From: Pseudomonadota bacterium
GTDB taxonomy: Bacteria; Pseudomonadota; Gammaproteobacteria; Steroidobacterales; Steroidobacteraceae
NCBI GenBank assembly: GCA_021807675.1
Contig: JAKBCR010000001.1
Span: 1-64,000 of the forward strand
Direction of reading: 5' to 3'
DNA: 64,000 nt
Position 1 is the first letter of the stretch; each line of letters starts with the position of its first letter. This document shows positions 1 through 64,000 of the stretch, piece by piece. The notes under the pieces were generated by a model. The model ran no database searches, was not told the DNA's origin, and was given only the letters and a program-made list of their open reading frames with translations. A program made the translations under genes and the position numbers.

Positions 1-593
1 GCATGACGACTCCCGAAGCCGTTGCGGCGGCGCTGGCGGCCCGCGTCGATGCGATCGGCTTCGTCTTTGCGGACTCCCCGCGGCAGCTGACTCTCGAGGA
101 CGCGGTGGCGCTGGCAGCGCCGGCGCGCGGCCGGGTTCGCTGTGTTGCGGTGACACGCCAGCCGAGCCAGCGGCACCTCGACGACGTCCTCGCGGTGTTC
201 CGTCCCGACGTGCTCCAGACCGACACGGAAGACCTGCGAGTATTGCAGCTGCCGAAGCAGCTCGAGCTGCTCCCGGTCTTCCGCGGTGGGGACGCGCCCC
301 AGGGAAGGCTGCCGCCCCGCCTGCTTTTCGAGGGGCCCACGAGCGGCAGCGGGATTCCTTGCGACTGGACGGTCGCGCAGCGGATGGCGCGCCGGACGCA
401 GCTCGTACTGGCCGGCGGCTTGGATCCCGACAACGTCGGCACGGCGATCGGTGCGGTTCGCCCCTTCGGGGTCGACGTCTCGAGCGGAGTGGAGGAGCGG
501 CCGGGCGTGAAGAGCCCTGCCGAGGTGATGCGGTTCGCGGCCGCGGCGCGCAGCGCCTTCGAAATGATCCAACAGGAGCAACAGTCGGCATGA
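1..593 (+). CDS. trpF: Phosphoribosylanthranilate isomerase, 5'-truncated by the window
   Basis: TrpF isomerises N-(5-phosphoribosyl)anthranilate to CdRP in tryptophan biosynthesis. The first visible residues (G)MTTPEAV correspond to the end of the family's N-terminal KICGxT motif, so the true start and the catalytic Cys lie just outside the window; the ATG at base 3 is internal. Visible family motifs are DAIGFVFADSPR, VLAGGLDPDNV (phosphate-binding region) and VDVSSGVEERPGVKS, which contains the catalytic Asp. About 197 residues are present against about 205 for the family. trpB and trpA follow, but a hairpin-rich repeat separates trpF from trpB, so coupling is loose. Identification is firm; only the start is missing. 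Confidence 0.95.
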   Translation, partial: MTTPEAVAAALAARVDAIGFVFADSPRQLTLEDAVALAAPARGRVRCVAVTRQPSQRHLDDVLAVFRPDVLQTDTEDLRVLQLPKQLELLPVFRGGDAPQGRLPPRLLFEGPTSGSGIPCDWTVAQRMARRTQLVLAGGLDPDNVGTAIGAVRPFGVDVSSGVEERPGVKSPAEVMRFAAAARSAFEMIQQEQQSA

Positions 594-600
594 CAAGATC

Positions 601-690
601 GTCTGGAACGATTTTACTCGGCCGATCCCTGCGCCTCGGCCCTGCGGGCCCGCCCTGCCGGGCGTTCAAAATTGCTCCTGAAAATTTTGT
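601..690 (+). repeat. Interspersed hairpin-rich repeat, family B copy 1
   Basis: This copy lies between trpF and trpB. It shares with 5971-6043 and 16563-16653 the core CTCGGCCCTGCGGGCCCG followed by a (T)CAAAAT-GCTCC-ATTTTGT hairpin. It is the most diverged of the three copies (AAAATTGCTCC for AAAATCGCTCC). The strong trpB ribosome-binding site GGAGGGG begins about 20 bases after it. Confidence 0.75.
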
Positions 691-723
691 GGACGGCGAC
701 AGCCGGCCCGGAGGGGTTCCCCG

Positions 724-2007
724 ATGAGCTTCGGCTCGCGAAGCCGGGGCTCACAGGGCGCAGGGACGGAGCCCCGCAATCCCGCCGCATCCTGCGATCC
801 CCTCGCGGACCTGATCTCGGGCCGCTTCCCCGATGCGCGGGGCCGCTTCGGGCCCTTCGGAGGACGCTACGTGCCGGAGACGCTGATTCCGGCGCTGGAG
901 CGGCTGCAGCAGGGCATCCGGGAGCATCTGCATTCCGCCAACTTCCAACAGGAGCTCGCGCGGGAGCTCACGAGCTGGGCGGGACGGCCCACGGCCCTGA
1001 CGTTCGCCGGCCGGCTGTCCGAGCGCTGGGGCGCGCGAATCTGGCTGAAGCGCGAGGACCTCGCCCACACCGGGGCGCACAAGATCAACAATGCCCTCGG
1101 GCAGGCGCTTCTCGCGAGGCGTCTCGGCGCAAAGCGCATCGTGGCGGAGACCGGAGCCGGCCAGCACGGCGTGGCGAGCGCCGCGGCCTGCGCGAGGCTG
1201 GGGTTGCCCTGCACCGTGTACATGGGCGCCATGGACATGGAGCGGCAGGCCCCCAACGTCGATCGCATGCGCCTCCTCGGCGCCACGGTAGTGGCGGTGA
1301 CGAGCGGTGATCGCACGCTGCGCGCGGCGATCGACGAAGCTCTGCGCGACTGGGTGTCCGACCCCCTCAACACGTACTATCTCCTCGGCTCGGCGCTCGG
1401 CCCGCACCCTTATCCCTATCTGGTACGCGAGCTGCAGTCCGTGATCGGACGGGAAGCGCGGGCGCAGATCATCGAGCGAAGCGGCGCGCTGCCCGATGCG
1501 GTGATTGCCTGCGTGGGCGGAGGCTCCAACTCCATCGGCGCGTTTCATGCCTTCATTGCGGACCGCGCGGTCGAGCTGATCGGGATCGAGGCGGGCGGCC
1601 GCGGGACGGCGCTGGGTGAGAATTCCGCAACGATCTCCTTCGGCCGACCGGGTGTGTTGCACGGCACCTACTCCATGCTGCTGCAGGATGAGAACGGTCA
1701 GATCCAGGAGACTCATTCCGTCTCGGCGGGTCTCGACTATCCGGGCATCGGGCCGGAGCATGCCCTCCTCGCGTCGGTGGGCCGCGCACGGTATGACACC
1801 GCTAGTGACGCGGAGGCGCTCGAGGCCGTGCGCACGCTCTGCGAGTGCGAGGGCATCCTGCCGGCGCTCGAGAGCGCGCACGCTCTTGCCGGGGCGCGGC
1901 GCTGGGCAGAGAGCCATCCGGGCCGGTCGGTGCTCGTGTGTCTCTCGGGGCGGGGCGACAAGGATATGCCCACGTTGCAAAAGACATTGCTGGCGGCGAA
2001 GTCATGA
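724..2007 (+). CDS. trpB: Tryptophan synthase beta subunit
   Basis: This PLP enzyme condenses indole with L-serine to tryptophan in the alpha2-beta2 complex with TrpA. The PLP lysine lies in HTGAHKINNALGQA and the phosphate-binding glycine loop is VGGGSNSIGAF. The usual N-terminus (DARGRFGPFGGRYVPE) begins only at about residue 38. The first roughly 37 residues are therefore an extension rich in Ser, Arg and Gly. The start is chosen because ATG 724 follows a strong Shine-Dalgarno (GGAGGGG) and no better start lies nearer the core. The stop overlaps the trpA start (ATGA), so the two are translationally coupled. Length is 427 aa against about 400 for the family. Confidence 0.97.
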   Translation: MSFGSRSRGSQGAGTEPRNPAASCDPLADLISGRFPDARGRFGPFGGRYVPETLIPALERLQQGIREHLHSANFQQELARELTSWAGRPTALTFAGRLSERWGARIWLKREDLAHTGAHKINNALGQALLARRLGAKRIVAETGAGQHGVASAAACARLGLPCTVYMGAMDMERQAPNVDRMRLLGATVVAVTSGDRTLRAAIDEALRDWVSDPLNTYYLLGSALGPHPYPYLVRELQSVIGREARAQIIERSGALPDAVIACVGGGSNSIGAFHAFIADRAVELIGIEAGGRGTALGENSATISFGRPGVLHGTYSMLLQDENGQIQETHSVSAGLDYPGIGPEHALLASVGRARYDTASDAEALEAVRTLCECEGILPALESAHALAGARRWAESHPGRSVLVCLSGRGDKDMPTLQKTLLAAKS

Positions 2008-2780
2008 GGGGTGACGAGAGCATCAGCGCCGCCATTCTGGCGGCCAAGGCGCGCGGTGAGCCGGCGCTCGTCGCCTACCTCACCGCGGGCTTCCCGAGCC
2101 GCGACAGCTTCAAGCAGCATCTGCAGGCCATCGCCGAAGCCGCTGATGTCGTCGAGATCGGAGTGCCTTTCACCGATCCCATGGCGGACGGCGTCACCAT
2201 CCAGCGCGCGAGCCACGCCGCACTCGCCCAAGGCGTGAGCCTGCGTTGGATCCTGGCGCAGCTCGCGGCGATGCCGCGAGTCAAAGCGCCGCTGCTGCTC
2301 ATGAGCTACCTCAACCCGCTGCTCGTGCTGGGGCCGGAGGCACTCGCCTCATCGGCGGCCCGGGCCGGCGTCGCCGGCTTCATCGTCCCGGACCTGCCTT
2401 TCGATGAGAGCGCCGAGCTGCGCGCCGGGCTGGAGAGCCAAGGGCTCGCGCTGGTTCAAATGGTCACTCCCGTGACCTCCTCGCAGCGGCTGGAGCAGAT
2501 CTGCGCGAGCAGCCAGGGGTTCCTCTACGCGGTGACGATGACGGGCACCACGGGCAAGAATGTCGCAGTGCCTCCCGAAGTGACCCGGTACCTCGATACC
2601 GTGCGCTCGCGATCACCGGTGCCCGTCTGCGCGGGCTTCGGCATTCGCGGCCGCGAGCAGCTCGAGCTGCTGCGTGATCATGTCGATGGGGTGGTGATCG
2701 GCTCGGCGCTCGTGGAGGTGCTCGAGCGCGGCGCAGACCCGGCGCGCTGGCTGCGGGATCTTCGATTGTCCCGTTCGTGA
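2004..2780 (+). CDS. trpA: Tryptophan synthase alpha subunit
   Basis: TrpA cleaves indole-3-glycerol phosphate to indole and glyceraldehyde-3-phosphate, and channels indole to TrpB. The catalytic Glu is in VVEIGVPFTDPMADG and the catalytic Asp in the same stretch; YLTAGFPS and the phosphate-binding GFGIRGREQ are present. The ORF track begins at 1845 inside trpB; the true start is ATG 2004, overlapping the trpB stop by four bases. The protein is 258 aa, normal for the family. It ends 8 bases before the convergent ubiB stop codon. Confidence 0.97.
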   Translation: MRGDESISAAILAAKARGEPALVAYLTAGFPSRDSFKQHLQAIAEAADVVEIGVPFTDPMADGVTIQRASHAALAQGVSLRWILAQLAAMPRVKAPLLLMSYLNPLLVLGPEALASSAARAGVAGFIVPDLPFDESAELRAGLESQGLALVQMVTPVTSSQRLEQICASSQGFLYAVTMTGTTGKNVAVPPEVTRYLDTVRSRSPVPVCAGFGIRGREQLELLRDHVDGVVIGSALVEVLERGADPARWLRDLRLSRS

Positions 2781-2787
2781 TGCCGCG

Positions 2788-4428
2788 TCAAAAGAGCCGA
2801 TAGACGACGAAGAGCCACGCCGCTGCGAGCCCTGCCAGCGTCCATCCGGGCCATGCCGCGCGACCGAGCGCGAGCCAGATGATACCGCCGAGCAGGACGG
2901 CCGCTCCGAGGATGACCGCATCGCGCCGCCTGTGGCCACGGCGCAGCTCCGCGTGCAGCAACTCGACGGCCGGCGTCTCGACCAGCATCCGCAGCATGCC
3001 GCCCTCGGCTTTCTGCAAGGCACCCTTCAGGAAGGCGGGCAGAACGCGCGCCGCCTCGATCAGCTCCGGCAACTGCGTGCGCACGCTGCGCAGGATCTGA
3101 CGCAAGCTCATGCGCTCGCGCATCCATTCGCGCAGGATGGGCGCCGCGGTATGCCAGACGTCGAGCTGCGGATAGAGCTCACGGCCAAGTCCCTCGACGT
3201 TGACCAGCGTCTTCTGCAGCAGGATGAGCTGCGGCTGCAGCTCCACATTGAACCGGCGCGAGATCTCGAAGAGGCGCACCAGAAGGTTGGCGAATGAGAT
3301 GTCCTCGAGCGGCCGGTCGAATATCGGCTCGCACACGGTGCGCACGGCCGATTCGATCTCGTCCACCCGCGTGCCCACGGGCACCCACCCGGACTCGACG
3401 TGCAGTTGCGCCACGCGGCGGTAGTCGCGATCGAACACGGCGAGGAAGTTCTCGGCGAGATAGCTCTGGTCGCGGGGGTCAAGCGTGCCGACGATGCCGA
3501 AGTCGACCGCCGCGTAGCGCGGCCGGGCCGGATCGTCGACGATCACGAAGATGTTGCCGGGGTGCATGTCGGCGTGGAAGAAGTTGTGCCGAAACACCTG
3601 TGTGAAGAAGATCCGCACCCCGTTTTCCGCGAGCAGCCGGATGTCGGTGCCGAGAGCGCGCAGCTTTGCCATGTCGCTGATCGGAACGCCCCGGATGCGC
3701 TCCATCACCATCACGTCGATGCGGCAGTGATCCCAGTAGACCTCCGGGACGTAGAGCAGATCCGAGGCCGCGAAGTTGCGCTTGAGCTGCGAGGCGTTGG
3801 CCGCCTCGCGCATGAGATCGAGCTCGTCGATGACCGTCTTCTGGTACTCGCGCACGATCTCGATCGGGCGCAGCCGGCGGCCCTCGCGCCAGTAGGCCTG
3901 CGCGAGCTCGGCGAGCGCGAAGAGCACCTCGAGATCGCGCTCGATGAGCTCGCTGATCCCCGGCCGCAGCACCTTGACCACCACTTCCTTGCCGTCGGGA
4001 AGGCGGGCCGCATGCACCTGGGCGATGGAAGCGGCTGCGAGCGGCGTCTCCTCGAATTCAGAGAACGCCTCCGAGACAGGGCGCCCATAGGCCTTCTCGA
4101 TGAGGGCCCGTGCCACCGATCCGGGGAAGGGAGGAACGCGATCCTGCAGATGAGCGAGCTCCTCGGCGACGTCGGGGGGCAGCAGGTCGCGCCGGGTCGA
4201 GAGCGCCTGACCGAACTTGACGAAGATCGGCCCCAGCTCCTCGAGCGCGAGCCGCAGGCGCACCGCGGGGCTGGCGGCCCGGTGGGGATTCAGCCAAGTG
4301 TCGGGAGAGAGGTAGAACAGAAACCGCAGCGGAGCATACAGGTGCGTCGCCCGCACGAAATCGTGCAGGCCGTATTTCAGCAGCACCCGCTGAATCTGCA
4401 GGAGCCGCGCGAGAACGCGCAGCTTCAC
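2788..4428 (-). CDS. ubiB: Ubiquinone biosynthesis protein UbiB (ABC1/ADCK-type atypical kinase)
   Basis: UbiB is an atypical protein-kinase-like ATPase needed for the aerobic hydroxylation steps of ubiquinone synthesis, acting at the inner membrane. The family KxGQ motif is in FVKFGQALSTRRDLLP, the Ala-rich loop replacing the P-loop is AAASIAQVHAA, the catalytic loop is HADMHPGN and the metal-binding DFG is in AVDFGIVG. Two hydrophobic segments at the extreme C-terminus, flanked by Arg-rich turns, are the expected membrane anchors. Length is 546 aa, normal. It follows ubiJ by 16 bases in a ubiE-ubiJ-ubiB operon. Confidence 0.97.
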   Translation of the reverse strand: MKLRVLARLLQIQRVLLKYGLHDFVRATHLYAPLRFLFYLSPDTWLNPHRAASPAVRLRLALEELGPIFVKFGQALSTRRDLLPPDVAEELAHLQDRVPPFPGSVARALIEKAYGRPVSEAFSEFEETPLAAASIAQVHAARLPDGKEVVVKVLRPGISELIERDLEVLFALAELAQAYWREGRRLRPIEIVREYQKTVIDELDLMREAANASQLKRNFAASDLLYVPEVYWDHCRIDVMVMERIRGVPISDMAKLRALGTDIRLLAENGVRIFFTQVFRHNFFHADMHPGNIFVIVDDPARPRYAAVDFGIVGTLDPRDQSYLAENFLAVFDRDYRRVAQLHVESGWVPVGTRVDEIESAVRTVCEPIFDRPLEDISFANLLVRLFEISRRFNVELQPQLILLQKTLVNVEGLGRELYPQLDVWHTAAPILREWMRERMSLRQILRSVRTQLPELIEAARVLPAFLKGALQKAEGGMLRMLVETPAVELLHAELRRGHRRRDAVILGAAVLLGGIIWLALGRAAWPGWTLAGLAAAWLFVVYRLF

Positions 4429-4444
4429 GGGCGGAGCACCGGTG

Positions 4445-5038
4445 TCATTTCGCCCCGAGCCGCTGCTTCAGCAGCTCGAGGCGTGCATCGAGGCGGTCGA
4501 TGTCCTCACGCAGCGCGTCCACGCCGCGCAGGAACTGCTCTCCCTCCTCCCGCGATACCAGGTCGCCACGCTCGTGGCTGAAGTACTCGCCGACGTCCCG
4601 GAGCAGTGTCTCGGCCGCACTGCGGCTCCAGCCCAGCGCACCGCGCGCCAGCCGGCCGATCCGATGCGCCGCCACATCGCCGATGAGGATCGAGAGCTCC
4701 TCCTCCGGATCGGGCGTGAGCAGCTTCGCCAGCTCCCGGAATTTCTGCGCGAGCTCCGCATCGCCGCGCACCTCCACCTCGCCACCGGACAGCGGCGCGT
4801 CCTCGGCGCGGCCGCCGAGCGCGAGCAGACTCAAGGGACCGCCGATCACCTCCGCGTCGGCTGGCAGGCTCCCGCGGGTGATGCGCAGGGAGTTGCCGGT
4901 GGACTCGACCAACACCCGCACGAGCGCCGGCGCCTCGATGGCGATGCGTCGGCCGGCAAGCTCCGCGCAGAGCTGCTGCGCGCGGGGCGAGCGGGGGAGC
5001 CCCCGGTTGAGGACGTTCTCTAGCGTGGCGGTAAGCAT
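4445..5038 (-). CDS. ubiJ: Ubiquinone biosynthesis accessory factor UbiJ (SCP2-like lipid-binding)
   Basis: UbiJ is a lipid-binding accessory subunit of the soluble Ubi metabolon. It has an N-terminal SCP2-like domain (residues about 15-110, including GGPLSLLALGG and the GEVEVRGDAELAQKF stretch) and a C-terminal helical coiled-coil ending in DIDRLDARLELLKQR. I prefer ATG 5038 (MLTATLENVLNRGL), which aligns with usual UbiJ starts. The ORF track uses TTG 5053, which would overlap the ubiE stop and add five residues. Position between ubiE and ubiB is the classical gammaproteobacterial arrangement and supports the call despite weak sequence conservation. Confidence 0.9.
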   Translation of the reverse strand: MLTATLENVLNRGLPRSPRAQQLCAELAGRRIAIEAPALVRVLVESTGNSLRITRGSLPADAEVIGGPLSLLALGGRAEDAPLSGGEVEVRGDAELAQKFRELAKLLTPDPEEELSILIGDVAAHRIGRLARGALGWSRSAAETLLRDVGEYFSHERGDLVSREEGEQFLRGVDALREDIDRLDARLELLKQRLGAK

Positions 5039-5049
5039 GAGTCGGCCCG

Positions 5050-5799
5050 TCAAAACTTGTAACCGCGATGCACCGCGACGATGCCGCCCGAGAGGTTGTG
5101 ATAGCGGCAGCCCTCGAGCCCGGCCGCCTGCATCATCTCGAGCAGCGCTTCCTGGCCCGGATGCATGCGGATGGACTCCGCGAGGTAGCGGTAGCTCGCC
5201 TCATCCCGTGCCACGACCCTCCCGAGGAGCGGCAGCACCCGGAACGAGTAGAGGTCGTAGAATGACCCGAGCCCGGGAGCCACCGGGTGGGAGAATTCCA
5301 GCACCAGGAGCTGCCCGCCCGGCTTCAACACCCGCCGCATCGCGGCGAGCGCGGCGGGCTTGTCGGTGACGTTACGCAGCCCGAAACCGATGGTGACACA
5401 ATCGAAGGTGTCGTCGGCGAACGGCAGGCGCTGCGCGTCGGCCTGCACGTAATGCACGTTGCCGAGCACGCCACGGTCCGTCAGCCGGTCGCGTCCCCTC
5501 TGCAGCATGGCGGAGTTGATATCGCTCAGCACTACGAGCCCCCGCTCCCCCACCTGCTCGGCGAGCCCGGCCGCAAGATCCCCCGTACCGCCGGCCACAT
5601 CGAGAGCCCGCTGTCCCGGCCGCAGCCCCGTGAGCGCCAGGGTGAAACGCTTCCAGAGCCGATGGGCGCCCCCCGACATGAGATCGTTCATCAGGTCGTA
5701 ATTGCGGGCGACGGAATCGAAGACACCGCGTACCCGGCGCGCTTTGTCGCGCCAGGGCACACGCTCGTAGCCGAAGTCGGTGGATCGGGGGTCAGTCAT
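5050..5799 (-). CDS. ubiE: Demethylmenaquinone/2-methoxy-6-polyprenyl-1,4-benzoquinol methyltransferase
   Basis: This SAM-dependent C-methyltransferase acts in ubiquinone (and, where present, menaquinone) synthesis. Motif I ([12 protein letters not shown]), motif II ([17 protein letters not shown]), the family signature [17 protein letters not shown]-like stretch, and [10 protein letters not shown] are all present. The N-terminus [24 protein letters not shown] is typical. Length is 249 aa, normal. It is the first gene of ubiE-ubiJ-ubiB. A TACAAT hexamer upstream on the minus strand (around 5830) is a possible -10 element. Confidence 0.98.
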
Positions 5800-5897
5800 C
5801 GCATCGCCGGATCGCGGGCAGGAGGCGCATTGTATCCGTCTTGCTTTTTGCTCGACATGCTGCGCAGAATCCGCCCCGGTAAAGGGGGTCTTGAACT

Positions 5898-5940
5898 AAA
5901 AGGCCGGGTGGCTGTCAAAAGCCGCTCGGCCTTTTCTTTT
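5898..5940. terminator. Bidirectional intrinsic terminator between DUF971 and ubiE
   Basis: The arms AAAAGGCCG and CGGCCTTTT flank a 20-base loop, with an A-run before and a T-rich tract (CTTTTCTTTTT) after. The structure can terminate in both directions. The relevant direction is minus-strand transcription leaving the DUF971 gene. Confidence 0.65.
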
Positions 5941-6130
5941 TGGCGCAAAGCGCGGCACCCTGCCGCGTTGCTCGGCCATCCTGGGCCTCGGCCCTTCGGG
6001 CCCGGCGCTGCGCGCCGTCCAAAATCGCTCCAGGCGATTTTGTGCGCGAGCGCGGCCCAGCACCGCACTCGACCCCGCGGTCCGGGGAGCGACCCTGAAC
6101 CGCTTCATCACTTGCTTTCGGACGGCGCCA
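5941..6130 (+). repeat. Interspersed repeat family C, copy 1, with family B copy 2 embedded (about 5971-6043)
   Basis: It begins TGGCGCAAAG and ends CACTTGCTTTCGGACGGCG, the two boundaries shared with 11894-12097 and, less exactly, 35920-36070; the 21748-21897 and 57418-57574 copies are inverted. Inside lies a near-perfect family B unit (CTCGGCCCTTCGGGCCCG, then CCAAAATCGCTCC-GATTTTGT). The distal end overlaps the last seven codons of the DUF971 gene. Confidence 0.8.
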
Positions 6131-6485
6131 GGGCATGGACGCGTGCGAGGTATTGGGACCACTTCGCCTCGCGGTCGCGGCCGAGCTCGTAGAGGTATTT
6201 CCACGTGTAAAGGCCGGTGTCGTGGCCGTCGTCGAAGACGAGCTTCACGGCGTACTGGCCGACTGGCTCAATCGCGCTCACGCCGACTGATTCCTTGCCG
6301 AGCACCAGGGTCTCCTGGCCGGGGCCGTGGCCCTTGACCTCGGCCGAGGGGGAGTGGACACGCAGGTACTCGAAAGGCAGCTCGAACCGTCTGCCGTCCT
6401 CGAAGAAGACCTCCAGCAGGCGGGAAGCGCGCCGGAGCTTGATCTCAACGGGGCGGGGGTCGGCGGGAGGTGTGGGGGCGGGCAT
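6108..6485 (-). CDS. DUF971 domain protein (gamma-butyrobetaine hydroxylase N-terminal-like)
   Basis: This small conserved protein has a single DUF971 domain: VEIKLRRASRLLEVFFEDGR, then FELPFEYLRVHSPSAEV and YAVKLVFDDGHDTGLYTW. Its biochemical role is not established; in gammaproteobacteria it is usually found near hslVU and ubiE, as here next to ubiE. I choose ATG 6485 (MPAPTPPADPRPVEI) over the track's 6524 because TATACT sits exactly six bases upstream, as expected for a leaderless transcript. The last residues (ALAPSESK) are encoded by the end of a family C repeat, so the native C-terminus has probably been replaced or extended. Confidence 0.85.
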   Translation of the reverse strand: MPAPTPPADPRPVEIKLRRASRLLEVFFEDGRRFELPFEYLRVHSPSAEVKGHGPGQETLVLGKESVGVSAIEPVGQYAVKLVFDDGHDTGLYTWKYLYELGRDREAKWSQYLARVHALAPSESK

Positions 6486-6553
6486 GGGGGGAGTATAGGT
6501 GCCACGCCGCGCTTGCACTATCATGGGCGTCTCTGCTCCAGCCGTGGAACAAA

Positions 6554-8368
6554 GTGGACGCTACAGACACCTCCCATCCCGACTACTATCACCGTGTGGT
6601 CGACTGCCAGTGGGCCTGTCCGGCCCATACCGATGTCCCCGAGTACATTCGGCTGATCGCCCAAGGCCGCTTCACCGAGGCGTACCTGGTCAACCGGCAC
6701 TCCAATGTCTTTCCCGGCATTCTCGGGCGCGTTTGCGACCGGCCGTGCGAGCCTGCATGCCGCCGCGGCCGAGTCGAAGCCAAGCCGGTCGCCATCTGCC
6801 GGCTGAAGCGGGTGGCTGCGGACCATCGGGATGGCATCACCGGCAAGCTCCCCCCCATACCGAAGGTCAAGAACGGCAAACGCATCGCCTGTATCGGCGC
6901 CGGCTGCGCCTCGCTCACAGTCGCCAACGATCTGATGCCGCTCGGCTACCAGGTCACGATCTTCGAGCAGTACGGCGAGCCCGGTGGCCTGATGCGCACC
7001 AACATACCCTCCTTCCGCCTGCCCCAGGCAGTCCTCGAGGAGGAGATCCGGATGATCGTGGACATGGGAGTGGACCTCAGGCTGGGGGCTCCCATCGACA
7101 GCATGAGGGAGCTGCTCGCGACGGGCGGATTCGATGCGGTCTTCGTGGGCTCCGGGGCTCCCAAGGGCAAGAACCTCGATCTCCCCGGCCGTGCCGCCGC
7201 GGATGCCAACGTGCACATCGGCATCGCCTGGCTGGAGTCGGTGGCATTCGGCCATATCGAGCGGATCGGCGAGCGCGTCCTCATCATCGGGGTCGGCAAC
7301 ACGGCGATGGACTGCTGTCGCACGAGCCTGCGGCTCGGCGCGAAGCAGGTCAAGGTGATGGCGCGCAAGCCGCGCGGCTTCTTCAAGGCATCGGAGTGGG
7401 AGCTCGAGGATGCCGAGGAGGAAAGCGTCGATATCGTCGTCAACCGCTCACCGAAGGCGTTTGTCATCGAAGGCGGGCGCCTCGTTGGAATGACGTTCGA
7501 ATGCATGGAGTATGAGCTCGATGGCCGCGGCCGCATAACCGCGGAGCGCATGACGGGCGAGGAATTCATTCCCGCGGACGATGTCATCCTCGCGATCGGA
7601 CAGGAGAACGCCTTCCCCTGGATCGAAGGCGACCTCGGCATCGAGCTCGACAAGTGGCACGTGCCCGTGGTCGATCCGGTGACCTACCGGTCGACCCGCC
7701 CCGGGGTGTTCTTCGGTGGCGATGCCGCATTCGGGCCCAAGAACATCATCTGGGCGGTAGAGCACGGCCATCAGGCCGCCATCTCGATTCACAAGCACTG
7801 CCAGGGCGAGCCCATCGCCGAGCGCCTGCCGCCCGGCGTGAATCTGCAGAGTCGCAAGATGGGCATGCACGAGTGGTCGTACTCCAACGATTACGCCTCC
7901 GTCGAGCGGCGGCTGGTGCCCCACGTCTCGCTCAAGGAGCGGTTCAAGAAACTCAACATCGAGGTCGAGCTCGGCTTCACCGCGGAGCAGGCCGCGCAGG
8001 AAGTGCAGCGCTGCCTCAACTGCGACGTGCAGACGGTCTTCAGCGCGAAGCTCTGCATCGAGTGCGATGCCTGCCTCGACATATGCCCCGTCGACTGCCT
8101 CACGATCACCGCCAACGGACCCGAGTCCGAGCTGCGAGGCAGACTCAAGGTGCCCGCCCGCAATCTGACTCAGCCGCTCTACGTGTCGGGGGCGCTGCCG
8201 CAGACGGCGCGGGTCATGGTGAAGGACGAGGACCTCTGCGTTCACTGCGGCCTCTGCGCCGAGCGGTGCCCCACCGCCGCATGGGACATGCAGAAGTCCC
8301 ACGTCCACTGGCCGCACGCCGAGGATGAGGCCCAGGCGCTCGAGGCCCGTAAGCCCAAGATCGCCTGA
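6554..8368 (+). CDS. NADPH/FAD-dependent electron-transfer subunit with two [4Fe-4S] ferredoxin motifs (KorC-like)
   Basis: This GltD-type flavoprotein probably moves electrons between ferredoxin-level Fe-S clusters and NAD(P)H for the following 2-oxoacid oxidoreductase. It has an N-terminal GltD-like cysteine region (DCQWACPAHTDVPEYI, CDRPCEPACRRG), an FAD Rossmann fold (IACIGAGCAS, with Cys where GAGPAG is usual), and a second nucleotide fold (VLIIGVGNTAMDCC). The C-terminal 110 residues carry CIECDACLDICPVDC and CVHCGLCAERCPTA, two 4Fe-4S motifs. I place the start at GTG 6554 (VDATDTSHPDYY) because the upstream track sequence is not family-like; this is uncertain. The korA-like gene follows after 24 bases. 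Confidence 0.85.
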   Translation: MDATDTSHPDYYHRVVDCQWACPAHTDVPEYIRLIAQGRFTEAYLVNRHSNVFPGILGRVCDRPCEPACRRGRVEAKPVAICRLKRVAADHRDGITGKLPPIPKVKNGKRIACIGAGCASLTVANDLMPLGYQVTIFEQYGEPGGLMRTNIPSFRLPQAVLEEEIRMIVDMGVDLRLGAPIDSMRELLATGGFDAVFVGSGAPKGKNLDLPGRAAADANVHIGIAWLESVAFGHIERIGERVLIIGVGNTAMDCCRTSLRLGAKQVKVMARKPRGFFKASEWELEDAEEESVDIVVNRSPKAFVIEGGRLVGMTFECMEYELDGRGRITAERMTGEEFIPADDVILAIGQENAFPWIEGDLGIELDKWHVPVVDPVTYRSTRPGVFFGGDAAFGPKNIIWAVEHGHQAAISIHKHCQGEPIAERLPPGVNLQSRKMGMHEWSYSNDYASVERRLVPHVSLKERFKKLNIEVELGFTAEQAAQEVQRCLNCDVQTVFSAKLCIECDACLDICPVDCLTITANGPESELRGRLKVPARNLTQPLYVSGALPQTARVMVKDEDLCVHCGLCAERCPTAAWDMQKSHVHWPHAEDEAQALEARKPKIA

Positions 8369-8392
8369 TCCTCCTCGCTCGGACGTCCTAAA

Positions 8393-10267
8393 GTGACTAC
8401 CAACCGAATCAACGATTTCACCATCAAGATCGCCACGGTCAACGGCACCGGCTCGGCCAGCGCCAACACACTGCTGATGAAGTCCATCTTCAGAAGCGGC
8501 ATCCCCGTGATGGGCAAGAATTACTTCCCCTCCAACATCCAGGGCCTGCCCACCTGGTACGAGATCCGCGTGTCCCGCGACGGCCACGTGGCCCGCTCCG
8601 GCGCCGTCGACCTCATGGTCGCGATGAATGCCGAGACCTATTCGCGCGATGTGAAGGAAGTCGCTCCCGGCGGCTATCTCGTGTACGACTCCACGTGGCC
8701 GCGGCCCGCGCTCCTCGGCCGGTCCGACATCACGGTGCTCGGAGCTCCGCTCGCGAAGATGTGCAACGAGCGCTTCAACGGAGTGCGCACCCGCATTCTG
8801 ATGAAGAACATATGCTACGCGGGCGCTCTCGCGGCGCTGCTCGACCTCGACATCGAGCGCATCCGCGAGCTCCTGGCGGAGACCTACGCCAAGAAGCCGC
8901 AGCTCGTCGAGAGCAACATGAAGGCGATCGGGCTCGGCTATGACTACGCGCGGCAGCATTTCCCCTGTCCGTTGCCGCTCAAGGTCGAGAGGATGGACCG
9001 CACCGCCGGACACATCATGATCGACGGTAATACCGCAGCGGCGCTCGGCTGTGTGTTTGCGGGCGCGACCGTTGCGGCGTGGTATCCGATCACGCCCTCG
9101 ACCTCGCTGATGGATGCTTTCAAGGGCTTTTGCGATCGCTCGCGCATCGACCCGCAGACCGGCGCAAAGCGGTTCGCGTTCATTCAGGCGGAGGATGAGC
9201 TCGCCGCGATCGGGATGGTGATCGGCGCTTCCTGGAACGGCTGCCGCGCGTTCACCGCGACTTCTGGGCCCGGCATTTCGCTCATGAACGAGTTTCTGGG
9301 CCTCGCCTATTATGCCGAGATACCGGCTGTCGTGTTCGACGTTCAGCGCGTAGGACCGTCAACGGGAATGCCTACGCGCACACAGCAGTGCGATCTGATG
9401 GAGTGTGCCTACGCCTCCCACGGCGACACGCGCCACGTCTGCCTCTACCCCGCGAACCCCGAGGAATGCTTCTACATGGCCACCCAGGCCTTCGACCTCG
9501 CGGAACGGCTGCAGACGCCGGTGATGGTGCTGTCGGACCTCGACATCGGGATGAACGACTGGATGTGCCGGGAGCTCAAGTGGGACGACGCCTATCGGCC
9601 CGACCGCGGCAAGGTGTTGAACAAGGAGCAGATCGAGAAGCTGGAGAAATTCCAGCGGTATCTCGACAAGGACGGCGACGGGATCCCGTACCGGACCCTG
9701 CCGGGCGTGCATCCGAAGGGCGCCTGGTTCGCGCGGGGCTCGGGACACTCGCAATACGGCACGTATACAGAGGACTCCACGGAATACCAGATCGTGCTCG
9801 ACCGGCTGGTGAGGAAATGGGACACCGCGAAGAAACTGGTGCCGCGCGCCGTCATCGACGCGACGGCCGGGAGCGATATCGGCATTGTCTCGCTGGGAAG
9901 CTGCGACAGCGCGATCCAGGAGGCGCTCGCCATCCTCAAGGCTCGCGGTGTCGCCGTGAGCTACATGCGCGTGCGCGCCTTCCCGTTCGGCGAGGACGTG
10001 GAGCGGTTCCTCGCGGCGCACCGGCTGCTCTTCGTGGTGGAGCAGAATCGCGACGCCCAGCTTCGCTCGCTCTTGACGCTCGAGACCCCGATCGAGAAAT
10101 CCAAGCTGCGCTCGCTTCTGCACTACAGCGGCCTGCCCATCTCCTCGAGCTTCATCGTCGATGCGGTGCTCGCCGAGGTCCCACCCTCGTCCCTGAGACC
10201 CGCCGCCACCGAAGCGAGCGCTCCGGAAAACCCGCCGCCGCAGCAAAGAGACGCGGCGCGAGCCTGA
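8393..10267 (+). CDS. korA: 2-oxoacid:acceptor oxidoreductase, fused gamma-alpha subunit (KorA-like)
   Basis: This subunit takes part in the reversible CoA-dependent oxidative decarboxylation of a 2-oxoacid, probably 2-oxoglutarate. The gamma domain (residues about 1-190, GTGSASANTLLMKS near the start) is fused to the alpha pyrimidine-binding domain, whose signature YPITPSTSLMDAF is at about 230, followed by AEDELAAIGMVIGASWNGCRAFTATSGPG. The start is GTG 8393. The length (624 aa) fits fused gamma-alpha forms. It is followed after 20 bases by the TPP-binding beta subunit. The substrate cannot be fixed from sequence: 2-oxoglutarate is favoured by the three-gene order, but pyruvate or branched-chain oxoacids are possible. 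Confidence 0.88.
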   Translation: MTTNRINDFTIKIATVNGTGSASANTLLMKSIFRSGIPVMGKNYFPSNIQGLPTWYEIRVSRDGHVARSGAVDLMVAMNAETYSRDVKEVAPGGYLVYDSTWPRPALLGRSDITVLGAPLAKMCNERFNGVRTRILMKNICYAGALAALLDLDIERIRELLAETYAKKPQLVESNMKAIGLGYDYARQHFPCPLPLKVERMDRTAGHIMIDGNTAAALGCVFAGATVAAWYPITPSTSLMDAFKGFCDRSRIDPQTGAKRFAFIQAEDELAAIGMVIGASWNGCRAFTATSGPGISLMNEFLGLAYYAEIPAVVFDVQRVGPSTGMPTRTQQCDLMECAYASHGDTRHVCLYPANPEECFYMATQAFDLAERLQTPVMVLSDLDIGMNDWMCRELKWDDAYRPDRGKVLNKEQIEKLEKFQRYLDKDGDGIPYRTLPGVHPKGAWFARGSGHSQYGTYTEDSTEYQIVLDRLVRKWDTAKKLVPRAVIDATAGSDIGIVSLGSCDSAIQEALAILKARGVAVSYMRVRAFPFGEDVERFLAAHRLLFVVEQNRDAQLRSLLTLETPIEKSKLRSLLHYSGLPISSSFIVDAVLAEVPPSSLRPAATEASAPENPPPQQRDAARA

Positions 10268-10287
10268 CAGAGAACCCGAGTTAAGCC

Positions 10288-11361
10288 ATGACTTTCATTG
10301 CGAAGCCCAAGGTCGTCCATCCCTCCCTGCCGCGCAATGCGCTGGGACTCGTCCGCCGCGATTACGAGGGGGCACTCTCGACACTCTGCGCCGGCTGTGG
10401 GCACGACTCCGTCACCGCCGCCATCGTGGAAGCCTGCTGGCGGCAGTCGCTGGAGCCGCAAAACGTGGTCAAGCTGTCGGGTATCGGCTGCTCCTCGAAG
10501 ACCACGGCCTACTTCGTCAGCGGCGGTCACGGCTTCAACTCCGTCCACGGCAGAATGCCCTCCATCGCCACCGGTGCCAACGCTGCCAACAGACAGCTCA
10601 GCTACATCGGCGTGTCGGGTGATGGCGATACGCTGTCGATCGGCCTCGGGCAGTTCTGCCACGCGATTCGCCGCAATATCGATATGCTCTACATCATCGA
10701 GAACAACGGTGTCTACGGGCTCACCAAGGGCCAGTTCTCCGCCTCGGCCGACGTCGGCACCAAGGCGAAGAAGGGCGAGACCAATTTCCAGCCGCCTATC
10801 GATCCGGTGTTGCTCGCGATGACGCTCGGGGCGTCGTTCGTGGCGCGCAGTTTCTCCGGCGACAAGGAGCAGCTCGTGCCGCTCATCGAGGCCGGTTTGA
10901 GGCACCGCGGCTTCGCGCTCATCGACGTGCTCTCGCCCTGTGTCACCTTCAACGACCACGAGGGCTCCACCAAGAGCTACGCCTACACGCGCGAGCACTA
11001 CGAGCCCGCCGTGCAGGCGGACTTCGTGCCGCCGGAGCGGGAGATCACGGCAGAGTACGGCGCCGGCGAGGCGCTGGCCGTCACGATGCATGACGGCAGC
11101 CGTATCGTGTTGCGCAAGCTCGATGCGGCCTACGACCCCACCGACAGGTCGGCCGCGCAGGCCAGGGTGCAAGAGCGCCTGCGCTCCGGGGAGTTCCTGA
11201 CCGGCCTGCTGTATGTCGATAGCGACGGGAAGGTGGAGGGGGGGAGGCGGGAGTTCCACCAAGTCAACGGCACCCCCGAGGAGCCGCTGAACAGCCTCCC
11301 GTACGAGGCGCTGTCGCCGGGCTCCAAAGACCTGGCCAAGCTTCTGGCTGGTTATCGTTGA
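10288..11361 (+). CDS. korB: 2-oxoacid:acceptor oxidoreductase, TPP-binding beta subunit (KorB-like)
   Basis: The thiamine pyrophosphate motif runs from VSGDGDTLSIGL to IENNGVYGLTKGQ. Conserved cysteines appear in LCAGCGHDSV and GIGCSSKT, which in this family ligate a [4Fe-4S] cluster. HGRMPSIATGANAAN is the usual 2-oxoacid ferredoxin oxidoreductase beta region. At 357 aa it is slightly longer than the simplest archaeal beta subunits. It is the last gene of the operon; an inverted repeat CGTTGA-N8-TCAACG overlaps its stop codon. Confidence 0.92.
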   Translation: MTFIAKPKVVHPSLPRNALGLVRRDYEGALSTLCAGCGHDSVTAAIVEACWRQSLEPQNVVKLSGIGCSSKTTAYFVSGGHGFNSVHGRMPSIATGANAANRQLSYIGVSGDGDTLSIGLGQFCHAIRRNIDMLYIIENNGVYGLTKGQFSASADVGTKAKKGETNFQPPIDPVLLAMTLGASFVARSFSGDKEQLVPLIEAGLRHRGFALIDVLSPCVTFNDHEGSTKSYAYTREHYEPAVQADFVPPEREITAEYGAGEALAVTMHDGSRIVLRKLDAAYDPTDRSAAQARVQERLRSGEFLTGLLYVDSDGKVEGGRREFHQVNGTPEEPLNSLPYEALSPGSKDLAKLLAGYR

Positions 11362-11550
11362 CTTAAGTATCAACGTTGGAAGGTTCTGCTTGTATCCTTC
11401 CCGTGTCCTGGGTTATCGTGTCTTCCGGTCCGTGACCTTTCCCTTTCCTGCCGCCTGCCGCCCGCCTCCATTCGGGGCCGGCTTCCGAGTCTGAGAAAAG
11501 CCGAATCGTTCCCGAACCAGGTCGTATCTGTTTCTTGGAGTTTGATTGCA
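11362..11550 (+). other. 189-base intergenic/5' leader upstream of the RRM gene
   Basis: No gene is visible. The segment is pyrimidine-rich in its middle (CCTTTCCCTTTCCTGCC) and ends with a GGAG ribosome-binding site before ATG 11551. Length and position would suit a structured cold-shock-type leader, but I see no defined family. Confidence 0.35.
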
Positions 11551-11841
11551 ATGACGAAGATCTACGTCGGAAACCTTCCGTTTTCGGCCAGTGAGAGTGA
11601 AATCCGGGAGCTGTTCGCGCAGCACGGTACCGTCGAGTCCGTAAGCCTCATCACCGACCGGGACACCGGCCGGCCCCGCGGCTTCGGGTTCGTGGAGATG
11701 TCGCGAGCCGACGCTTCCCGCGCCATTCAGAACCTGAACGGCAAGGAGCTCGGCGGACGTGCCCTGCGGGTGAACGAGGCGCAAGAGCGCACCGGCGGCG
11801 GCGGCGGCCCCCGGGGTGGTGGCGCCCCGAAGCGCTGGTAG
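11551..11841 (+). CDS. RNA-binding protein with one RRM domain
   Basis: This small single-stranded-RNA binding protein of the bacterial RRM/Rbp type has RNP2 as IYVGNL and RNP1 as RGFGFVEM, separated by the usual spacing, followed by a Gly-rich tail (GGGGGPRGGGAPKRW). Start ATG 11551 (MTKIYVGN) is chosen over the track start at 11542 because family members begin at this residue and a GGAG lies ten bases upstream. The protein is 96 aa. Such proteins are often cold-inducible, and the long leader is compatible with post-transcriptional control, but the target RNAs are unknown. A strong terminator follows. Confidence 0.93.
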   Translation: MTKIYVGNLPFSASESEIRELFAQHGTVESVSLITDRDTGRPRGFGFVEMSRADASRAIQNLNGKELGGRALRVNEAQERTGGGGGPRGGGAPKRW

Positions 11842-11854
11842 GCAGCCGATCCCG

Positions 11855-11884
11855 AAGGCCGGCCCGCGGGGGCCGGCCTTTTCT
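11855..11884 (+). terminator. Rho-independent terminator after the RRM gene
   Basis: A perfect 10-bp stem AAGGCCGGCC / GGCCGGCCTT with a 6-base loop, followed by TTCT, begins 13 bases after the RRM stop codon. Confidence 0.9.
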
Positions 11885-11893
11885 ATGGGCTAG

Positions 11894-12097
11894 TGGCGCA
11901 AAGTCGGCTTTGCTGCTTTGCCCGCCCAAAGTGGGCCTCGCCCCTGTTGGGCCAGCTCAGGCCGGCCAAAGCCGCTCCCGGTGAGCTCGGGCGGCGGCCA
12001 ATCCTTTTATGCAGCGGTCCTCAAAATGGCTGCCGACGTTGCGCGGACGGCGCGATGGGTTGGCCTGGGCCCGCTCCTTCACTTGCTTTCGGACGGG
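11894..12097 (+). repeat. Interspersed repeat family C, copy 2
   Basis: It starts TGGCGCAAAGTCGGC, like the recQ-end copy (TGGCCCAAAGTCGGC), and ends TTCACTTGCTTTCGGACGG, like the copy at 5941-6130. The interior is diverged and longer, with several CTTTG/CAAAG inverted arms. It fills most of the 311-base gap between the RRM gene and the THX gene. Confidence 0.7.
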
Positions 12098-12152
12098 TAC
12101 TCCGTAGACTGCCCGCCGTTTCCAAAGGCTTAGCGATTCTCGGAGGCAATAC

Positions 12153-12266
12153 ATGGGCAAGGGTGACATGCGGTCCCGGCGGGGCAAGATCTATCGCGGC
12201 TCCTTCGGCAAGTCGCGCGCCAAAGACCCGGCCAAGAAGAAAAGGCGCGCAACGGCGAAGAAGTAG
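12153..12266 (+). CDS. 30S ribosomal protein THX (Thx/bTHX family)
   Basis: This 37-residue, very basic protein begins MGKGDMRSRRGKIYRG and ends in a Lys/Arg tail. It matches the family hallmark MGKGDxxTRRGKIxxGxxGxxR. THX binds the head of the 30S subunit and stabilises 16S rRNA packing. The gene is too short for the ORF track. A GGAGG lies 6 bases before ATG 12153. It stands alone between a family C repeat and a lipoprotein gene. Confidence 0.93.
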   Translation: MGKGDMRSRRGKIYRGSFGKSRAKDPAKKKRRATAKK

Positions 12267-12369
12267 CCAGCGCTCGCCCGGGCTCAAGGAGCGCAGCGCC
12301 CGGCCTCAGGTGGAACGCGGCTTGCGACGTTGCGCTTTCGTCTGGAGACTTCCCTTGAGAGGTGATCCC

Positions 12370-12693
12370 ATGAATCGCAGCCTGTTGTTGCTGTGCGTCG
12401 CCGCGCTCACGCTTGCCGTCGGCGCCTGTTCGCATCAATCGAGTGGTGCGGGCGGGTCCGCAAGCTCTCAGCCGAGCGGGACCACGGCTCCGAATACTCC
12501 TCCGTCCGATCAGACGACTCCGCCGGAAAGCGCTCCGAGCTCGCAGCCCGGTGGCGCTCCGCCGCCGTCGAGCACCAACCCGAGCGGCACCGGAACCGGG
12601 TCGGGTACGGGTGGCGGCGCCGGTGGTGGCAACGGTACTGGATCCGGTGGTTCCGGCGGTGGCACCGGCACCGGCAATCCGCCGCCGCAATAA
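12370..12693 (+). CDS. Small low-complexity lipoprotein, function unknown
   Basis: A signal peptide (MNRSLLLLCVAALTLAVGAC) ends in a lipobox at Cys 20. The mature part is about 87 residues of Ser, Thr, Pro and Gly only, grading from Ser/Pro-rich to (GT/GS/GG)n and ending GNPPPQ. There is no folded domain. Start ATG 12370 follows GAGAGGTGAT; the track start at 11893 lies in the repeat and over the THX gene. The function is unrecognised; such tails look like extended surface or periplasmic linkers. Confidence 0.75.
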   Translation: MNRSLLLLCVAALTLAVGACSHQSSGAGGSASSQPSGTTAPNTPPSDQTTPPESAPSSQPGGAPPPSSTNPSGTGTGSGTGGGAGGGNGTGSGGSGGGTGTGNPPPQ

Positions 12694-12743
12694 TCCAAGA
12701 TCGCGGGTCGGCGCTCGGACAAGGCCGAGCCTCTCATAGCATC

Positions 12744-12781
12744 GGCACGACCGCCTCGCTCGCAGGCGAGGCGGTCGTGCC
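12744..12781. terminator. Long perfect stem-loop after the lipoprotein gene
   Basis: A 15-bp perfect stem GGCACGACCGCCTCG / CGAGGCGGTCGTGCC with an 8-base loop. No T-run follows, so it is either an mRNA 3'-end stabiliser or a weak terminator. Confidence 0.55.
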
Positions 12782-12811
12782 GAATCGATCAGGAAAGAAG
12801 AAAACGGCAGC

Positions 12812-13522
12812 ATGACTTCCGACTCGCCGCTCGGTTACGCGCGTTGGCGCCCTCATCCGTGGCACGGACTCGAGCCCGGGGAGGAGTGCCCGCGCGTGGT
12901 CAACGCCTATATCGAGATCACGCCATTCGATCTGATGAAGTATGAGGTGGACAAGGCGACCGGTTACCTGCGGGTCGACCGTCCGCAGCGTACCTCGTCC
13001 CACCCTCCCTCGCTCTACGGATTCGTGCCCCAAACCTATTGCGGAGAACGCGTGCGGCGCTTGGCAAAGGACTGCGACCGTGGTGACGGCGACCCGCTCG
13101 ACATCTGCGTCATCAGCGAGCGTCCGATCACCCACTCGGAGATCCTGTTGCGCGCGCGGGTCCTCGGCGGCCTGAAGATCATCGACAGGGGTGAGGCCGA
13201 CGACAAGATCGTCGCGGTGCTGGATGGCGATTACATCTGGGGCGGTGCGCGGGACCTCAGCGACGTGCCGGGAGCGCTCCTCGAGCGCCTGGAGCACTAC
13301 TTCTCGACTTACAAGCTGGTGCCCGGTGAGCCCACCAAGATCGCAGTCGTCGGGCGCTATGGCTACGAGGACGCCGCCCGGGTGATCACCGCCGCGATCG
13401 AGGACTACCGCGAGATGATCGGGCAGATGACCGCGGAAAAAACGGCTCCGGGAGCCGCCGATCCTAGTTCCCCATCGACCAGCGGTCGACCCCGAAACGA
13501 TGAAGCGGCACGAACCCGGTGA
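12812..13522 (+). CDS. ppa: Inorganic pyrophosphatase (family I)
   Basis: It hydrolyses pyrophosphate to two phosphates in the cytoplasm. Family I metal-binding motifs are clear: YGFVPQTYCGE, CDRGDGDPLDICVI (the D-x-D-P-x-D signature) and later RGEADDKIVAVLDGD. Length is 236 aa against about 175-200 for typical enzymes. The excess is a C-terminal tail, of which the last 19-20 residues (SSPSTSGRPRNDEAARTR) are encoded by the start of a family A repeat. The catalytic core is intact, so activity is expected. Confidence 0.95.
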   Translation: MTSDSPLGYARWRPHPWHGLEPGEECPRVVNAYIEITPFDLMKYEVDKATGYLRVDRPQRTSSHPPSLYGFVPQTYCGERVRRLAKDCDRGDGDPLDICVISERPITHSEILLRARVLGGLKIIDRGEADDKIVAVLDGDYIWGGARDLSDVPGALLERLEHYFSTYKLVPGEPTKIAVVGRYGYEDAARVITAAIEDYREMIGQMTAEKTAPGAADPSSPSTSGRPRNDEAARTR

Positions 13523-13720
13523 CCAGGCACACGGACGTGCCCCGCCGCCGCAGGTGGCGGGCGTTGAGGCAAAAAACCGCGCTTGTTGCCTCAACGGCGC
13601 TGGGCCGGGCAGGGTGCGACGCATGCGACGCATGCGTCGCACGGGTGGCCATGGAGGGACACCCCGGGCTTGCGCGGAGCAGGGACTGCGCAGCGCAATG
13701 CCCGGATCCAGCTTCATACT
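13464..13720 (+). repeat. Interspersed repeat family A, copy 1 (with a nested palindromic insert)
   Basis: It shares CCCATCGAC, CGACCCCGAA, GGACGTGCCCCGCCG, GCGCTGGGCCGGGCAGG and CCGGATCCAGC-TCATACT with the copies at 24649-24800, 29371-29466 and 30421-30537. Unlike them it carries about 85 extra bases after GGGCCGGGCAGG, including the perfect palindrome at 13614-13642 (GTGCGACGCAT / ATGCGTCGCAC). It fills the gap between ppa and the GH15 gene and encodes the ppa C-terminal tail. Confidence 0.8.
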
Positions 13721-13735
13721 AGGGGCGAGCCAGGA

Positions 13736-15562
13736 ATGATGCGATCGGGCGAGTACCCTGCGATTGCCGATTACGCGCTGATCGGTGACTGTCACTCCGC
13801 GGCGCTCGTCTCCCGGCAGGGCTCGATCGACTGGTGCTGCCTGCCGCGGTTCGATTCCGACAGCGTCTTCGGGCGCGTGCTCGACTGGGGCAACGGCGGT
13901 TACTTCGAGATCATTCCGAACGGGCGCTTCAGCTCGCGCCGCGAGTACCTCGAGAACAGCCTGGTGTTGGTGACCACCTTCCGCTCGGCGAGCGGGGAGG
14001 CGCGCCTCATCGATTTCTTTGCCATGCGTGCCGGCGGTCGTCAGCGGCCGCGCCGGGAGATCGTGCGGATCATCGAAGGGGTCAGGGGCACGATGCGGCT
14101 GAATGTCAGCCTCATGCCGCGGCTCGACTTCGGCGAGGTCAAGCCCTGGATCCGCCGGTCCTCGCCGGGTACCTATCTCGCCGTCGGCAGCAACACGGGA
14201 CTTGCGATTTTCGGCGACGTGCCGCTTCAGCTCGGGAGCGATCACGATCTCGAGGGCACGCTGGACGTGCACGCGGAGTCACGCTACCACCTCGGCGTGC
14301 AGTTCCTGCCGCCCGAGGAATCGGAAAGCGCGCGCTTCGGCGAGAGGGCGGTCGCACAGCTCGACGAGCACTACGAGGAGACGCTGCGCTGGTGGAGAGA
14401 CTGGTCGGCGAAGATCACCCATCGGGACGGTAAGGGCGTGAGCGTCCTGCGCTCGGCCATCGTGTTGAAAGCGCTCTGCTACGCGCCGACGGGCGCCATC
14501 ATCGCGGCGCCGACGACCTCGCTCCCGGAGGAGATCGGCGGCGAGCGCAACTGGGATTATCGCTTCTGCTGGCTGCGCGACTCCATCTTCACCGTACACG
14601 CGCTGAGCAACCTCGGGCTGCAGGCTGAGGCGAGCGGCATGCGTCGCTTCATCCAGCGAAGCGCCGCGGGCAATGCCGATGAGCTGCAAGTTCTCTATTC
14701 GGTCGACGGCAAAAGGCGGGTTCCCGAAATCGAACTGAAGAAGCTCGACGGTTGGCGTGGCTCGCGGCCGGTGCGCATCGGCAACGCGGCAACCGAGCAG
14801 TTTCAGGCGGACATGTATGGGCTGGTCATGGAGCTGTCGTGGCGCTGGAGCGAGCGTGGCGAGCGGCCGGATGAGAACTACTGGAGCTTTCTCACCGCGA
14901 TCGTGGAGGCGGCGATCTCCCGGCGCCACCTGCCGGACCGGGGCATCTGGGAGGTGCGCTCGCGCCCGCTGCATTTCGTACAGTCGAAGGTGATGTGTTG
15001 GGCAGCGGTCGATGGCGGCATCGCGCTGGCCGAGCGGTACTCGCTCCCGGCGCCGCTCGATCGCTGGCGCGAGGAGCGGGACGGGATGCGCAAGGATATC
15101 GAGAAGCGCGGCTTCGACCGTAAGCGGGGCATTTTCGTCCGCAGCTACGGCAGCAGGGACGTGGACGCGGCGCTTCTGCTCCTGCCCGCGGTCGAATTCG
15201 TGGCGTGGGACGACGAGAGGATGGTGCGCACGACCGACGCCATCCGCAAGGAGCTCTCCCGCGACGGGTTGGTACTGCGGTACAAGGTGAAGGACGGCCT
15301 GCAGGGAGACGAGGGCGTGTTCGTGGCGTGCACGTTCTGGCTCGCCGAATGTCTGGCCCATCAACGGCGGCGGAAGGAGGCGCGGGATGCATTCGAGCGG
15401 GCCTGCCGTTGCGGCAACGATCTAGGGCTCTTCGCGGAGGAGTATCAACCCAAGGCCCATGAGATGCTGGGTAACTTCCCGCAGGGGCTGACGCACCTCG
15501 CGCACGTCTCGGCGGCATTGGCCCTCGAGGAGCTCGAGAAAAAGTCGGCTACGAGCCGCTGA
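13736..15562 (+). CDS. Glycoside hydrolase family 15 protein (glucoamylase/trehalase-like)
   Basis: A cytoplasmic GH15 enzyme of the glucodextranase/trehalase-like bacterial branch. The N-terminal beta-sandwich begins AIADYALIGDCHSAALVSRQGSIDWCCLPRFDS, the family signature. The (alpha/alpha)6 catalytic barrel has GERNWDYRFCWLRDSIF and, near the end, EEYQPKAHEMLGNFPQGLTH, which carry the catalytic region in this family. There is no signal peptide. Start ATG 13736 lies just beyond a family A repeat; the track start at 13583 is inside that repeat. Length is 608 aa, normal. The substrate (trehalose, dextrin or other alpha-glucoside) cannot be decided from sequence. Confidence 0.92.
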   Translation: MMRSGEYPAIADYALIGDCHSAALVSRQGSIDWCCLPRFDSDSVFGRVLDWGNGGYFEIIPNGRFSSRREYLENSLVLVTTFRSASGEARLIDFFAMRAGGRQRPRREIVRIIEGVRGTMRLNVSLMPRLDFGEVKPWIRRSSPGTYLAVGSNTGLAIFGDVPLQLGSDHDLEGTLDVHAESRYHLGVQFLPPEESESARFGERAVAQLDEHYEETLRWWRDWSAKITHRDGKGVSVLRSAIVLKALCYAPTGAIIAAPTTSLPEEIGGERNWDYRFCWLRDSIFTVHALSNLGLQAEASGMRRFIQRSAAGNADELQVLYSVDGKRRVPEIELKKLDGWRGSRPVRIGNAATEQFQADMYGLVMELSWRWSERGERPDENYWSFLTAIVEAAISRRHLPDRGIWEVRSRPLHFVQSKVMCWAAVDGGIALAERYSLPAPLDRWREERDGMRKDIEKRGFDRKRGIFVRSYGSRDVDAALLLLPAVEFVAWDDERMVRTTDAIRKELSRDGLVLRYKVKDGLQGDEGVFVACTFWLAECLAHQRRRKEARDAFERACRCGNDLGLFAEEYQPKAHEMLGNFPQGLTHLAHVSAALALEELEKKSATSR

Positions 15563-15645
15563 CGCTCAGCGAAGACACTTCGGGTGCCGGCCCCGGTCCT
15601 GGAAGCCGGGGGCACGGCCGGCACGCGAGTTGCGCGGCCATCGGC

Positions 15646-16554
15646 ATGCTCAACATCCCGGTCTGGGCGCGGGGTTGCGCCGGTCAGATATGGGGGCTCA
15701 TCAAAGACGCGGCCTCTGGCTGGAGCGATCATCAGGCCTCGCGCATCGGGGCGGCGCTTGCTTTCTACACTGTCTTCTCGCTCGGGCCGGTTCTGCTGCT
15801 CGCCGTGGCCGTGGCGGGATTTTTCTTCGGCCAGAGTGCCGCGCGGGGCGAGCTCTACCAGCAGATCAGCCATCTCATCGGGCCGCGCTCGGCGGCCGAG
15901 GTGCAGATGGTGCTCACCAGGGCACATCGGCCGGAAGCTGGCGTCGTGGCCACAGCCATCAGCGTGATCACGCTGCTGCTGAGCGCCGATACCGCCCTCG
16001 TGGAGCTGAAGTCCGGCCTGGATGAGATCTGGAGCGTGCAGGCGGGGGGGCGGCGGTGGTATTGGGCCTACCTCAGCACCCGGCTGCTGTCGATCGCGCT
16101 CATCCTCGCCCTCGGGCTCCTGCTGCTCGCATCACTCCTCTTCAGCGCCGCCCTGGGTGCGCTCGAGGCGCTTTCGCGCGGCATCATCGTCGTCGGCGTC
16201 GTTCTGCGCTGGACCAGCTCACTGGTGTCCTTCGGCCTTGCCGCCCTGCTTTTCGCAACGGTCTACAAGATGCTGCCAAGCGTGAAGCTCGGCTGGAGGG
16301 ACGTCGCCGTGGGGGCGCTGATGACGGCGGTGCTCTTCGGCGTGGGGAAGTACGCCATCGGAGTCTATCTGGGGAGCAGCACGATTGCATCGACCTACGG
16401 CGCGGCGGGCTCGGTCATCGTGGTGCTGCTCTGGGTGTACTACTCCGCGCAGGTGGTCCTGTTCGGTGCGGAGCTCACGCGCGCCTATGCTTGCCGGTTC
16501 GGGTCGCGGCGGGGGGTGACCCCACCGGTGCCGGTGGCCACGGACCCGGGCTGA
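15646..16554 (+). CDS. YihY/BrkB-family inner membrane protein
   Basis: A polytopic membrane protein with about six hydrophobic segments. The family opening DHQASRIGAALAFYTVFSLGPVLLL is present, followed by DTALVELKSGLDEIW and the conserved C-terminal YGAAGSVIVVLLWVYYSAQVVLFGAELTRAYA. The molecular function is unproven; the old RNase BN assignment for this family was wrong. Length is 302 aa, normal. It is co-oriented with the GH15 gene but 83 bases away. Confidence 0.9.
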   Translation: MLNIPVWARGCAGQIWGLIKDAASGWSDHQASRIGAALAFYTVFSLGPVLLLAVAVAGFFFGQSAARGELYQQISHLIGPRSAAEVQMVLTRAHRPEAGVVATAISVITLLLSADTALVELKSGLDEIWSVQAGGRRWYWAYLSTRLLSIALILALGLLLLASLLFSAALGALEALSRGIIVVGVVLRWTSSLVSFGLAALLFATVYKMLPSVKLGWRDVAVGALMTAVLFGVGKYAIGVYLGSSTIASTYGAAGSVIVVLLWVYYSAQVVLFGAELTRAYACRFGSRRGVTPPVPVATDPG

Positions 16555-16562
16555 ATAGGCCC

Positions 16563-16653
16563 CTCCGGGCGATTTTGTGCTCGGCCCATCCTGGGCCTCG
16601 GCCCTGCGGGCCCGGCGCTGCGCGCCGTCCAAAATCGCTCCGGGCGATTTTGT
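16563..16653 (+). repeat. Interspersed repeat family B, copy 3
   Basis: This is the cleanest copy: CTCCGGGCGATTTTGT, CTCGGCCCATCCTGGGCCTCGG, CCTGCGGGCCCGG, GCGCTGCGCGC, then a second CTCCGGGCGATTTTGT preceded by CAAAATCG, forming a hairpin. It lies 8 bases after the yihY-like stop codon and 40 bases from the tRNA. Confidence 0.8.
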
Positions 16654-16693
16654 CGAACCAGCGATCGTGCTGATCGGAGCTGCGTGAGTCAAT

Positions 16694-16770
16694 TGGCGCG
16701 CCCGACTGGATTCGAACCAGCGACCTGCAGCTTCGGAGGCTGCCACTCTATCCAACTGAGCTACGGGCGC
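16694..16770 (-). tRNA. tRNA-Arg, anticodon CCG
   Basis: Reading the minus strand: acceptor GCGCCCG pairs with CGGGCGC, D-arm GCTCAGTTGGATAGAGT, anticodon arm GCAGC-CTCCGAA-GCTGC (anticodon CCG, reading CGG), T-arm with GGTTCGAATCC, and encoded 3' CCA. The TATGAT on the minus strand about 20 bases upstream (around 16791-16796) may be its -10 box. Confidence 0.97.
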
Positions 16771-16856
16771 GCCGCCCGGGTGGGGACCGAGAATCATACG
16801 CGGACCGGCGGTTCAGCGCCATTTACGGTAGTGGATCAGTTAGAGGCATTACCCCA

Positions 16857-16887
16857 TTTACGAAGGCGGCAGCCAAACAGCTATACT
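16857..16887 (+). promoter_or_regulatory. Candidate promoter of the cytochrome c gene
   Basis: A -10-like TATACT (16882-16887) is preceded by TTTACG/TTACGA at 18-19 bases. It lies 37 bases before the GTG start at 16925. Confidence 0.35.
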
Positions 16888-16924
16888 TCGCTCTTCGTGT
16901 TCGCGAGTCCCGTGCGAGGCGCAG

Positions 16925-17482
16925 GTGAGCAAGCAGGACACCCATTTCATCAACAGGTTCAGTCTGGTGATCGGCATTCTGGCCGCCGTCGCCGTTGTTT
17001 TCTTCGTCGTGGCGCGCGGAATCGGCGCCCGGATGGAGAGCCGGGAAATGGTGGGCGGCCCGGCTTACTACAAGGGGGTCGAGGCGCGCGTCACGCCATT
17101 CGAGCAGGAGGCGGTCGCCGGGCAGGACAACGCAGCCCTCGCCATCAAGCCCCTGGCCGGCGCCACGGCGCAGGCCGGTGGATCTTCGGGGCTCGCCATG
17201 CCGACGAGCGGCAAGGCGCTCTTCGAGCAGACCTGCAGTGCCTGCCACGGGACCGGGGTCGCCGGCGCACCTAAAGCGGGTGACAAGGCGGCCTGGGCGC
17301 GCCATATCGCCAAGGGGCTACCGACGCTTTATCAGCACGCGTTGGACGGCTTCACCGGGTCCACGGGTACCATGCCCGCCAAGGGCGGCCGCACGGACAT
17401 GCCCGATGCCATGGTCGAGCGGGCGGTGAACTACATGGTGTCGCTCGTCGATCCTGGCATGGTCAGCGGCAAGAAGAAGTAG
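16925..17482 (+). CDS. Membrane-anchored c-type cytochrome (cytochrome c5 family)
   Basis: A monohaem cytochrome anchored by one N-terminal helix (FSLVIGILAAVAVVFFVVA), with the haem motif CSACHG at about residue 104 and the distal Met in a TGTMPAKGG loop, typical of cytochrome c5. It probably carries electrons between the bc1-level pool and a terminal oxidase in the periplasm. The start is GTG 16925 (VSKQDTHFINRFS). Length is 185 aa. The last 20 bases overlap the 3' end of the convergent comM gene. Confidence 0.88.
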   Translation: MSKQDTHFINRFSLVIGILAAVAVVFFVVARGIGARMESREMVGGPAYYKGVEARVTPFEQEAVAGQDNAALAIKPLAGATAQAGGSSGLAMPTSGKALFEQTCSACHGTGVAGAPKAGDKAAWARHIAKGLPTLYQHALDGFTGSTGTMPAKGGRTDMPDAMVERAVNYMVSLVDPGMVSGKKK

Positions 17483-19016
17483 CGCGCTCCCGGTCCAGGC
17501 ATCGCAGCATGACCGCCTCGCTGACATGCGAGTCAGCGATGGCTTCCTTCGCGTCGAGATCCGCTATCGTGCGGGCCAGCTTCAGGATCCGCTGCCGCGT
17601 CCGACCGGAAAAGCGCAGCTGCTCCATGGTGCGGTCGAGCAGCGCACGGGCACGGGGCAACAGGATGCAACACTGGTCCATTTGAGCATCGGTCAGGCGC
17701 GCGTTGCAGCCGCTCTGGCGGGCGAGCTGCCGCGATCGGGCGGCGGCCACACGGGCGGCGAGCACGACGCTGGATTCGCCTCTGCCGATCCGATCGTCGA
17801 AGTCGCCTGGCTCGAGCCGCGGAACCTGTACGTGCATGTCCAGCCGGTCCAGGAGAGGGCCCGAGATGCGCGCCCGATACCGCTGGGTCTGGGTGGGAGT
17901 GCAGCGGCAGGCTCCGGCAGGATCGCCCAGGTAGCCGCAGGGGCAGGGATTCATCGCAGCGATGAGCTGGAACTCGGCCGGATAGGCCGCGTACGCTGCG
18001 GCGCGGGAGACTCTCACCACGCCGGCCTCCAGCGGCTCACGGAGAGCTTCGAGCACCTGCCGATCGAATTCCGGCAGCTCATCGAGGAAGAGCACGCCGC
18101 GATGAGCCAGGCTGATCTCTCCAGGGCGCGCACGGACGCCCCCGCCCACGAGCGAAACGGCGGAGGCGGTGTGATGGGGCGAGCGGAACGGGCGGCGGCC
18201 GAAGCTGCCAGGGTTGAATCCGGCGGCGCTGGCCGAAGCGATGGCGGCGCAATCCAGCGCCTCGAGCCCGGTCAGTGGCGGGAGCAGGCCCGGTAGGCGC
18301 TGCGCGAGCATGCTCTTGCCGCAACCTGGAGGCCCGATCATCAGCAGACTGTGTCCGCCCGCGGCCGCGATGAGCAGCGCTCGCTTGGCGTGCAGCTGAC
18401 CCCTCACGTCGCTGATATCGGGCTCTGTGCCGCGGAGCGCCTCCGGCGCGCGGTCCCTCCGCGGCGGCGAACGGACGCGCAGCGGCTTCTCCCCCGCGAG
18501 GTGGCGGCAGACCTCGGTCAGATGTGACGCTCCGCGGACCGGCGTGTTGGCGCCGATGAGCGCCTCATCCGCGTTGGCTGCCGGCACGATCAGCTCGTGT
18601 CCATCGCGGCTCGCGTGCGCGGCCGCGAGCAGAATGCCCCGCACCGATTTGATCTCGCCCCCGAGCCCGAGCTCGCCATAGAGCTCGCATGCAGAGGCAT
18701 CGTAGAGGTCGGCCTGCCGGAGCCGGCCGGACGCCACGAGAATGCCGAGGGCGATGGGCAGATCGAACCGGCCGCCCTCCTTCGGGATATCAGCAGGCGC
18801 CAGGTTGACCACGATGTGACCGCCCGGGAACTCGAAGCCGGAGGAAAGCAACGCCGCCCGGACCCGGTCACGGCTCTCCCTGACCACCGTCGCCGGAAGG
18901 CCTACCAGGTGGAATGCCGGCAGGCCGCTCCCGACCGTGACTTCGACCTGCACCAGCGGCGCCTCGAGGCCCACCTGTGCCCGGCACAAGAGAGTGGCGA
19001 CCGGCGGCCGTGGCAC
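17463..19016 (-). CDS. comM: YifB-family Mg-chelatase-like AAA+ ATPase (ComM)
   Basis: ComM is a hexameric branch-migration helicase that helps integrate transforming DNA. An N-terminal Lon-like/ChlI domain (VGLPATVVRESRDRVRAAL, EGGRFDLPIALGILVASG) precedes the AAA+ module: Walker A GPPGCGKSM, Walker B GVLFLDELPEF, and the C-terminal Mg-chelatase domain with AAMNPCPCGYLGD and the zinc-like CxCGxxGD-C-C cluster. Length is 517 aa, normal. It lies downstream of ubiK on the minus strand and ends inside the cytochrome gene's last codons (convergent overlap). Confidence 0.95.
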   Translation of the reverse strand: MPRPPVATLLCRAQVGLEAPLVQVEVTVGSGLPAFHLVGLPATVVRESRDRVRAALLSSGFEFPGGHIVVNLAPADIPKEGGRFDLPIALGILVASGRLRQADLYDASACELYGELGLGGEIKSVRGILLAAAHASRDGHELIVPAANADEALIGANTPVRGASHLTEVCRHLAGEKPLRVRSPPRRDRAPEALRGTEPDISDVRGQLHAKRALLIAAAGGHSLLMIGPPGCGKSMLAQRLPGLLPPLTGLEALDCAAIASASAAGFNPGSFGRRPFRSPHHTASAVSLVGGGVRARPGEISLAHRGVLFLDELPEFDRQVLEALREPLEAGVVRVSRAAAYAAYPAEFQLIAAMNPCPCGYLGDPAGACRCTPTQTQRYRARISGPLLDRLDMHVQVPRLEPGDFDDRIGRGESSVVLAARVAAARSRQLARQSGCNARLTDAQMDQCCILLPRARALLDRTMEQLRFSGRTRQRILKLARTIADLDAKEAIADSHVSEAVMLRCLDRERATSSCR

Positions 19017-19048
19017 AGCACCGTCCCTGGTCCGGCGGAGTGACCCGG

Positions 19049-19348
19049 TCAGTGCCCGGCGGGATGCTCGGGCGCGATGTCCCCGGGGGAACCCGCCGCG
19101 GCAGGGGCGGCCGCGCCCTCGAGCGCCTGCAGCCGTGCCTCGAGCTCCGCCAGGCGGGCGCGCGTGCGCTCGAGCACGCGGGTCTGCGTGTCGAATTCAT
19201 CCCGAGTCACCAGATCGAGCTTGCCGAGGCTGGAGCGCAGCACGGCGCGGAAGTTGGTTTCGAGATCCTTGCTCATGGTCCGCAACGCCGGTGGAACGTT
19301 ATCGAGCAGGCGGCGGGCGATCTCATCGATCCGGAAGCTGTCCATCAT
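19049..19348 (-). CDS. ubiK: Ubiquinone biosynthesis accessory factor UbiK (BMFP domain)
   Basis: UbiK is a short coiled-coil protein that works with UbiJ in the aerobic ubiquinone metabolon. The BMFP pattern is clear: IDEIARRLLDNVPPALRTMSKDLE, ALRSSLGKLDLVTRDEFDTQ-like region, then a leucine-zipper helix VLERTRARLAELEARLQALE. The tail is Ala/Pro-rich. Length is 99 aa. It sits upstream of comM, a common gammaproteobacterial order, and divergent from amtB. Confidence 0.92.
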   Translation of the reverse strand: MMDSFRIDEIARRLLDNVPPALRTMSKDLETNFRAVLRSSLGKLDLVTRDEFDTQTRVLERTRARLAELEARLQALEGAAAPAAAGSPGDIAPEHPAGH

Positions 19349-19400
19349 CTCTCACCTCCAAGCAAGATGCCCCGTGATGGGGCGAGGCCGCCGACGGGCG

Positions 19401-19415
19401 GCACCAAAATAGTGC
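19401..19415 (+). promoter_or_regulatory. Putative NtrC (GlnG) binding site upstream of amtB
   Basis: GCACCAAAATAGTGC matches the enterobacterial NtrC consensus GCACyAAAATGGTGC at all but one or two positions and is nearly palindromic. It lies 52 bases upstream of the sigma-54 promoter candidate. Confidence 0.7.
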
Positions 19416-19467
19416 GTACCGAGGCCTGTGGAAACGCAAGTCCATGAAAATATAACGGAAATCGCGA

Positions 19468-19483
19468 TGGCATGGATTCTGCA
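19468..19483 (+). promoter_or_regulatory. Putative sigma-54 (-24/-12) promoter of amtB
   Basis: TGGCATGGATTCTGCA fits TGGCAC-N5-TTGCA with GG and GC at the required spacing and two mismatches elsewhere. With the NtrC site it predicts nitrogen-limitation control of amtB, with a leader of about 105 bases. Confidence 0.7.
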
Positions 19484-19599
19484 CCCCGATTGCCCGTTTT
19501 TACTAGCTTACGCGCGCGAAGGCCGATCGTGCAGCCGACATTCGTGGCCCGATCACCTCCAAACGCGACCAAAGACTCGAGAACCGTCCGGGAGACCAA

Positions 19600-20991
19600 A
19601 TGCGCACCGCTCCGAATCTCTTCAAAGCGATCCGTCGAATGACGGTTGTCGCGGCCCTTGCGACCCTCGCACCAACGCTGGCGTGGGCGGCCGACGCGCC
19701 CGCGCCCACACCCGACAAGGGGGACATGGCCTGGATGCTGACCTCCACGGCCCTCGTGCTGTTGATGTCGGTGCCGGCGCTCGGCCTCTTTTACGGCGGG
19801 CTCGTCCGCACGAAGAACATGCTGTCCGTGTTGATGCAGGTGTTCGTGGGATTCTCGCTGATCACGGTCCTGTGGTGCATCTACGGCTACTCCCTGTCCT
19901 TTACCGCAGGCAACGAATTCATCGGTGGACTGAGCCGCCTCTTCCTCGCCGGCACCTTCGATCCCGCCACCGGTGCCTATTCCACGGTCGGGACGTTCGA
20001 CAAGGGCGTCGTGCTGAATGAGCTGGTGTATGTCGGCTTCCAGGCCACCTTCGCCGCCATCACCTGTTGCCTGATCCTCGGCGCCCTGGTCGAGCGGGTG
20101 AAATTCTCCGGAATCCTGCTGTTCCTGGTTTTCTGGTTCACGTTTTGCTATTGCCCGGTCGCGCACATGGTGTGGTACGTGCCGGGCCTCGACACCAATC
20201 CGGCCCAGCACCCCGTGGGAGGGCTGTTGGCGAATTGGGGTGCGCTCGATTTCGCCGGTGGCACGGTCGTGCACATCAATTCCGGTGTCGCAGGCCTCGT
20301 GGGCGCCATGATCCTCGGCAAGCGCATCGGCCTCGGCAAGGAGCCGATGGCGCCACACAACCTCACCATGACCATGATCGGCGCCTCGCTCCTGTGGTTC
20401 GGCTGGTTCGGCTTCAACGCCGGCTCCGCGCTCGAGGCCAACGGCTTGGCGGCGCTCGCCTTCATGAACACCTACCTTGCCACCGCCTGTGCGGTCCTCA
20501 CCTGGATGGGCACGGAGTGGCTCATCAAGGGCAAGCCCTCGATGCTGGGCGCGGCCTCGGGCGCAGTGGCGGGCCTCGTGGCCATCACGCCGGCGGCCGG
20601 CAACGTGGGCATCCCGGGCGCGTTCGTGATCGGGCTCGCCGTCGGCCCGGTGTGCTTCTGGGGCGTCACGGGCCTGAAGAAAATGATCCGCACCGACGAT
20701 GCGCTGGATGTCTTCGGCGTGCACGCGCTCGGCGGCGTCTTCGGTGCGCTCACGACCGGCATCTTCAACGATCCGGCCCTTGGCGGCCCGGGCGGCAGCG
20801 CTTATCCGGGCATTTGGGCCCAGCTCATCATTCAGGCCAAGGCTGTGGGTGTGGTGATCGTGTGGACCGCCGTGGTGGCCGCGATCGGCTTCTACCTGGT
20901 CAAGTGGACCATCGGTCTGCGCGTCAGCGAGGACGAAGAGCGCGAGGGACTGGACATCACCGTACACGGCGAGCGCGCCTACGACATGTAG
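19600..20991 (+). CDS. amtB: Ammonium transporter
   Basis: A trimeric inner-membrane ammonium channel. The cleavable signal peptide (ending ATLAPTLAWA) and 11 transmembrane helices are typical of proteobacterial AmtB. The pore residues are in FYGGLVRTKN, the twin histidines in HNLTMTMIGASLLWFGWFGFNAGSA and FGVHALGGVFGALTTGIF, and the family Asp in the DFAGGTVVHINSGVAGLVGA stretch. Length is 463 aa. GlnK normally precedes amtB; no PII gene is adjacent here, so the gating protein must be encoded elsewhere. Confidence 0.97.
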   Translation: MRTAPNLFKAIRRMTVVAALATLAPTLAWAADAPAPTPDKGDMAWMLTSTALVLLMSVPALGLFYGGLVRTKNMLSVLMQVFVGFSLITVLWCIYGYSLSFTAGNEFIGGLSRLFLAGTFDPATGAYSTVGTFDKGVVLNELVYVGFQATFAAITCCLILGALVERVKFSGILLFLVFWFTFCYCPVAHMVWYVPGLDTNPAQHPVGGLLANWGALDFAGGTVVHINSGVAGLVGAMILGKRIGLGKEPMAPHNLTMTMIGASLLWFGWFGFNAGSALEANGLAALAFMNTYLATACAVLTWMGTEWLIKGKPSMLGAASGAVAGLVAITPAAGNVGIPGAFVIGLAVGPVCFWGVTGLKKMIRTDDALDVFGVHALGGVFGALTTGIFNDPALGGPGGSAYPGIWAQLIIQAKAVGVVIVWTAVVAAIGFYLVKWTIGLRVSEDEEREGLDITVHGERAYDM

Positions 20992-21017
20992 TCCGCATCG
21001 ACCGGCGCAGGGACGTG

Positions 21018-21055
21018 AAGCCCCGGGCCGCTGCGGCGGCCCGGGGCTTTCTTTT
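21018..21055 (+). terminator. Rho-independent terminator of amtB
   Basis: A perfect 14-bp stem AAGCCCCGGGCCGC / GCGGCCCGGGGCTT with loop TGCG, followed by TCTTTTCT, begins 27 bases after the amtB stop. Confidence 0.93.
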
Positions 21056-21165
21056 CTGGGACGGGCTGTGCGTTCCGTGAGGGGCCGGCCTCTCCTAATG
21101 TGACCGAGTTCAAGGGACGGGCGCGGGCCAGGGTGGACAATGGCAGTGCTCCGGGGAGTAAGGTC

Positions 21166-21633
21166 ATGTCACGATCCACCGTCATCCTGCTGGCCACCTC
21201 GATGGCCGTCCTCATCGCGGCGGCCGGTATCGCGCGCGCGGATGTCATCTACGAGTGGACCGATGCGCACGGCGAGCCGCACTACACCGACCAGTGGGTG
21301 CCCGGCGCCAAGATCATCAGGACCGAGACGGCCCACGGCACCGCGACGGACTCGAGCGCCATGAAGGGCATCCAGAGCGAGAGCGATGCCGCATCGCGCG
21401 AGATCAAGCAGCAGGACGCCGCTCGGGCGGTTCAGCAGGACGAGGCCAAGGTACGCGCCGCTCGTTGCAGGCAGGATCGGGCTGAATACCAGAAGCTGAT
21501 CGAAGCCCGCCGCATATTCACCACCGACAAGAGTGGTCAGCGCCACTATCTCTCCGAGTCCGCCGCGCAGGACGCCCGGCTCAAGGTCCGTGAAGCCATG
21601 CAGGCGGACTGCGGCAGCGGCAGCTCCTCGTAA
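21166..21633 (+). CDS. Exported DUF4124 domain protein
   Basis: A periplasmic protein with a signal peptide (VILLATSMAVLIAAAGIARA) and a DUF4124 domain opening DVIYEWTDAHGEPHYTDQWVPGA, the hallmark of this family. A charged helical stretch then runs to a C-terminal tail (QADCGSGSSS). Its role is unknown; DUF4124 proteins are common in gammaproteobacteria. Start ATG 21166 follows GGGGAGTAAGG; the track start at 21100 is too far upstream for a signal peptide. Two cysteines (RCRQDR-like site and ADCG) could form a disulfide. Confidence 0.85.
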   Translation: MSRSTVILLATSMAVLIAAAGIARADVIYEWTDAHGEPHYTDQWVPGAKIIRTETAHGTATDSSAMKGIQSESDAASREIKQQDAARAVQQDEAKVRAARCRQDRAEYQKLIEARRIFTTDKSGQRHYLSESAAQDARLKVREAMQADCGSGSSS

Positions 21634-21747
21634 GCCGATCCCCTTCGATCCGTTCCGAAACGGAAGCACTCCTTCTATAGTGACGCCTTGCGGAGGCGCC
21701 CGCGGCAAACGGCTGCCTTCAGGGTTCGTGCGACGAGACGTGGAATG

Positions 21748-21897
21748 CCGCCGTGCCAAAGCAACTGACTGAGCGGCCGTTTCCCGGGGCGTGTACTCTC
21801 GTATCGAAGGGTCTCAGAGGAGGGGCCGTCCTTGGGCCGCGAGATCATAAAAATGACTCGATTGGCCGCTAAAACGGCCGAAGGCCGGTTTTAGCCA
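21748..21897 (-). repeat. Interspersed repeat family C, copy 4 (inverted)
   Basis: Read on the minus strand it runs from AAAACCGGCC through TCGCGGCCCAAGGACGGCCC and CCCCGGGAAACGGCCGCT to GTTGCTTTGGCACGGCGG, matching 35920-36070 block by block. It occupies the gap between the DUF4124 gene and the next gene, whose ATG (21899) follows two bases after it. Confidence 0.75.
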
Positions 21898-21898
21898 C

Positions 21899-22789
21899 AT
21901 GAAAGCAGGATTCGTGGGACTGGGGGCCATGGGCACTCACATGGCCCGCAACCTCCATCGTGCCGGTCTGCTGGCGGCGGTCTGGAACCGCAGCGCCGAG
22001 ACAGCGCAGACGTTGGCTGCGGAGCTCGGCGTGAAGGCGCCCGTGACGCCAGCGGATCTGGCCGCGGACGTCGAGACGATCGTCATCTGCGTCTCGGCCG
22101 ATGAGGACGTGCTGGAGGTCATGCGCGCTCTCGCGCCCGGATTGACCGCAGGCAGGCTGGTAATCGACTGCTCGACCGTTGCGGCCGACACGGCGCGCAG
22201 GAGCGCGGAGCTTCTGGGCAAGCAGGGCGTGGACTTCCTCGACTGCCCGGTCAGTGGCGGTGTGGAAGGGGCGCGGGAGGGGACACTGGCCATCATGGCC
22301 GGCGGCAGCAGCCAGGCTTTCGAGCGCGCCCGCCCGGTGCTGCAGGCCCTGGGGCGCACGATCACTCTCTTCGGGCCCACCGGCAGCGGCCAGGCGGCCA
22401 AGGCGACCAATCAGATCATGTGCGCCGGCATCATCGAGGCGGTGTCCGAGGCGATGGCGTTCGCTCGAGCCCAGGGGCTGCCGCTCGAGAAGCTGATCGA
22501 CACCCTCGGCAAAGGGGCAGGCTCCAGCTGGTACTTCGTGCACCGGGCGCCCAACATGGCGCGCGGCAGCTATCCGGCTGGGTTTCGCGTTCGGCTGCAC
22601 GCCAAGGACCTGGCCATCTGCCGCGACATGGCGGCGCGATTCGGCGTCGCGCTGCCGGTCGTCGAGCGGATGTTGAGCGAGTATGCCGAGCTCATCGCCC
22701 GCGGTTACGGCGATGAGGACATCTCCGCCACATTCCGGCTGAAGGCGGAGCTCTTCCAGCCCTCACGAGGACACGCTCCATCCGCCTGA
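21899..22789 (+). CDS. NAD(P)-dependent beta-hydroxyacid dehydrogenase (3-hydroxyisobutyrate dehydrogenase family)
   Basis: A cytoplasmic oxidoreductase with an N-terminal Rossmann domain (FVGLGAMGTHMARNL), the substrate-binding DCPVSGGVEGAREGTLAIMAGG, and the catalytic Lys region SGQAAKATNQIM. Members act on 3-hydroxyisobutyrate, tartronate semialdehyde, glyoxylate or succinic semialdehyde; the sequence does not decide among them. Length is 296 aa, normal. It is followed after 11 bases by the sensor kinase gene, but a metabolic link to it is not evident. Confidence 0.88.
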   Translation: MKAGFVGLGAMGTHMARNLHRAGLLAAVWNRSAETAQTLAAELGVKAPVTPADLAADVETIVICVSADEDVLEVMRALAPGLTAGRLVIDCSTVAADTARRSAELLGKQGVDFLDCPVSGGVEGAREGTLAIMAGGSSQAFERARPVLQALGRTITLFGPTGSGQAAKATNQIMCAGIIEAVSEAMAFARAQGLPLEKLIDTLGKGAGSSWYFVHRAPNMARGSYPAGFRVRLHAKDLAICRDMAARFGVALPVVERMLSEYAELIARGYGDEDISATFRLKAELFQPSRGHAPSA

Positions 22790-22800
22790 CGCGAAGCGCG

Positions 22801-23895
22801 ATGGTGCGGCAGGCTCTGCGCGGGGGCGCGGAGTCCTTCTACCTCCCCGATTTTTGCGGCTCGGGGGCCACTCTCGGTATCGTGCTCATTGTCGAGCTGA
22901 CCGCCATCGTGCTCGCTTTGGCCCGCCAGGGCGGTCATCCGGGCGCAGCGCTCGACTTCTGGTCGGACCTTGCGCGAACTTCACTGTTCCTCCTCTGGAT
23001 CGGGCTCGTCTGTGCGGCGCTCCTCTGCTGGACCCGCAAGCGACTCGAGCGGTTGACCGTCGCTCGTGGCTCGGCGGCCGTGCTGGCGCTGCTGACGGCC
23101 GCGATCGCCGCTATCTCCGCCACGGCGTATTTCATCGGGCATAGTCGCCTCGCCATCGGGGCAGGCGCGGCGGCGTTCTTCCCGTCCGCCGCCTGGCCAT
23201 TCGTGCTGCGCAACGTGGGCATCGGCTTCGTCATCATCGCGGTCGCCCTGCGCTATTTTTATGTGACGCACCAGTGGCGGCGTAACATCGAGATGCGCGC
23301 CGCCGCCCAGGTGCATGCGTTGCAGGCGCGCATTCGCCCGCATTTTCTCTTCAACAGCATGAACACCATCGCCTCGCTGACCCGCTCGGACGCGGCGCTC
23401 GCCGAGCAGGCCGTGCAGGATCTGGCCGACCTCTTCCGCGCCTCTCTGAGCGATCAGCGCCAGACCATCACGCTGGAGGAGGAGCTCGAGGTGGCCCGGA
23501 CCTACCAACGCATCGAGGAGCTGCGCCTCGGCCGAAGGTTGCGCGTGAGCTGGGATGTCGACCGGCTCCCGAAAGGTGCCCGTGTCCCGGGTCTCCTGTT
23601 GCAACCGCTGCTCGAGAACGCCATATACCACGGTATCGAGCCTCGGCCCGAGGGCGGTACGGTCCGCATCGTGGGTGAGCTCTCGGGCGATCTGATCACG
23701 GTCGTGGTTCGCAACCCGGTGTCGGAGCGCCAGAGCCAGCGCGAGGGCAACCGGCTGGCGCTCGCCAACATCCGCGAGCGGCTGGCGCTCCTTTACGGGG
23801 AGCTCGCTCTCGTGAAGGCGGGGCGGTTCGAGGACGAGTACATCGTGACCCTGCGCTTTCCCCATGTTCGCGCCCATGACCTCAACGGCAAGTAA
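22801..23895 (+). CDS. algZ: LytS/AlgZ-type sensor histidine kinase
   Basis: A membrane histidine kinase of the HPK7/8 (LytS/AlgZ) type. Four hydrophobic segments occupy residues 25-160. The kinase core opens with QARIRPHFLFNSMNTIASL (phospho-acceptor His) and has the N-box LLLQPLLENAIYHGIEP; the terminal ATP-lid is short, as usual for this family. The next gene is the cognate LytTR response regulator, 15 bases on. Length is 364 aa. The call to AlgZ rests on the pairing and gammaproteobacterial context; the signal is unknown. Confidence 0.88.
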   Translation: MVRQALRGGAESFYLPDFCGSGATLGIVLIVELTAIVLALARQGGHPGAALDFWSDLARTSLFLLWIGLVCAALLCWTRKRLERLTVARGSAAVLALLTAAIAAISATAYFIGHSRLAIGAGAAAFFPSAAWPFVLRNVGIGFVIIAVALRYFYVTHQWRRNIEMRAAAQVHALQARIRPHFLFNSMNTIASLTRSDAALAEQAVQDLADLFRASLSDQRQTITLEEELEVARTYQRIEELRLGRRLRVSWDVDRLPKGARVPGLLLQPLLENAIYHGIEPRPEGGTVRIVGELSGDLITVVVRNPVSERQSQREGNRLALANIRERLALLYGELALVKAGRFEDEYIVTLRFPHVRAHDLNGK

Positions 23896-23910
23896 GGGAG
23901 CCACTGGCTC

Positions 23911-24642
23911 ATGCTGAAGGTACTCATCGTCGACGATGAGCCTCCCGCGCGCGAGAGGCTGCGTAGCCTCCTCGCGGAGCTCGGAGAGATCGAGGTCGTC
24001 GGGGAGGCCGGCAGCGGTACCGAGGCGCTGGGCCAAGCCACGATGCTCTCTCCCGCTGTGGTGCTGCTGGATGTCCGCATGCCGGGCATGGACGGCATCG
24101 AGGCCGCCAGGCATCTGAGCACCCTGGAGGAGCCGCCCGCGGTGATCTTCACGACCGCATACGATCAATATGCCGTCAACGCCTTCGAAACCCGGGCCGT
24201 GGGCTATCTGCTCAAGCCCATTCGCAAGGAGAAGCTGGCCGCAGCCCTGGCGCAGGCGGGATGTCTGACGCGGCCCCAGCTTCAGCGGCTCGCCGCCGCC
24301 GCGAGAGCCGAGCGTCGCACGCACATCGCCGCTCGCCATCGCGAAGGACTGCGCCTCATCCCGATCGAGGAGGTGCAGTATTTCCTCGCCGAGCAAAAGT
24401 ATACGACCGTCCGCCATCTGCGCGGCGAGGACCTGATCGAAGACTCGCTGCGGGCGCTCGAGGAAGAGCTCGCTCCCGACTTCGTGCGTATCCACCGCAA
24501 CGCGTTGGTTGCCGTGCGCCATCTCGACCGCATCGAGCGCAACTCGGAGGGTCAGTACGTCGTATGGTTGCGCGGCTGCGAGGCGCCGCTTGCGGTCAGC
24601 CGGCGGATGGCGGGCGAGCTGCGCGAGCGGCTTCGATTGTGA
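23911..24642 (+). CDS. algR: LytTR-family response regulator (AlgR-like)
   Basis: An N-terminal receiver domain has acidic pocket VDDEPPARERL and phospho-acceptor VVLLDVRMPGMDG, with the conserved TTAYDQYAVNAFE and KPI. A C-terminal LytTR DNA-binding domain (residues about 140-240) includes EVQYFLAEQKYTTVRHL and FVRIHRNALVAVRHLDRIER. In Pseudomonas AlgR controls alginate and twitching genes; the regulon here is unknown. Length is 243 aa. It follows the kinase gene in one operon. Confidence 0.92.
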   Translation: MLKVLIVDDEPPARERLRSLLAELGEIEVVGEAGSGTEALGQATMLSPAVVLLDVRMPGMDGIEAARHLSTLEEPPAVIFTTAYDQYAVNAFETRAVGYLLKPIRKEKLAAALAQAGCLTRPQLQRLAAAARAERRTHIAARHREGLRLIPIEEVQYFLAEQKYTTVRHLRGEDLIEDSLRALEEELAPDFVRIHRNALVAVRHLDRIERNSEGQYVVWLRGCEAPLAVSRRMAGELRERLRL

Positions 24643-24648
24643 GCTATT

Positions 24649-24800
24649 GATAGTTGCCCATGACCACGCGCGATCCCGACACACGATGCATAGGCACATG
24701 GACGTGCCCCGCCGCAGGTGACGGAGCCGCAGGCAAGAACCACGCTTCTTGCTGGCGGCGCGCTGGGCCGGGCAGGAGCCCGGGTCCAGCGCTTCATACT
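24649..24800 (+). repeat. Interspersed repeat family A, copy 2
   Basis: It begins AGTTGCCCAT near the algR stop, contains GCATAGGCACATGGACGTGCCCCGCCGCAGG and GCGCGCTGGGCCGGGCAGGA, and ends GTCCAGCGCTTCATACT, 17 bases before the dapF ATG. It separates algR from dapF, so the terminal CATACT may contribute a -10 element to dapF. Confidence 0.8.
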
Positions 24801-24817
24801 GCGTTATGCTCCGCCTG

Positions 24818-25642
24818 ATGCGCATAGAGTTCACCAAGATGCACGGGCTCGGCAATGACTTCGCCGTATTCGATGCCCCCGCCGTCCTCTTCGAAGGTGC
24901 GCTCGTCCGTCGCCTCTCGCACCGGCACACCGGCATCGGCTTCGATCAGGCGCTGGTCCTCGAGCCGCCGAGGCGCGCCGACACCGCCGTGTTCTACCGC
25001 ATCTTCAACGCGGACGGCATGGAAGTGGAGCAGTGCGGCAACGGCGCGCGGTGCATCGCCGCGCTGCTCGCGGGGCGCGGACTCGCGCGCTCCGGCGCGG
25101 TCACGATGGACAGTCCCGCGGGCTTGATTCGGGCGCGCACGCTGGAGGGGGGCCTCGTCTCGGTGGACATGGGCCTCGTACGCTTCGATCCGCGCTCGCT
25201 GCCTTTCGATGCGCCGGCGGAGACGGAGCGTTATCGGCTCGAGGTCGCAGGCGGCAGCATCGAGATCGGCGCGGTCTCGATCGGCAACCCGCACGCGGTC
25301 CTCGAGGTGCAGTCGGTGGAGACGGCGGACGTGCAGCGGCTGGGTCCGGCGATCGAGCGCCACCCCCGCTTCCCCCAGCGCGTGAACGCGGGTTTCATGC
25401 AGGTCGTCGACCGGTCGCACATTCGTCTGCGGGTGTTTGAGCGCGGCGCTGGCGAGACCCTGGCCTGTGGCACGGGTGCCTGCGCCGCGGTAGCGGTGGG
25501 CCGGCGCTGGGGCGATCTCGACGGGGACGTGCACGTCAGCGTGCGCGGCGGCGAGTTGCGCGTAAACTGGGACGGTCCGGGAGAGCATATCTGGCTGACG
25601 GGACCTGCGGAGGTATCCTTCGCAGGGCACGTAGAGGTTTGA
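24818..25642 (+). CDS. dapF: Diaminopimelate epimerase
   Basis: DapF converts LL- to meso-diaminopimelate for lysine and peptidoglycan. The two catalytic cysteines are in EQCGNGARC and ACGTGACAAV, and the N-terminus MRIEFTKMHGLGNDF is diagnostic. Start ATG 24818 is preferred; an alternative ATG at 24806 would add four residues. Length is 274 aa. The stop overlaps the start of the DUF484 gene (ATGA type). Lysine decarboxylase lysA, often upstream, is not present, and the lptM-like gene is found 9 kb away instead. Confidence 0.97.
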   Translation: MRIEFTKMHGLGNDFAVFDAPAVLFEGALVRRLSHRHTGIGFDQALVLEPPRRADTAVFYRIFNADGMEVEQCGNGARCIAALLAGRGLARSGAVTMDSPAGLIRARTLEGGLVSVDMGLVRFDPRSLPFDAPAETERYRLEVAGGSIEIGAVSIGNPHAVLEVQSVETADVQRLGPAIERHPRFPQRVNAGFMQVVDRSHIRLRVFERGAGETLACGTGACAAVAVGRRWGDLDGDVHVSVRGGELRVNWDGPGEHIWLTGPAEVSFAGHVEV

Positions 25643-26376
25643 TGACCATGACGACAAGAGAAGCCCGAGGGTTGGCCACCAAGGAAAACGAGGAAGACGC
25701 CGTCGCGGCGTACTTGCAGCACAATCCGGATTTCTTCGAGCGACACCAGGCGGTGCTGGCGAGATTGCGTGTGCCGCACTCGCGCGGTGGATCGACCATT
25801 TCGCTGGTGGAGCGGCAGATCGAGGTCCTGCGCGAGCGCCACGCCGCGCTCGAGGGGAAGCTCGCGGAGCTGGTGAGCGTGGCCCGCGCCAACGACGCGA
25901 TCGCCGACAAGCTCCATCGCTTCACTCGCAGGCTCCTGCGCGCGGGCTCGCGCGCCGAGGCCGTCGCGCGGGTCGAGGCCAGCCTGCGGGAGGACTTCGA
26001 CGCCTTCCACAGTGTGCTCGTGTTGATCGGCCAGTACCCCGACCTCGCTCCCCAGCGCTTCGTGCGCGTCGTTGCGCGCGATGATCCGGGACTGAAGTCC
26101 TTCGAGACGCTGTTTGCCAGCGGCAAGCCACGATGCGGCCAGGTGCGTGACAGTCAGCGCGAGTTTCTTTTCGGCCAGGATGCCAATGACATCGGCTCCG
26201 TGGCGTTGGTGCCGCTCGTGGACTCGCGCGCTCCATCCGCCCTGAACGGTCCGCTAGGGGTGCTCGCGCTCGGTAGCACCGACCGCGACCGTTTCCATCC
26301 CGGAATGAGCACCGAGTTTCTGGCGCGCATGGCGGATCTGATCACCGACTCGGTGGCTTCGGGCCCGGGCGCGTGA
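25642..26376 (+). CDS. DUF484 family protein
   Basis: A cytoplasmic protein with an N-terminal helical segment ([30 protein letters not shown], the DUF484 hallmark), a coiled coil (about residues 55-95) and a C-terminal GAF-like domain ([11 protein letters not shown] ... VALVPLVDS ... GVLALGS). Its function is unresolved, but it is almost always encoded between dapF and xerC, as here. Start ATG 25642 overlaps the dapF stop; the track's TTG 25639 is unlikely. Length is 244 aa. Confidence 0.9.
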
Positions 26377-26407
26377 CGCTCGCGGGGAGCCGTTCGGGTC
26401 GGGACAC

Positions 26408-27385
26408 GTGACTCCGGCCGCGCTCGCCTGGATCGAGCGCTTCCGCGAGTATCTCGCGGTGGAGAGGCGTTGCTCACCCCATACGGTGGCCGCCTACACG
26501 CGGGACCTTCAGGCGCTGGTGGCGTACTGCGATCGCTCGCGCCTCGAGCGCTGGACCGACATCGACGGCGGGCATTTGCGATCCTTCGCCGCGCGGCTGC
26601 ATGCGGGTGGCCTCGGGCCGCGCAGCATTCAGCGGCGGCTTTCGGCAGTGCGCAGCTTCTACGAATTTCTGCAGCGCGAGGGGCACGCGCTGCGAACGGG
26701 CGCGCAGGCCGCCGCTGCCGATGACCATGAGCGGCGTGACATCGCGCAAATCCGCAGCAACCCGGGTCAGGACGTGCGGGCGCCGAAGGCAGCACGGCGC
26801 CTGCCTGAGACTCTGGATGCGGATCAGATGGCGCGCCTGCTCGAGATTCCGCCAGAGGAGCCCTTCGCCCCGCGCGACAGGGCCATCATGGAGCTCCTCT
26901 ACTCCTCTGGCCTGCGACTAGCGGAGATCGTCGGGCTCGACCTCGGCCATCTCGATCTTCCCGACCGCACGGTCCACGTGCTCGGCAAGGGAAGCAAGGC
27001 ACGCATGGTGCCCGTCGGCCGCGTGGCTGTCCGTGCGCTCGAGCAGTGGCTGACTGAGCGCGCGGGTCTGGCGCGGCCCGGCGAGGAGGCGCTTTTCGTC
27101 GGCCGCTCGGGCCGGCGTCTCGGCCGCCGGGCCGTCGAGCTGCGCGTCGCCTATTGGGCGCGTCGCCAGGGTCTTGCCACTCACGTGTACCCACACCTCT
27201 TCCGGCATTCCTTCGCTTCGCACCTGCTCGAGTCCGGCGCGGAGCTGCGCGGCGTGCAAGAGCTGCTGGGTCACGCCGATATCGCCACGACCCAGATTTA
27301 TACCCATCTTGACTTCCAGCACCTCGCCCGCATCTACGATGCCACCCACCCGCGCGCGCGGCGGGGCAAGACGCCCGCGAAATAG
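26408..27385 (+). CDS. xerC: Site-specific tyrosine recombinase XerC
   Basis: XerC acts with XerD at dif to resolve chromosome dimers. The SAM-like N-terminal domain is followed by the catalytic domain with Arg in [14 protein letters not shown], Lys in [13 protein letters not shown], His-x-x-Arg in [15 protein letters not shown], His in [10 protein letters not shown] and the nucleophile Tyr in QIYTH. Length is 325 aa, about 25 more than usual. The surplus lies in the linker between domains ([19 protein letters not shown] region) before [16 protein letters not shown]. All catalytic residues are kept. It lies between DUF484 and hslV. Confidence 0.95.
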
Positions 27386-27406
27386 CGCCGATCCGGCGAG
27401 GACTTG

Positions 27407-27979
27407 ATGACCGATTCGCAGCGATTCGATCCCCACGGCACGACCATTCTCGGTGTGCGGCGCAACGGCGCCGTGGCGCTGGCCGGCGACGGCCAGGTGA
27501 CGCTCGGCAACACAGTGATGAAGGGCAACGCGCGCAAGGTGCGCAAGCTCTACAACGACAAGGTGATCGCAGGCTTCGCCGGCGGCACCGCGGATGCCTT
27601 CACACTCTTCGAGCGCTTCGAGGGCAAGCTGGAGAAGTATGGCAATCTGACGCGCGCCGCCATCGAGCTGGCGAAGGATTGGCGCTCGGACCGTTACTTG
27701 CGACGGCTCGAGGCGCTGCTGCTGGTCGGCGATCCGGGGAAGCTCCTCGTGATCTCCGGCAACGGCGATGTCATCGAGCCGGATATCGACGCCGCCGCGA
27801 TCGGTTCCGGCGGCCCGTTCGCGCTCGCCGCCGCACGGGCGATGCTCGAGACGACCCAGCTCGATGCCCGCAGCATCGCAGAGCGCGCACTCAACATAGC
27901 CGGCGACATCTGCATCTACACCAACCGGAATCTCACCATCGAGGAGCTCGGGCAGGACACCCCCGCCGCTCGCCCCTGA
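27407..27979 (+). CDS. hslV: ATP-dependent protease subunit HslV
   Basis: HslV is the Thr-protease core of the HslUV (ClpQY) complex. After a short propeptide ([11 protein letters not shown]) the mature protein starts [23 protein letters not shown], where the first Thr is the nucleophile. [22 protein letters not shown] and [13 protein letters not shown] are family motifs. The start is ATG 27407, with 22 bases to the xerC stop. Length is 190 aa. The propeptide is longer than the single Met of Escherichia coli HslV, as seen in xanthomonad-type proteins. Confidence 0.96.
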
Positions 27980-27998
27980 AGAACCGCAACGCAACATC

Positions 27999-29336
27999 AT
28001 GTCATCGCTGACCCCCCGAGAGATCGTCCAGGAGCTCGATAAGCACATCATCGGCCAGGACGCCGCCAAGCGCGCCGTCGCCATCGCGCTGCGCAATCGC
28101 TGGCGGCGCATGCAGGTGCCCGAGCCGCTGCGCCAGGAGATCACCCCGAAGAACATCCTGATGATCGGGCCCACCGGCGTGGGCAAAACGGAGATCGCGC
28201 GCCGCCTGGCGCGGCTCGCGAACGCTCCCTTCGTCAAGGTGGAGGCCACCAAGTTCACCGAGGTCGGTTATGTCGGCCGCGACGTCGACTCCATCGTCAA
28301 GGAGCTCGCCGACGTCTCCGTGAAGATGACGCGCGAGCAGGAGATGCAGAAGGTGCGCGAGCGCGCCGCGGAGGCCGCTGAGGAGCGCGTGCTCGATGCG
28401 CTCCTGCCGAAGCCGCGCATGATGGGATTCTCTACCGACGAGCCTTCTCCGCCGCGCGATGCGGAGACGCGCCAGAAATTCCGCCGCATGCTGCGGGCCG
28501 GTGAGCTCGATGATCGTGAGGTCGAGATCGAGATACGTGCGCTGCCCATGGGCGTCGAGATCATGGCGCCGCCAGGAATGGAAGAGATGCAGCAGCAGCT
28601 GCAGTCGATGTTCCAGAACCTGGGCGGCAACCGCACCCGCAGCCGCAAGGTGAAAGTGCGCGAGGCGCAGAAGATCCTCGTCGACGAGGAGGCCGCGAAG
28701 CTGATCAACGAGGATGAGCTCAAGATCCAAGCGCTCGCCAATGCCGAGCAGAACGGCATCGTCTTCATCGACGAGATCGACAAGGTGACGCGCCGCCAGG
28801 AGACGATGGGGGCGGATGTCTCGCGCGAGGGCGTGCAGCGGGATCTCCTGCCGCTCGTCGAGGGCTCGACCGTCGCGACGAAGTACGGACAGGTCAAGAC
28901 CGATCACGTGCTCTTCATCGCCTCCGGTGCCTTCAGCCTCTCGAAACCGTCGGATCTCATTCCGGAGCTGCAGGGACGGCTCCCGATCCGCGTCGAGCTC
29001 GACTCGCTGAAGGTGGGAGACTTCGTGCGCATCCTGACGGAGCCCGATGCCTCACTCACCGCGCAGTACCAGGCGTTGATGGGCACGGAGGGCGTATCGG
29101 TTGAGTTCGGGGAGGACGGTGTGCGGCGCATCGCCGAGATCGCCTTCCAGGTGAACGAGCGCACGGAGAACATCGGCGCCCGCCGGCTGCACACGGTGAT
29201 GGAGCGGCTGCTGGAGTCGGTCTCCTACGAGGCCTCCGAGCAGGGAGGGGCACAGGTGATGATCGACGGGAAGTATGTCGATGAGCACCTCGGCAACCTC
29301 GCCAAGGACGAGGACCTCAGCCGATACATCCTTTGA
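27999..29336 (+). CDS. hslU: ATP-dependent protease ATPase subunit HslU
   Basis: HslU is the AAA+ unfoldase of HslUV. Walker A is [15 protein letters not shown], Walker [12 protein letters not shown], the pore loop GYVGRDVDS, and the C-terminal tail ends DEDLSRYIL, which inserts into HslV to activate it. The I-domain is residues about 110-240. Length is 445 aa, normal. It is the last gene of the dapF-DUF484-xerC-hslVU run. Confidence 0.98.
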
Positions 29337-29370
29337 GGTCTGCGCCGCTTCGACCCGCGGCCTGGCTTGG

Positions 29371-29466
29371 CTAGTCGCCCATCGACGGCAGCCGACCCCG
29401 AATCATGAAGGGGTACAACATGGTAGCCAGGCACAGAGGGCCCGCGCATCCGTGCGCGGGCGTTCG
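29371..29466 (+). repeat. Interspersed repeat family A, copy 3 (partial, 5' portion)
   Basis: It aligns with the first 90 bases of copy 1: CTAGT-CCCATCGAC, CGACCCCGAA, ATGAAG, GGTAGCCAGGCACA, then a hairpin CCCGCGCA-TCCG-TGCGCGGG. The second half of the family is missing. Confidence 0.6.
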
Positions 29467-29473
29467 GCCGGAT

Positions 29474-29500
29474 CGAGGACACCTTAAGTGAGTGTCCTCG
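29474..29500. terminator. Stem-loop between convergent hslU and the DsbA-like gene
   Basis: A perfect 9-bp stem CGAGGACAC / GTGTCCTCG with a 9-base loop lies in the convergent intergenic gap. There is no U-run, so its strength as a terminator is uncertain. Confidence 0.5.
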
Positions 29501-29515
29501 ACGAAGGCACCGGAC

Positions 29516-30406
29516 TCACCCCTGCTTGTGATCGTGCTCCCAGGCTGCGAGGAAGTTGATCAATGAGATCAGCTTGTTCTCGCCGCCGGCCTTGCCCACG
29601 TCGGTGCTGAACTTGCCGTCCACCGCGATGAAGGGTACGCCCTGCACCTGATAGGCGTTCATGATCTCATCCGCCTGCTCAAGCTGGGTGTTGACAAAGA
29701 AGGAGTTGTAGGCTTTCGCGAAAGCCGCGGCGTCGATGCCGTTTTGAACCGCCCATGCCTGCTGCTGCCTGAAGGTGTCCTGCTTGTCGGTGGAGAAGAG
29801 CACGGACTCGGTGCCGGTCTGGCTCTCCAGATTGTGGATGTAGGTGAACACCTTCTCCACCAGATCGTTGCGGCCCAGCGCCTCGAGCGTATAGAAAAGG
29901 CGCGCATGCGCGCGGTGCACAGGCCCCCACATGATCGGCACGCGAACGAAGTCGACGTACGAGGGCTTCGTCTTCAGCCACTGGCGTATGTAGGGCTCCA
30001 GCGCATAACAGTGCGGGCAGCCGAGCCAGAAGACCTCCAGCACCTCCACCTTCCCGGGTGAGACGGTGGTCGGCTGGGCCGGGGAGATCACGTCATAGTT
30101 GACGCCGGGCTTCCATTGGCTGCTCGAGGGCAGCGCGGCACTCGCGGGCAGGGCGGCCAGGTGCTCGAGCGAAGGACCGCTGCTGCCATCGGTGCTCTGG
30201 GTGGGGCTCGCCGGGCTGCTTTGACTCGCGGTCTGGCCGCTGGCCGCCTGCTGACCGTTGTCCGACGACGGCGCCGCCGTCTCACTGCTCTGCGTGGCGG
30301 CTTGGCCGGACTGCTGTGGCGCCGAACTCTGGCGCGAGCAGGCGGAAAGGGCGAGCAGGGCTGCGGCAGCAAGTGTGAGAACTGGCAACGAAGGCGTTCG
30401 GGTCAT
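29516..30406 (-). CDS. DsbA-family thiol:disulfide interchange lipoprotein
   Basis: An oxidoreductase of the thioredoxin fold with active-site CPHC (VFWLGCPHCYALEPYI) and the cis-Pro loop VQGVPFIAVDGKF. Unlike soluble DsbA it is a predicted lipoprotein: signal peptide LPVLTLAAAALLALSAC with the lipobox Cys at about residue 23, followed by a roughly 70-residue Ser/Gln/Thr-rich linker. It should act in the periplasm, oxidising exported thiols. Start ATG 30406 (MTRTPSLPV) is chosen over the track's 30472, which lies inside a family A repeat. Length is 296 aa. The cytochrome c4 gene lies upstream, beyond that repeat. Confidence 0.9.
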   Translation of the reverse strand: MTRTPSLPVLTLAAAALLALSACSRQSSAPQQSGQAATQSSETAAPSSDNGQQAASGQTASQSSPASPTQSTDGSSGPSLEHLAALPASAALPSSSQWKPGVNYDVISPAQPTTVSPGKVEVLEVFWLGCPHCYALEPYIRQWLKTKPSYVDFVRVPIMWGPVHRAHARLFYTLEALGRNDLVEKVFTYIHNLESQTGTESVLFSTDKQDTFRQQQAWAVQNGIDAAAFAKAYNSFFVNTQLEQADEIMNAYQVQGVPFIAVDGKFSTDVGKAGGENKLISLINFLAAWEHDHKQG

Positions 30407-30420
30407 TGAGTGGTTTCCTG

Positions 30421-30537
30421 AAGCATAGGCACGGGGAGGTGCCCGCCGACGCAGGCGGCGAGAGGCGGGCAAAAGTCACGCCTTTTGCTCGCCGCGCGCT
30501 GGGCCGCGAAGGATGCGCGGATCCAGCGCTGCATACT
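30421..30537 (+). repeat. Interspersed repeat family A, copy 4
   Basis: It begins AAGCATAGGCACGGGGAGGTGCC, contains GGCAAAAGTCACGCCTTTTGC and CGCGCGCTGGGCCGCGAAGGA, and ends GGATCCAGCGCTGCATACT, reaching into the stop codon of the cytochrome c4 gene. It separates that gene from the DsbA-like gene. Confidence 0.8.
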
Positions 30538-31318
30538 ACCGCAGACCCTGAACGTAGGAGGCGACGTCGCGCATTTCCTCGGGCGTCAGGCGCTTGGCGA
30601 TATCGAACATAATGATGCTGTTGGGCGTTGCAGTCTCGGCATTCGGTCCGCTGTAGCGGGTGCCGTTCGCGTACTGCTGCAGCTCCGTCACCACATAGAC
30701 CGACTGCTGCGCCTCGAGTGCCGGATACCCCGCGGCGGGATTGCCGCGGCCGACGGGCCCGTGGCAGGCCACGCAGCCCGGCACCCCGCGCTTCGCATCA
30801 CCATCGAGGTAGAGCGCCCGGCCCGCTTTCCAGTACGAAGGATCGGCCTCGAGGCCCTGCGGGGTCTGCGCGGCGAAGAACACCGCCAGATTATCGATGT
30901 CCTGATCGCTGAGACCCGTGGCCATGGGCTGCATCACGGGGTTCTGGCGGATGCCGGCCTTGAACAAATGCAGCTGCTCCGCGATGTAGACGGCATTCTG
31001 GCCGGCCAGGCGCGGCCAAGCGGGATTCTGGCTGTTGCCGTCCGGGCCGTGGCAGGCGAAGCAGACCGCGGCCTTGGTGGCGCCCGCTTGCACGGAGCCG
31101 TCCACGTAGGGATCCGGGGTGACCGGCGGAGTCGCTTTGGTCGGGCTTGCGGTCGGCGTTGCCGGCCCGACGGCGGCCGCGCTCGAAGTCGCGGCGCCGG
31201 ATGCCGGCGCAGGGCCCGCAGTTTCCGCGCGGGCGACGGCCGGCGCGGTCAACGCGGCGGCCCACAAGACGGACAACAGCGCGGCGGAGATGGTTGCCAA
31301 CGGTGCTCTTTTTGCCAT
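30536..31318 (-). CDS. Dihaem cytochrome c4-type protein
   Basis: A periplasmic dihaem cytochrome with a cleavable signal (ending APAVARA), haem sites CFACHGPDG and CVACHGPVG, and the family segments PAWPRLAGQNAVYIAEQL and YPALEAQQSVYVVTELQQY. It probably passes electrons to cytochrome oxidase. An Ala/Pro/Thr-rich linker of about 45 residues follows the signal. Start ATG 31318 (MAKRAPLATI) is used; the track start at 31789 runs through engB. Length is 260 aa. It is divergent from engB by 60 bases. Confidence 0.92.
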   Translation of the reverse strand: MAKRAPLATISAALLSVLWAAALTAPAVARAETAGPAPASGAATSSAAAVGPATPTASPTKATPPVTPDPYVDGSVQAGATKAAVCFACHGPDGNSQNPAWPRLAGQNAVYIAEQLHLFKAGIRQNPVMQPMATGLSDQDIDNLAVFFAAQTPQGLEADPSYWKAGRALYLDGDAKRGVPGCVACHGPVGRGNPAAGYPALEAQQSVYVVTELQQYANGTRYSGPNAETATPNSIIMFDIAKRLTPEEMRDVASYVQGLR

Positions 31319-31378
31319 TTTCGCTCGTCCCCCGACTATTGCCAGTGATGCGAAAGCGCCGGATTGTACACTACGGAC

Positions 31379-32002
31379 GTGGCAGCATTTCCGACCGCAA
31401 GATTTCTGGTGAGCGCCGCCGCTCCGGGCCAATTTCCCGCCGATCGGGGCGCGGAGGTCGCCTTCGCGGGCCGCTCGAATGCCGGCAAATCGAGCGCCAT
31501 CAACTCGATTCTCGGGCGTCAGGGGCTCGCGCGGACCAGCAAGACACCGGGACGCACGCGGCTCATCAACTTCTTCGAGCTCGCGCCGCTCGAGCGCATC
31601 GTGGACCTTCCGGGATACGGCTATGCGAGTGCGCCAGAGAGCGAGCGGCGCACCTGGCCGCGCCTCATCGAAGCGCTGCGCGCGCGCGAGGCGCTCAAGG
31701 GACTGTTCGTGATCGTCGATGCGCGCCGCGGGATCGGGCCGGGCGATGAGGCGCTGCTCAAATGGGCGCTCCCGCGCCAGCGGGTACACGTGCTCTTATC
31801 GAAAGCGGATAAGTTGAGCCGGAACGAGGGCCGGGAGGCGCTCGCCGCGGCTGCCCGCGCTCTGGAGTCGCGCGCGACCGTGCAGCTTTTCTCCGCGCAT
31901 GCGCGAGCGGGCCTGGAGGAAGCTCAGAGCGTGCTCACGGGCTGGCTGCGGTCGAAAGAAAAAACCCCGGTGGCCTCTGACGAGACCACCGGGGCAGACT
32001 AA
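31379..32002 (+). CDS. engB: Ribosome biogenesis GTPase EngB/YihA/YsxC
   Basis: An essential Era-like GTPase in 50S assembly. G1 is AGRSNAGKSSAIN, G2 lies in KTPGRTRLINFF, G3 is DLPGYGYA and G4 is LLSKADKL. I choose GTG 31379 (VAAFPTARFLVSAA) rather than the track's TTG 31364: the family N-terminus begins near FPTARFLVSAA, and TACACT lies exactly six bases before this GTG. Length is 207 aa. The 3' end contains an inverted repeat that reads as a terminator for the opposite strand. Confidence 0.93.
   Translation: MAAFPTARFLVSAAAPGQFPADRGAEVAFAGRSNAGKSSAINSILGRQGLARTSKTPGRTRLINFFELAPLERIVDLPGYGYASAPESERRTWPRLIEALRAREALKGLFVIVDARRGIGPGDEALLKWALPRQRVHVLLSKADKLSRNEGREALAAAARALESRATVQLFSAHARAGLEEAQSVLTGWLRSKEKTPVASDETTGAD
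31960..31994 (-). terminator. Minus-strand intrinsic terminator embedded in the engB 3' end
   Basis: On the minus strand CCCCGGTGG / CCACCGGGG forms a 9-bp stem with a 12-base loop, followed by TTTTTTCTTTC. It would stop transcription from the beta-barrel gene at 32148-32696 and lies inside engB coding sequence (codons for EKTPVASDETTGAD). Confidence 0.75.
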
Positions 32003-32147
32003 CCCGGCACAGGTCTCATGTGAACCGGGTCGGACCCGCTCAGGGAGGGAAGCGGGGAGTGCCGAAGCACTCGATGAATTAGAGGGGGCGCCGTCGGGGA
32101 AGTTCCGTCGTCCGCGATGCGGAAAAAAGCCCTTTCTCGTCAGGCCG

Positions 32148-32696
32148 CTAGAGGATATTGAAGATCACGTCCAAGCTCACCACGTGGGCCCCATTGGTGT
32201 GCGCTATGTTCAGGTGCTCGTATTCGAGCCTTCCCATCAGATGGCCGAAATGCGCCTGGGCGCCGACGCCCCAGGCGAGCTGGGTCCCACTATCGGAGAA
32301 TCGGAAGAGCGAGGGGCTCGCCGAGTTGCCGCTCATTTGCCACCGGTCGAGTCCGAGCTTGCCGTAAATGTCGATGAGTGGCAGGGGGATCGGCAGGTAG
32401 CCGACCACATAGGCGGCGAAAGCCTGGGCATTGGCATCGGCTGTGCCCAGAGTGCCGATACTGCGCGATTCGCTGCCCAGGTGGTAGTAATCGACCTCCG
32501 CGCCGAGCAGGCTCAAACGCACGCCCGCCAGGGCCTTGAAGGAGGTGTTGTGGACATCGAACCCGGTGCCGAAGAGATTATTGACGTTTGCCCGCATCAG
32601 CCCCGCACCTGCATAGACGCCGGCGCCGAAGAGGCCGCTGGCGTGCGCGCACCCGGCCGCAAGGGCCAGCAATGGGATCAGCAGCAGTCTTCGCAT
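32148..32696 (-). CDS. Outer membrane beta-barrel protein, OmpA/OmpW-like, function unknown
   Basis: A signal peptide (MRRLLLIPLLALAAGCAHA) precedes a series of amphipathic strands with alternating aromatic residues (VDYYHLGSES, LIDIYGKLGLDRW, MGRLEYEHLNIA), ending VVSLDVIFNIL, the C-terminal aromatic/hydrophobic pattern of outer-membrane porin-like barrels. About 163 mature residues fit an eight-stranded barrel. Start ATG 32696 follows AAAGGAGAG. I do not recognise a specific function. The cysteine at the signal end (GCAH) could also make it a lipoprotein, but the following Ala-His-Ala-Ser fits signal peptidase I better. Confidence 0.75.
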   Translation of the reverse strand: MRRLLLIPLLALAAGCAHASGLFGAGVYAGAGLMRANVNNLFGTGFDVHNTSFKALAGVRLSLLGAEVDYYHLGSESRSIGTLGTADANAQAFAAYVVGYLPIPLPLIDIYGKLGLDRWQMSGNSASPSLFRFSDSGTQLAWGVGAQAHFGHLMGRLEYEHLNIAHTNGAHVVSLDVIFNIL

Positions 32697-32902
32697 TCGA
32701 ATCTCTCCTTTCTGTTGCAAAAAGCAGACAAACAGGCCGCCGGTAATAGTGCCACCGAGACTCTCAGTGTGGTGAGAAGTTCACAGTGGGCGGGTCGGGT
32801 CGCGCGGGCGACCCAGCCATTCATGCGAGCACGTTGTGTCAGTTTTGGCCCGGCGAACATGCCGCATCAGCGCGAGCTCGGGAGCTCGCAGGGATCGGTC
32901 CG

Positions 32903-33541
32903 TCAGACCGCATCCGGCTGGGCGGCCGGGGCGGCGCGCGCGAAGGCAGGCAATGTCTCCAAGTGCGCACAGATCGCCCGAAGGGTCGAGAATGGCTCGA
33001 TGTTGCACTTGAAGCGGCGGGCGTTGAACATCTGTGGCACGAGGCAGACGTCCGCGAGCGTCACCTGGGTGCCGAACATGTGGTGGCCGTCGCCACTCCA
33101 GCGCCTGACCTCCTCCTCCAGGCCGCGGAAGCCCTCGGCGATCCAGTGCCGGTACCAGGTGTCGACCGCCGCTTCGTCCTGGCCGAGCGGGGAGCGCAGG
33201 TAATTCAACACCCGAAGATTGTTGAGAGGATGCACGTCGCAGGCGATCGCGAGCGCCATCGAGCGCACCCGCGCACGATCCAGGGCCGAGCGTGGCAGCA
33301 GCGGGGGCTGCGGATGGCTCTCTTCCAGGTACTCGATGACGGCGAGCGACTGACCGATGACGGCGCCGTCGTCCTCGAGCGCCGGCACTAGGCCCTGTGG
33401 ATTTCTGCCCAGGTATTCCGGCTGGCGGTGCGCGCCCGGCAACAGATTGACGGGCACGGACTCGTACTGGATCCCCTTGAGGTTGAGCGCGATGCGCACG
33501 CGGTAAGCGGCGGAGCTGCGGTAATAGGTGTAGAGCTTCAT
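32903..33541 (-). CDS. maiA: Maleylacetoacetate isomerase (zeta-class glutathione S-transferase)
   Basis: A GST-fold enzyme that isomerises maleylacetoacetate to fumarylacetoacetate in tyrosine/phenylalanine catabolism. The N-terminal thioredoxin-fold domain opens LYTYYRSSAAYRVRIALNLKG, with the zeta-class SSxxYRVRIAL motif that carries the active-site serine; NPQGLVPALEDDG and QSLAVIEYLEE bind glutathione. The C-terminal helical domain has ACDVHPLNNLRVLNYL. Length is 212 aa, normal. No other homogentisate-pathway gene is nearby. It is divergent from the thioesterase remnant by 18 bases. Confidence 0.93.
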   Translation of the reverse strand: MKLYTYYRSSAAYRVRIALNLKGIQYESVPVNLLPGAHRQPEYLGRNPQGLVPALEDDGAVIGQSLAVIEYLEESHPQPPLLPRSALDRARVRSMALAIACDVHPLNNLRVLNYLRSPLGQDEAAVDTWYRHWIAEGFRGLEEEVRRWSGDGHHMFGTQVTLADVCLVPQMFNARRFKCNIEPFSTLRAICAHLETLPAFARAAPAAQPDAV

Positions 33542-33559
33542 GATGCGTAGAATACGCCA

Positions 33560-33733
33560 ATGAGCCTCTGGCGTACCGAACTCACCCCCGAGCGGGTCAA
33601 CCGTTTCTCGAGCGGCACGTTCGCCGAGCGGCTCGGTATTCAGGTCACCGAGATCCGCGACGAGCGCGCCAGACTGGTCTGCGTCTCGAGGCTGACCATG
33701 GCGATCATGCCGCGGCGGGACTCGGCGGCATGA
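33560..33733 (+). pseudogene. Internally deleted hotdog-fold (PaaI/YdiI-type) thioesterase remnant, 57 codons
   Basis: The N-terminus MSLWRTELTPERVNRFSSGTFAERLGI matches the start of hotdog acyl-CoA thioesterases, and the end IRDERARLVCVSRLTMAIM matches their final strand (family: DExGRLVCxSRLTxAI). About 80 residues between, including the HGGxxV catalytic region, are missing in frame. The stop overlaps the next ATG (ATGA). TAGAAT lies six bases before the ATG. It cannot be an active thioesterase; it might survive as a leader for the lptM-like gene or be a recent decay product. The ORF is too short for the track in this frame. Confidence 0.75.
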
Positions 33734-33975
33734 GCGCGCCGGGATCTCGGCTCTGGATCGCGGCCATCGGCGCGCTGTTGGTATGCGCGGGCTGCGGCTT
33801 CAAGGGACCGCTCTACCTTCCGGAGCGCAACGCCACCGTGGTCACTCATCCGGGGGCGCAGGGCGTGCAGGCCGCTCCAATCCCGGGGCCGGCGCCAACG
33901 CCCGCCAAGAAAAAGAAGCGCGAGACATCGCCGGCGGCGCAGCCGCCGGGCGCGTCCGCGGCACCTCCACGATAA
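33730..33975 (+). CDS. lptM: Small LptM/YifL-like lipoprotein
   Basis: An 81-residue lipoprotein: signal with lipobox VCAGC, followed immediately by the family motif CGFKGPLYLPE. LptM proteins assist assembly of the LptDE lipopolysaccharide translocon in the outer membrane. The rest is a Pro/Ala/Lys-rich tail, longer than in Escherichia coli. The start overlaps the stop of the truncated thioesterase ORF, implying translational coupling. The gene is usually beside lysA-dapF; here it is about 8 kb from dapF. The call is by motif only. Confidence 0.78.
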   Translation: MSAPGSRLWIAAIGALLVCAGCGFKGPLYLPERNATVVTHPGAQGVQAAPIPGPAPTPAKKKKRETSPAAQPPGASAAPPR

Positions 33976-34061
33976 GATTGTTTTCGTGGCGGCCGCAGGG
34001 CGAGACGCAGGACGCGTCGAGTACTAGACTTCGGCTTCCCCTGTGCCCAGGCTAAGGTTCC

Positions 34062-35963
<1,902 letters not shown>

Positions 35964-36092
35964 CCCTTTCGGTCTCGCGGGGCCCAGGGAACGGCCCCTC
36001 TGAGAGCCGCCAACGCCAGATGACGTACCCCGGGAAACGGCCGCTCCGTCACGTGCTTTCGAACGGCGCCACTGGCTGACTTCCCATCTGCA

Positions 36093-37433
36093 TCAGGTCC
36101 GCACCAATCCCTTGAGCGGCCGCGCTGCGCCGCTCTCCGGGAACACCGCGCTCTCGAGCGCCCGCGCCGGCACCCCGAGATGCTCCGCCAACACGCCCTT
36201 CATCACGGCGCGCAGGTCGAGCGTCGGCCTGAGATCCCGGTCCTGATAGAGCTGCCGGGGCGAGAGTCCCGGCCAGTCCGCCACGACGCGGCCGCCCTTG
36301 ACCGCGCCGCCGAGGAGATAGGCCGCGGTCGCGGTGCCGTGATCGGTACCGCGGGTGCCGTTCTCCGCCACCGTGCGGCCGAACTCCGTCGCCAGGAGCA
36401 CGGCCGTGTCGCTCCAGACGGGCCCGAGTCCCGCCTTCAGCCCGCCCAGCGCGGCATCCAGGGCCGCGAGGCGCGCGGCGAGCTGCCCCTTCTCGTTGCC
36501 CTCGTTGAAGTGAGTGTCCCAGCCCGTCGTATCGAAAACTGCCACCTGCGGTCCGTCCGCCTGCCGTATAAATCGCGCGGCCGCCCTGACCACTTGCGCG
36601 TATTGCGCTCCCGGCCGGCCTCGCTGGGCCAACGGGGGACGCCGGTCGGCGCGTTGTCCCATTCTGGCGTCGGGCGCCATCGTCATCCGACCCGAGGTAT
36701 CCATCATCGAGCCGAACGCGCCGGCAGCGAAATGGGCGCCGGCACCCCCCGCCATGGCGTCCCGGCTTCGCGCGGCGCTCTGCTCGGCAATCGCTTCGGC
36801 TGCGAGCGCCTCCGCCAGCTTCCGACCGAGCACCGGATCGTGCGAGTAGAGATCGGATATCCGCTGCAGGGTGTCGTCATCGAGCGGTGCCAGGTGCGAA
36901 GGCGACCAGGAAGTCACCGCCGCGGGTCCGCGCATGACCAGCGGCGCCGTTGGCGCAATGCTGACTCCGCGCGTCTTCTCTGGTGCGCGGGCGGCGGGCA
37001 AAGCGGCCAGGGCCCGGTTCAGCCATCCCGTCTGCGCCGCATGCGGCTGCGCATACCCGGTCTCCAACACGTTCTGGCCGTCGAAGTGCGAGCGATTGCG
37101 GTAAGGACCCGCCACCGCGTGAAAGATGATGAGCTCACGCGCGGCATAGGTCTGGTGCATGAACGAGAGCGCAGGGTGCAGGCCGAAAATTCCGTCGAGG
37201 GCCAGCGCCCCGCCATTCGTGCCAGGCCGCGCTATCTCGAGCTCCCCGCGCAGTGCTGCGTATGCCGGATCACCGCAGGGCGGCACCGCCTCGAGGCCGT
37301 CGAGCGCGCCCCGCAGGATGATGAAGACGAGGCGCGGCTTGTTGCCGTTGGCCACGCCGGCGAACGTCAGGCCGCTGAGCAAGGTGCCGCCCGCGGCCAA
37401 CGCTCCGGCTGTCAGGAATTCACGCCGTTTCAT
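36093..37433 (-). CDS. DUF1501 domain protein with Tat-type signal
   Basis: A predicted periplasmic/exported protein of the alkaline-phosphatase-like DUF1501 superfamily. The Tat signal is MKRREFLTAGALAAGG. The core has FIILRGALDGLEAVPPCGDPAY near the start and DTTGWDTHFNEGNEKGQL and TEFGRTVAENGTRGTDHGTA at the C-terminal half, the family metal-site signatures. Length is 446 aa. It is encoded just downstream of its usual partner, a DUF1800 protein (gap 3 bases). The molecular function of the pair is unknown. Confidence 0.92.
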   Translation of the reverse strand: MKRREFLTAGALAAGGTLLSGLTFAGVANGNKPRLVFIILRGALDGLEAVPPCGDPAYAALRGELEIARPGTNGGALALDGIFGLHPALSFMHQTYAARELIIFHAVAGPYRNRSHFDGQNVLETGYAQPHAAQTGWLNRALAALPAARAPEKTRGVSIAPTAPLVMRGPAAVTSWSPSHLAPLDDDTLQRISDLYSHDPVLGRKLAEALAAEAIAEQSAARSRDAMAGGAGAHFAAGAFGSMMDTSGRMTMAPDARMGQRADRRPPLAQRGRPGAQYAQVVRAAARFIRQADGPQVAVFDTTGWDTHFNEGNEKGQLAARLAALDAALGGLKAGLGPVWSDTAVLLATEFGRTVAENGTRGTDHGTATAAYLLGGAVKGGRVVADWPGLSPRQLYQDRDLRPTLDLRAVMKGVLAEHLGVPARALESAVFPESGAARPLKGLVRT

Positions 37434-37436
37434 CGC

Positions 37437-38882
37437 TCAGCGCCTCAAGAACTCGGGAGCTGCCAAGAGGAGCGTTACCGCCTGCGCCGCGCTCTCGGCG
37501 TGCGCGATCGCTTCGCGCGCCGTGGCGCTCAGCACGCTGCCCAATAGCCGCGGCGCCAATTGCCTGGCGTCGCGTCTGGGCCCGATCCTCTGGCCCACCG
37601 CATCCGCCCATTCGATTCGCTTCAAGAGCTCCGACGCACCGTCCCAATCCGCGCTCCCGTCCGGCCACCCCGCCGGCGATCCCGGGCACCAGATCCGCTG
37701 CCCCAGGAGCTGGAAGAGCCACACGGGCGCTTTCTCCGGGCGGATTGGGAGCGCCAGCCCGCGGAAGGACGACACGATGAAATCCGAGGGCGTCTTGAAC
37801 TTCGATACGGGCTGCTCCCAGGCCTCCGGCGAGCCGATGAGCGCCCGATATACGGTGGGCAGATCGCCCTTGCTCCGCGAGAATGCCGCGGCTACCCGGT
37901 CCACCGCCGGCGCAGGCGGGGCATCGGCGATGAAATGGCGCGCCAGCTTGGTCGCGATGAATCGCGCGGTCGAGGGGTGAGCGGCGAGGTTGCGCAGCAC
38001 CGCCACTCCCTGGTCATATCCCGTGTCGGGATAGCGCTTGCCCATCACCACCTGCGGTCCCGGCTGATGCATCGCGGCGCGGAAGAGGAAGGTGCCGGGC
38101 CGCTGCCCGAACCGCCAAGCCTCGGGCCCGGCGATCGACCAACCTGTCAACACCTTGGAGAGCGCGGTGACGTCGGCCTGCGTATACCCGCCATCGACGC
38201 TGACCGTATGCAGCTCCAGGGTTTCCCGCGCCAGATTCTCGTTGATTCCCGGCCTGCGGCCGGGATTGCGCCGCTCGATGTTGCGTGCCGCGCGCGAGTC
38301 CGGCCCCATCGACATCTCATTGTCGAGATAGAGCAGCATCGCCGGATGACGCTGCGTCGCAATGAGCATGTCGCTGAAGTTGCCGAGAACGTACGGTCTG
38401 ATCGCCTCGCGCTCGTAGCTGCCGGCGAGCGCGGCCAACACTCCCTTGTCGACGGAAACGGCGAAGTGGTTCGACCAGAATTGTGCGAGGCGCTCGATGA
38501 ACGGCCGGTCCGTCGAGACCGAATGCCGGAAACGCGCGCCGGCTTCCGCCAGATAGACGGGCCGGATGAGCTGCGGAAGCTTCTTGAAAGCGCCGATCGC
38601 GGCGGCGGACCCGGCCGCGGCCTGGCGTTCGTCGACGCTTCGGGCCGCCGCGGCCCTCATGCGCTCGGCCTGGATGGTGCGGCGCAGGTCGTAGATCTGC
38701 GTGAGGAGGCTCGCGGAGCTTTGCAGGCCGTCGCCGCCGATTTCCGGAGCCGGGCCGTCGAGCTGCGCTCGCAGCCAGTCGAGCCCCGAGCCGCCGATGG
38801 CGGCCAGCTCGCCCGGCCGGGCGCCGAGCCCGAATCGATTGGCCGCAATGGCCGAGGTCAGCCCATTGTCCATGAGCCTCAT
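37437..38882 (-). CDS. DUF1800 domain protein
   Basis: A large helical protein of unknown function, nearly always paired with a DUF1501 protein. Family features: AIAANRFGLGARPGEL at the N-terminus, RLAQFWSNHFAVSVDKG, NPGRRPGINENLARETLELHTVSVDGGYTQADV and the C-terminal EFLRR. The track ORF starts at 39176 inside polA; I use ATG 38882 (MRLMDNGL), with ATG 38873 as an alternative. Length is 481 aa. It is divergent from polA by 54 bases. No signal peptide is visible. Confidence 0.9.
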   Translation of the reverse strand: MRLMDNGLTSAIAANRFGLGARPGELAAIGGSGLDWLRAQLDGPAPEIGGDGLQSSASLLTQIYDLRRTIQAERMRAAAARSVDERQAAAGSAAAIGAFKKLPQLIRPVYLAEAGARFRHSVSTDRPFIERLAQFWSNHFAVSVDKGVLAALAGSYEREAIRPYVLGNFSDMLIATQRHPAMLLYLDNEMSMGPDSRAARNIERRNPGRRPGINENLARETLELHTVSVDGGYTQADVTALSKVLTGWSIAGPEAWRFGQRPGTFLFRAAMHQPGPQVVMGKRYPDTGYDQGVAVLRNLAAHPSTARFIATKLARHFIADAPPAPAVDRVAAAFSRSKGDLPTVYRALIGSPEAWEQPVSKFKTPSDFIVSSFRGLALPIRPEKAPVWLFQLLGQRIWCPGSPAGWPDGSADWDGASELLKRIEWADAVGQRIGPRRDARQLAPRLLGSVLSATAREAIAHAESAAQAVTLLLAAPEFLRR

Positions 38883-38924
38883 AGCGCACGGGGCCGGGCT
38901 CCGGTTGACCGGAGCGCTGTCCGA

Positions 38925-38936
38925 TATACTGCCCGT
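38925..38936 (+). promoter_or_regulatory. Candidate -10 box of a leaderless polA transcript
   Basis: TATACT (38925-38930) lies six bases before ATG 38937 and no Shine-Dalgarno is present. Transcription would start at or within a base of the ATG. TTGACC at 38905-38910 is a possible -35 but with only a 14-base spacer. Confidence 0.45.
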
Positions 38937-41750
38937 ATGCCCATGCCCGAGTCCCCCGACCTCGTCCTCGTCGACGCGTCGTCTTACCTCTATCGCGCTT
39001 TCCATGCCCTTCCGGCCCTGAGCAACTCCCGGGGGGAGCCGACCGGCGCGCTGCTGGGCGTGCTGAACATGCTCGCGAAGTTCCTCAAGGAGTGCCGGCC
39101 GAAGCGCATTGCCCTGGTATTCGATGCTCCGGGCAGGACCTTTCGCGACGACCTCTTTGCCGAGTACAAGGCTCATCGGACGCCGATGTCGGACGATCTG
39201 CGCTCGCAGATCGAGCCGCTGCTTGCCGCTCTGCGCGCGCAGGGATTGCCGGTGCTACGGGTCGAAGGCGTCGAGGCTGACGATGTCATCGGGACGCTCG
39301 CCTGCCGAGCGGCGCGCGCGGGCCAGACGGTGCTGATCTCGACGGGCGACAAGGACATGGCGCAGCTCGTCAACGAATCGATCACGCTCGTCAACACGAT
39401 GAGCAACACGGTGCTCGACCGCGCCGGGGTCAAGGCGAAGTTCGATGTATTCCCGGAACAGATCATCGATTATCTCGCGCTGGTGGGCGACAGCTCCGAC
39501 AACATTCCCGGCATCGACAAAGTCGGCCCGAAGACGGCCGCCAAATTCCTCAACCAGTACGGGACCCTCGACAATCTCATCCGCAAGGTAAGCGAGGTGA
39601 GCGGCAAGGTGGGCGAAAACCTGCGTGCCGGGCTCGAGACGCTGGAGCTGTCGCGCAAGCTCGCGACCATTCAGAGCGGCCTCGAGCTGCCGCTGACGCT
39701 GGAGGAGCTCGTGCCGGCGGAGCCGGATACCGAGCGCCTGCGCGAGCTCTACACCCGATATGAGCTGCGCTCGCTGCTGCGCCAGCTCGATGGCGGCAGC
39801 GGCGAGTCGGCTGTCGCCGCCGGCTCACTCGAGCCAGGCCGACCGGCGTCGGATGGCGCCGTTGCGCAAAGTGGCGCGGCCGTGTCTACGACGCGCGTCG
39901 GCTTCCCGCCGGGCGAGCCGGCTATCGCGCCGCCGGGTGTGACCAGGAATTACGAGATGCTGGTGCAGTGGGAGGATCTCGAGCGTTGGGTTGCGAAGCT
40001 GCGTGACGCAGAGCTGATCGCCATCGATACGGAGACGACGAGTCTTGACTACATGAGCGCCGAGATCGTCGGCGTCTCGTTCTGTGTCGAGTCGGGCAGC
40101 GCCGCGTATCTCCCACTGGCGCACGACTATGCGGGCGCGCCGGCGCAGATCGAGCGCGCGCGCGCGCTCGAGGCGCTGCGGCCCATCCTGGAAGACCCGG
40201 AGAGACCGAAGCTCGGACATCACCTCAAGTACGATGCCCACGTGCTGCAAAACCACGGGATCCGGTTGGCCGGCATGCGGTATGACACCATGCTCGAGTC
40301 CTACGTCTGGAACAGTGTGGGCACGCGGCATGACATGGATTCCGCGGCCCTCTGTTATCTCGGGCTGCGCACCATCACCTACGAGGATGTGGCCGGCAAA
40401 GGAGCCAAGCAGATCCCCTTCAGCCAGGTGCCGGTGGAGCGCGCCGCGGAATATGCGGCCGAGGATGCCGACGTGACGCTGTGCCTGCACAAGGCGCTCT
40501 GGCCGAAGATCGAGACTATTCCGGCGCTGCAGCGCTTGTACGAGCAGATCGAGCAGCCGCTCGTGCCGGTGCTCGAGCGCATGGAGCGCCGGGGCGTGCT
40601 GGTCGATCGTGAGCTGCTGCGAGCACAGAGCTCCCGCTTCGCCGTCCAGTTGCAGGACCTGCTGCAGCAGGCGCGGCGCGAGGCCGGGTTTGACATCAAT
40701 GTCGACTCGCCGAAGCAGCTGCAGCAGGTGCTCTTCGAGAAGCTGGGACTGCCGGTGCTGCGCAAGACACCGACAGGTCAGCCCTCGACGGCCGAGGATG
40801 TGCTGGAGGAGCTCGCGGCCTCCTATGCGCTGCCGCGAATCGTGCTCGACTACCGCGCGCTCGCGAAGCTGAAATCCACTTACACCGACAAGCTCCCGGA
40901 GCTCGTCAACCCGCGAACCGGCCGCATCCATACCTCATATGGTCAGGCGGTGGCGCAGACCGGTCGGCTCTCCTCCTCCGATCCCAACCTGCAGAACATT
41001 CCGATTCGCCGCCCCGAGGGCCGGCGCATCCGCCAGGCCTTCATTGCGCCGCCGGGACACGTGCTGCTGGCCGCCGACTACTCGCAGATCGAGCTGCGCA
41101 TCATGGCGCACCTCTCGGGCGATGAGGGCCTGCTCGCGGCCTTCGCGGAGGATCGCGATGTCCATCAGGCGACCGCGGCGGAGGTCTTCGGTGCGCCGCT
41201 CGCGCAGATCACCGCCGATCAGCGCCGGCTGGCGAAGACCATCAACTTCGGGCTCATTTACGGCATGTCGCCGTTCGGGCTCGCGCGCAATCTGGGCATC
41301 GATCGTGGCGCGGCCCAGACGTACGTGGAGCGCTACTTCCAGCGCTACCCCGGCGTGCGGCGCTTCATGGACGACACCCGCAAGCAGGCGCGGGAGCGTG
41401 GGTTCGTGGAGACGGTATACGGCCGGCGCTTGTATCTACCGGATATCCGCTCGGGTAACGTCCAGACGCGCCAGTATGCGGAGCGCAGTGCCATCAATGC
41501 GCCCATGCAGGGCACTGCCGCCGACATCATCAAGCGCGCCATGATCACGGTCGACGGTTGGTGCACGCGCGAGGACGTTCCCGCGCGCCTCATCATGCAG
41601 GTGCACGACGAGCTGGTGCTCGAGGTGCGCAGCGATGCCGTCGAGCGCGTGAAAGAGGCCGTCAGGGAGAGAATGACCACGGCCGCGGAGCTGCGGGTGC
41701 CGCTGCGCGTCGATATCGGCACCGGGGCCAACTGGGACGAGGCGCACTGA
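38937..41750 (+). CDS. polA: DNA polymerase I
   Basis: Replicative gap-filling and repair polymerase. The 5'-3' exonuclease domain (residues about 5-310) has SSYLYRAFHALP, VFDAPGRTFRDD and GDKDMAQLV. The 3'-5' proofreading domain keeps its first acidic motif (AIDTETTSLD). The polymerase domain has DPNLQNIPIR, LAADYSQIELRIMAHLSGD, KTINFGLIYGMS and MQVHDELVLEV. Length is 937 aa. The track ORF begins at 37560, but everything before 38937 is the antisense of the DUF1800 gene. It is not followed by a co-oriented gene. Confidence 0.98.
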   Translation: MPMPESPDLVLVDASSYLYRAFHALPALSNSRGEPTGALLGVLNMLAKFLKECRPKRIALVFDAPGRTFRDDLFAEYKAHRTPMSDDLRSQIEPLLAALRAQGLPVLRVEGVEADDVIGTLACRAARAGQTVLISTGDKDMAQLVNESITLVNTMSNTVLDRAGVKAKFDVFPEQIIDYLALVGDSSDNIPGIDKVGPKTAAKFLNQYGTLDNLIRKVSEVSGKVGENLRAGLETLELSRKLATIQSGLELPLTLEELVPAEPDTERLRELYTRYELRSLLRQLDGGSGESAVAAGSLEPGRPASDGAVAQSGAAVSTTRVGFPPGEPAIAPPGVTRNYEMLVQWEDLERWVAKLRDAELIAIDTETTSLDYMSAEIVGVSFCVESGSAAYLPLAHDYAGAPAQIERARALEALRPILEDPERPKLGHHLKYDAHVLQNHGIRLAGMRYDTMLESYVWNSVGTRHDMDSAALCYLGLRTITYEDVAGKGAKQIPFSQVPVERAAEYAAEDADVTLCLHKALWPKIETIPALQRLYEQIEQPLVPVLERMERRGVLVDRELLRAQSSRFAVQLQDLLQQARREAGFDINVDSPKQLQQVLFEKLGLPVLRKTPTGQPSTAEDVLEELAASYALPRIVLDYRALAKLKSTYTDKLPELVNPRTGRIHTSYGQAVAQTGRLSSSDPNLQNIPIRRPEGRRIRQAFIAPPGHVLLAADYSQIELRIMAHLSGDEGLLAAFAEDRDVHQATAAEVFGAPLAQITADQRRLAKTINFGLIYGMSPFGLARNLGIDRGAAQTYVERYFQRYPGVRRFMDDTRKQARERGFVETVYGRRLYLPDIRSGNVQTRQYAERSAINAPMQGTAADIIKRAMITVDGWCTREDVPARLIMQVHDELVLEVRSDAVERVKEAVRERMTTAAELRVPLRVDIGTGANWDEAH

Positions 41751-41841
41751 GCGCAACGGGGGTATTGGCCTGCCCGCATCGCGAAAACGACCGCCCGCTC
41801 CGGTCGTGAATTCCCGAGCCGATCGGCGGCCCGCCGAGCCA

Positions 41842-42525
41842 TCACCGCATGCTCAGCAACAGCGCTACGAAGAGGAAGATCCCTGTGGCAAGGAACAGGG
41901 CCCGCCACCAGGGAACGAAGTACGGCACCACGCCGGATGGCGCGCGCGATTTGAAGCCATGGATCATCGGCGGCACCAGGCTCTCATTGCGCGCCAAGCG
42001 ATAAAATCCTATCGCAGCGAGATGCACCCCGATCATCGCCAGCAGCAGTTGAAAAGTGGCGGCGTGCAGATGGGCGAAACGTCGACCCGTCCCGAACGAG
42101 ACCCACCTCGCAAATGGCCCTGAGGCGAAGCCATCGACATTCACGGCGAACAAGCCCAGCGTGGTCTGCGTCAGCAGCAGAGCGAGCATGACGAGAATGC
42201 TCAACGCGCCGAGCGGATTGTGACCGATCGGGGCCGGCGCATCCTCACCCCGATGCCCAAGGAGCTTGCGCACATAACGGCAGGTGGCCGCCGGACCGCG
42301 AACGAAGTCGCCGAAGCGCGCCGTCTGTCCACCACAGAATCCCCACGCCAGCCGAAACAATACCACGCCGAGCACGCCGTATCCGGCGATGCGGTGCCAC
42401 CTCATATGGTCGCTCTTCGCGGTCCACCAGCAGACCCCGAACAGACTGACGAGGGTCCAATGCGAGAGCCGGGTCGGAAAGTCCCAGACTCTAACCCGCC
42501 CGTTCGTGGGCGCTTCAGCGGTCAA
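41842..42525 (-). CDS. Cytochrome b561-type membrane protein
   Basis: A di-haem b-type cytochrome with about four transmembrane helices. It opens VRVWDFPTRLSHWTLVSLFG; histidines in RLSHW, MRWHRIAGYG, RFAHLHAA and GVHLAAIG are at positions typical of haem ligands in the b561/Ni-Fe-hydrogenase b-subunit family. A hydrophobic C-terminal tail follows. Length is 227 aa. It is encoded 6 bases after a cytochrome c-prime-like gene, so the two probably form one membrane/periplasm electron-transfer unit. Confidence 0.88.
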   Translation of the reverse strand: MTAEAPTNGRVRVWDFPTRLSHWTLVSLFGVCWWTAKSDHMRWHRIAGYGVLGVVLFRLAWGFCGGQTARFGDFVRGPAATCRYVRKLLGHRGEDAPAPIGHNPLGALSILVMLALLLTQTTLGLFAVNVDGFASGPFARWVSFGTGRRFAHLHAATFQLLLAMIGVHLAAIGFYRLARNESLVPPMIHGFKSRAPSGVVPYFVPWWRALFLATGIFLFVALLLSMR

Positions 42526-42531
42526 GGCGAA

Positions 42532-43029
42532 TCACCACCAGCTGCTGCGCGCCCGGAATCGACGATGACAACTGCCGCAGGCCTGGCCAAGCGCCCTGGT
42601 ACGCAGCGCAAGCGCGCGCGGATCGCGGGTGGCTGCCGCCCGGGTCAAATCCTGCGCGCGATTCAAGAGCCTCCGTGCGGCTTGCCCGAACTCCTGCGGC
42701 TTCGCCCAGATCGCCGCCCGCGCCCGGGTCTTGACTCCATGGCCCCTGCCGCTGCCTTCGGGAAACCAGCTCGGCAGCGCAGCGGCAAGACGCTCGATCT
42801 CTCTCGCGTCGCTTGCGACGATGCTCCAATCCGGCTCCGATCGCCCGATCTGATCCCGCAAAGACTTGGCGGCTCGCCCCAGCGCCTTGAAGTGGCTCTG
42901 GCGCGCATGGACGATCGGCGCAAGGCCGGCGGTGGCCCACGCGATGCCCACCGTGCCGAGCGCCAACACCGCGCCGAGCAGCAACATTCGACGGCGGACT
43001 CCCCCGTTCCCGATTGCAATGTGACTCAT
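42532..43029 (-). CDS. Cytochrome c-prime-type protein
   Basis: A small exported c-type cytochrome: N-terminal hydrophobic segment (RMLLLGAVLALGTVGIAWATA), helical body and a single haem site near the C-terminus, ACGSCHRRFRAR, the position typical of cytochrome c-prime and cytochrome c556 proteins. Length is 165 aa. A GAGGAAC precedes ATG 43029. It is operonic with the b561-type protein downstream. Physiological role (gas binding or electron transfer) is not determinable. Confidence 0.85.
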   Translation of the reverse strand: MSHIAIGNGGVRRRMLLLGAVLALGTVGIAWATAGLAPIVHARQSHFKALGRAAKSLRDQIGRSEPDWSIVASDAREIERLAAALPSWFPEGSGRGHGVKTRARAAIWAKPQEFGQAARRLLNRAQDLTRAAATRDPRALALRTRALGQACGSCHRRFRARSSWW

Positions 43030-43327
43030 GTTCCTCGACTTTCGATATGCGACGCATTGAGCACTCCCGCGCAGAGGCGCCGGGCGGATGTTACAACAGG
43101 TCGCATTGCGGCTGCGGGACGATTCGTCGACGCCTTGGCGGGATCGATCCTCGTGTGACCCCGCGCGGCCCGGTGGAGTTCCACGCCGTCACCTGCGCAA
43201 GTGTGATGTACCGGGCTGCTCGATTGCGCCGGCCGCCCCGCGGGACCAGTTGCAACACTTTCGAAACATCCACGGGTGAGAATGGACGCGAGGCCGGCCC
43301 AAGCCCCTGTTGCCGCCGGGCGGAAAG
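43030..43327. other. 298-base gap between the cytochrome c-prime gene and argH
   Basis: Apart from weak inverted repeats I see no gene, tRNA, clear terminator or member of the three repeat families here. Short ORFs on both strands show no family resemblance. Confidence 0.4.
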
Positions 43328-44518
43328 TCAGGCGGGATTTTTCAATTTCGCGGCGACCCGGCGATAGGCTTCGCGGAACGGGATGCCTTCGTTGACTACG
43401 AGCCGGTTGGCTTCCTCGGCGGCGTGAATGGCAGGGTCCAGGCGGATACGCTCGGGGCGAAAGCGCATCGCATCGAGGGCGGAGGGCAGGATATCGAGCG
43501 TCTGTTGCGCCAGGTCGATGCCGCGGAACAGAGGGGCTTTCAGCAGCTGCAGGTCGCGCTGATAGCCTGAGGGCAGCTTGGCGCAGAGGCCGAGCGCTTC
43601 CGCGAGACAGGCCTGCGCCGTGGCGGAGCGGCCGCGGATCAGCTCGAAGACATCCGGGTTGCGCTTCTGCGGCATGATCGAGGAGCCGGTGGTGAACGCG
43701 TCCGGCAGCTCGAGAAAGCCGAGCTCCTGGGTGTAAAAAAGCAGCACGTCGGCGGCGAGGCGGCCGAGATCCTGCATGAGGAGCGCGCTCTCGAAGAGCA
43801 GAGTCGCCTCCGCCTTCCCGCGCGAGAGCTGCACGGCGGTCACCGGCTCGTGGACTTCGGCGAAGCCGAGCTTCCGTCGCGTCGACTCGCGGTCCAAGGC
43901 CAAGCCGGGCGTACCGTATCCCGCTGCCGACCCCAGCGGAGATTTTCCGACTCGGCGTTGGACCTGCCTCAGACCCTCCGCGTCGTCCCGGATCTCGGCC
44001 GCGAAGCCGCCTGCCCATAACGGTACGGAGCTCGGCATCGCCTGTTGCATGTGGGTATAGCCCGGAAGCGCCGTGCTCTTCTCGCGCTCGGCCAGGCGCT
44101 CGAGCGCTTGCGCAACCCGAAGGGCGCCGCCGCTCAACTCGTCCGCTGCATCCCGCAAATACAGCCGCAGTGCTGTCAGCACCTGGTCGTTGCGTGACCG
44201 TCCCAGGTGCACGCGGCCCCCGGCAGCTCCGATGCGCTCCGTCAGCCGACGCTCGAGCGCTGTCTGACCGTCCTCGTCGGCCAGCTCGATCCGCCAAAGG
44301 CCACGAGCGTGCTCGTCACCCACTGCGGTCAGGCCGTTGCGGATCGTCTCGAGGTCGGCCTCCGAGAGAAGGTCCTGCTCGTGCAGCATCTGCGCATGCG
44401 CGATGGATGCGCGCACGTCATAGGCCACCAGGCGCTCATCGAGCGCAAAATCCTCGCCGGCGGTGTATCGCAACACGCGCTCGTCGAGAGGCGCCCCTTT
44501 GTCCCACAAACGTGTCAT
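43328..44518 (-). CDS. argH: Argininosuccinate lyase
   Basis: ArgH cleaves argininosuccinate to arginine and fumarate, the final step. The fumarase-superfamily signature is GSSIMPQKRNPD; other motifs are GRSRNDQVLTALRLYLRD and the catalytic-His region PGYTHMQQAMP. Length is 396 aa, shorter than the roughly 460 of the usual enzyme but typical of the short xanthomonad/Bacteroidetes type. It is the last gene of the arginine operon, 17 bases after argB. Confidence 0.96.
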   Translation of the reverse strand: MTRLWDKGAPLDERVLRYTAGEDFALDERLVAYDVRASIAHAQMLHEQDLLSEADLETIRNGLTAVGDEHARGLWRIELADEDGQTALERRLTERIGAAGGRVHLGRSRNDQVLTALRLYLRDAADELSGGALRVAQALERLAEREKSTALPGYTHMQQAMPSSVPLWAGGFAAEIRDDAEGLRQVQRRVGKSPLGSAAGYGTPGLALDRESTRRKLGFAEVHEPVTAVQLSRGKAEATLLFESALLMQDLGRLAADVLLFYTQELGFLELPDAFTTGSSIMPQKRNPDVFELIRGRSATAQACLAEALGLCAKLPSGYQRDLQLLKAPLFRGIDLAQQTLDILPSALDAMRFRPERIRLDPAIHAAEEANRLVVNEGIPFREAYRRVAAKLKNPA

Positions 44519-44535
44519 GACGGACCCGCTGCGAC

Positions 44536-45474
44536 TCAGCTCTGCGCCCCCTGCTGCTCGGCAGGGCTCAGCGCGTTGATGTCCGCCACGATCAGCGTTC
44601 CCGTCCCCTCGTTGGTGAAAACCTCGCCGAGAATGCCCTCGGGCGCTTGATATGACACCACGTGGACGCGACGCACCCCGCCGCGGATCGCGTCTTCGAT
44701 GGCCTTCGCTTTCGGCAGCATGCCATCGACGATGCGCCCGTCCTCCCGCAGGCGCTTCAATCCCTGCAGGTCGAGGTAGGAAATGAGCGACCCTGGGTCG
44801 GAAACCTCGCCGAGAATCCCCGGCGCGCCCGTACAGAGGATCAGCTTTTCCGCGCCGAGCGCCGCGCCGAGCGCCGCGGCCACCGTATCGGCGTTGATGT
44901 TGAGGAGCACGCCAGTGTCATCCGCCGAGAGTGGGCTCACCACCGGCATCAATCCGTTGTCGAGGAGCTTGCGCACCGCCGTCGGGTCCACGGCGTCAAT
45001 GTCGCCGACGAAGCCGTAGTCCACCATCTCGCCACTCGAGCGGATCTTCACCGGAGGCCGCTTGTGCGCGCGCACCAGGCCCGCATCGACACCGCTGATC
45101 CCCACCGCCTCGATGTTGAGGTCGCGGCAGATGCCGAGAATACGGGTGTTGATGAGGCCATTCAGCACCATCGCGGACACGTCGATCGACTTCTGGTCGG
45201 TGACGCGTCGGCCCTCCACCATGCGTGTCGGGACGCCGAGCGCGGTGGAGAGCTCCGTGACCTGCGGGCCGCCGCCATGCACGAACACCACCCGAACTCC
45301 GAAGTAGTGCAGGATCGCGATCTGCTCGATGAGGACCCGGGTGGAGTCGAGGTCGGCGAACACACCGCCGCCCGCCTTCACGACGAAGGTCTTGCCCTTG
45401 TACATGCGGATGTAGGGCGCGGCGCTCTTGAGCGCCCGGATCGCCAGGGCCTGATCGCCAGGATGCATGATCAT
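44536..45474 (-). CDS. argB: Acetylglutamate (N-acylglutamate) kinase
   Basis: It phosphorylates the gamma-carboxylate of N-acylglutamate. Glycine-rich motifs are VVKAGGGVFAD and VFVHGGGPQVTE; VVSPLSADDTGVLLNINADTVAAALGAAL and IVDGMLPKAKAIEDAI are family blocks. Length is 312 aa and there is no fused GNAT domain, unlike the bifunctional ArgB/NAGS of Xanthomonas. The donor of the acyl group must therefore come from another gene. It lies between argF' and argH. Confidence 0.95.
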   Translation of the reverse strand: MIMHPGDQALAIRALKSAAPYIRMYKGKTFVVKAGGGVFADLDSTRVLIEQIAILHYFGVRVVFVHGGGPQVTELSTALGVPTRMVEGRRVTDQKSIDVSAMVLNGLINTRILGICRDLNIEAVGISGVDAGLVRAHKRPPVKIRSSGEMVDYGFVGDIDAVDPTAVRKLLDNGLMPVVSPLSADDTGVLLNINADTVAAALGAALGAEKLILCTGAPGILGEVSDPGSLISYLDLQGLKRLREDGRIVDGMLPKAKAIEDAIRGGVRRVHVVSYQAPEGILGEVFTNEGTGTLIVADINALSPAEQQGAQS

Positions 45475-45487
45475 CTCGATGTGTCCC

Positions 45488-46489
45488 TCAAATGCTCTTC
45501 AACATGCGATGGAGGACCGCCATCTGTACGGTGAGGCGGTTGTAGGCTTCGCGCTGCACGACGCTGCGCGGGCTGTCGAGCACTTCATCCGCGACCGCCA
45601 CGTTGCGGCGTACGGGAAGGCAGTGCATCAGGCGGCAGTCCGCGGCCGTCTGCGCGAACCAGTCGTTGCGCACGCACCAGTGCTTCAGCTCGCTGCGCAG
45701 CCGCCCATCGGCGGCCGCATCGCCATAACAGGATGTGGCGCCCCACTCCTTCGCATAAACGACGTGCGCACCGGCGAGCGCCTCGTTCCGGTCGGCGGTC
45801 TCCCGCACGGAGCCGCCCGATTGAGCCGCGGCGCGGCGCGCCTTGTCCATGATCGGCGGCGGCAAGGCGAAGCCCTCAGGCCGCAGCACGATGACTTCCA
45901 TGCCACGCAGCGCCGCCATGTGGACGGCGCTGGCCGGCACTGCGAGCGGCAGCGCGCGCGGATGGTTTACCCAGGAGAGAACGAAGCGGCCGCTTCGGGG
46001 GACCTCGAGCTCGTCCAAGGTCTTCCAGTCCGCCAGCGCCTGGCACGGATGGCTGGTCGCCGACTCCAGGTTGATGAGCGGCTTGTCGACGAGACTCGCC
46101 ATTGCGTTGAAGCCGGTTTCGGCGAGATCCGCGGCGAGGTCCTTGCCGTCCGCGAAGGCCCGCAGCCCGAGGGCATCGCAGTAGGAAGCCAGCACCGGGA
46201 TCCCTTCACGCACATGCTCGGCTGCCGCGCCGCTCATCACGGCGCCGCGCCGCGTCTCGAACTGCCAGGTGCCCTGCCCCGGGGTGATGACGAAGGAGCT
46301 GCCGCCGAGCCGCGCCATGCCTGCCTGGAACGAGGCGAGCGTGCGCAGCGAGGGGTTGAGGAAGAGGAGCCCGAGGATCTTGCCCGCCAGGGCCTGCGGC
46401 TCCGGACGTGTCTCGAGGCGGCGCGCCAGCTCGAGCAGCGCCAACACCTCCTCACGCTCGAGGTCCGCGAGGTCGAGGAAGCGCTTCAT
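45488..46489 (-). CDS. argF': N-acylornithine carbamoyltransferase (AOTCase/SOTCase family)
   Basis: It transfers a carbamoyl group to N-acylornithine, not free ornithine. Family markers: FLNPSLRTLASF (carbamoyl-phosphate loop, SLRTL where most relatives have SxRTR), SHPCQALADW, VNHPRALPLAVPASA and MHCLPVRRNVAVADEVLDSP. In the loop xMxGxxxEH, which determines acyl specificity, Xanthomonas acetylornithine enzymes have Glu and the Bacteroides succinylornithine enzyme has Pro before EH; here it is Ala (MSGAAAEH). Length is 333 aa. Its start overlaps the argD stop by ATGA. Acyl specificity is therefore unsettled. Confidence 0.9.
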   Translation of the reverse strand: MKRFLDLADLEREEVLALLELARRLETRPEPQALAGKILGLLFLNPSLRTLASFQAGMARLGGSSFVITPGQGTWQFETRRGAVMSGAAAEHVREGIPVLASYCDALGLRAFADGKDLAADLAETGFNAMASLVDKPLINLESATSHPCQALADWKTLDELEVPRSGRFVLSWVNHPRALPLAVPASAVHMAALRGMEVIVLRPEGFALPPPIMDKARRAAAQSGGSVRETADRNEALAGAHVVYAKEWGATSCYGDAAADGRLRSELKHWCVRNDWFAQTAADCRLMHCLPVRRNVAVADEVLDSPRSVVQREAYNRLTVQMAVLHRMLKSI

Positions 46490-47721
46490 GTCGGCAGGCT
46501 CGCGAGCGCATCACGGAGCATGTCGACGTGCTCCTCCCGCAGGATGAAGGGCGGCAGCAGCCTCACGATGTGGCCGTCGCTCGCCGTGCCCGCCAGAATG
46601 CCGCTCTCCAGCAGCTCCGACTGGATCTGCCTGGCCGGTCGGCTGGTGCGCAGGCCGAGGAGAAAACCCTCGCCCTGGCTCGAGCCCACCGGGCCCACGA
46701 TGCAGGTGCGGCGAATGTAATCCGATACGCGCCGCACGTTCTCGAGCAGCGCCTCCGACTCGATGGCGTCGATCACCGCCTCGATGGCCGCGCAGGCCAT
46801 GGGGCCGCCGCCGTAGGTCGTGCCGAGAAGCCCCACACCCAGAGTCGCCGACACCTTGGCGCTGGTGAGGAGCGCCGCGCAGGGAAAGCCGTTCCCGAGC
46901 GCCTTGGCTACGGTAAGCATGTCGGGCATGACGCCGTACAGGTTGGCGGCGAACGGATGGCCGACACGGCCGAGACCGCACTGCACCTCGTCGAAGATGA
47001 GCTGCGCACCGACCTCGTCGCAGCGGCGGCGCAGTGCCTCGAGGTAGGGTCTGCCCAGATCGACGGCGCCCGCAAGCCCCTGTACGGGCTCGACGATGAC
47101 CGCGGCCGTGCGATCGGTGATGTGAGCGGCAATGGCGCCGATATCACCGCGCGGCAAGAAGCTCACATCGAAGGGCTTGCGCGGGAAGCCATACCAGGTA
47201 TCCGAGCCCCAGGTGACCGCCCCCGCCGCCGCCGTGCGGCCGTGGAAGGCGCCCTCGACCGCGGCGACATGCGGCCGGGAAGTCATGCGAAACGCCAGCC
47301 GCAATGCGTTCTCGTTCGCCTCCGCGCCGCTGCTGACGAAGAAGACGCTCGTGAAATCCAGCTTCGAGAAGCGCACCAGGCGCTCCGCCGCGCGCGCGCG
47401 GATGCGCATCGGAACGGCGTTCGTCTGGAAGTTGCACACGCGGGCCTGGGCGGTGAGCGCTTCCGTCCAGCCGCGATGGCCATAGCCGAGCGATGCGACC
47501 GCATGCCCGCCGTAGAGATCGAGCACCCGCTCGCCCCGGGTGTTGAAGAGCCAGACGCCCTCGGCGGAGGCCACCTCGAAAGGATATTGAGCGTATACCG
47601 GTGCGAGGAAGTCTCGCGCGCTTCCCGGGGTACGTGCACCTGCGCCGGCGGGTCTCGGCGAGTGTGGGGATGGTATCGGTGGGTCTGACGGGCTGGTTGT
47701 CGCACAGGGTGTGGTTGTCAT
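46486..47721 (-). CDS. argD: Acetylornithine (N-acylornithine) aminotransferase
   Basis: A PLP aminotransferase of the class III fold acting at the N-acylornithine step. The PLP lysine is in DMLTVAKALGNGFPC; other family blocks are DLYGGHAVASLGYGH, SGAEANENALRLA, EGAFHGRTAAAG and LIFDEVQCGLGR. The N-terminus is an unusual Pro/Ser-rich segment of about 40 residues before DFLAPVYAQYPFEV. Length is 411 aa. It sits between argC and argF', overlapping the latter. Confidence 0.94.
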   Translation of the reverse strand: MTTTPCATTSPSDPPIPSPHSPRPAGAGARTPGSARDFLAPVYAQYPFEVASAEGVWLFNTRGERVLDLYGGHAVASLGYGHRGWTEALTAQARVCNFQTNAVPMRIRARAAERLVRFSKLDFTSVFFVSSGAEANENALRLAFRMTSRPHVAAVEGAFHGRTAAAGAVTWGSDTWYGFPRKPFDVSFLPRGDIGAIAAHITDRTAAVIVEPVQGLAGAVDLGRPYLEALRRRCDEVGAQLIFDEVQCGLGRVGHPFAANLYGVMPDMLTVAKALGNGFPCAALLTSAKVSATLGVGLLGTTYGGGPMACAAIEAVIDAIESEALLENVRRVSDYIRRTCIVGPVGSSQGEGFLLGLRTSRPARQIQSELLESGILAGTASDGHIVRLLPPFILREEHVDMLRDALASLPT

Positions 47722-47731
47722 GTCGATCGCC

Positions 47732-48793
47732 TCAAGTCCAACCGGGCGCGCACGCGGTGAGACCCTCCGTCTCCGGCAGCCCGAAAATCCGGTTCATCCA
47801 TTGCACCGCGCCGCCGGCCGCGCCCTTGTTGAGGTTGTCGATCACGCACATCACGGCCACCGTGCGGCCGCTCGAGGCGGCGCAGAGGTGCGCGTAATTC
47901 GTGGTCACGACCTCCTTGACTCTCGGCGCGGAGTCCGTCACCCGCACGAAGGGCGATCCGGCATAGAACTCGCGCAGCGCCGCGAGCACCTTCGAGGTGT
48001 CCACCGCTGATTTCAAGGGCGCCTGTACCGTGACGTGAATACCGCGGGCGAACGGCCCGGAGTGCGGCACGAAAGCGAACTCCGCTTCCACACCCGTCGC
48101 GGCACGCGCGCAGGCCGCAACTTCCGGCGCGTGTCGATGCGCCAGCGCGTTGTAGGAATAGAGATCGCTGTGGCGCAGCGGATGATGAGTGCCTTCGACG
48201 GGCTTGCGGCCCGCGCCGGTGCTGCCGGTGATGCCCGTCACGTAAAGGACGGGCGGCGTGAGCCCCAGGGAAAGGAGCGGCATGCTCGCGAGCAGTGTCG
48301 CCGTGGCGAAGCAGCCTGGATGCGCGACATGCGGGGTCTTAAGCTCCCGCAGGTGCTCCGGCACGGCGCAGGTAAACTCCGCCAGGCGCGCCGGAGCAGC
48401 GTGCGCGTGCCGGTAGACCGACTCGTACTCCGCCGCGGAGCGGAAGCGGAAGTCGGCGGAGATATCGACCACCCGGAGCCTGGTTCCGGCTTGCGAAGCG
48501 GCCTTCAACAGGGAGTCGATCAGCGCGGCGGAGACACCGTGCGGCGCCGCGGAGAAGACGGCGCATTCCGGTACGCGGGTCACGAGCGCCTCCACGTCCG
48601 CCTGAGACTTGAAGCGCGTCTCGCCGTAGGCGGCTGCAAGATGAGGGAACGCCTTGGCGACCGGCTCCCCCGGCTGGCTGTCGGACATCACCGCCGCCAG
48701 CTCGAATCGCGGATGCGCTGCGAGCAGGCGCAGCAGCTCACCGGCGACATAGCCCGTGCCCCCCAGCACCACTGTCGGGACAAAACCGCTCAT
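47732..48793 (-). CDS. argC: N-acetyl(acyl)-gamma-glutamyl-phosphate reductase
   Basis: It reduces N-acylglutamyl-phosphate to the semialdehyde with NADPH. The Rossmann motif is VLGGTGYVAGELLRLLAAHP and the catalytic cysteine is in HVAHPGCFATATLL. ITGSTGAGRKP and the C-terminal GAAGGAVQWMN are family features. Length is 353 aa. Its ATG overlaps the DUF1611 stop by four bases (ATGA), so translation of the two is coupled. Confidence 0.95.
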   Translation of the reverse strand: MSGFVPTVVLGGTGYVAGELLRLLAAHPRFELAAVMSDSQPGEPVAKAFPHLAAAYGETRFKSQADVEALVTRVPECAVFSAAPHGVSAALIDSLLKAASQAGTRLRVVDISADFRFRSAAEYESVYRHAHAAPARLAEFTCAVPEHLRELKTPHVAHPGCFATATLLASMPLLSLGLTPPVLYVTGITGSTGAGRKPVEGTHHPLRHSDLYSYNALAHRHAPEVAACARAATGVEAEFAFVPHSGPFARGIHVTVQAPLKSAVDTSKVLAALREFYAGSPFVRVTDSAPRVKEVVTTNYAHLCAASSGRTVAVMCVIDNLNKGAAGGAVQWMNRIFGLPETEGLTACAPGWT

Positions 48794-49854
48794 GCAGCGG
48801 ATTCCCGGACGAGGCCGATGGCTTCCATGACGCGATCGCCGAGGGCCGCGCCCGCACTCATCGCATTGAAAGCCGGCACGCCCATCTGCGAGGCGATGAT
48901 CTCGACTCCCACCTGATTGTCAGTGGCCGGACCGGTGACCACGCAGGGCTCGATCCCGAACCGCTCCCGCAGCAGCTTCACCCCGCCCCAGGCCGCGACG
49001 GGATCGTTGGCCGAGAGGACGACGCCGGTGAGCGCGGCGCGGATATCCGCACACTCCAGAATCGCATCGACACCGTAAGTGCCGAGAATACCGTCGCCGA
49101 GCTCGAATACGATCGCATCGGGCTTGCCGGCGGCGAGCTCCGTCAGCATGGTGCGGGTGAGCGCAGGCCCGTTTATGCGGGTGGTGGTGACGACTCCCAG
49201 GTCGGTGAAGATGAGAGAGCGGCGCGCACCCGCATCCTCCATCGCCAGAATGTCGCGGCGCAATGACACGCCGGTCGCCTTGAAGGCGTCGATCATGCGA
49301 CCGCGGTGGCGCATCCGGCTGATGATGGCGCACGCGGCAGCGGTCTTGCCCGCCTCCATGCAGGTTCCCGCGAGCGCCACAACGGGCACCTGGCGGGACT
49401 CGAGCTTCGCCGCGAGATCGAGGCGGCGGAGTCCGGCGCGCGCCGGCACGCCGATGCGCTCGCCGAGATAGGGAAAATGCAGCGCCACGCCGAGCACCCG
49501 ACAGTCGAACGGCTTGCCCTTGTCGGGATTGATCGAGTCGCAGACCCCGAGCACACCGCCGATGTTGAGCATCTGGATGATGTCGCCCGCCTGTAGCGAG
49601 GGTGGCACGTGTCCCGAGTAGCCGAAGAGCGCCTTGCGGTGGCCGAGAGCGCCCACCACGATATCGCCCTTGCCCACCTTGGCCATGCGCCCGCTGGTGA
49701 GCTCCAGGGTGTTGTAGTTCGACTTGTTGGTCAGCACCTCGACGACGACCACGACGCCCTCATCGGAGGGGATGTCGGTCGAGATCCGCACCTCGTGCGA
49801 CAGGCCGCAGGCCTGCGCCACGGAAGCGATCTTATCGACGACGACGCTTCTCAT
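48790..49854 (-). CDS. DUF1611 P-loop protein inside the arginine operon; candidate N-acylglutamate synthase
   Basis: A 354-residue DUF1611 protein. The N-terminal half is VVEVLTNKSNYNTLELTSG and GDIVVGALGHRKALFGYSG; the C-terminal half holds a P-loop VALAGTCMEAGKTAAACAI (about residues 159-177) and TDLGVVTTTRINGPALT, ELGDGILGTYGV. From memory, one DUF1611 branch (DgcN) has been reported as a D-glutamate N-acyltransferase. Here it lies 13 bases after argG and overlaps argC by ATGA, so it is an integral operon member. No ArgA, ArgJ or GNAT is in the window. Start ATG 49854 follows AGGTGGTGAG. The function is inferred, not shown. Confidence 0.85.
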   Translation of the reverse strand: MRSVVVDKIASVAQACGLSHEVRISTDIPSDEGVVVVVEVLTNKSNYNTLELTSGRMAKVGKGDIVVGALGHRKALFGYSGHVPPSLQAGDIIQMLNIGGVLGVCDSINPDKGKPFDCRVLGVALHFPYLGERIGVPARAGLRRLDLAAKLESRQVPVVALAGTCMEAGKTAAACAIISRMRHRGRMIDAFKATGVSLRRDILAMEDAGARRSLIFTDLGVVTTTRINGPALTRTMLTELAAGKPDAIVFELGDGILGTYGVDAILECADIRAALTGVVLSANDPVAAWGGVKLLRERFGIEPCVVTGPATDNQVGVEIIASQMGVPAFNAMSAGAALGDRVMEAIGLVRESAA

Positions 49855-49867
49855 GCCGCTCACCACC

Positions 49868-51106
49868 TCAGGCATCCGTTTTGACGCGCTCGCCGGCGCG
49901 CCGGTGAAAGACGCCCGTGAGGGCGACGATCTTGGAGAAGCCGAGCGCATCGATGGGAGTCCACTCGCCCGCCGCCTCGCCGTACACGCCCTTGGAGGCG
50001 GCCATGAGCGAGTAGGGAGACTCGATGCCCTCGACGAAGAGGTTGCCGGGACGAAGCTGAACGTGGACCTGACCGGTCACCCGCTCCTGAGAGGAGAGGA
50101 GCAGCGCCTCGATATCGCGGCAGACGGGGTCCAGGAGCTGGCCCTCGTGCACGAGATCGCCGTAAGGTTGCGCGACCGTCTCCTTGATGCGCTGCTGGCG
50201 GCCTGTCAGCACGAGCTTCTCGAGCTCCCGGTGCGCGGTAAGCAGCACCTCCGCGGCAGGCGCCTCGAACGCAACGCGTCCCTTGGTGCCGATGATGGTG
50301 TCGCCGAGATGGATGCCGCGCCCGATGCCGAACGGCGCGGCGAGGGCCTCCAGCGCCTCGATGAGCGCGACGGGCGAGAGCACCCGGCCGTCGAGTCCCA
50401 CAGGGCGGCCCTGCCTGAACTCGATGACATGAGACTCGGCGGCCCGCGGGCGGCTGAACGCATCGCGCGTCAGCACCCATGCATGATCGGGGATGCTGCC
50501 GGAGGACGTCAGCGTCTCCTTGCCCCCGATCGTGACACCCCAGAGGCCGCGGTTGACCGAATAGGCCGCTCCGAAGGGCGGGACCGGCAGCCCGCGCGAC
50601 TCAAGGTAATCGAGCTCTTCCTGGCGCTTGAACGCGCGGTCGCGGACCGGCGCCAGCACCTCGAGCTCCGGCGCCAGCGTGCGCATCGCCACCTCGAAGC
50701 GCACCTGATCGTTGCCCGCCGCGGTGCAGCCGTGGGCGATCATGTTGGTGCCGAGCTTGCGCGCCATGTGTGCGATGGTCTGCGCCTGCATGACGCGCTC
50801 CGCGCCGACGCAGAGCGGATACATCTGGCCGCGCTTGACGTTGCCCATGACGAGGAACCGCAGCACCTGCTCGAAGTAATCCGCGCGCGCGTCGATCTGG
50901 TGGTGCTGCACGGCACCGAGCGTGCGTGCGCGCTCCGCCAGCGTGCGTGCCGCGGCTTCATCGATTCCGCCGGTGTCGACCGTCACGGTGATGATGGGCC
51001 GGCCGTAGTTCTCCTTCAGCCAGGGCACGAGAAAGGAGGTATCGAGACCGCCGGAATAGGCGAGAACGATGGGCTGGTCGCCCTTCAGGGGGACGGTATT
51101 GGGCAT
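49868..51106 (-). CDS. argG: Argininosuccinate synthase
   Basis: It joins citrulline and aspartate using ATP. The PP-loop motif VLAYSGGLDTSFLVPWL is at the N-terminus; AHGCTAAGNDQVRFEVA and GIGRGIHLGDTIIGTKGRVAFEAPAA are further synthetase blocks. The sequence is of the xanthomonad/Bacteroidetes-like branch rather than the enterobacterial one. Length is 412 aa. It is the second gene of the operon, 3 bases after argR. Confidence 0.96.
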   Translation of the reverse strand: MPNTVPLKGDQPIVLAYSGGLDTSFLVPWLKENYGRPIITVTVDTGGIDEAAARTLAERARTLGAVQHHQIDARADYFEQVLRFLVMGNVKRGQMYPLCVGAERVMQAQTIAHMARKLGTNMIAHGCTAAGNDQVRFEVAMRTLAPELEVLAPVRDRAFKRQEELDYLESRGLPVPPFGAAYSVNRGLWGVTIGGKETLTSSGSIPDHAWVLTRDAFSRPRAAESHVIEFRQGRPVGLDGRVLSPVALIEALEALAAPFGIGRGIHLGDTIIGTKGRVAFEAPAAEVLLTAHRELEKLVLTGRQQRIKETVAQPYGDLVHEGQLLDPVCRDIEALLLSSQERVTGQVHVQLRPGNLFVEGIESPYSLMAASKGVYGEAAGEWTPIDALGFSKIVALTGVFHRRAGERVKTDA

Positions 51107-51109
51107 GAT

Positions 51110-51556
51110 TCAGACTCGAAAGATGGCCTGCAGGCGGGCGATGAGGTCGTCCTGCGCGCGGGCGTTGGCGGTTGCGATGAAGATGGTGTCGTCGCCGGAG
51201 AGGGTGCCGGCGACCTCGGGCCACTCCGCCCGGTCGATGGCCACGGCGACGCTCTGCGCCGCGCCGATGGTGGTTCTGAGCACAGTGAGCGAGGGCCCGG
51301 CTCGCCTGAGCCCGCGCACGAACTGCGCGAGCATGGCGAAATCGCCGTTGGTCCGCGAGACCTCGTCGGGAGGCAGCACGTAGCCGCCGCTCGCCTTGAG
51401 GACGCCGAGATCGCGCAGATCGCGGCTGACGGACGACTGCGTCACCTCGTAGCCCTCGGTCTTGAGCAGGCGCGCCAGGTCTTCCTGCCGGCGAACGTGT
51501 CCGCCGCGCAGGATGCGCATGATCGCTTGGCGGCGCTCGAGCTGCTGGGCGTCCAT
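51110..51556 (-). CDS. argR: Arginine repressor
   Basis: An arginine-sensing hexameric regulator. The N-terminal winged helix has RRQEDLARLLKTEGYEVTQSSVSRDLRDLG; the C-terminal arginine-binding domain has GPSLTVLRTTIGAAQSVAVAID and GDDTIFIATAN. Length is 148 aa. It is the first gene of the arginine operon, with ARG-box-like sequences immediately upstream, so autoregulation of the whole cluster is likely. Confidence 0.95.
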   Translation of the reverse strand: MDAQQLERRQAIMRILRGGHVRRQEDLARLLKTEGYEVTQSSVSRDLRDLGVLKASGGYVLPPDEVSRTNGDFAMLAQFVRGLRRAGPSLTVLRTTIGAAQSVAVAIDRAEWPEVAGTLSGDDTIFIATANARAQDDLIARLQAIFRV

Positions 51557-51579
51557 CGGTGGATCAAGCGTGAAGGGTT

Positions 51580-51618
51580 TGATGCATAAAATTGCGTCAA
51601 TTATGAATATTAATGCGC
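51580..51618. promoter_or_regulatory. Tandem ARG-box-like operators upstream of argR
   Basis: Two AT-rich 18-base elements with a 3-base spacer, TGATGCATAAAATTGCGT and TTATGAATATTAATGCGC, resemble the ArgR consensus wNTGAATwwwwATTCANw (the second better than the first). They stand out in this GC-rich DNA and lie 24-62 bases upstream of the argR ATG. Confidence 0.65.
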
Positions 51619-51659
51619 AGGTGTCAAGGGCAGATCGGGTCGAGGGGCTCTTCGCCTGC

Positions 51660-54600
51660 CTATTTCTCCACGCTGAACACCAAGTCCGCTCCCCTGACCT
51701 GCCCGGCCTCGGTGCGGATCGTCCAGTGATCGCCCAGGCTGTAGCGCAGGCGGATAGCGTTCAACTGCTGCGTGAGGCCGACGCCGTAGCTCACGTACAG
51801 GCGCGGTGACAGGTATTTCCCGAGAACGAGCGAGGTCTCGTTGTTGAGATCGGTCTGCAGGCTGATGTCGGGCAGGCCGATGCGTGAGCCGAGCTCCTGG
51901 GCGAGGATGGCGCCGCCCTGGGTCAGGAGCTCGTTGGCGGCGGTCGCCTGCTGGCTCTGCGGCGTGTTCGCCGCCTGCATCATCTGCAGCGAGCCGCCGC
52001 CACCGCCGCCGGAGAGGATCAGGGAGACGATCTGCGACTGCGGCAGGGAGGGATCGGAGAAGAAGGACATCTGCGGCTGTTGCAGGGTGCCGCGCACGTT
52101 GATGCCGGCGGTGACGTCGGGGTAGCGCTTGATGGCGCGGATCTCGATGCCGGGATTCTCGATCGGGCCGCCGGTGAAAATGAGGCGCCCGCGCTGGATC
52201 TCGAGCTGGCGAGCGTAGGCCGCGTACTTGCCCTTCTCGACCGAGAGCTCCCCCGTGGCGCGGGTGATCGCGTCATAGCCGCTGCGCACCGTGATGCTGC
52301 CCACGAGCTGACCGGTCAGGCCCATGGTATCGATGTTGACGTCGGGCCCCAGGGTCATCGTGATCTGAGTCTTCACCTTGAAGCGATTGGCCGGGCTCTG
52401 CGACTCCTGGCCGACGATGACCTCGTCGGAGGAGGAGGTCACCGCCCCGGTGAGATTGGTCGGGACGATCCTGGCGTGCGGAACGGCAACCGTGCCCGTG
52501 ATATCGATCTCATGGGCGGCCACCTTGAAATCGAGGTTGGGAGAGGCATCGATCTGCGCTTCCGGAATGTCCACCACGCGGAGGTTGGAGCCATCGATGT
52601 GCAGCTGACCATAGGGCAGTGCACCACGCCAGTGAAGCGTGCCCACGGCATGCACCGATCCCCGGCCCGCCTGCGCGGTGCCGTTGAATATCAGGCCGTC
52701 GTCCGTCAGGCGCGCGGTCAAGCCGATCTGCCGCAAGCGCAAGTTGGTCCGGTACGCATCGACCTGCCCGTTGGAGATGCCGATCGTGCCGCTGAGCTGT
52801 GGTGTGCCCACTGTGCCCGCGATCCGTGCATCCGCCGTCAAGTCTCCGGCGGCACGGTCGATATTGGGCGCGTACACGGAAATGAGGTCGAGCTTGGAGG
52901 TCTGGGCCCGTAACTCGCCCCGGACCGGCATGTCCTGCCAATGTCGCGCCCCCCGCTCGATCTTGAGAGTCCCCGCCAACGTGCCGATCTCTCCCGAAGT
53001 CAAAGACGCTTCGGCATCGACCGCACTCGGCGTGGCGACCGCCGTGAGTACGCCCGACCCGATGGAAGTGCGCTCGACCCGTCCGCTCTCGAGTCGCCGC
53101 GACAGCACGGCGTGGCTCAGCGCGATGCGCAGCACCCCCTGCGCCGGGCTGCTCCCGCCGCCGAAGAGCCGTGCGCCGACGTTGACGCTGCCCAGGTATT
53201 CGACGGCCGGCGTGCGTCCCGCGGTCAGTGTGGCCAGAGGTAACTCGCTGGCGGTCAGTGTCGTAGACCAGGTCGCGGGCGTCCAGCTTCCCTGCGCGCA
53301 CAGATCGCCCGGTGTGCCGACCAGGCAGAACCGCTCGATGCTGCTCGCAGCGGGCGACAGCTCCAGGGCGACCGGCTGCTGCAGATGCAACCGCAGCGAC
53401 TCCTCGCCTGACAGGCTGAGCGACTCCAGCGTGCCGTCGAAGTTACTCTTGTTGAAAGCGCCACGGGCCGTCGCGGTCAGATGCAGACCGGGCGCCTGTG
53501 CGTCGAGATGAGCGGTTGCCCCCGACGCCGGCCCGTCGAGCGTGAAGTCCAGGCTCCGCAACGTGCGGCGATGAAACCGGAGCTCTCGGAGGCGCGCCTC
53601 GATTGACGAGCGCCGCCGCGAGCTCGGGTCGAAATCCACCTTGGCATCGAAGCGCGCCAATGACACTCCATCGTAGAGGATGCCGGCTCCGTGAGCGGTG
53701 GCGAGAATGTCGGGACTGTCGAGCGGTCCGCGGATCGTGCCGCTCGCTTGCAAGCGGCCGCGGGTGCCCGGCGAGAGGAGGCTCAGGTCTTCGGCGGTCA
53801 CCGCGAATGTCAGGTCCACCGCGTGATCGATCCGTCCATCGAGCGCCAGGCGGGTGCGGCCGAGGCCCACACGAACGCGCTGGAAGGTCCACGTGTTCCC
53901 TGCATGCGTGAGCTTGCCGCCGCCGCTCGCTGTGACGCCCCGCAGCCGGCCGTCGAGGCCGTCGACGGCCAGGCTGATCGGATCGCCGGCCTTGAAGCCG
54001 CGGCCCGCCATCGTCAGCCCGAAGTCGAGACTGCCGGGCAGGTCGGGCCGCCACCGGCCCGGGTCGATGCCCGTCGCCCGTCCGCTGACGGTCCAACGCT
54101 GCACGGGCGCCCAGGTCACTTCGGCCTGCAGTACGGCATGGCCGTGCAGCAGATCGACGCTTCCTCGGCTGATGCTGACGCCGTCGCCCGCCAACCTGCC
54201 CGCGGCATCCGCAGGCACTGCGGGGTATCCGTCAAGCTGCACCAGCCCCTTCGTGCGGAAATCGTACGGGCGCACGCCTGAGAGCTCGAAGGTTCCCTCG
54301 GCGCTGCGAAACGGCACCTTCGGTCCCACGAGCGGCCAGCGGAGGTTGCGCCAGCTGCCTCGCAGATCGAGACGCGGTCCGCCCGCGACGATCCCGATCG
54401 TGCCGGAGGCCGTCGTGTTCGCGCCCGAGCCCGGATGGGTGATGTCGATCCGCCGTGCGGTGATGACGTGCTGGGAATAGGCCCCGTCGAACCGCACCTT
54501 GAATGGACCTGCCTTCAGTCCGGCCGGGTCCAGCATGCCACGCGCGCTGAATCCGCGCCCGGCGCCGCTCAGTGCGAGCTCGCCGCTGATGGCGCCCAGC

Positions 54601-55415
54601 GGGCCGGCGAGATGCCAGGCGCGCAGGTCGAAGTCCTGCACCACGGCATGGCCCCGCCAATGCCAGTCGTGAGTCAGATCGAGCATCTCTCCGCTGAGCT
54701 CGCTCTGGAAAGGTGCGAGGATCTTGCCGCTGACCGCCACCTTGTCGAGATCGCCGGCAGCGCTGGCGGTGAGCCGCCAGTCCGGCTGGTCGCGTGGCCG
54801 CCAGGTGATCCGTCCTTGCGCCGTAAGCTGCAGCGGATCGCTGGCATGGAGCGTACCCGTGGCGGCGAAATGCAGTTCGCCCATTTGCAACTGTGTCTGA
54901 TAGAAACGGATGTCTCGATGGCGCAGCAGCGCGGAGCCCGCGATCGCGCTGCCCTCCAGTCGGGTGCGGTCCGGGTCCACCAACACCGCCTTCCCGATGC
55001 TGGCATGTCCGATCTCGATGGTCAGCCAGCGTGGCAGGAATTGAGGCGCTCGGGCGGGCACCGGTGGGGGGCTCGCCGGGTGCTTGACCTCGATATAGAC
55101 GCTGTCGACGGTTGTATCGGGCGCGCGAAGGGTTTGCCAGAGGAGCGGCTCGAGCAGCACTCGAGTGCAGATGCCACGGATCTCGAGGTGCACCCGCTCC
55201 TGGTCTATCTCCACCAGGCCTGCGCGGACGCCGCCCGCGATCGTTCCGCTGACATCCTCGATCCGGATCCCGACGTGACCGAACCGATGCGGCAGGTGGC
55301 TCACCACGAACCGCAGACCGCTCTGGGTGAAGAGGACGGAGTAGAGTGCGGCGCAGGGCAGCGCGATCGCGATCAGAACGAAGAGGGCGGTGGCGAGCAG
55401 CAGGAATCGGCGCAT
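51660..55415 (-). CDS. tamB: Translocation and assembly module subunit TamB
   Basis: A giant inner-membrane-anchored periplasmic protein that bridges to the outer membrane with TamA and moves lipids or outer-membrane proteins. A single N-terminal transmembrane helix (LLLATALFVLIAIALPCAALYSVLF) precedes about 1000 residues of beta-rich AsmA-like repeat (GRITWRPRDQ, GTLKIERG patterns). The C-terminal DUF490/TamB domain has GINVRGTLQQPQMSFFSDPSLPQSQIVSLIL and ends LRYSLGDHWTIRTEAG. Length is 1251 aa. tamA precedes it by 15 bases in one operon. Confidence 0.95.
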   Translation of the reverse strand: MRRFLLLATALFVLIAIALPCAALYSVLFTQSGLRFVVSHLPHRFGHVGIRIEDVSGTIAGGVRAGLVEIDQERVHLEIRGICTRVLLEPLLWQTLRAPDTTVDSVYIEVKHPASPPPVPARAPQFLPRWLTIEIGHASIGKAVLVDPDRTRLEGSAIAGSALLRHRDIRFYQTQLQMGELHFAATGTLHASDPLQLTAQGRITWRPRDQPDWRLTASAAGDLDKVAVSGKILAPFQSELSGEMLDLTHDWHWRGHAVVQDFDLRAWHLAGPLGAISGELALSGAGRGFSARGMLDPAGLKAGPFKVRFDGAYSQHVITARRIDITHPGSGANTTASGTIGIVAGGPRLDLRGSWRNLRWPLVGPKVPFRSAEGTFELSGVRPYDFRTKGLVQLDGYPAVPADAAGRLAGDGVSISRGSVDLLHGHAVLQAEVTWAPVQRWTVSGRATGIDPGRWRPDLPGSLDFGLTMAGRGFKAGDPISLAVDGLDGRLRGVTASGGGKLTHAGNTWTFQRVRVGLGRTRLALDGRIDHAVDLTFAVTAEDLSLLSPGTRGRLQASGTIRGPLDSPDILATAHGAGILYDGVSLARFDAKVDFDPSSRRRSSIEARLRELRFHRRTLRSLDFTLDGPASGATAHLDAQAPGLHLTATARGAFNKSNFDGTLESLSLSGEESLRLHLQQPVALELSPAASSIERFCLVGTPGDLCAQGSWTPATWSTTLTASELPLATLTAGRTPAVEYLGSVNVGARLFGGGSSPAQGVLRIALSHAVLSRRLESGRVERTSIGSGVLTAVATPSAVDAEASLTSGEIGTLAGTLKIERGARHWQDMPVRGELRAQTSKLDLISVYAPNIDRAAGDLTADARIAGTVGTPQLSGTIGISNGQVDAYRTNLRLRQIGLTARLTDDGLIFNGTAQAGRGSVHAVGTLHWRGALPYGQLHIDGSNLRVVDIPEAQIDASPNLDFKVAAHEIDITGTVAVPHARIVPTNLTGAVTSSSDEVIVGQESQSPANRFKVKTQITMTLGPDVNIDTMGLTGQLVGSITVRSGYDAITRATGELSVEKGKYAAYARQLEIQRGRLIFTGGPIENPGIEIRAIKRYPDVTAGINVRGTLQQPQMSFFSDPSLPQSQIVSLILSGGGGGGSLQMMQAANTPQSQQATAANELLTQGGAILAQELGSRIGLPDISLQTDLNNETSLVLGKYLSPRLYVSYGVGLTQQLNAIRLRYSLGDHWTIRTEAGQVRGADLVFSVEK

Positions 55416-55430
55416 CGCGCTACCGTGCTC

Positions 55431-57341
55431 TCAGAGCTTCGGAGAGAAGTTGATGTAGAGGCGCGGGCTGCCGGACTGCGAGAGGGGCTGCCCGATGTCG
55501 ATGCCGAGCGTCAGGACGGGCAACCGGACACGAAATCCGAGGCCGGCGCCGTACTGAAGCGGGGTGCCGAAGTGATTGAAGGCATTGCCGTAGTCGAAGA
55601 AGGCGGCCACCCCGAAGTCTCTCGGCAGGTCGCGGTCGAACTCCACCGACCCGGTGATCAGGTCCTTGCCGCCGGCTTTGGCCGCGACGCACTCCTGCCG
55701 GGCGCTGGCGCCCGAGCCCACGGTCTCGCAGAAGTTCTGAGTGGGTGAGAGGTCGTTGTAGGCGAAGCCGCGCACGCTGCCCTCGCCGCCCGCGAAGAAC
55801 CTCATCACGGACGGCATCTCGTCGAAATGCGAGGCGAAGGTGACCCCGAGCTCGTCGCGAAGGAGCAGGTGCCACTTGGGCGCGAGCGTGAACACCCGCT
55901 CGAGCTGCACGTGGATCTGCAGGAAGCTCGCCTTCGATCCGAACGCGCCCTGCGAGCCGCGGATCTCGGCGTAGATCCCGTGCTCGAACATCGGCTCGCC
56001 GAGATAGCCCTTCGGTACGGAGGCGATATCGACCCCTGGCACCAGCAGGTCGTCGGTCGCCGTGCCTGCCGTTATGCTCGGAATCGGCTGTCCGGCTGAC
56101 GTCGTGCACTGCGTGTAGGTCGTGGTCCCGCTCGTCGTCCCTACAGGGCACTCCGGGGTGCCCTGCACCGTCCCGGTGGAGTGTACGCCATTGATGAACC
56201 ACACCGTCTGCCAGCGACCCGTCACGCGGGTCACGCTCGGGCCGAAGGACATGGTGCGCGCGTCGACGTCCGCGAGCTGACGCTGCTCGACGGTGCCGGC
56301 CAGAGTCAGATTCTCGACCGCCGGATCGCCGATCGGAATGATGTAGCGGCTCTGCAGGCTATACTTGGTTACCTGCGCGGCCTCGATGTCGATACTCATC
56401 TTGTGGCCGTAGGAATTGACCCTCCGGTCCTGCCAGCTGATGATGCCGCGGGCGCCGGTATCGGTGGCATAGCCCCCGGCGAAGGAGTAAACGTTCGGCC
56501 GGTTCGGATCGGCGCGGATGCTGACCGGGACGGTGTGATGAACGTGGTCGGGCGTTCCCGTCAGCACTTCGAGGTTGGTGAAGTACTCCGTGTCGTCGAG
56601 CGCGAACTGCGTGCGCAGGACCTCCGTCAGGTCGAACGGGGCGCCCGGCCGGTAGCGCAGGAATCTGCGCACCAGCTTTTCATTCACCGCATTCTGCTTG
56701 ATGGTAGTGGCCCCGAAGCGGTAGCGCACGCCCGTTTGAAGCTCCAGCGCGATGCTGGCCGTATGCGCGCTCGGGTTGACCAGCAGCTCGTGACGGGTCA
56801 GCGTCGCATCGAGGAATCCGTAGGTGGCGGCGGTCCGCAGCAGGTCGCTCTTGACTCTCTCGTACTTCGCCTGGTCGAGCTGCTCGCCGGTATGAAACGG
56901 CAGGTTGGAGGTGATGCGCATGAAGAGCGGGCTGGCGGCGCCCGGTCCCACGACGCGGACGTCCACCTTCGTCAGGATCACCGGCTGACCGGGGTCGATC
57001 GCGATCGTGACCTGCCAGTTGCCCGAGCCGGTGGATGTCACGCTCGAGCGCACGTTGGGCTCGAAGTACCCGAACGGGCGCAGGGCCGCTCGCACTTCCC
57101 GGCTGACGCGGTTTTGCAGTCTGTCGACGGTATCGGGGGTCAGGTGCTTGCTGCGCTGGTAGCGGGCGAAGCTGAGGTATGCGAGCACATTCTTGCGCAG
57201 CGGATCGCTCACGCCTTTGATCGTGATGGTGACGCCGGCCCGCGCCAGCGGCGCGGCGAGGACCCAGACGAGGAGCAATGCGAGGACGCCCGAGGCGCGC
57301 CATTGCGGCCGAGCCCCGTGTAACGAGATTCGCTGCCCCAT
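55431..57341 (-). CDS. tamA: Outer membrane assembly protein TamA (BamA/Omp85 family)
   Basis: An Omp85-type 16-stranded barrel preceded by POTRA domains. Signal peptide about residues 10-36 (VLALLLVWVLAAPLARA), POTRA region ITIKGVSDPLRKNVLAYL, EPNVRSSVTSTGSGNWQV and GATTIKQNAVNEKLVRRFL, then barrel with FFAGGEGSVRGFAYNDLSPTQ (the Omp85 GSxRGF-like motif) and a C-terminal PRLYINFSPKL. One predicted external loop is long and Thr/Gly-rich with a cysteine pair (TPECPVGTTSGTTTYTQC). Start ATG 57341 is chosen; track 57434 adds residues from a repeat-flanking region. Length is 636 aa. Confidence 0.94.
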   Translation of the reverse strand: MGQRISLHGARPQWRASGVLALLLVWVLAAPLARAGVTITIKGVSDPLRKNVLAYLSFARYQRSKHLTPDTVDRLQNRVSREVRAALRPFGYFEPNVRSSVTSTGSGNWQVTIAIDPGQPVILTKVDVRVVGPGAASPLFMRITSNLPFHTGEQLDQAKYERVKSDLLRTAATYGFLDATLTRHELLVNPSAHTASIALELQTGVRYRFGATTIKQNAVNEKLVRRFLRYRPGAPFDLTEVLRTQFALDDTEYFTNLEVLTGTPDHVHHTVPVSIRADPNRPNVYSFAGGYATDTGARGIISWQDRRVNSYGHKMSIDIEAAQVTKYSLQSRYIIPIGDPAVENLTLAGTVEQRQLADVDARTMSFGPSVTRVTGRWQTVWFINGVHSTGTVQGTPECPVGTTSGTTTYTQCTTSAGQPIPSITAGTATDDLLVPGVDIASVPKGYLGEPMFEHGIYAEIRGSQGAFGSKASFLQIHVQLERVFTLAPKWHLLLRDELGVTFASHFDEMPSVMRFFAGGEGSVRGFAYNDLSPTQNFCETVGSGASARQECVAAKAGGKDLITGSVEFDRDLPRDFGVAAFFDYGNAFNHFGTPLQYGAGLGFRVRLPVLTLGIDIGQPLSQSGSPRLYINFSPKL

Positions 57342-57417
57342 CGATGCGTACGACCCAAGCCCCGGCTGGCGGATGAAAGGCGGATTGTAGACGTGACCCT
57401 CGCACAGGGCGCGGGTT

Positions 57418-57574
57418 CCGTTGCCCAAAAGCAAGTGAGCCAGCGGCCGTTTCCCGAGGCCCGTCGTTTCGCATTGGCGGGTCTCGGAGAGGCCGCTCCC
57501 TGGGCCGCGCGATCAAAAGCGGTAAATGGGCTGGCCGCGTAATGCGGCAGGATGCCGGCTTTGCGCCGGTAGAC
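57418..57574 (-). repeat. Interspersed repeat family C, copy 5 (inverted)
   Basis: Read on the minus strand it runs GGCGCAAAGCCGGCATCCTGCCGC, then GATCGCGCGGCCCAGGGAGCGGCC, then CTCGGGAAACGGCCGCTGG to TTGCTTTTGGGCAACGG, parallel to the copy at 35920-36070. It ends at the NRDE gene stop codon. Confidence 0.8.
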
Positions 57575-58378
57575 TTACAGCCACTCCTCGCGCTCGAGGT
57601 GATATTCGGTTTGGCCGGTGGGGGTGCCGGTCGGGTCGAAGCGCCGTTCGGCGAGGTAACAGCGGCCCGTGGGCTCGATGGCGAGGATGGTGGAGCAGCG
57701 GGTGCCGTAGCCGTCGTGCACGACGAAGGGAGAGGACAGGGTTCGCTCCCATTCCGGTGCAAGCCCGGTGCGCGGCAGGCCCTCCTCTTCGCTGGCCGGC
57801 CTGCGATCGTCGAGGAGCGAGAACAGCCCTTCATCGCCGGCGCCACCGGCTCGAAGCCATGCCTCGAAGCTCTGCCGTACCCGCCGTAATTTGGGCCATG
57901 GCGTGTCGAGCCGCTCATTCGAGAGCCCGTAGACCCCTGGCCGCAGCTCTCGCGCGAAGGGAGTGCCGCGGTTCGAGGCATACCAGAGAGACCGACCGTC
58001 GGCCAACAGCAGATTGAAGCCGCGGTAATCGGCAGCCTCATTCTCCAGGGAGGCCAGGTAGTCGGCCGGATCGGCTGGACTGCCGAGGTATCGCGGGATC
58101 AGAGCGCCGCGTGAGGGCGCTGCGCGGGCGCTCGCCTCCTGACTCGGCTCACCCTCCATTGGAGGATCTCTGAAATTGGTGATCACCCCGAATCGGCGGC
58201 GCGCGTCGATCCCCAGCCACGTGCCGCCTGCGCGTAGATCCCGTCCAGCCAGGATGTCAATCGGAGAGCGCCAGCAGGCGAGCGGCGCGGCGGGGCGGTC
58301 GTGGTACTCGTCGCGATTGGCGGCGACTACCAGGCGATAGCGGGGGTGCGTGTTCCACGCGAGCACTAGCAGGCACAT
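57575..58378 (-). CDS. NRDE (TANGO2-like) family protein
   Basis: A cytoplasmic NRDE-family protein, named for its motif LVVAANRDEYHDRPA near the N-terminus. Further family blocks are GGTWLGIDARRRFGVITNFRD, NRGTPFARELRPGVYGLSNERL and the C-terminal TGTPTGQTEYHLER. Length is 267 aa. The N-terminal Cys-2 and ANRDE resemble the Ntn-hydrolase fold proposed for the family. The biological role is uncertain (haem/lipid handling has been suggested). It is encoded 5 bases downstream of nudC. Confidence 0.9.
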   Translation of the reverse strand: MCLLVLAWNTHPRYRLVVAANRDEYHDRPAAPLACWRSPIDILAGRDLRAGGTWLGIDARRRFGVITNFRDPPMEGEPSQEASARAAPSRGALIPRYLGSPADPADYLASLENEAADYRGFNLLLADGRSLWYASNRGTPFARELRPGVYGLSNERLDTPWPKLRRVRQSFEAWLRAGGAGDEGLFSLLDDRRPASEEEGLPRTGLAPEWERTLSSPFVVHDGYGTRCSTILAIEPTGRCYLAERRFDPTGTPTGQTEYHLEREEWL

Positions 58379-58383
58379 GCCGC

Positions 58384-59283
58384 TTACTTACCGTCCATCC
58401 AGGCGCCGATCAGGCGGTGGGAGATCGAGTGCGCGGGCGGCAGGACGATTGCACCGGCCTGGATCTCCTCGCGCGAGAACCAGCGGGCGTCCTCGAGCTC
58501 GCCGTGACCCCGGGCGGGGCTGCCCGCCGGGGCCCGGGCGCTGAAGCCAATCATGATGGAGGCCGGGAAGGGCCAGGGCTGGGAGGAATCGTAGCGGGTG
58601 CCGATGACCGGCACGCCGGTCTCCTCCATGACCTCGCGAGCGACGGCATCTTCCAGGCTCTCGCCCGGCTCCACGAAACCGGCGATGGTCGAGTAGCGTC
58701 CCGGCGGCCACATCGCCTGCCGGCCGAGGAGGGCGCGCTCCCCATCGGTGACCAGCACGATGATGGCGGGGTCCAGCCGGGGGAAGAACTCCTGGGCGCA
58801 GCCCTCTCTGGAGCAGCGCATGCAGTGGCCCGCACGCTCGGGAACCGTCGGGGCCCCGCACGCCCCACAGTACCGCTGGCGCGCTCGCCAGATCGAGAGC
58901 GCCCGGGCATAGGCAAGGAGGCCGGCCTCCTCGCCGGCAAGAAGCGGCGAGAGTGGACGCAGCTCTTCGAAGGAGGCATTTCGGGGCAACTCCAGCGGCG
59001 GCTCGTCCCCGACGTCCACCAGAACGCAGCGCCGCTCCCGGAACCAGCCCAGGAGGATCAAGCGACTCGGCTCGACGGAGGCGAGGGTCTCGCCTTGCTC
59101 CCCGTCGAGAAAGGCGATGCGCGGCTCCGGCCGGGTGTAGACCAGCTGATGGGTGCCGCTGCCCAAGAGGTAGAGCGTCTGCGGATCCTCGAGCGCCGCT
59201 TGCGCCCAGCCGGCGTCCTCGCGCTCCTCGGCACGACGATCGATGTAAGGTCCTGCGAAGAAATTCGGTCGATCCGGGTCCAT
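58384..59283 (-). CDS. nudC: NAD+ diphosphatase NudC (NAD-decapping)
   Basis: A Nudix hydrolase that cleaves NADH/NAD and removes NAD caps from RNA. The zinc ribbon is YCGACGAP...HCMRCSREGC, followed by PRLDPAIIVLVTDG and the Nudix box GFVEPGESLEDAVAREVMEETGV, with the family QPWPFPASIM motif. Start ATG 59283 (MDPDRPNFFAGPY) is chosen over the track's 59358; TACAAT lies exactly six bases upstream of it. Length is 299 aa. It is operonic with the NRDE gene. Confidence 0.94.
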   Translation of the reverse strand: MDPDRPNFFAGPYIDRRAEEREDAGWAQAALEDPQTLYLLGSGTHQLVYTRPEPRIAFLDGEQGETLASVEPSRLILLGWFRERRCVLVDVGDEPPLELPRNASFEELRPLSPLLAGEEAGLLAYARALSIWRARQRYCGACGAPTVPERAGHCMRCSREGCAQEFFPRLDPAIIVLVTDGERALLGRQAMWPPGRYSTIAGFVEPGESLEDAVAREVMEETGVPVIGTRYDSSQPWPFPASIMIGFSARAPAGSPARGHGELEDARWFSREEIQAGAIVLPPAHSISHRLIGAWMDGK

Positions 59284-59406
59284 GGCCCGATTGTAGTATG
59301 TATGGCGCCGGATCCGGGCGTCCGCTGCCCGGTCCGGCGCGCATCGAGCCCACGCCATGCCCGCCCTCGGGGCGGCGAGGCATGTCCGCGGGTGCGAGCT
59401 CGTCGC

Positions 59407-59958
59407 TCAGCCGCGCTGCGCGGCGACGGAGCAGTGGTGGCAACGCTTCTCCCGGACGGGGAACCGCTCGACGACGATGATGCCCCCGCATTCGCAGCAT
59501 CTACCGAGGCGAAGCTGGTCGCCGCGCGCCAGGCAGTTCGCCAGGAAGACCCCATACTCGAACGAGATCGCGGCCGTAGGGACCATGATGGTGTAGGTCT
59601 CGAACGCGGTGCAGAGCGAGTCGCCCCGGGCGATGTCCGGGAGGGCGGCGGCGGCGGCGGGCGAGGGCTCCGCCGGCACCAGCCCCCCTAGAGCGAAAAA
59701 GCTCGCCAGAACGGCGGTTTCCTGTTGGATCCTCAGCGATCGCGTGAAGTAGGCGGCCTGGTGGGGCGACTTGCCGCGATGGCGCGGCACATAACAGGCG
59801 GCGCGGCCCAGGTAGGACCGGTAGAGCTTGCGGATGCGGTCGTCGCTGAGCCCCGTCCAGACGCGGATCGTCTGGGTACGCGCCTCATGTGTCAGGAAAC
59901 GCAACGCCAGATCCAGGCGCTGCCGATCGCGGTCATAGCGGTCTTCCGAGATGCGCAT
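59407..59958 (-). CDS. FlhC-like transcriptional regulator without FlhD
   Basis: A 183-residue protein resembling FlhC of the FlhDC flagellar master regulator: helical region RLDLALRFLTHEARTQTIRVWTGLSDDRIRKLYRSYLG, then a C-terminal zinc site CCECGG...CHHC. FlhC normally binds DNA with FlhD; no flhD-like ORF is adjacent. Start ATG 59958 (MRISEDRYDRD) follows AGGGGAAATC; the track start at 60231 lies in the divergent gene. It is divergent from an unknown gene across about 175 bases. The assignment is by domain pattern and zinc cysteines; moderate certainty. Confidence 0.72.
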   Translation of the reverse strand: MRISEDRYDRDRQRLDLALRFLTHEARTQTIRVWTGLSDDRIRKLYRSYLGRAACYVPRHRGKSPHQAAYFTRSLRIQQETAVLASFFALGGLVPAEPSPAAAAALPDIARGDSLCTAFETYTIMVPTAAISFEYGVFLANCLARGDQLRLGRCCECGGIIVVERFPVREKRCHHCSVAAQRG

Positions 59959-60045
59959 GGCTGATTTCCCCTGCTGTGTGATTTTTTGACGGACGTGACC
60001 CGTCCGTATTGTTAGGTAGTTTTCGAAAAAATACAACCCGTCTTT

Positions 60046-60067
60046 AAGTGGGTCAAAAATCCCACTT
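60046..60067. promoter_or_regulatory. Inverted repeat in the divergent FlhC-like/unknown gene intergenic region
   Basis: AAGTGGG and CCCACTT flank an 8-base A/T-rich loop (TCAAAAAT). A second, imperfect GGACG-CGTCC repeat lies at about 59991-60006. Both sit between divergent starts, so they may be operators; the sequence around them is unusually A/T-rich. Confidence 0.45.
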
Positions 60068-60133
60068 TCATCCGTTGCCTCCGGCGGCCCCGCGGGTACC
60101 ATGCGGAAAGTTTCCTGGGAAGGAGTTGTCGTC

Positions 60134-60853
60134 ATGTTGCATGATGAGAAAATCGTGGGGTTGAAAGGTCGAGCCCTGAGCCGGGCCTGCTGGCTGCGGC
60201 GGGAGATGCTGGAGGGCCTGGCGGAGGTCAATCACCGTTGCCTGGGATTGCTCGCGGAGCAGGCCCTCGCCCCGGGGTCGCAGGGGCAGCCGGGTCTGCG
60301 GCAGGTGGGCGAGCTGTGGCGGGCGCTCGATGAGCGCGCCCGCTGGCAGCTGGCTGCCTGCCCGTACCTGCTGGTGGATGCCTGGTTCGGAGAGCCTCAG
60401 CGCTGGCAGTGGCTTACCGGCTCGCAGGTCGCCGATGGGCCCCGCGTCCCGCGCGCCTCATTCTTCACCGTGCCCCAGACGGTCGCGGTAGCGCGCACGG
60501 TATTCGTGTACGCCTGGTCTATGGCCGTCAACTATCCGGACGGCGCGCGGCTGGTTCTCGGAATTCACCCGCATTGCGCGAGCCTGCTCGCCGCCTGCAA
60601 CGTATCGCAAGTGCACGAGCTGGCGGAGCGCAATGCCGGATGGCTGCGGCCGCGGTGGCTCAAGCGCGTACTGCTGTGGCGGCAGATGCTGAGGGCCGCG
60701 GCGGAGGATGACGGAGTGATGCTGGAGCGCTCGCGCATGCAAGGGCTGCAAATGCTCGCGGCAGAGGCCTGGGATGCCGCTCACCACGGCCGTTCGGCCG
60801 CGTGGAGCGCCGCCTCTTCAGTGGAGCTGCAGCGAGTCGATGAGGCTCCGTAG
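60134..60853 (+). CDS. Conserved-looking protein of unknown function
   Basis: I do not recognise this protein. It is 239 aa, helical, rich in Ala, Leu, Arg and Trp, with blocks CWLRREMLEGLAEVNHRCL, DAWFGEPQRWQWL, VARTVFVYAWSMAVNYPDGARLVLGI and WLRPRWLKRVLLWRQML. No signal peptide or clear membrane helix is seen. Start ATG 60134 follows GGAAGGAG; the track start 60101 is less likely. It is divergent from the FlhC-like gene, and its 3' end overlaps the convergent CheY-like gene by 36 bases. A regulatory partnership with the FlhC-like protein is only a guess from position. Confidence 0.8.
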   Translation: MLHDEKIVGLKGRALSRACWLRREMLEGLAEVNHRCLGLLAEQALAPGSQGQPGLRQVGELWRALDERARWQLAACPYLLVDAWFGEPQRWQWLTGSQVADGPRVPRASFFTVPQTVAVARTVFVYAWSMAVNYPDGARLVLGIHPHCASLLAACNVSQVHELAERNAGWLRPRWLKRVLLWRQMLRAAAEDDGVMLERSRMQGLQMLAAEAWDAAHHGRSAAWSAASSVELQRVDEAP

Positions 60854-61222
60854 CGCATCGGGTGAAACCGGCTTGACCAGATGATGGTCGATGCCTGCGC
60901 GGCGGGATCGCAGGCGATCGTCTTCCTGTCCGTAGCCGGTGATCGCGATGAGCACGGCGTCCTTGGCCTGCGGCAGCTCACGGAGCCGCTCGGCCACTTC
61001 GTAGCCGTCCATCCCTGGCAGCCCGATGTCGAGGAAAACCGCCTCGGGCTGCCATTGCTCCGCGGTCTCCAGCGCGGTCGGGCCGTCGTATGCGCATGCG
61101 ACCTCGTGGCCCCACATCTCGAGAAGCATCGACATGCTCTCGGCGGCGTCCTTGTTGTCGTCGACGACCAGCAATCGACGCTTCGGCGCTGGTCCTCCGC
61201 TCCCGTGCCGCGTGAGTGCCAT
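60818..61222 (-). CDS. Single-domain response regulator (CheY-like)
   Basis: A receiver-only protein of 134 aa. The acidic pair is LLVVDDNKDAAES, the phospho-acceptor Asp VFLDIGLPGMDGYEV, the conserved Thr IAITGYGQ and the Lys KPVSPDALRSL. It has no output domain, so it acts by protein contact, as in chemotaxis or in phosphorelays. It follows the isoaspartyl peptidase gene by 14 bases, but a functional link is not evident. Its 3' end overlaps the convergent unknown gene. Confidence 0.93.
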   Translation of the reverse strand: MALTRHGSGGPAPKRRLLVVDDNKDAAESMSMLLEMWGHEVACAYDGPTALETAEQWQPEAVFLDIGLPGMDGYEVAERLRELPQAKDAVLIAITGYGQEDDRLRSRRAGIDHHLVKPVSPDALRSLIDSLQLH

Positions 61223-61236
61223 AGGGTGTCCCCCTC

Positions 61237-62145
61237 TCAGTAGATATCGATTTGCCGCAGGCCGCTGGAATCGCGGATCCCACGAAACATGCCTTCGGTG
61301 CTGAATTCCGTGACCATTCGTCCGCCGCGGTCGATGGCGATGACCCCGCCGCTGCCGCCCAGCTCACGGATCCTCTGATGCAGCAATTCACATACCGCCT
61401 GCCGTAAGGGCAGACCGCGAAACTCCATGGCGGCACAGATGTGGTGGGCGGCAACCGCACGGATGAAATATTCTCCCTGCCCGGTAGCGGAGACGGCACA
61501 TACTCCATTCTTCGCGTAAGTTCCGGCCCCTATGATCGGTGAGTCGCCCACGCGACCCTGGCGCTTGCTCGTCATCCCACCCGTGGAGGTCGCGGCGGCG
61601 AGATCGCCCGCCGCATCGAGCGCGACCGCGCCAACGGTCCCTTGCGAGGAGGGAACGAGTTCCGAGATCACCCTGCCGGTGCGCTCGCTCTCGAGCTGGG
61701 CTTGTCGTTCCTCAGTGCGGAAGTAGGCATTCGGCACGAGCGCCAGCCCCTCCTCGAGCGCGAATTCCTCCGCACCCGCCCCGACCAGCAGCACGTGCCG
61801 GGATTTCTCCATCACTCGCCGCGCGAGCTCGATCGGATTGCGCACGTGCCGCACGGCCGCCACGGCGCCCGCCCGCTGCTCTCGCCCTTCCATGATGGCG
61901 GCATCGAGCTCGGCGGCCCCTTCGCGGCTGAGCGCGGCGCCCCGTCCGGCATTGAACAGCGGATCGTCCTCCAGCGTGCGGACCGCGGTGGTGACCGCAT
62001 CGAGGCTCGAGCCGCCCTTCTCGAGCGCGGCGTAACCCAGGTCGAGGGCGGCTGCGAGCCCGGCGCGGTATTGCCGCTCGCGCTGCGCCGAAAGCGTGTC
62101 TCGCGGTACCGCGCCGGCGCCGCCGTGGATCGCGATCGAGTACAT
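61237..62145 (-). CDS. iaaA: Isoaspartyl peptidase/L-asparaginase (Ntn hydrolase)
   Basis: An N-terminal nucleophile hydrolase that removes isoaspartyl residues from peptides and has some asparaginase activity. N-terminal MYSIAIHGGAGAVPRDTL is diagnostic. The autoproteolytic site is the Gly-Thr in SSQGTVGAVALD, giving Thr as the nucleophile of the beta subunit; TSTGGMTSKRQGRVGDSPIIGAGTYA is the next family block. Start ATG 62145 is used; the track start 62310 would read through the opposite promoter region. Length is 302 aa. It is divergent from pyc by 64 bases. Confidence 0.95.
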   Translation of the reverse strand: MYSIAIHGGAGAVPRDTLSAQRERQYRAGLAAALDLGYAALEKGGSSLDAVTTAVRTLEDDPLFNAGRGAALSREGAAELDAAIMEGREQRAGAVAAVRHVRNPIELARRVMEKSRHVLLVGAGAEEFALEEGLALVPNAYFRTEERQAQLESERTGRVISELVPSSQGTVGAVALDAAGDLAAATSTGGMTSKRQGRVGDSPIIGAGTYAKNGVCAVSATGQGEYFIRAVAAHHICAAMEFRGLPLRQAVCELLHQRIRELGGSGGVIAIDRGGRMVTEFSTEGMFRGIRDSSGLRQIDIY

Positions 62146-62209
62146 GGAAGAGTCCCGGAAGACGATATGATCCCAGTAGATATTACCGGTGAAAAGGGTG
62201 AAGGTTCTC

Positions 62210-64000
62210 ATGCCGCAGCGGATCCGAAGCATCCTGGTCGCCAACCGGGGCGAGATCGCCATTCGTGTCATGCGGGCTGCGAACGAGCTCGGCCTGCGAA
62301 CGGTGGCCATCTACTCGCAGGAGGACCGCTTCTCGCTCCATCGCACCAAGGCGGACGAGGCGTACCTGGTCGGGCGCGGCAAGGGGCCCGTCGAGGCGTA
62401 CCTCGACATCGAGGACATCCTGCGCATCGCGCACGAGGCCCGGGTGGATGCCATTCATCCCGGGTACGGGTTCCTCTCCGAGAACCCGCAGTTCGCGCAG
62501 GGCTGCCTGGCTGCCGGAATCCTCTTCGTCGGGCCGAGGCCCGAGACCATGCGCACGCTCGGCAACAAGGTGGCGGCGCGCAATCTCGCCAGCGCCGCCG
62601 GGGTGCCGGTGATGCCTGCGACTGCACCGCTGCCTGAGAGTCTGGAAGAGTGCTTGCGGCGTGCGCACGAGATCGGCTACCCGGTGATGCTCAAGGCGAG
62701 TTGGGGAGGCGGCGGGCGGGGGATGCGAGTCGTCGAGAGCGACGCGCAGCTCTCGGAGCTGCTGCCCGTAGCGCGCCGGGAAGCGAAGGCGGCGTTCGGG
62801 AACGATGAGGTCTATCTCGAGAAGCTCGTGCTTCGCGCGCGGCACGTGGAGGTACAGATCCTGGGTGATGCGCATGGCGGGCTGGTGCATCTTTATGAGC
62901 GCGACTGCACGGTGCAGCGGCGCAACCAGAAGGTGGTGGAGCGCGCGCCCGCGGTGTTTTTGAGCGATGGGCAGCGGGCGCAGCTTTGCGAGGCGGCGCT
63001 TGCCATCGGCCGGGCCGCCAATTACCTCAATGCCGGCACGGTGGAGTTCCTGCAGGACGCCGATTCCGGCAAGTTCTATTTCATCGAGGTCAACCCGCGC
63101 ATCCAGGTCGAGCACACGGTCACCGAGTGCGCGACCGGGATCGACATCGTGAAGGCGCAGATCCACATCGCCGAGGGCGCCCGGCTCGGCACGGCCGAAA
63201 GCGGCGTGCCGCCGCAGGGAGAGATCCGGATCGGGGCGCACGCACTGCAGTGCCGCGTGACCACCGAAGACCCGGAAAACAACTTCATTCCCGATTACGG
63301 CAAGATCACGGCCTACCGCAGCCCCGCAGGGTTCGGCGTGCGCCTGGATGCCGGCACCGCGTATACCGGGGCGATCATCACCCGATCCTATGATTCCCTG
63401 CTGGTGAAGGTCACCGTCTGGGCTCCGACCGCGGAGGAGTCCATCGCCCGCATGCACCGGGCGCTGTGGGAGTTTCGCATCCGCGGGGTGGTCACCAACC
63501 TGCGCTTTCTCGATCAGGTCATCACCCACCCGCGGTTTGCGCAGGGCGAGTACACCACCCGCTTCATCGATGAGACCCCCGAGCTCTTCCGCTGGCCGCG
63601 CAAGCGCGACCGGGCCACGCGTATCCTCACCTACATCGGCGAGACGATCGTCAATGGCAACCCGGAGACCCGCGGCCGCCCGCGCCCGGTGAGACTCGAG
63701 ACGCCGAAGCTCCCGCAGGTGGCGCTCAGCGATCCGCCGCCCGGTACCCGGCAGAAGCTCAAGGAGCTGGGGCCCGAGCGCTTCGCGCAATGGATGCTGG
63801 CGCAGGAGCGGGTGCTGCTCACGGACACGACCTTGCGTGATGCGCACCAGTCGCTGCTCGCGACGCGCATGCGCACCATCGACATGACCGCCATCGCGCC
63901 TTACTACGCGAGCCTCGCGCCTGAGCTCTTCTCGCTCGAGTGCTGGGGCGGGGCGACCTTCGATGTGGCCATGCGGTTTTTGAAGGAAGACCCCTGGCAC
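62210..64000 (+). CDS. pyc: Pyruvate carboxylase, 3'-truncated by the window
   Basis: A biotin enzyme that makes oxaloacetate from pyruvate and bicarbonate. The biotin carboxylase domain (residues about 5-450) begins [23 protein letters not shown], with ATP-grasp [29 protein letters not shown] and [16 protein letters not shown]. After a linker, [21 protein letters not shown] (about residue 545) starts the carboxyltransferase domain, and [20 protein letters not shown] shows it is pyruvate carboxylase, not acetyl-CoA carboxylase. About 597 of roughly 1150 residues are visible; the biotinyl domain lies beyond the window. The track omits this open frame because no stop is reached. Confidence 0.95.

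Follow-up and report, generated by a model that had tools for sequence, protein, structure and literature searches.

A P-loop protein of the arginine operon as a candidate N-succinyl-L-glutamate synthase in Steroidobacteraceae

The arginine operon found on the minus strand of the window, the whole 64,000-nt stretch of contig JAKBCR010000001.1 analyzed here (GCA_021807675.1, Steroidobacteraceae), contains a single gene without a characterized function, called X in what follows. Judged from its sequence and genomic setting, X is probably a new N-acyl-L-glutamate synthase belonging neither to the GNAT nor to the ArgJ enzymes, with N-succinyl-L-glutamate synthase as the most likely predicted activity. 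A wider proposal, to which we give equal chances of being right or wrong, takes X as the founding member of a new family of N-succinyl-L-glutamate synthases that is built on a SIMIBI P-loop fold and has no relation to the GNAT or ArgJ enzymes. Its members would catalyze the entry step of a succinylated route to arginine throughout the Steroidobacteraceae and, here and there, in other Pseudomonadota, and DapE would work in the synthesis of both arginine and lysine.

The gene order is argR-argG-X-argC-argD-argF'-argB-argH, all on the minus strand, and the identities of the neighbors of X were confirmed by Pfam and NCBIfam profile searches. The arginine repressor gene argR (51110-51556) matches PF02863 and PF01316 over cut-off; argG, for argininosuccinate synthase (49868-51106; TIGR00032, 297 bits, cut-off 268), ends 13 bp before the start of X (48790-49854), which in turn overlaps by ATGA with argC, for N-acyl-gamma-glutamyl-phosphate reductase (47732-48793, its ATG at 48793-48791; TIGR01850, 290 bits, cut-off 234). 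Downstream are argD, for N-acylornithine aminotransferase (46486-47721; PF00202, and TIGR00707 at 299 bits, under the cut-off of 410), argF', for a carbamoyltransferase of the knotted type predicted from its diagnostic residues to act on N-succinyl-L-ornithine (45488-46489; NF003384, 348 bits, cut-off 288), argB, for N-acylglutamate kinase (44536-45474; TIGR00761, 209 bits), and argH, for argininosuccinate lyase (43328-44518; TIGR00838, 305 bits). Neither ArgB, whose kinase domain covers residues 28-274 of 312, nor ArgH carries a fused GNAT domain. The first-pass annotation had described a tight minus-strand operon with an ATGA overlap, an ArgB free of the fused GNAT and no known synthase gene; reading frames, overlap and profile matches agree with this description, only the kinase domain is found in ArgB, and X is the sole uncharacterized gene of the operon.

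Just one site of the window resembles an ARG box at three mismatches or fewer, where 0.13 would be expected: a palindrome at 51602-51619, which precedes argR by 46 bp. In 71 relatives a similar palindrome precedes argR by about 60 bp; in 51 of these it has no more than three mismatches, and shuffled sequence yields almost none. The genes from argR to argH look like one arginine-regulated operon, which ArgR would control via the box upstream of argR. The region upstream of the operon (51660-57434) is occupied by two large minus-strand genes (1251 and 667 aa) that resemble TamB and TamA by eye.

X lies between arginine genes in 80 of the 80 relatives fetched, an arrangement that is thus not due to chance, and the order argR-argG-X-argC recurs in nearly all of those whose contig is long enough. 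The full order from argR to argH is found in genome G285, where X is 67% identical; G158 and G236 (X 45% and 42% identical) have argD-argF'-argB-argH-argG-X-argC, G352 (44%) has argG-X-argC, and X is also part of the arg cluster of G028, a complete single-contig genome. At loci L051 and L059 the operon showed no argD in the interval from argC to argF', and an aminotransferase encoded elsewhere may serve. Mean identity within the operons amounts to 84.3% for X, 83.2% for argG, 80.5% for argB, 80.1% for argH, 78.4% for argF', 75.2% for argR, 72.7% for argC and 71.9% for argD; no product is better conserved than X, a ranking that fits an enzyme better than an accessory factor.

The N-acylglutamate synthase that the first-pass annotation had reported missing from the operon is not supplied by either classical gene elsewhere. 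In the genome under study (G000, 97.3% complete), the ArgA model TIGR01890 matched the kinase domain of ArgB only, with no match to its GNAT part, ArgJ was absent in a PF01960 search, and neither a second kinase match nor an extended ArgB pointed to a fused synthase-kinase. In a family sample of 120 genomes, of which 83 form a high-quality subset (completeness of 90% or more, contamination of 5% or less), X occurs in 117 of 120 and in all 83 of the subset. ArgA over the TIGR01890 cut-off occurs in none of the 120, and the high-quality subset is devoid of ArgJ; the only trace of ArgJ in the whole sample is a 98-aa fragment from a genome that is 75% complete. ArgA scores over cut-off in 187 of 274 Gammaproteobacteria sampled. 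It is absent, as is ArgJ, from all six genomes with the arg-operon form of X (G000, G015, G285, G158, G236, G352) and present in 12 of 12 Gammaproteobacteria whose X-like proteins are all distant (identity, where measured, about 28-33%), counts that come from related genomes and do not represent independent events. The X-bearing genome G646, from another class, is also without ArgA. A literature search on arginine synthesis in Steroidobacter returned nothing on point, and no passage settling growth without arginine.

X might conceivably be an accessory or regulatory P-loop protein, such as a nucleotide sensor, a chaperone or a partner of ArgB or ArgC, the true synthase being a small GNAT encoded elsewhere. 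Some SIMIBI-type P-loop proteins, HypB for example, do act as chaperones or regulators, the known GNAT-type synthases ArgA2 and ArgO are hard to distinguish from other GNATs, and the GNAT part of TIGR01890 gives weak matches in some relatives. However, that part is unmatched in the genome under study and no such gene was seen in the operons, while X is universal, is conserved as much as the operon enzymes or more, and in its arg-operon form is confined to genomes that lack ArgA, which makes an accessory role unlikely.

The reading frame of X extends from an ATG at 49854 to a TGA at 48792-48790 on the minus strand and encodes 354 residues. A longer alternative from an ATG at 49950 runs into argG; the start at 49854 was chosen because it is where the homologues begin, with MRSVVVDKIASV or similar. 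The Walker A motif GTCMEAGKT (residues 163-171; 49342-49368, minus strand) consists of residues common across the family, with G163, M166, G169, K170 and T171 common to the arg clade and to two groups of paralogues, linked to M20 peptidase and to ABC-transporter genes. Six residues of the P-loop domain, K170, T171, K192, D201, D218 and E251, hardly vary or do not vary at all in the X family. Along the whole protein, K44, Y47, N48, N97, C105, D312 and N313 are invariant in the arg clade only and are candidates for the recognition of glutamate and of the acyl group. AlphaFold models a beta-rich N-terminal part (about residues 1-150) poorly and at low confidence, and a SIMIBI-type C-terminal P-loop domain (about 155-348) largely with confidence, much of it at pLDDT above 85; a second run with 80 sequences raised the mean pLDDT from 70.9 to 71.9 and improved the N-terminal part little, probably because the relatives used were all at least 78% identical.

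X has no NCBIfam match, no GNAT match in Pfam or NCBIfam and no match to PF01960; an identity as ArgA, ArgJ or a fused kinase-synthase is discarded for want of any profile match, and the Bacteroidetes ArgA2/Cabys_1732 enzyme is discarded as well, ArgA2 being a GNAT, which X is not. A phmmer search of PDB sequences with X returned nothing, and a profile search of the PDB gave weak P-loop matches only. A Walker A of the form GxxxxGK[ST] and a matching fold assign X to the SIMIBI class, to which all of the listed Foldseek matches belong. These neighbors of the P-loop domain are dethiobiotin synthetase (BioD), HypB, SRP GTPases and the DUF1611 structures 2obn and 2g0t; the last two match at E of about 1e-4 and a TM score of 0.40, and BioD, HypB and SRP GTPases score alike.

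The label DUF1611, under which X had first been annotated, survives at the level of the superfamily through the shared P-loop but fails at the level of the family. The only Pfam match of X, to DUF1611_C (PF07755), reaches 13.5 bits against a gathering threshold of 25 and covers 44 residues around the P-loop; DUF1611_N (PF17396) has no match at E up to 1 in X or in any of 15 family members. Alignment by hhalign of X-containing profiles with 30 canonical DUF1611 proteins of the phylum is centered on the P-loop (probability 2.7-5.8%, E 0.0065-0.017), and hmmsearch in both directions between the X family and canonical DUF1611 proteins gave nothing better than E 0.3. Membership of X in DUF1611/DgcN as a family is rejected, and X belongs, on these comparisons, to an uncharacterized family of its own. 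DgcN is a D-glutamate N-acetyltransferase that works with acyl-CoA and, to our knowledge, is the only characterized DUF1611 enzyme, using an acetyl group. X resembles DUF1611/DgcN proteins (PF07755, PF17396) in its C-terminal P-loop and in the motif order GT-C-GK ... F-[KR]-ATG ... D-F ... E-x-x-G, but differs in its N-terminal half, in the lack of DUF1611_N and in its location in arginine operons.

It had also been suggested to see in a tree whether the arg-operon members form a clade apart from DgcN. The maximum-likelihood tree of the X family unites them in one clade (100/96) apart from the M20-peptidase-linked (100/99) and ABC-transporter-linked (100/99) paralogues, but canonical DUF1611 proteins are too distant to place in it. 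X aligns over nearly its full length with both groups of paralogues (hhalign 100% and 99.95%, E 4e-40 and 1e-37). The copy in G646, a genome of another class of the phylum (L149:5089-8739, argR-X-argC-argB), is 71% identical and nested in the arg clade, which suggests horizontal transfer. The M20-linked paralogues (29-33% identity) lie directly downstream of an M20-family peptidase-like gene (L082:2617-4931; L109:5399-8246; L110:5790-7543; L150:7133-9341), with a further reading frame, flavin-reductase-like by eye, first in the cluster at L082 and L109; two of them, at L082 and L110, pass the PF07755 gathering threshold with 27.7 and 29.5 bits. The M20 gene and the X paralogue may be another pair for the acylation and deacylation of an amino acid. 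The second paralogue clade lies beside a gene, mostly of about 510-570 aa, that by eye resembles an ABC transporter; esterase-like and porin-like genes sometimes come next (L083:5888-7114; L111:3855-4931; L112:3939-6694; L113:1-2500; L115:2624-4815; L116:466-3245; L151:6118-8753; L152:6295-8968). The gammaproteobacterial genomes checked outside the family that carry an ABC-linked paralogue have their own ArgA, and the role of this paralogue thus differs.

The acyl group can be predicted from the carbamoyltransferase. The N-acetylornithine enzyme (AOTCase) of X. campestris has Glu92, Asn185 and Lys302, whereas the succinyl enzymes have A/S/P/V/Q, P and V/I/E at these positions, and Arg178 of the Bacteroides enzyme anchors the succinyl group (PMC4581275); changing residue 92 alone switches the specificity between acetyl and succinyl (PMC7311316). 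In Xanthomonas numbering, ArgF' of the window reads A92/P185/A302 against E/N/K in the acetyl enzymes. Its Ala90 (46220-46222, minus strand) corresponds to Glu92, where Ala, Ser, Pro or Val favor N-succinylornithine; its Pro181 (45947-45949, minus) corresponds to Asn185, which is Pro in the N-succinylornithine enzymes (SOTCases); and its Ala298 (45596-45598, minus) corresponds to Lys302, which is Val, Ile or Glu in known SOTCases. When 72 X-linked ArgF' proteins were aligned to the X. campestris enzyme and numbered after it, position 92 was of the succinyl type throughout (A in 70, P in 1, V in 1), as was position 185 (P in 72 of 72); position 302 was A in 69, E in 2 and V in 1, never Lys, the Ala of the window falling outside the published V/I/E. 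The diverged operons L105 (P/P/E), L107 (V/P/E) and L108 (A/P/V) bear the succinyl signature at all three positions. ArgF' residue 182, the counterpart in the alignment of Arg178 from Bacteroides and a Lys in AOTCase, is Arg in 69 of 72, and in a PDB search the entries of the E92A, E92P and E92V mutants score best for the ArgF' queries with the corresponding residue. Given these signature residues, the operon is best read as a succinylated pathway, the acyl group being probably succinyl, and an N-acetyl pathway taken for granted is weakened. The original proposal that X acylates L-glutamate is supported in part, by the synthase gap and by the place of X in the operon, its acyl group being revised to probably succinyl from the ArgF' residues.

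The deacylase complement is consistent with a succinylated pathway. A search for M20 proteins in the genome under study detected no ArgE; it found DapE (558 bits, cut-off 284) and a dipeptidase-like protein (G000; L153:5418-7019, L119:604-2031), DapE being the only deacylase of the ArgE/DapE type, and the complete relative G016 yielded no M20 protein other than DapE. In diaminopimelate synthesis DapE cleaves off succinyl groups, and by simple extension it may have a second role on N-succinylcitrulline. It is quite unlikely that X uses acetyl-CoA as an N-acetyl-L-glutamate synthase and that ArgF' acts on N-acetylornithine despite its residues. The evidence from operon and distribution applies equally to such an enzyme, NCBIfam files ArgF' as N-acetylornithine carbamoyltransferase (348 bits over a cut-off of 288), its residue 302 is Ala and not V/I/E, and DgcN uses an acetyl group; against this stand the succinyl-type residues at 92 and 185 in 72 of 72 proteins, the match of the diverged operons at all three positions, and the finding of DapE only, with no deacetylase of the ArgE type.

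The activity, acyl donor and DapE role that we infer can be assembled into one pathway. X would protect L-glutamate by succinylating its amino group, with succinyl-CoA as the donor, or succinate if X is an ATP-driven ligase; ArgB, ArgC and ArgD would process the N-succinyl intermediates, and N-succinylornithine would be the substrate that ArgF' carbamoylates. The succinyl group would then be taken off N-succinylcitrulline by DapE, an enzyme that lysine/diaminopimelate synthesis also uses, and ArgG and ArgH would complete arginine. The P-loop of X could hold the diphosphate of succinyl-CoA, or it could bind ATP for the ligation of free succinate, as the dethiobiotin synthetase/CobB relatives use ATP for bond formation. 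We lean towards acyl-CoA chemistry, because DgcN, which has the nearest P-loop domain by Pfam, is an acyl-CoA enzyme; the P-loop fold by itself does not imply acyl transfer. That X blocks glutamate with some other group by ATP-dependent ligation, giving an undescribed protected intermediate, is highly improbable: some of the nearest folds, that of dethiobiotin synthetase among them, belong to ATP-dependent enzymes whose targets are amine or carboxyl groups, but the pocket signature of ArgF' fits succinyl and a new intermediate is unneeded.

The assignment of X as a synthase puts forward a single candidate for the step that commits glutamate to arginine across a bacterial family, together with a predicted acyl group and deacylase. 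If it is true, a P-loop protein would stand, unusually, in the role of a GNAT acyltransferase, succinylated arginine synthesis would extend to the Pseudomonadota, and the ArgF' proteins of this group would be misnamed in databases. The literature searched assigns no arginine role to any P-loop protein of the X family.

Among known systems, the succinylated pathway has so far, in the literature consulted, been described mainly in Bacteroidetes, where arginine synthesis runs through succinylated intermediates and is started by the GNAT enzyme ArgA2/BT3761 (PMC7311316, PMC9026213). That system is like the one proposed for X in reaction and pathway position, in an arginine operon with a succinyl-type carbamoyltransferase and in the lack of classic ArgA or ArgJ; by comparison with the GNAT ArgA2 of Bacteroidetes, X is a P-loop protein without a GNAT match and comes from a different phylum. 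The X. campestris pathway (PMC1865377) shares with the X operon a carbamoyltransferase of the knotted type, which implies that carbamoylation precedes deacylation, but employs a bifunctional NAGS-kinase and an N-acetylornithine carbamoyltransferase, whereas the X operon has an ArgB without GNAT and an ArgF' of the succinyl type. Other atypical synthases include ArgO, S-NAGS, C-NAGS and the ArgH-fused form (PMC4490483); C-NAGS of Corynebacterium glutamicum is an earlier case of such a synthase without relation to ArgA or ArgJ, although the pathway of this organism, unlike the X operon, uses acetyl and ArgJ (PMC3827942). Dethiobiotin synthetase, MobB, HypB and SRP GTPases have the fold and the Walker A of the C-terminal domain of X, but share 12-20% identity with it and no common N-terminal domain that could be seen, and act in unrelated pathways. 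The reaction proposed for X is of a known kind, while the protein family and the host range would be new.
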